Position numbers and translations under genes: made by a program
The notes under the pieces: generated by a model
Seen by the model: only the letters and a program-made list of their open reading frames with translations
Databases searched by the model: none
What the model was told of the DNA's origin: nothing
Assembly (NCBI GenBank): GCA_028694565.1
Contig: JAQVKR010000007.1
Coordinates: 1-17,629 of the forward strand
Reading direction: 5' to 3'
Length of the DNA: 17,629 nt
DNA from: Gammaproteobacteria bacterium
GTDB lineage: Bacteria > Pseudomonadota > Gammaproteobacteria > DSM-26407
Shown here: positions 1-17,629 of the stretch, piece by piece
Numbering within the stretch: position 1 is the stretch's first letter
Layout: each line of letters starts with the position of its first letter

Positions 1-1088
1 CCCCAGGCCTTCCGCACGCCGAGGGTGACCGCGTCCCGGGCGGACTGGATGCCGAGCTGGGCGCGCTCCCGGCGCAGGACTGCCTGGCGGACCCGGGTGC
101 TGCGCACCGCGCCGTCGAACAGCGGCACCGTAATGCGAACGCCCATCTGCCATTCCTCCTCCAGTTCCAGATCGCCGCCGGAACTCCCGTTCAGCCGCGC
201 CTGGAGCTGGACCGCTGGCAGTCGCTCCCCCCGCGCGATCCGGAGATCATCGAGCGCGGTGAGCTGCTCGGCCCGGGAACGCTCCAAATCGGGATGGCCG
301 GCCTGGGCCTGGGTGAGCGCGGCATCCCGGTCCTCCGGCAGCGGGAGCTCCAGGCCGCGGATGTCGGCCAGCGGCGGAAGCGCCTCGGAACTCCCCAGCA
401 GCCGCGTCAGCTGATCGCGGGCATCGCCGGCATTCAGGCGTTCCGTCGCGAGGTCGTAGCGGGCCCCGGAAATCTGCGACTGGACGCGCATCCGCTCGAG
501 CGGCGCCGCGGCGCCCTGTTGGATTTTCAGCGCCAGATCGGCGTCCTCCGCCTCCAGGCCCCGAATCCGGTGCTCCAGCGCGGTTACGACTTCGCCGTGT
601 TGCAGCGCCGCGGCATAGGCGGTCACCACGTCGAAGATGAGCTGCTGGCGGGAGCCCGCCACCGCCTGGGATTTCGCCTCCAGGCCGTGCTCGGCGCGGC
701 GCTCGCCCGCCACCAGCCTTCCCCCCGCGTAGAGGGGAAGGGTCAGATCCACGCCCAGCCCGGCCGTGTCCTCGTCCAGGGGAGGAAAGCTTCCCGGGTC
801 ATGAATGGAGTGGGTCAGCGTGGGCTCGGAATGGTGGGTGTAGTCCCCCTCGAGCGTCACCTCGGGCATCCGTTTGCCGCGGGCCGCGTCCCGCTCCAGC
901 GCCGCGGCCTGCAGGTCCCGGCGCAGGCCGGTGAGGCCGGGATTTTCCGCCAGCGCCCACTGAATGGCCCGGTCCAGGGTCAGGCGATCGGTGTGGAGGG
1001 TCAGCGCGACCGTCGTGGCCGCCGAACCCAGGGGGGGAAATGCCAGGCCCAGCGTCAGCAGGGCGGCGAATCGGGCTTTGCGTGCCAC
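1..1088 (-). CDS. TolC-family outer membrane efflux factor (3' end outside window)
   Basis: The reading frame is open from a GTG at 1088-1086 to the window edge, giving 362 codons. It would supply the outer membrane channel of the efflux operon that precedes it. The N-terminus (VARKARFAALLTLGLAFPPL, then GSAA) is a typical signal peptide. The body is the two-fold repeated helical/barrel pattern of TolC proteins: an early 'LTLDRAIQWALAENPGL' helix, 'LPLYAGG' in the first half and the equivalent 'VPLFDGA' in the second, with long coiled-coil helices rich in Ala, Gln, Arg and Glu. An AAGGAG ribosome binding site lies five bases before the GTG, inside the end of the previous gene, whose stop is one base upstream. 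Family TolC members are about 420-480 residues, so roughly 60-120 residues are missing beyond the window. No lipobox is visible, unlike the second outer membrane factor at 15413. Substrate unknown. Confidence 0.9.
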   Translation of the reverse strand, partial: MARKARFAALLTLGLAFPPLGSAATTVALTLHTDRLTLDRAIQWALAENPGLTGLRRDLQAAALERDAARGKRMPEVTLEGDYTHHSEPTLTHSIHDPGSFPPLDEDTAGLGVDLTLPLYAGGRLVAGERRAEHGLEAKSQAVAGSRQQLIFDVVTAYAAALQHGEVVTALEHRIRGLEAEDADLALKIQQGAAAPLERMRVQSQISGARYDLATERLNAGDARDQLTRLLGSSEALPPLADIRGLELPLPEDRDAALTQAQAGHPDLERSRAEQLTALDDLRIARGERLPAVQLQARLNGSSGGDLELEEEWQMGVRITVPLFDGAVRSTRVRQAVLRRERAQLGIQSARDAVTLGVRKAW

Positions 1089-1089
1089 G

Positions 1090-2211
1090 TCAGCTCCTTG
1101 TCGTCTCGGTGCGGGTGTTCGGACAGGGTCGCGGTGAATCGGAGCCGGGAGCGAACACCACGAGGTCGTCATGATTCATCAGGGATGCCGCGAGCTCCTC
1201 CTCGATGCGATCGAGCAATACCTGCGCGTCGATATCGGGGGGGATGCAGCCCGGCGACTCCAGCACGGCGAGGGCGACGCAGGGGGCCCGGGAGTCGTCG
1301 TCGTCCCGGCGCCCGGGGTCCGCGGCGTCGTCTTTGGCGTCAATGAGAAAGCTCTCGGCCAGCAGGACGGCCTCGTCGCCCGACAGCCGGCCCAGCACCG
1401 CGGCGATGCGCCCGCCGCCCAGGTAGGCCAGGAGTTCCACGTTCTCGCTCAGGCCCTGAATCTGGCGGAAGAGGTGCCGGGAGACCGAACGGAGATTCTC
1501 CGGCGGGCTCGCCTCGGCGGTTTCGCCGCTTCGGGCCGGATCGGGCTCGGTGCCGGCGACGCCGGCCAGCAGGAGCATGACCGGTTCTCCGTAGCGGCGC
1601 AGGGCCGCGAGCCTCTGATCCAGGTAGTGGACGAGAATGTCCCGGTGATAGAGCCCCGCGTCCGGATCCACGAGCGGCAGGATGGGAAGGAACGCCGAAC
1701 CCTCTCCGGCCAGATCGGCCAGGCGCCGCAGCAGGGACTGCCCCAGATGGCCGAAACAGTGACGGGAGGCGTAGTCGGCGCAATAGCGGTTCGCGGAAAC
1801 CTGCATGCGCAGGGCGATGTCGGCCAGCAGCGTCGCCAGGAACCTGGCATGGGAGGCGGGCAGAATCGGGGAGGATTCGGTTCCGAGCGCCTGCGCCCTC
1901 GCCGCGATGGCTTCGCCCGCGCCGGTGTCGAGGATCAGATCGCTTTGCGTCTTGTCCGCCAGTGCGCCCAGCTTTTCATGGACCGTCAGCCCCCGCGCCG
2001 CCGCCCAGCAGCGCAGCGGCCCGGACGGCCGCTCCGACCAAAGCCCGGTGATGCGGACCCCGGGGACGGCGCGCAGCAGATCGGCGAGCTCCCGCGCCAT
2101 TTCGCCTCCGCCGAGAATCGCCACTCTGACCTCTCCCGAGACCGTTTCCCGGTAACCGTCGCGGTCGTGCGTGAGACAGCAGGACCGCTCTTCCGGATGT
2201 GCGTTCGTCAT
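1090..2211 (-). CDS. Rossmann-like domain fused to degenerate GGDEF-like domain, in RND operon
   Basis: About 373 residues. I chose the ATG at 2211-2209 because an AAGGAG lies nine bases before it; a GTG at 2235-2233, overlapping the RND stop, would add eight residues. The N-terminal part begins with a nucleotide-binding-like strand and loop, 'VAILGGGEMARELADLL', followed by 'PGVRITGLWSERP' and 'SDLILDTGAGEAI'. This resembles the NAD-binding-like input domain found on some sensor histidine kinases. The C-terminal half follows the GGDEF layout: 'DAGLYHRDILVHYLDQRL', 'RRYGEPVMLLLAGVAG', then 'YLGGGRIAAVLGRLSGDEA' where the GGDEF active motif should be. Because the motif reads GGGRI, diguanylate cyclase activity is unlikely. 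No transmembrane segment is visible. Position between the pump and outer membrane factor genes suggests a regulatory or sensory role in efflux. Gene and domain layout are seen; fold assignments are inferred without a profile search. Confidence 0.8.
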   Translation of the reverse strand: MTNAHPEERSCCLTHDRDGYRETVSGEVRVAILGGGEMARELADLLRAVPGVRITGLWSERPSGPLRCWAAARGLTVHEKLGALADKTQSDLILDTGAGEAIAARAQALGTESSPILPASHARFLATLLADIALRMQVSANRYCADYASRHCFGHLGQSLLRRLADLAGEGSAFLPILPLVDPDAGLYHRDILVHYLDQRLAALRRYGEPVMLLLAGVAGTEPDPARSGETAEASPPENLRSVSRHLFRQIQGLSENVELLAYLGGGRIAAVLGRLSGDEAVLLAESFLIDAKDDAADPGRRDDDDSRAPCVALAVLESPGCIPPDIDAQVLLDRIEEELAASLMNHDDLVVFAPGSDSPRPCPNTRTETTRS

Positions 2212-2231
2212 GGCCGGGATCTCCTTGACCG

Positions 2232-5200
2232 TCACGGGGTTTCCAGCAGGGGATCTGCGGTCCGGAGCCCGGGCGAGCGCCGTTCCACCAGGAAGATGAG
2301 GACCGGGATGACCACCAGCGTCAGCAGGGTGGCGGCGAGGATGCCGCCGATGACCACCGTGGCGATGGGCGAGAAGCGCTCGGCGCCCACGGCCAGCTCC
2401 ATGGCCAGAGGGAGCATCCCGGCCACGTCCGACAGCGCGGTCATCATGATGGGGCGGTAGCGCACGCGCACCGACTCCATGATGGCCTCCCGGATCGCCA
2501 TGCCCGCCCGCCGCCGCTGAAGCACGTAGTCGATGAGGACGATGCTGTTGTTCACCACGGTGCCCACCAGCAGGATGATGCCGAGCAGGGCGGGCATGGA
2601 GAGGTACTTGCCGTCCACCAGCAGGGCGGCGGCCGCGCCGATGAACTGCAACGGCACGGCGGCCATGATGGTGAAGGGGTGCTTGAAGGAGCGGAACTGC
2701 GCCACCAGCACCAGGTAGACGGCGAGCAGGCCGGCGGCCAGGGCCGCCAGCATCCGCTTCCTGGCATCCTGGAAGTCGCGCTGTTCGCCGGTGATGGCCA
2801 GGCTGTAGTCCTCCGGCAGCTCCAGGCCGGCCAGTGCCGCCTGCACGTCGGCGATGGTCTCCGAGAGGGGGCGGCCATACTGGTAGCCGAGCACATCCAG
2901 GGTCTGCTGGAAGTCCTCCCGGGTGACGATGCGGGGTCCCAGGCGCTCCTCCAGCCGCGCCACGTCCCGCAGGGGCAGGGTCCCGCCGGGCACCTGCAGA
3001 TGGAGGTCGCCCAGGTCGCCGAGATGATCCCGATCCCCATCGGCATAGCGCAGGAAAACATCCAGGTCGCGGTGCCGGTCCTGGCGGTAGGGAGTGACCA
3101 CGCTGCCCTCCATGGCCTCGTAGGCGCGCGCCGCGATGGCCTCGCCGTTAAGGCCGAGCTCGGCGGCACGTTCCCGGTCGATCACCACGTTCACCTCGGG
3201 CGTGTCGAGGGCCCAGTTCTTGTAGGGATCCCTGACGCCGGGGACGTCGCGGATGCGATCCAGGACGGCGCTGCCCAGCTGGTCCAGGATTACCGGGTCG
3301 GGGCCACTGAGGCGCACGTCGATGGGCGCCGTGGTGGTGGAGCGGGCGGTGCCCCCCTGTTCCTTCAGCACGGCGAGGGTGATGCCGGGAATCCGCTCGA
3401 TTCCCGCCCGGGTGCGCTCCATGACGGTCCAGATGGAGTCGGTCCGCTCGGTCCGCGGGGTCAGGTTGACGGTGATCTCCGCCTGGTTGACGCCCATGGC
3501 GCCCCGGTTGCCGAGGTAGTGGCCGCCCGGCTCGTACCCCGCCTGGGTGCTGACGCCGACCACCTCCGGCTCCGCCAGCAGCAGCCGCTCCACCGCCGAG
3601 ACCGCCTCCAGGGTCTGCTCCAGGGGCATGCCGGGGATGGTGTCGATCTGCACCCGGAAGTTGCCGGCATCGAATTTGGGCAGCATCTCGCTGCCGACGA
3701 AGGTCATGAGCCGGGCGCTGGCGACGAGCAGCAGCAGGGTCACGGCGAGGGTGCGCCAGGGCCGGCGCAGGGCCACATCCAGCAGGGCCAGGTAGCCGTC
3801 CTTCAGTCCCTCCATGAAGTTGTTGAAGGGTGCGACCCAGCGCGCCAGGCGGGTCTCGCCGTTGTCCTCGGGATGAAGCCAGAGGGCCGTGAGCACCGGG
3901 ATGAGCGTGACCGAGACCACGAACGAGGAGGAGAGGGCGAAGGTGAGCGTCCAGGCCAGGGGGGCGAAGAGCTTGCCGACGAAGCCGCCCAGGAAGACCA
4001 GCGGGATGAGCACCGCCAGGGTGGTGACGGTGCCGGAGAGGTCCGCGAGGAAAATCTCCTCGGTGCCCTCCAGTGCCGCCCGCAAGGGCGTCTTGCCCGG
4101 CATGGCGAGATGGCGGTGGACGTTCTCCAGCACCACGATGCCGTCGTCCACCAGCAGGCCGATGGCCAGAATGATGGCGGACATGGTCACCATGTTCAGG
4201 TCGATGTTCGCCAGCCACATGAGGACGAAGGTCATCAGGAAGGAGACCGGGATGGAGATGGCGATGATGGCGGCCTGGCGCAGGTGGGCGAGGAACAGGA
4301 AGATGATGAGGATGACCAGTACGATGGCGGTGAACACCGACGTGGTCATGTTGTCGATGACCAGCTCGGTGAAGTCGGAATCGTCGTCGGCCACGGTGAA
4401 CCGGAGCTGGGGCATCTCCCGCTGCAGGGAGGTGACGGCGTCGCGCACCTGCTCCGCCACCCGCACCGTGTTCGCCTCGTCCCGTTTCAGGATCTGCACG
4501 GCGATGGCCGGCTCGCCGTTGTAGTGATAGGCGCTGCGGGCCTCGTGGGAGGTCAGGGAGACGTCCGCCACGTCGCCGAGCTTCACATCCCGTCCCTGCC
4601 GGTGGGCGATGATGAGCTGCCCGGCGTCGCCGGTATCCCGCAGCGGCATGTCGAAGCGGACCACCGCCTCCCGGCTGCCGCTCCGGATGCGTCCCCCCGA
4701 GGCGGTCAGGTTCCACCCCGAGAGCGCCTCGGCCACCTGCCCCAGCTCCAGCCCGTAGGCCCGCAGGCGGTCCCGGTGCACCGCCACGTGCAACTCATAC
4801 TTGTGCCCGCCGAAGACATCCACCGCGGCCACTCCCGGCACCAGCTGCAACCGGTCGCTGACGGGGTTGTCCGCCAGTTCGCGGACCGCCTCCAGGGAAA
4901 GGTCGTCGGAGTTGACGGCCAGGGTGAGAATCGGCTTGTCGGAGGAGGAGAACTGCAGAACCTGGGGCTCGCCGATGCGCGGGGGCAGGGCGCTGCGCAC
5001 GCGGCTGATGGCGTTCTGGACATCCACCGCCGCCTCGCCCACCTGGCGATCGTAGTGAAACTCGACCTTCACCACCGACAGGCCGGTCTGGCTGGTGGAG
5101 GTGACGCGGGCCACGCCGTCGATGCCGGCGAACTCCTCCTCCAGGATCTTGCTCAGATTCTTCGCCACATCGGTGGCGGCCACGCCCGGATAGTCGGTGA

Positions 5201-5342
5201 TGACCGTCACCACCGGCGGATCGGTGTCGGGGAAGAGCTGCACCGGCAGGCTGAACCGCGCCACGATACCGAAGACCACCACGGCGATGAGCGCGGCGAA
5301 GATGGTGTAGCGATAGGTCAGGGAAAAGCGCGGCCAGCTCAT
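2232..5342 (-). CDS. RND-family efflux pump inner membrane transporter (HAE-like)
   Basis: The 1036-residue length and layout match AcrB/MdtB-type proton-driven pumps. The first membrane helix lies at about residues 11-30, followed by the porter-domain signature 'LFPDTDPPVVTVITDYPG'. The helix-4 proton relay reads 'GLLVDDGIVVLENV' with Asp399 and Asp400 equivalent to the AcrB pair. The second half repeats the fold, starting near 'RRPWRTLAVTLLLLV'. In the helix-10 region the sequence is 'VGTVVNNSIVLIDYV', so the AcrB relay lysine is replaced by Asn, as in several non-AcrB HAE clades. The paired Asp residues argue against the heavy-metal (CusA) branch. The ATG shares one base with the stop of the fusion-protein gene, indicating translational coupling. 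Substrate cannot be predicted from sequence. Confidence 0.95.
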   Translation of the reverse strand: MSWPRFSLTYRYTIFAALIAVVVFGIVARFSLPVQLFPDTDPPVVTVITDYPGVAATDVAKNLSKILEEEFAGIDGVARVTSTSQTGLSVVKVEFHYDRQVGEAAVDVQNAISRVRSALPPRIGEPQVLQFSSSDKPILTLAVNSDDLSLEAVRELADNPVSDRLQLVPGVAAVDVFGGHKYELHVAVHRDRLRAYGLELGQVAEALSGWNLTASGGRIRSGSREAVVRFDMPLRDTGDAGQLIIAHRQGRDVKLGDVADVSLTSHEARSAYHYNGEPAIAVQILKRDEANTVRVAEQVRDAVTSLQREMPQLRFTVADDDSDFTELVIDNMTTSVFTAIVLVILIIFLFLAHLRQAAIIAISIPVSFLMTFVLMWLANIDLNMVTMSAIILAIGLLVDDGIVVLENVHRHLAMPGKTPLRAALEGTEEIFLADLSGTVTTLAVLIPLVFLGGFVGKLFAPLAWTLTFALSSSFVVSVTLIPVLTALWLHPEDNGETRLARWVAPFNNFMEGLKDGYLALLDVALRRPWRTLAVTLLLLVASARLMTFVGSEMLPKFDAGNFRVQIDTIPGMPLEQTLEAVSAVERLLLAEPEVVGVSTQAGYEPGGHYLGNRGAMGVNQAEITVNLTPRTERTDSIWTVMERTRAGIERIPGITLAVLKEQGGTARSTTTAPIDVRLSGPDPVILDQLGSAVLDRIRDVPGVRDPYKNWALDTPEVNVVIDRERAAELGLNGEAIAARAYEAMEGSVVTPYRQDRHRDLDVFLRYADGDRDHLGDLGDLHLQVPGGTLPLRDVARLEERLGPRIVTREDFQQTLDVLGYQYGRPLSETIADVQAALAGLELPEDYSLAITGEQRDFQDARKRMLAALAAGLLAVYLVLVAQFRSFKHPFTIMAAVPLQFIGAAAALLVDGKYLSMPALLGIILLVGTVVNNSIVLIDYVLQRRRAGMAIREAIMESVRVRYRPIMMTALSDVAGMLPLAMELAVGAERFSPIATVVIGGILAATLLTLVVIPVLIFLVERRSPGLRTADPLLETP

Positions 5343-6481
5343 CAGAGGCTCTCCTTCCCGGCGAGCCAGAGCGGTTGGCCGTCATTCAGCCGGGGATCCG
5401 GCGTCGTCACGACCCACTCGCCGCCCTCCAGTCCACCGAGGACCTGGATTCGGCGTCCCATGCGCGCTCCCGGGGTGATTGGCGACCAGGCCGCCGTGTG
5501 GTCGCGGACGACATAGACCCCGGTTTCACCGTTCCGCTCCCGGATCGCCTCGAAAGGGAGCACCAGTGCCGCCTCTTCGGAATGGAGAATCACCTCCACG
5601 TCGGCCTGCATGCCGGGCAGGAGCCCTTCGGTGTCCGAGCGGAGAAAGATTTCGAGCGTCGCCGTCCGGGTTCCGGGCTCGAGCGCCGGATAGAGCTGAT
5701 CCACCCGGCCGGTGAGGGTCGCGTTCGCGGCGGGTATGCGGACCTGGACCGGAAGTTCCGTCCCGAGCTCCGGGAGATCGGACTGGGGCACGCTAACCAC
5801 CGCCTTGAGGGGCCGGGACGCCACCAGCTCCACCAGCGATTTGCCCGGCATCGCCAACTCGCCAGGCAGGACATGGATGGCCTGGATGCGTCCGTCGAAG
5901 GGCGCGGTCAGGACGGTGTAGTCCCGGCGGGTGCGGGCCATCGCCTGTTCCTCGCCGTTCTCGCGCAGGGACGCCTTCAGGGTCGCCACCGTCCGGAGCG
6001 ATTCGTCGCGGTTGCGCTCGGGGATCGTGCCGGCCTTGAACAGCTTCTCGTCGCGCTTGAGCTGGGTTTCCCAGAAGTCGAGCTCCGATCGGGTACGCTG
6101 CTCGCTGGCCTTCAGGCGCCGCAGCTCCTCGGTCATCTCCTGGTCATCCAGCAGGGCAATCAGCTGGCCCTTCCCGACGGTCTGGCCTTCGCGGAACGGG
6201 ATCTCCTTCACCACCGCCGTTACGCGGGCGGAAATGATCACCCGCTGGTGGGCCTCGACGCTGCCGGTGTATTTGTGGCTGACGACGAAGGGCTCCGGGC
6301 GCAGCTGTTCGACATCGACGGCGAGGGGGGCGCGCGGCAGGACGGGAACCGGCTCGAGCCGCTCCCCGACGCGCAGCGCCGCCATGGCCGTCACGAGGAC
6401 CAGGAGGAGCGCCAACCCGGCCAGGGCCATGCGCTGGCGGCGCTTTTGGGATGCGGACGGGGTGGATTGTGTCGCTGTCAT
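5342..6481 (-). CDS. RND efflux membrane fusion protein (periplasmic adaptor)
   Basis: A 379-residue HlyD/AcrA-type adaptor that would bridge the RND pump and the TolC-like channel. An inner membrane anchor lies at about residues 18-36 (MALAGLALLLVLVTAMAAL). The lipoyl half-motif 'YTGSVEAHQRVIISARVTA' and 'FREGQTVGKGQLIALLDDQ' precede a coiled-coil hairpin, and the second lipoyl half follows at 'TVLTAPFDGRIQAIHVLPGE'. The beta-barrel part contains 'LLPGMQADVEVILHSEEAA'. It has no lipobox, so anchoring is by the N-terminal helix. GGAG lies six bases before the ATG. It is first in the efflux operon, 90 bases downstream of the porin stop, and its TGA overlaps the RND start by one base. Confidence 0.94.
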   Translation of the reverse strand: MTATQSTPSASQKRRQRMALAGLALLLVLVTAMAALRVGERLEPVPVLPRAPLAVDVEQLRPEPFVVSHKYTGSVEAHQRVIISARVTAVVKEIPFREGQTVGKGQLIALLDDQEMTEELRRLKASEQRTRSELDFWETQLKRDEKLFKAGTIPERNRDESLRTVATLKASLRENGEEQAMARTRRDYTVLTAPFDGRIQAIHVLPGELAMPGKSLVELVASRPLKAVVSVPQSDLPELGTELPVQVRIPAANATLTGRVDQLYPALEPGTRTATLEIFLRSDTEGLLPGMQADVEVILHSEEAALVLPFEAIRERNGETGVYVVRDHTAAWSPITPGARMGRRIQVLGGLEGGEWVVTTPDPRLNDGQPLWLAGKESL

Positions 6482-6521
6482 GCCGTGCTCCGGAAGGCGG
6501 ATATGGAAAACAAGTGCCGGG

Positions 6522-6547
6522 CCGTGCGCCCGTCCCTGGGCGCACGG
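6522..6547 (-). terminator. Perfect 10-bp stem-loop after the porin gene, possible terminator
   Basis: CCGTGCGCCC (6522-6531) and GGGCGCACGG (6538-6547) are perfectly complementary around a 6-base loop. Read on the minus strand the stem starts 24 bases after the porin stop and is followed by CCCGGCACTTGTTTTCC, which contains only a short T tract. It could be a weak intrinsic terminator that lets some transcription through into the efflux operon, or an mRNA stabilising structure. The stem is seen; the function is inferred. Confidence 0.5.
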
Positions 6548-6571
6548 TGCTCCTAGGCGCTTCGCTGGCGC

Positions 6572-7549
6572 TTAAAAGTCGTGCCGGATGCCGACACCGA
6601 AACGCTGACCCTCGACGTACTCGACGCAGGAGTCGCCACAGCTCACCTTGTTGTGCTCTGAGTCCTCATACTCCGCATAGACGCGGGTGCGCTTGCTGAA
6701 CATGTGCTCCGCGCCGAGGCTCCAGTTGCTGTATTCGCCGCCGGCACCGGCATCCACGTCGCCATAGACCGCCCTGATGGTGTTGTTGCCGAAATAGGCC
6801 TCGCCGCCGATGGCCCAGGAGGTCACGTCATCACGCGTCAGCGCCGTGTCGCTGAAGAAGGTGTACTCGGCAATCTCCTCGCTGGCGTTCTCGTACTGGC
6901 CGATCACCGCGAACCGGCCGACATTGAACTTGCCGGCAAGCCCGAACAGGTCGCCTTCGCCGGAGTTCTCGCGCAGCCATGACGCGCCGATGGACAGGGG
7001 GCCGTTCTCGTAGTCGAGCGAGAGATTGGTCCAGTCGGCGAAGTCCTCGCCCGTATCCTCACCGGCACCGTCACCGTCGACGACCAGCGCCGCCTTGCCG
7101 GTCAGGCCGTTGAACGTGGGCGTCACATAGGCCACGGCGTTGCCGACCCGCGCCAGGCCGAGATAGTGATCGTCCATCGTGTCGATCTGCATGATGTCGG
7201 TCTTCGCCACGCTGCCGTAGTACGGGGTCCACTGCCGGCCCATGGCCACCGTTCCGAACGGGCCGGAGATGCCCGCGTAGGCCAGCCTTCCGCTCAGATC
7301 GCCCGAGTCGGACGCGTCCACGCCGAACTCGAGCTGATAGATCGCGGTGAGGCTGTTGCCGAGGTCCTCCGAACCCTTCACGCCGATGCGGGAGCTGTTG
7401 TTCTCCACGTCCCAGGACTCGCTGTCCCCCGTATCCATGTCCTCCTGCACGAGGTTGACGTTCACCCGCCCGTAGACAGTGGGGTTCGCGGTGGCCGCCA
7501 AGGGCGCCGCCAGGGCCATGGCTACGGAAAATCCAAGCAACTTTTTCAT
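6572..7549 (-). CDS. Gram-negative general porin (trimeric 16-strand type)
   Basis: 325 residues from the ATG at 7549-7547, preceded by AAGGAG eight bases upstream; an in-frame extension further upstream lacks a signal peptide and is not chosen. The signal peptide MKKLLGFSVAMALAAPLAAT is followed by mature 'NPTVYGRVNVNLVQED', a typical first porin strand. Alternating strands such as 'SRIGVKGSEDLGNSLTAIYQ', 'LAYAGISGPFGTVAMGRQWT' and 'GAEHMFSKRTRVYAEYE' are family hallmarks, and the chain ends with Phe (GVGIRHDF), the BAM recognition residue. The many Asp and Glu residues suggest an acidic, possibly cation-preferring or halophile-adapted pore. A loop pair 'CGDSC' near the end could form a disulfide. 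It lies upstream of the efflux operon on the same strand, separated by a stem-loop. Confidence 0.93.
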   Translation of the reverse strand: MKKLLGFSVAMALAAPLAATANPTVYGRVNVNLVQEDMDTGDSESWDVENNSSRIGVKGSEDLGNSLTAIYQLEFGVDASDSGDLSGRLAYAGISGPFGTVAMGRQWTPYYGSVAKTDIMQIDTMDDHYLGLARVGNAVAYVTPTFNGLTGKAALVVDGDGAGEDTGEDFADWTNLSLDYENGPLSIGASWLRENSGEGDLFGLAGKFNVGRFAVIGQYENASEEIAEYTFFSDTALTRDDVTSWAIGGEAYFGNNTIRAVYGDVDAGAGGEYSNWSLGAEHMFSKRTRVYAEYEDSEHNKVSCGDSCVEYVEGQRFGVGIRHDF

Positions 7550-7707
7550 CTGTTTCACTCCTTGGAAAAAACGGTGTCGATGCTGATGGCTGCAATCACG
7601 CAGTCGGAACTGCGCTGCCCTCCGTGCGGAGAGGGGAGGGCCCTTCACGCCAGGCGCCCGGAAAGGGCGTCACCCGGCAACAACGGGTCACTGCGTCCAT
7701 GAGCGCC

Positions 7708-8151
7708 TCACGGGTGCAGCAGTGCCCGGACGCGCTGGCGAAAGCCGGCGTGACACTCGACGCACTGTCCGACCAGCTGGGCGTAGTGCGCTGCGGCCGC
7801 TTGGGCGTCCTTCAGCTCTGCGGCCTCGGCAAGGCTCGTTGCGGCATCGTGCACGGCGCTGTCCGCGCTCCTGAAGCGCTCGGCATCCTTACCCAGGCCC
7901 GCGAGAATCTTCAGCCGCTCGCCCATGCCCGGCCGGGGATGCCCGGCGATGTCCCGCGCCGCTGCGGCCAGGGCGGGATAGTCCTCCTGCAGCAGGGCAC
8001 CGCTCGCCCGGCAGAGGTCATCCCCGAGGGTTTTCATCACCTCCTGCAGGTTCGGGCCCGCGAGTGCCGGCATGCCGTGGAGCAGGAGCAGCAAACCGAG
8101 CACGACCCGGTTCGGGGCGGCGCTGCGGCAGGCGGGTTCTCGTGTGGTCAT
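7708..8151 (-). CDS. Cytochrome c'-type (class II) monoheme c-type cytochrome
   Basis: 147 residues from the ATG at 8151-8149; an in-frame ATG at 8163 adds four residues. The second ATG is preferred because GGAG lies six bases before it. A signal peptide (around 'NRVVLGLLLLLHGMPALAG') sends it to the periplasm. The mature chain is all helix-forming, and the single heme motif lies near the C-terminus, 'VGQCVECHAGFRQRV', which is the class II four-helix-bundle layout (cytochrome c'/c556). The family binds gases such as NO or works in electron transfer. The gene is downstream of the TetR gene on the same strand, with a copy of the shared 21-bp motif in the 57-base gap. Its likely role is redox or NO handling alongside the adjacent heme-containing hydrogenase-type subunit; that link is inference. 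Confidence 0.85.
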   Translation of the reverse strand: MTTREPACRSAAPNRVVLGLLLLLHGMPALAGPNLQEVMKTLGDDLCRASGALLQEDYPALAAAARDIAGHPRPGMGERLKILAGLGKDAERFRSADSAVHDAATSLAEAAELKDAQAAAAHYAQLVGQCVECHAGFRQRVRALLHP

Positions 8152-8169
8152 TCCATTCTCCATGCGATC

Positions 8170-8190
8170 AAAAGCAATTAATTACTCACA
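8170..8190. promoter_or_regulatory. Copy A of a 21-bp shared motif, probable TetR operator upstream of cytochrome c'
   Basis: Reads AAAAGCAATTAAT then TACTCACA on the plus strand. It matches copy B (8822-8842, opposite strand) at 20 of 21 positions. It sits 18 bases before the cytochrome c' ATG, between that gene and the TetR stop. Relative to the downstream gene its orientation is the same as copy B has relative to the hydrogenase small-subunit gene. Confidence 0.75.
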
Positions 8191-8208
8191 TTCAGCCCAA
8201 AAAAAATT

Positions 8209-8802
8209 TCAGTCGTTCGGTGCCAGCAGGGGCCACAGGAAGTACCAGAGCGGCTCCGCCTCGGCATCCAGCGGGAATTCGAAGTCGTAGATGGACCAGC
8301 GGGCGATGAGACCCTGGATCAGGGCGATGATGAAACGTGCGGCGGCATCGGTATCCAGATCGGCGCGAAAGTGTCCGCTCTCGATCCCCTCGGCGAGGAG
8401 GGCGGACATCCGCGTGGTGTAGCGATCCATGACCTTCCGCACCACGGCCTTGAGCTTGGGCGACTCGGAGTGGAGACGATCCGAGAAGATCAGGCGGGGC
8501 ACGCCGCGCTGGCGGGAGACGAAGGCCAGTTGCCGGGTGATGATCTGCTGCAGCCGCTCATCGGCCGGCGCCTTCGCCGTGAACAGGCCGTCCAGGGCGG
8601 CGAACAGGCCATCGGCCACCCAGTTTATGGCGGCGCTGAAAATGGCGTCGCGACTCTTGAAGTGACGGAAGATGGTCGGCTGGGCAATCCCCACCCGATC
8701 GGCGATGGCCTGGGTGGTCACTTTCTTCACGCCGTGCTCCGCCGCCAGTTCCAGGACGCCCTGGACGATTTCGGCTTTGCGTTCCTCGGTTGGCTTGCCC
8801 AT
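8209..8802 (-). CDS. TetR/AcrR-family transcriptional regulator
   Basis: 197 residues from the ATG at 8802-8800; a TTG at 8820 would add six residues. The N-terminal helix-turn-helix is canonical: 'KAEIVQGVLELAAEHGVKKVTTQAIADRVGIAQPTIFRHFKSRDAIF' spans about residues 9-55 and ends in the family 'FRHFKS' signature. The C-terminal part is an all-helical ligand/dimerisation domain ('RFIIALIQGLIARWS' near its end). It probably represses itself, the divergent hydrogenase-type gene and the downstream cytochrome c' gene, since matching 21-bp motifs lie on both sides of it. The inducer is unknown. The nearby efflux operon lacks a visible copy of the motif, so local control of the pump is not supported. 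Confidence 0.93.
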   Translation of the reverse strand: MGKPTEERKAEIVQGVLELAAEHGVKKVTTQAIADRVGIAQPTIFRHFKSRDAIFSAAINWVADGLFAALDGLFTAKAPADERLQQIITRQLAFVSRQRGVPRLIFSDRLHSESPKLKAVVRKVMDRYTTRMSALLAEGIESGHFRADLDTDAAARFIIALIQGLIARWSIYDFEFPLDAEAEPLWYFLWPLLAPND

Positions 8803-8821
8803 ACTTTTTACAGGAATCAAT

Positions 8822-8842
8822 TGTGAGTGATTAATTGCTTTT
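8822..8842. promoter_or_regulatory. Copy B of the 21-bp shared motif in the TetR/hydrogenase-subunit divergent promoter
   Basis: On the plus strand it reads TGTGAGTGATTAAT then TGCTTTT, the reverse complement of copy A with one mismatch. It lies in the 74-base gap between the TetR ATG and the hydrogenase-type ATG, so one bound protein could control both. The central ATTAAT is palindromic, but the flanking half-sites are only partly symmetric. No clear -10/-35 pair can be fixed in this gap. Confidence 0.78.
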
Positions 8843-8876
8843 TACGCCTAAACGTTTCCCGGGTCAAGGGCTGGCG

Positions 8877-10118
8877 ATGGGGGAAGGGGCTATGAAGCGG
8901 TTTCTCCATGCGGGGAGATGCGGTGGTGGAGGCGGCGCGCCCACCCTCGCGGCACCCACGCCGCCGTCGGGGAGGGGATTGTCCAGGCGCGCCTTCCTCA
9001 AGTGGGCCGCGGTGACGGCCTCCAGCCTGTCCCTGCCGGCGCACGCCGCCATGGAACTGGTCGATGCGCTCGATTCCGGCCGCCGGCTGCCCGTCATCTG
9101 GCTCTCGTTCCAGGAGTGCACCGGCTGCAGCGAATCCCTGACCCGTGCCGGGGCGCCCACAATCGAGCGGCTGCTGTTCGGCTTCATCTCCCTGGAATAC
9201 CATCACCTGCTGCAGGCGGCGGCGGGTGCGCGGGCGGAAGCGGCCCGTGACGAGGCGCGGGAGAGGGAGAAGGGCGGCTACCTGCTGGTGGTGGAGGGCT
9301 CGATCCCGACCGCCGCGGGCGGCGCCTGCGCCACCACGGCGGGGAAGAGCCACCTGGACCAGCTGCGGGTGTTCGCCGCGGACGCGGCCGCGGTCATCGC
9401 CGTGGGCGGCTGCGCGAGCGACGGCGGTCTGCCGGCCGCGGCACCCAATCCAACGGGCGCCATGGGGGTCGGGGCGCTGATGGAGGCGGGCCTGGTGGCG
9501 CGACGGCCACTGGTGAACCTCCCCGGCTGCCCGCCGTTGCCCGTGGTGCTGAGCGGGACGCTGGCCCATTTCCTGGCGTTCGGCCGCTTCCCAGAGAGCG
9601 ATGACGGGGGACGGCCGCTCGCCTTCTACGGCGCCACGGTTCATGAGCGCTGCAGCCGCTACCACTTCTACCAGCAGGGCCTCTTCGCGCGGCGCTTCGA
9701 CGACGAGGGCGCCCGCAAGGGCTGGTGCCTGTACGAACTGGGATGCCGGGGACCGGTCACCCGCAACGCCTGCGCCTCGCACAAGTGGAACGGGGGCGTC
9801 AGCTTCCCGATCCAGTGCGGGCATCCCTGCATCGGCTGTTCGGAAACCGGCTTCTGGGACCGTGATGGCTTCTATCGGCCGCTCGAGGCGGTCGCCCTGG
9901 AGCGTGCCGACGCCTCCGGCCGGGGAGAGGCCCTCTACCAGGGCAACTGCGTCTACTGCCACCCGGTGGACCCGGCCCAGCTCGGCATCTCCCCGGAGGG
10001 CGCGGTTGAGCAGTTGCGATCGAGCGCCATCCGCGCCCACCAACGTTTCAGTTTCACGGATACGGAGCTGCAGGATCTGGAGGCCTACCTGTCCGAGCGG
10101 GGCGCAACGCCGCCATGA
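8877..10118 (+). CDS. [NiFe]-hydrogenase small-subunit homologue with C-terminal c-type heme domain
   Basis: 413 residues from the ATG at 8877 (AAGGG upstream); an ATG at 8892 is also possible. A Tat signal 'LSRRAFLKWAAVTASSLSL' (Arg37-Arg38) directs folded export. The small-subunit core is intact. Proximal cluster ligands are Cys81 and Cys84 in 'ECTGCSES', Cys179 in 'VGGCASDGG' and Cys218 in 'LPGCPPLP'. Distal ligands are His256 and Cys259 (HERC), with Cys284 and Cys290 (WCLYELGC). Medial ligands are Cys299, Cys318 and Cys321 (GHPCIGC), with an extra Cys314 next to the GHPC motif. The CTGC motif is the standard oxygen-sensitive form, not the six-Cys type. The usual C-terminal membrane helix is absent; instead residues about 350-413 form a mini cytochrome c with 'NCVYCH' (Cys358, Cys361, His362) and a 'FTDTELQDLEAYLSE' end helix. 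No Met axial ligand is evident; His388 could serve. No large-subunit gene is in the window. Function is inferred to be periplasmic electron transfer. Confidence 0.9.
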   Translation: MGEGAMKRFLHAGRCGGGGGAPTLAAPTPPSGRGLSRRAFLKWAAVTASSLSLPAHAAMELVDALDSGRRLPVIWLSFQECTGCSESLTRAGAPTIERLLFGFISLEYHHLLQAAAGARAEAARDEAREREKGGYLLVVEGSIPTAAGGACATTAGKSHLDQLRVFAADAAAVIAVGGCASDGGLPAAAPNPTGAMGVGALMEAGLVARRPLVNLPGCPPLPVVLSGTLAHFLAFGRFPESDDGGRPLAFYGATVHERCSRYHFYQQGLFARRFDDEGARKGWCLYELGCRGPVTRNACASHKWNGGVSFPIQCGHPCIGCSETGFWDRDGFYRPLEAVALERADASGRGEALYQGNCVYCHPVDPAQLGISPEGAVEQLRSSAIRAHQRFSFTDTELQDLEAYLSERGATPP

Positions 10119-10183
10119 GCGTGGAACAGGCCGATTCCTTGCATGAGAATGAATCTTGGAAAGCAGTGCAACCAAATGAATAA
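10115..10183 (+). CDS. 22-residue short ORF linking the hydrogenase-type and EF-hand genes
   Basis: ATG at 10115 overlaps the hydrogenase-type stop as ATGA. The ORF (MSVEQADSLHENESWKAVQP, then NE) ends with a TAA at 10181-10183, just inside the preferred EF-hand start (ATG at 10176). Such a chain of overlaps could couple translation of the EF-hand gene to the upstream gene. There is no recognisable domain, and it may be a chance ORF. Confidence 0.25.
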   Translation: MSVEQADSLHENESWKAVQPNE

Positions 10184-10535
10184 AAAAAGTAAAACATGGT
10201 TTTCCCGATGTGAAAGCAGGCTGTTGTTCTGCCTTCTGGCGGCTTTCGTCGTGACCGGCGCCACCGCGGTTGAACCGGCATCCAGACCCTTTTCCGTCCA
10301 CGACCGGGACCAGGACGGCGTCCTGAGCCGCGATGAGTACGCGGCGCTGCTGGGACGGATGCAGGAGCGACAGAAGCAACGGGACATGGCCGGGCGGTTC
10401 CATTCCCCGCGCCTGCTCGATTTCGACGCGGTGGACGCGAATGGCGATGGGCGAATCACGGAAGAGGAGCTGGGGGCGGCGCTCGAATCGCAGCTGGAAC
10501 GCCAGCGCGGCTACCGTCATCACCGCGAACGATAG
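10176..10535 (+). CDS. Exported EF-hand calcium-binding protein
   Basis: 119 residues from the ATG at 10176; in-frame ATGs at 10143 and 10149 are alternatives and neither has a strong ribosome binding site. An N-terminal basic stretch (MNKKSKTWFSRCESR) and hydrophobic core (LLFCLLAAFVVTGATA) form a signal peptide. Two EF-hand loops are clear: 'DRDQDGVLSRDEY' and 'DANGDGRITEEEL', each with Asp/Asn at positions 1, 3 and 5 and Glu at 12, so both should bind calcium. The helix between them is rich in Arg, Gln and Met. It follows the hydrogenase-type gene by 57 bases on the same strand and is probably co-transcribed. A periplasmic calcium sensor or structural partner of the redox protein is possible but not shown. 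Confidence 0.85.
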   Translation: MNKKSKTWFSRCESRLLFCLLAAFVVTGATAVEPASRPFSVHDRDQDGVLSRDEYAALLGRMQERQKQRDMAGRFHSPRLLDFDAVDANGDGRITEEELGAALESQLERQRGYRHHRER

Positions 10536-11008
10536 TATGCGGGTGGGAGTTGCGTGAACGTCCGTCCTCATGGTTGGCGGGTAATCCCGAGCGGTTGAAA
10601 GCGCTGACGCCGCTACCATTCTGGCGCGACCACGCCTCCGGAGATGATTTCCCTAAACTCGCTATAACTGCGTCACCAGAAACTTTAATCGCCCCCTCCC
10701 GCCGGGTGCCGGAGCGAGCGACATCCATTGGCGCTTACTCATCCCTCGCGCGGGGGGCAACCTGTTGAAAGCTCTGCAAGTGGGAGCATCCCCAAATGAA
10801 GGGGCGAACGCTAACCGCCGATTAGTAGTGTAAACGGGGACGAAGCATGGCAATGGCGCCTATACTGCCAAGGGCTCCTTTTAGGCTGGCCGGCTGGTGC
10901 GAATCCGTGGTAAATCCCCTATTATTGCATGGCGCCGGAAGTCGTATTGTAGGTTGGCATTTCGCGGAAATTGAGCTGGGGCTAGGCGTGTCGACAACGG
11001 AGGCTGGC
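10536..11008 (+). other. Intergenic stretch without a convincing gene
   Basis: GC content falls to the right across this stretch. Short ORFs here lack good starts, family motifs or consistent codon use. A small hairpin CCCC-AAATGAA-GGGG lies at 10790-10804 and a short CTAA/TTAG dyad follows near 10811-10825. There is no intrinsic terminator after the EF-hand stop. The stretch may be eroded mobile DNA, but no transposase remnant or terminal repeats could be identified. Confidence 0.5.
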
Positions 11009-11590
11009 ATGAAAGGAATGGTTGTAGTCGTCTTGGCTCTTCTCTTTGCATCTGCTTGCAGCACCAACAGAATTCCTCCTGAAATTCCGGCGACTGTAAC
11101 GAAGCAGGAAGTTGTTTCAATGCCGGTGTTTCATCATCTATCCTCGATTGAAGTATGGGGCTTTGAGGAGACGGAGCCTCGCTTTTTGGTGAGGGACTAC
11201 TATCCGCAAATTAGGCAAAAAATTGTTGATAGCCATTTGTTTAGGCAGAACCCTCTTCGCGAAGGGGATTTATATTGGCTGGACATTAGATGGAGCTATA
11301 GAAATAGGGACGAAGGGGTTGCTGCGGCCACAGGAATATTGCGTGCATTTACCTTGTTCCTTGTGCCAGGCAAAATCACGATGATCCATACCATGGAAAT
11401 TGATGTCCATGAAAATGGAAGGCTCCGAAAGTCGTACCGCTATGACAAGGAGGTTGAATATTGGTCTAATTTGATGACTGAGAACGAGATTAGCGGCGCG
11501 ATCTGGTTTCATAAAGGGGTGAACGCTATTCTTTCTCAATTTTATGAAGACCTAAATAAGGACGGCTACATGGTTATCAAGGGCATATAG
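11009..11590 (+). CDS. Putative lipoprotein of unknown function, AT-rich gene
   Basis: 193 residues from the ATG at 11009, which has GGAGG five bases upstream; an in-frame extension to 10847 is rejected because it buries the signal peptide. 'MKGMVVVVLALLFASACSTN' is a lipoprotein signal with Cys17 as the lipidation site and Ser next, favouring the outer membrane. The rest is soluble: 'LSSIEVWGFEETEPRF', 'YPQIRQKIVDSHLF', and a hydrophobic turn 'GILRAFTLFLVPGKITMIHT' that could be amphipathic or membrane-associated. I do not recognise the family. Codon use is clearly AT-richer than neighbours (many AAT, GAT, TTT and ATA codons), suggesting acquisition by transfer. It stands alone between the redox cassette and dif. 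Confidence 0.75.
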   Translation: MKGMVVVVLALLFASACSTNRIPPEIPATVTKQEVVSMPVFHHLSSIEVWGFEETEPRFLVRDYYPQIRQKIVDSHLFRQNPLREGDLYWLDIRWSYRNRDEGVAAATGILRAFTLFLVPGKITMIHTMEIDVHENGRLRKSYRYDKEVEYWSNLMTENEISGAIWFHKGVNAILSQFYEDLNKDGYMVIKGI

Positions 11591-11910
11591 TACGGTTATC
11601 GGCTGATTGGTAGCCGCCTATCTACGGCCTCTCTTCCGGAAATATTTGGATGTCGTTGGGGTGAGGAATATGCGTGAATCGGTGGGCTCTCCCAAGCGTA
11701 AGTAGTGCTTCCACACTTTAGGGAGCTTACAGAATCGCTGGACCGGAAGTCGTCACTATGCGCAGCCATATGGAGTGGGGCCGGTAGTTTCGAGTCGCGT
11801 TTCCAGCACCGCATCCTCACTAGGTCAGAGGAACAACTCAGGGTGCATCCAGCCCCCTCTAACAGAGCAATGGATGGAAACAGCGACTCCATTTCGACTC
11901 TGCAGGCAAG

Positions 11911-11996
11911 TTTAGGGGTTTGCATGGCAGTGGCTGACAACTTCAGGGGTTTACGTTGAATTTTAGTGGCTTGCGTAAAATTCTTTAGCACTTTGC
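11911..11996 (+). repeat. Four degenerate 13-bp direct repeats left of dif
   Basis: The copies are TTTAGGGGTTTGC (11911), TTCAGGGGTTTAC (11942), TTTAGTGGCTTGC (11962) and TTTAGCACTTTGC (11984), with spacings of 31, 20 and 22 bases, all on the same strand. The cluster ends 48 bases before dif. It could be a protein-binding array or decayed repeat DNA; the last copy matches the first at only ten positions. Confidence 0.45.
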
Positions 11997-12043
11997 AAGC
12001 TCAATCAACAACCTCAAATCCGGGTATGAACACCATCTATAAT

Positions 12044-12071
12044 AGTTCGCATAATGTATATTATGTTAAAT
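12044..12071 (+). other. dif: dif chromosome dimer resolution site (XerC/XerD)
   Basis: The 28 bases split into a XerC arm AGTTCGCATAA (12044-12054), a 6-base centre TGTATA (12055-12060) and a XerD arm TTATGTTAAAT (12061-12071). From CGCATAA onwards all 24 bases equal the E. coli dif site, and the first four fit the gammaproteobacterial consensus (RNTK). XerC and XerD recombine chromosome dimers here under FtsK control. It lies in a gene-free AT-rich pocket, as dif usually does. It marks the replication terminus, and only one copy was found. Confidence 0.97.
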
Positions 12072-12078
12072 TATGTAG

Positions 12079-12119
12079 CCCTTACCGTGAAGTTCCGGGA
12101 CTTATCCGGACGGTAAGGG
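12079..12119. repeat. Bulged inverted repeat immediately right of dif
   Basis: Outer arms CCCTTACCG (12079-12087) and CGGTAAGGG (12111-12119) are perfectly complementary. Inside them TCCGG (12094-12098) pairs with CCGGA (12106-12110), leaving a 6-base bulge on one side and a 7-base loop. It begins 7 bases after dif. It could terminate transcription approaching dif or be part of a mobile or protein-binding element. T-runs beside it are weak (ATTCTTCCT on the right). Confidence 0.6.
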
Positions 12120-12354
12120 ATTCTTCCTGAAGGACTGGCGCCTCTCCTCCTGGACCTCTGGTCCCGTGCACCTGCGTCACGGGGACTCCCCGTCGCCGGA
12201 TGCAGATCGCCGGCACTTCGTTCGGCGGCGGTGCTGACAGGCGCGGGAACGGTGTGTGCGCACCGGCGGGAAGGTGGTGGCCGTTCATCAACTTGCTGAC
12301 TCCCTCCGTGACCGGTTCGGGTCTGCCATCGCCCCGCCCCATTAATTCACGGCA

Positions 12355-12383
12355 TTGCCTCCATCCTGCCCAGCCGGTATCAG
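12355..12383 (+). promoter_or_regulatory. Possible sigma-70 promoter for the sortase-target operon
   Basis: TTGCCT (12355-12360) and TATCAG (12378-12383) are separated by 17 bases and lie about 80 bases before the small ORF start. Agreement with the consensus is partial, so this is only a candidate. Confidence 0.3.
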
Positions 12384-12465
12384 GCCGCTGGTCTGGAATG
12401 CACTCCAGGGACGCTGCCCCAGAATGCGTCCCGGGTCATCGGCCAGGACGGAGAGGTGCGTGCAC

Positions 12466-12645
12466 ATGAAACTGTTCATCCCCATAGAGGATCCCGCCAT
12501 GGATTCGGATGCGTCGGCGGAGCTCCCCATTCCCTACCATCCCGACTACCCCTGCCTGAGGCACTACACGCAGGGCGCCGGTGGCGAGTATCCCGCCGCG
12601 CCGACGGTCACTGATGAATGCGGGGTCGGCCATGGACAGAATTGA
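12466..12645 (+). CDS. Small 59-residue protein of unknown function, first gene of sortase operon
   Basis: The ATG at 12466 has GGAGAGG eight to nine bases upstream, a good ribosome binding site. The protein starts MKLFIPIEDPAMDSDASAEL and continues with a Pro- and Tyr-rich stretch 'PIPYHPDYPCLRHYTQGA'. It has two Cys, no signal peptide and no membrane segment. Its stop overlaps the next gene by 14 bases, so the two are probably translated together. I do not recognise it. A leader or coupling ORF for the sortase target is one possibility; a real small cytoplasmic protein is another. Confidence 0.5.
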   Translation: MKLFIPIEDPAMDSDASAELPIPYHPDYPCLRHYTQGAGGEYPAAPTVTDECGVGHGQN

Positions 12646-14752
12646 AAACCGGAACCCCCGACCGGCGCCGGGCGGGTGTGAACGGCATCACCGGATGCGT
12701 GGCGTCCGCGCCCTGCTCCTCGTTGTCCTGTTGGCGCTGATCGGGACCGGGTACGCCGAGCGGATCAGGGCCGCCATTCTCCCGAAAAGCCACTTTGAAG
12801 GCGGTGCCCTGCTGTTCAGCGCCAGCCCCGAATCAGAGCCGCTGCCGGCGCCGCTCCAGAGCACCGAGGCGGTTATCCGGGTCACGGGCATGCTGGCGCG
12901 GGTCCGGGTCATGCAACGGTTCCGCAATCCGGCGTCCGCATGGGTCGAGGGCCGCTACATCTTCCCGCTTCCCGATACCGCCGCGGTGGATCGGATGCGC
13001 TTGCAGGTGGGCGAACGCCTCATCGAAGGCCAGATCCGGGAACGCGGGGAGGCGCAGCGCGTCTACGCCGCCGCGGCCGCAAGCGGGCGCCGCGCCGCGT
13101 TGGTGGAGCAGGAGCGGCCGAACATATTCACCACCTCGGTGGCCAATATTCCCCCGGGCGGCACCGTGACCGTGGAACTGGAGTACCAGCAGGCGGTGAG
13201 CTACAGCGATGGCCGGTTCAGCCTGCGCTTTCCCATGGTGGTGGGTCCCCGCTACATCCCGGGTCGGCCCGTTGTCCCGGATGACGACGGCGCGTCCCTT
13301 TCCACGCCGGTGGTGCCCGATGCCGGCCGCATCAGCCCGCCCGTCCGGCACCCCGCCGACGGTCCGGTCAACCCCGTGCGGCTGAGCGCGGAGCTGGAGT
13401 CCGGATTCCCCCTGGCCGGGGTCGAGAGCCTCTACCATGCCGTTGCCGTGGAGCAACAGGATGAGCTCCGTTATCGCATCGGACTCGCCGAGGGACCGGT
13501 GCCCGCCGATCGCGACTTCGTCCTGCAGTGGCGCCCGCGGCCGGGCGCCGAGCCGCGCACGGCGCTGTTCGGCGAAGCGGACGCCGCCGGCACGGGCGGC
13601 TATGGCCTGGTGCAGATCCTGCCGCCCTTCGGCGACGACTCCCCTGCCCCGCCGCCGCGGGAGATGGTGCTGGTCATCGATGTCTCCGGCTCCATGCACG
13701 GCGAGTCCATCGCCCAGGCCCGGGCAGCGCTGAGCCTCTCCCTGGAGCGCCTGCGTCCCGGGGATCGGTTCAACATCATCCGCTTCAACCACCGTGCGCA
13801 GGCGCTGTTCCCGGCCTCCCGTCAGGCCGATGACCGCAGCCTGTCCATGGCCCGGCGTCTCGTTGCCGGCCTGGAAGCCGAGGGCGGCACGGAGATGCTC
13901 GCCGCCCTGCAGCTCGCCCTGGACCAGCCGCAGGATCCCGAGCAGCTGCGCCAGGTGGTGTTCATCACCGACGGTGCGGTGGGCGACGAGGATCGCTTGT
14001 TCGATTACATCCGCCGGCACGCCGGCGCCAGCCGGCTGTTCACGGTGGGCATCGGTTCGGCGCCCAACGGGCACTTCATGCGCAAGGCGGCGGGATTCGG
14101 CCGCGGCACCTTCACCCATATCGGCCGACCAGGCGAGGTGTCGGAGCGAATGGGAGAGCTGCTGCGCAAGCTGGAGTCGCCCCAGCTCACCCACCTGGAG
14201 CTCACCATGCGGGACGGGGCTGCCCCGGTTCGCGTCCTGCCGGAGCGGATTCCCGATCTCTACCGTGGCGAGCCGCTGCTGCTCACGCTGCACTGGACCG
14301 GTGCGGCACCGGCAATCGAGGTGCGCGGCCGGCTGGCGGGCAGGCCCTGGTCACAGGCCCTGACGCTCGATCAGGCCCGGCCGGGCGCGGGTGTCGGCGT
14401 GCTGTGGGCGCGCCGCCGCATCGAGGCGCTCATGGACGCCCACCGGGCGAGCCGCGACGAGACGGTTCGCGACGAGCTCCGCCGGGCGGTGGTCGGGGTG
14501 GCGCTGGCCCACCACCTGGCGAGCCCCTTCACCAGCCTGGTGGCGGTGGACGTGACGCCCGCGCGGCCCGGCGCCGAGAGCCTGCGGCAGCGGACCGTGG
14601 AAACCAACCTGCCCCAGGGTTGGGACTACGACCACGTATTCGGTCTTCCGCAGACCGCCACGCCGGGTCCGCTGCTGCGCTGGCTGGGGCTGGCGCTGGT
14701 GTTCGGAACCCTCCTCGGCTGGCGCCTGCTGCCGGGGAGATTCCGGGCGTGA
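12632..14752 (+). CDS. Proteobacterial sortase target protein with VIT and VWA domains
   Basis: About 706 residues from the ATG at 12632; ATGs at 12614 and 12695 are alternatives. A hydrophobic export segment lies at residues 22-42 (MRGVRALLLVVLLALIGTGYA). A VIT domain follows ('RVRVMQRFRNPASAWVEGRY', 'FPLPDTAAVDRMRL', 'PNIFTTSVANIPPGGTVTVE'), about residues 65-215. The VWA domain begins at 'EMVLVIDVSGSMHGESIAQA' with the metal-binding DxSxS motif at about residue 350, and continues through 'FITDGAVGDE'. The C-terminus is a sorting signal: LPQTA at about residues 671-675, a hydrophobic stretch (LLRWLGLALVFGTLLGWRLL) and an Arg-containing tail. This is the layout of the 'marine proteobacterial sortase target protein' family (TIGR03788). 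The adjacent sortase gene overlaps it by four bases, so this is a dedicated enzyme-substrate pair. Biological role unknown; surface adhesion is plausible from the VWA domain. Confidence 0.95.
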   Translation: MDRIENRNPRPAPGGCERHHRMRGVRALLLVVLLALIGTGYAERIRAAILPKSHFEGGALLFSASPESEPLPAPLQSTEAVIRVTGMLARVRVMQRFRNPASAWVEGRYIFPLPDTAAVDRMRLQVGERLIEGQIRERGEAQRVYAAAAASGRRAALVEQERPNIFTTSVANIPPGGTVTVELEYQQAVSYSDGRFSLRFPMVVGPRYIPGRPVVPDDDGASLSTPVVPDAGRISPPVRHPADGPVNPVRLSAELESGFPLAGVESLYHAVAVEQQDELRYRIGLAEGPVPADRDFVLQWRPRPGAEPRTALFGEADAAGTGGYGLVQILPPFGDDSPAPPPREMVLVIDVSGSMHGESIAQARAALSLSLERLRPGDRFNIIRFNHRAQALFPASRQADDRSLSMARRLVAGLEAEGGTEMLAALQLALDQPQDPEQLRQVVFITDGAVGDEDRLFDYIRRHAGASRLFTVGIGSAPNGHFMRKAAGFGRGTFTHIGRPGEVSERMGELLRKLESPQLTHLELTMRDGAAPVRVLPERIPDLYRGEPLLLTLHWTGAAPAIEVRGRLAGRPWSQALTLDQARPGAGVGVLWARRRIEALMDAHRASRDETVRDELRRAVVGVALAHHLASPFTSLVAVDVTPARPGAESLRQRTVETNLPQGWDYDHVFGLPQTATPGPLLRWLGLALVFGTLLGWRLLPGRFRA

Positions 14753-15297
14753 AGCGGCGCACGGGCCTCCTGCTCCTGGGCCTGTTCGGCCTGGGGTTGC
14801 TGGCCTGGGGCAGCTGGATTCCTCTCAAGGGGTTGCTGGCCCAGGCGCTGCTGGAGCGCACCTGGGCCGCCAGCAGCGCCAGCTCGACCCCGCGCCCCTG
14901 GCCCTGGGCCGACACCCGGCCGGTGGGGCGGCTGCGCATCCCGCGCCTGGGGGTGGACCTCATCATCCTCGCCGGCGACAGCGGGCGGACCCTCGCCTTC
15001 GGTCCCGGCCTGGCCGCCGGCAGCGCGCCCCTCGACCGCCCCGGCACCCACCTGGTGAGCGGCCACCGCGATACCCACTTCGGCTTTCTCGGCGCGTTGC
15101 GGGAAGATGATCGAATCGAGCTGGAGCGGCCCGGCGGGTCCCGTCGCCGTTACCGGGTCAGCCGGATTGCGGTGGTGGACGCGCGCACCACGGCGTTCGG
15201 CGCCGATTCGGACCGGCTGCTGCTGGCCACCTGCTGGCCGCTGGAGGCGCCGGTTCCGGGAGGACCGCTGCGCTACCTGGTGACGGCCGTCCCCTGA
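14749..15297 (+). CDS. Class GN sortase
   Basis: 182 residues from a GTG at 14749 that overlaps the target-protein stop (GTGA), with GGGGAG nine bases upstream. An N-terminal signal anchor (TGLLLLGLFGLGLLAWGSWI, residues 5-24) places the enzyme outside the inner membrane. The catalytic set is present: His in 'HLVSGHRDTHFGFLG', Cys in 'LLATCWPLEAP', Arg in 'GPLRYLVTA'. Other sortase features are 'VGRLRIPRLGVDLIIL' and 'RIAVVDARTTAF'. The length suits the single-substrate proteobacterial sortases (marine sortase family TIGR03784). It should cleave the LPQTA signal of the preceding gene product between Thr and Ala. In a Gram-negative cell the acceptor nucleophile is not known. Confidence 0.95.
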   Translation: MKRRTGLLLLGLFGLGLLAWGSWIPLKGLLAQALLERTWAASSASSTPRPWPWADTRPVGRLRIPRLGVDLIILAGDSGRTLAFGPGLAAGSAPLDRPGTHLVSGHRDTHFGFLGALREDDRIELERPGGSRRRYRVSRIAVVDARTTAFGADSDRLLLATCWPLEAPVPGGPLRYLVTAVP

Positions 15298-15412
15298 GCG
15301 CACCGGTGAATCAGCACCGGGGCGCCCCATTTCCTCCGGAGAGGCCACGCCGCAGATCCCCCGCCATCGGCATTGCCTTATTTTTTCCATAATTCATTCC
15401 AATAGGCCGTAC

Positions 15413-16930
15413 ATGATCAACCCAGGAGCGGGTATTCCGGGAGGAGCCAGGTTGGACATTATCGGGAGTGGCGTTTCAACCCGCAGGGCGCGGTCCCTGC
15501 CGGGCGCTGTGCGCAGCGGGTTGCTGATGGCGGTCGTGGCCCTGGGCGGTTGCGCGGCAGTCGGGCCGGACTACCGGGCTCCCGAGCCCGATGTTCCCTC
15601 CCATTGGCAGCGAATCCCCACCGGGATGGCGCACGAGGTTGATGGGGAGGCCGCTGACCTTTCCCGCTGGTGGAGCGGATTCAACGATCCCCTGCTGAGC
15701 CGGCTGGTGGAGGAGGCACTGCTGAACAGCCCCGATGTGGCCACGGCCGTGGCCAAGTTGCGCGAGGCCCGGGCCAGCCGCGGGGCTGCCGCAGCGGACC
15801 ATTTCCCCACCCTGGGAGCATCGGGCAGCGCCAGCCGCAGCCGGGGCAGTTCGGAAACCGGAAGCGGCGCCGCGGTCGAACGCTATTCGGTCGGCCTCGA
15901 TGCCGACTGGGAGCTGGATATCTTCGGCGGAACGCGCCGGGCCGTGGAGGCGGCCGCGGCGGACGTGGGGGCCGCCGAGGCGGACCTGCGGGATGTGCGT
16001 GTCTCCCTGGCCGCGGAAGTCGCCCTGAGCTACGTGGAACTGCGCACCTACCAGGCCCGGCTCGCCATCGCCCGCGAGAACCTGGCGAGCCAGGCGGAGA
16101 CCTACAACCTCACCCGGTGGCGTGCGGAGGCGGGTCTCACCACCGAACTGGATGTGGCCCAAGCCCGTGCCAGCCTGGAGCAGGTGCGGGCGCAGATCCC
16201 CGACCTGGAGAGCGGCGTGACGGAGGCTGAACACCGTCTGGCGGTACTGCTCGGCCGGCAGCCCGGGGCCCTTCGCGCGGAGTTGTCGGCGGTTCGGCCC
16301 CTGCCGGCGCCGCCGGCCACGGTGGCCGTGGGCATCCCCGCGGACACGATCCGGCAGCGCCCCGACATGCGCGCGGCGGAACGCCGCCTCGCCGCGCAGA
16401 CCGCGCGCGTGGGCGAGGCGGTCGCCGCCCGCTATCCCTCCTTCAGCCTGGGCGGCACGCTGGGCCTCGAGTCCCTCGTCGCCGACAGCCTCTTCACGGG
16501 CGGCGCCATTACCCGCAGCGTGCTTGGCGGTCTGGCGGCCACGCTCTTCGATGGCGGACGCCTGCGCCGGAACGTCGAGATTCAGGATGCCCGCCAGGCG
16601 CAGGCGCAGGCCGCCTACGAGAGTACACTGCTCAACGCCCTCGAAGAGGTCGAGAACGCCCTGGTGGCGCTGGCGGCCAACCGGTCCCGGCACGCTGCCC
16701 TGGCGGAGGCCGCCGAATCGGCGCGCACGGCCGCGGCGCTGGCCCGTCACCAGTACACCGCCGGGCTGCTCGACTTCCAGACGGTACTGGATACCCAGCG
16801 CTCCCAGCTCTCCGTGGAGGATGAGCTGAGCCGCGTGGAGGGGGACGTGGTCTCCGGATACATCCGCCTCTACAAAACCCTCGGCGGCGGGTGGGAAGCC
16901 CGCTCCGCTCCCGAACCAGCACAGCCATGA
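15413..16930 (+). CDS. NodT-type outer membrane efflux lipoprotein
   Basis: 505 residues from the ATG at 15413. A TTG at 15452 with GGAGGAG close upstream is a good alternative start and would remove 13 residues. A lipobox 'VVALGGCAAVGPDY' gives a lipidated Cys, followed by the NodT/OprM-type 'GPDYRAPEPDVPSHW'. The rest is the TolC fold: 'WWSGFNDPLLSRLVEEALLN', 'EDIFGG'-like 'WELDIFGGTRRAVEAAAADV', 'GLTTELDVAQARASLEQVRA', 'RQRPDMRAAERRLAAQTARV' and 'ATLFDGGRLRRNVEIQDARQ'. It overlaps the following membrane fusion protein gene by four bases (ATGA), so it belongs to a second tripartite pump. It follows the sortase stop by 115 bases, which contain an AT-rich patch that could be a promoter. Confidence 0.94.
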   Translation: MINPGAGIPGGARLDIIGSGVSTRRARSLPGAVRSGLLMAVVALGGCAAVGPDYRAPEPDVPSHWQRIPTGMAHEVDGEAADLSRWWSGFNDPLLSRLVEEALLNSPDVATAVAKLREARASRGAAAADHFPTLGASGSASRSRGSSETGSGAAVERYSVGLDADWELDIFGGTRRAVEAAAADVGAAEADLRDVRVSLAAEVALSYVELRTYQARLAIARENLASQAETYNLTRWRAEAGLTTELDVAQARASLEQVRAQIPDLESGVTEAEHRLAVLLGRQPGALRAELSAVRPLPAPPATVAVGIPADTIRQRPDMRAAERRLAAQTARVGEAVAARYPSFSLGGTLGLESLVADSLFTGGAITRSVLGGLAATLFDGGRLRRNVEIQDARQAQAQAAYESTLLNALEEVENALVALAANRSRHAALAEAAESARTAAALARHQYTAGLLDFQTVLDTQRSQLSVEDELSRVEGDVVSGYIRLYKTLGGGWEARSAPEPAQP

Positions 16931-17629
16931 GGTTCCATGAAATGAACTCCCCCGACAAAGACGCGAGCCGGGATATCAACAACCTGCTCGGGGTGGACAA
17001 GCCGAGGAGCCATCGCGCCCGCTGGCTGCTGCTCCCGGCACTGCTCCTCGTGGCGGCCGCCGCCTGGTTCTGGGGCGCCGGTTCGGAACCGGTGGCGACC
17101 CGCTTCGTCACCGAAACGGTGCAACGGGGCGACCTGGTGGTGACCGTCACCGCCACCGGCACCCTGGAGCCCACCAACCAGGTGGACGTGGGCAGCGAGC
17201 TCTCCGGCATCGTCAAGGAGGTGCTGGTGGACGACAACGACATGGTGAAGGTGGGGCAGGTGCTGGCGCGCCTCGACACCACCAAGCTCACGTCCCAGGT
17301 GGTGAAGTCGCGCGCGGCCCTGAAGTCCGCCGAGGCGAAGGTGTTGCAGGCCCGGGCCACCGAGCGCGAGGCCAAGGCCGAGCTGGCGCGCCTGCGCAAG
17401 GTGTCCGAACTCTCCGGCGGCAAGCTGCCCGCCCGCTCGGAGATCGACGCCGCCGAGGCGGGCTGGGAGCGCGCCGGGGCCGACGTGGCCAGCGCCGAGG
17501 CGTCGGTGGCCGAGGCCCAGGCAACCCTGGAGTCCAACGCGACCGACCTGGAGAAGGCCACCATCGTCTCGCCCATCAACGGGGTGGTGCTGCTGCGCGA
17601 CGTGGAGCCCGGACAGACGGTGGCCGCCC
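16927..17629 (+). CDS. MacA-like membrane fusion protein (3' end outside window)
   Basis: 234 codons from the ATG at 16927 to the window edge; an ATG at 16942, with GAGG nine bases upstream, is an alternative start. A short cytoplasmic segment precedes one membrane helix (WLLLPALLLVAAAAWFW, about residues 35-51). Then come 'VTVTATGTLEPTNQVDVGSE', the lipoyl half 'VKVGQVLARLDTTKL', a long Ala/Glu-rich coiled-coil hairpin and the second half 'ATIVSPINGVVLLRDVEPGQ'. The 'TGTLEPTNQVDVGSELSG' region favours the MacA type, which pairs with an ABC transporter (MacB), so an ABC gene would be expected next. That gene is not in the window. Confidence 0.92.
   Translation, partial: MRFHEMNSPDKDASRDINNLLGVDKPRSHRARWLLLPALLLVAAAAWFWGAGSEPVATRFVTETVQRGDLVVTVTATGTLEPTNQVDVGSELSGIVKEVLVDDNDMVKVGQVLARLDTTKLTSQVVKSRAALKSAEAKVLQARATEREAKAELARLRKVSELSGGKLPARSEIDAAEAGWERAGADVASAEASVAEAQATLESNATDLEKATIVSPINGVVLLRDVEPGQTVAA

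Follow-up and report, generated by a model that had tools for sequence, protein, structure and literature searches.

The window analysed here, the whole 17,629-nucleotide stretch of DNA that forms contig C435 of a gammaproteobacterial draft genome (511 contigs, 3,018,059 bases, 88% complete), contains a complete dif, the site where joined sister chromosomes are resolved before a bacterium divides. This 28-mer, AGTTCGCATAATGTATATTATGTTAAAT, is almost certainly the resident chromosomal dif, predicted from its sequence to serve XerCD dimer resolution under the control of FtsK. For the window, the site is an anchor, marking both the terminus region and the point at which replication polarity flips. 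It is a real and rightly placed site, and an ordinary one of a very well-known kind. As dif is already described in most Proteobacteria (137 of the 156 species counted in PMC2731167), its presence here is no discovery.

Table. Positions of dif, of the features around it and of related sites beside viral recombinases. Positions are those of the window unless a locus is named.
Feature	Position	Strand	Basis
dif site, 28-mer AGTTCGCATAATGTATATTATGTTAAAT	12044-12071	+	Consensus scan, draft-genome search, Table 1 of PMC2731167
Left 11-mer, predicted XerC-binding arm AGTTCGCATAA	12044-12054	+	11+6+11 layout of PMC2731167
Central hexamer TGTATA, place of strand exchange; TATAGA in G001	12055-12060	+	G001 comparison
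Right 11-mer, predicted XerD-binding arm TTATGTTAAAT	12061-12071	+	Arm search; layout of PMC2731167
Lower-GC stretch left of dif	10532-12043		GC profile, G001 comparison
Probable gene for a 193 aa lipoprotein, with LASAC in its signal sequence (from translation)	11009-11590	+	ORF list
Hairpin-forming inverted repeat, 9 bp outer stem, begins 8 bp right of dif	12079-12119	+	Folding
Left flank, a single block of 10,545 aligned columns collinear with G001 at 89% identity	1-10531		Alignment
Right flank, 88% identical to G001 C2:450811-453779, same orientation, beyond the G001 prophage	12322-15287		Alignment
dif or half-dif beside viral recombinases	L146 4899-4926; L147 105-132		IMG/VR loci

Identity, copy number and predicted function of the site

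The window was scanned on both strands with RNTKCGCATAATGTATATTATGTTAAAT, which is taken here to be the gammaproteobacterial dif consensus. At up to three mismatches the 28-mer was the sole match, and it matched without a single mismatch, as the sequence-only reading had claimed in stating that all 28 positions fit the consensus. A chance match is ruled out as its source, given that none of 200 dinucleotide-shuffled windows held a match at the same threshold. The consensus string was not found in the main text of PMC2731167. Table 1 of that paper lists the dif of E. coli K12, GGTGCGCATAATGTATATTATGTTAAAT, which equals the window dif at 26 of 28 positions. The 24 consecutive bases said to be shared with E. 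coli are thus confirmed; the two differing positions, 1 and 4, lie in the XerC arm. The same table gives the dif of Neisseria meningitidis MC58, which is identical to the window dif at 28 of 28 bases. The sequence is therefore not specific to Gammaproteobacteria, and the label "gammaproteobacterial" that had been attached to the site is not diagnostic, since a betaproteobacterium carries the identical 28-mer. The MC58 site is listed in the table as "hyp. prot", that is, inside a hypothetical gene, whereas the window dif is intergenic, the ORF list holding no convincing gene between 11591 and 12580. The 28-mer, in which 6 of 28 bases are G or C, is poorer in G+C than its genome and is divided into arms and center after the 11+6+11 layout of PMC2731167.

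The site is present once in the draft. A search of the 88% complete genome with the 24-base dif core, at up to three mismatches, returned one match, and a reversed-pattern control returned none; the search for a second copy that had been proposed as a check thus found none at this threshold. The partner genes are also present, all scoring above cut-off: XerD on contig C488 (354 bits), XerC on C271 (348 bits) and an FtsK gamma domain on C325 (98.7 bits). In these three genes, and in the convergence of KOPS on the orthologous site of a relative, the system resembles dif/XerCD of E. coli.

A role in XerCD chromosome dimer resolution is most likely by analogy, and recombination at the window dif is something we infer from the E. 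coli system. XerC would bind the left arm and XerD the right arm. KOPS would lead FtsK along each chromosome arm, and FtsK would bring both dif copies of a chromosome dimer together at the septum. There, XerD and then XerC would exchange strands in the central hexamer, yielding two monomers.

The distribution of the site was surveyed in 76 genomes: its own, a single congeneric genome and 74 others from the class. The dif core was matched in 44 of these and, at survey stringency, in none of the other 32, with the reversed control giving no match in any of the 76. Two genomes, G052 and G057, hold two dif-like matches each; in G057 both are on one contig, oppositely oriented and separated by 29 kb. 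Flanks were compared for 29 dif loci with enough flank among 30 fetched, the window's own included. Outside the 28 bases there was hardly any conservation across these loci; part of the high conservation inside dif follows from the choice of loci by their match to positions 5-28. The exact 24-mer occurs in 9 of 144 loci compared, three of which come from the window's own contig and six from the dif search.

Placement in the terminus region

With its chromosome in 511 contigs, the genome cannot itself be profiled, and the position of the terminus was therefore transferred from G001, a genome of the same genus. The dif of G001 lies at C2:493580-493607 on the - strand and differs from the window dif only in the central hexamer. 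The two sites are orthologous by their flanks. The collinear block on the left stops about 160 bp short of the G001 dif, positions 12044-12079 of the window align at the G001 dif itself, and the G001 match of the right flank sits about 40 kb beyond that dif. Two more collinear pieces follow on the right, 15542-16803 at 70% and 17108-17628 at 77% identity.

KOPS were profiled along 800,000 bases of G001 contig C2 (818,383 bases in all), in window orientation and with the prophage described below included. Left of dif there are 111 forward and 46 reverse KOPS, and right of it 37 forward and 123 reverse, and the cumulative maximum, at which polarity breaks, falls 7.7 kb from dif. Restricted to 190 kb and without the prophage, the forward and reverse counts are 65/25 on the left and 9/37 on the right. 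A control motif, GGGANGGG, gave 83/76 on the left and 41/86 on the right; as it too is biased on the right side of dif, part of the right-side KOPS signal is general strand composition. The window itself holds small numbers of KOPS, six forward and one reverse left of dif and none forward and one reverse right of it.

The GC-skew peak lies less close to dif. In G001, with the skew of the prophage masked, cumulative GC skew reaches its maximum +99 kb from dif and then falls, and the distance is about 59 kb once the length of the prophage is removed as well. According to section 8 of PMC2731167, dif-to-skew distances in 161 chromosomes have a median of 7,277 bp; the third quartile is 21,445.5 bp and the extremes are 146 bp and 199,612 bp. 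The G001 distance is thus a loose fit, inside the published range yet beyond the third quartile and far from the median.

The short contig (17.6 kb) leaves the replicon of the window out of direct view, and the site could in principle be the dif of a chromid or plasmid and not of the main chromosome. This is extremely improbable: the orthologous G001 dif is on a contig of 818 kb whose KOPS polarity switches at that site, and no other dif was found in the 88% complete genome of the window. The reading that the window dif marks the terminus region, which the earlier note had put forward, is supported by the single draft copy, the G001 orthologue and the KOPS break 7.7 kb from the G001 dif, with the KOPS evidence taken from the relative. 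The further claim, that the site fixes one replication polarity for the whole window, does not hold. Polarity switches at dif, inside the window, and the window consequently straddles both chromosome arms. Moreover, dif marks dimer resolution and the end of segregation and not necessarily the point where forks meet; in P. aeruginosa, as reported in PMC6199493, replication can end elsewhere than at dif, where segregation ends.

A prophage at the dif of the same-genus genome

In G001, a tailed prophage of 39.7 kb sits exactly at the orthologous dif (C2:453843-493607, loci L038-L040). G001 thereby illustrates clearly that a phage can insert at dif, with the same neighborhood split by a large tailed prophage. 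The window's own dif shows no such insert. One end of the prophage is the intact dif and the other a half-dif, TCCTAAACAAATATAGATTATGTTAAAT, at C2:453843-453870, which keeps the central region and the XerD arm and is divergent in the XerC arm; copy to copy, the two are 39,737 bp apart. When 18 of its ORFs were scanned against PHROGs, 14 matched and 4 did not. The structural matches include tail length tape measure, tail, tail fiber, and portal and minor head proteins, and the others include a CII-like regulator, methyltransferases and a phosphoadenosine phosphosulfate reductase. The prophage carries three tyrosine integrases and one serine recombinase. An ORF for an Xer-like tyrosine recombinase of 328 aa starts 25 bp from the intact dif. 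This protein scores 168 bits as XerC and 158 bits as XerD, both below cut-off, and over 223 residues it shares 40% identity with the XerD encoded in the window's genome.

Like known Xer-exploiting elements, the G001 prophage is inserted exactly at dif and is bounded by one intact dif and one hybrid half-dif. Unlike them, it is a tailed prophage of 39.7 kb in which a gene for an Xer-like tyrosine recombinase stands beside dif, and because it carries this gene, it may not need host XerCD. Furthermore, the GGI and TLCphi sites, as given in PMC5357621, diverge in the XerD arm, whereas the G001 element diverges in the XerC arm. The prophage lies outside the window. Section 8 of PMC2731167 reports phage and integrase genes beside dif at 10.9% and 14.2%, respectively, of 161 dif sites. 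Among the papers listed, judged by title and the start of the abstract, no description of a tailed phage that brings a recombinase of its own to dif was recognized, which does not prove that there is none.

A scan of IMG/VR for close relatives of the 328 aa recombinase gave three loci. The first, on a 38.7 kb contig, is identical over 314 matched residues and likely derives from the G001 prophage; no att-like match was found on that contig. The other two relatives share 54% and 47% identity with the G001 protein; their loci are L147 and L146, the latter a 12.3 kb fragment. Both have a dif-like site about 100 bp or less upstream, with 17 and 25 of 28 bases as in the window dif, and L147 has a second, imperfect copy (21/28) 40.3 kb away, near the other end of the contig. 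Taking the G001 prophage together with these two relatives, a dif or half-dif lies within ~100 bp upstream of the recombinase match in all three, and a second, hybrid copy is present in two of them, 39.7 and 40.3 kb off. Among 369 genomes of the class, a relative of the recombinase at E 1e-50 or better was found only in G001 itself. A tblastn search of phage records with the G001 recombinase matched 237, all below 60% identity and the best at 44%. Tentatively, and as a reading that we hold possible rather than probable, the genus dif may serve as the att site of a clade of temperate phages that is small and rare, its members measuring about 40 kb in the cases with both ends in view. Judging from these sequences, such phages might carry an Xer-like recombinase of their own together with a half-dif attP, with its own left arm and a shared central region and XerD arm, and integrate without host XerCD, unlike classical IMEX.

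Surroundings of dif and other genes of the window

The AT-rich, gene-free pocket in which the sequence-only reading had placed the site is borne out in part. G+C content per 100 bases is 0.37-0.62 over 10501-12100, 0.62-0.69 over 12101-12700 and about 0.65-0.74 across most of the remaining window, so that the description applies mainly to the left side. Likewise, about 11591-12580 is free of convincing genes, but the left stretch holds a probable lipoprotein gene, and only the last ~450 bases left of dif are therefore gene-free. This gene, of lower G+C, has no Pfam and no PHROG match, and a search that depends on shared exact words found one relative, 99% identical, among 5.8 billion proteins.

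The sequence beside dif is variable. Positions 10536-12043 are without a match in G001, where the ~160 bp noted above separate the conserved block from dif, and positions 12072-12330 match neither G001 nor any other part of their own genome. The hairpin right of dif has a predicted folding energy of -22.2 kcal/mol (z -2.34), with 3 of 200 shuffles as good; a terminator-like role is possible on this model, although a simple terminator scan did not pick it up. Across the whole window, Rfam gave no match at gathering score, and a tRNA search found none. A snoRNA-like match below threshold in 10500-12700 (E 0.51) was taken as chance.

The lower-GC DNA on the left could be an integrated element that exploits Xer recombination, in which case the 28-mer would be its attL or attR and not a resident dif. 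Such an origin would agree with the lower G+C of this 1.5 kb, its absence from G001, its near-orphan gene and the presence of a real element at the same dif in G001. Additionally, the window holds six strings resembling the XerD arm at up to three mismatches against 2.5 expected, a count reached by 11 of 200 shuffles, and two of them, at 11951 (2 mismatches) and 11971 (3), stand just left of dif. However, no such string lies close to where the low-GC stretch begins on the left, no second dif is present in the window at up to three mismatches, and a Pfam scan of 13 ORF ranges of the window showed no recombinase. At these thresholds, the window lacks the second dif or half-dif that would flank foreign DNA at an IMEX attachment site. 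A search of the window for the XerC arm was too loose to discriminate, with 32 matches against 43 expected. Moreover, the flanks make the site orthologous to the G001 dif. An attachment site is accordingly very unlikely, and we read the low-GC stretch as probably an ordinary insertion or divergent stretch beside a resident dif, not an Xer element.

Several other genes of the window can be assigned. Positions 8835-10118 encode a [NiFe] hydrogenase small subunit (TIGR00391), whose translation shows a C-terminal extension with a CxxCH heme motif, and the gene adjoins one for an EF-hand protein; a large hydrogenase subunit was not found among the window ORFs scanned. The best 80 of at least 534 relatives of the small subunit are proteobacterial records at 52-61% identity, a set that may miss near records, and none of these 80 loci contains the exact dif 24-mer. 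Positions 12581-15297 encode a class GN (marine) sortase and its target protein, a pair matching TIGR03788 and TIGR03784. At the right end of the window, positions 17395-17628 match the opening 234 bases of another contig in the assembly, C395, at 99% identity; C395 is probably the neighboring contig.
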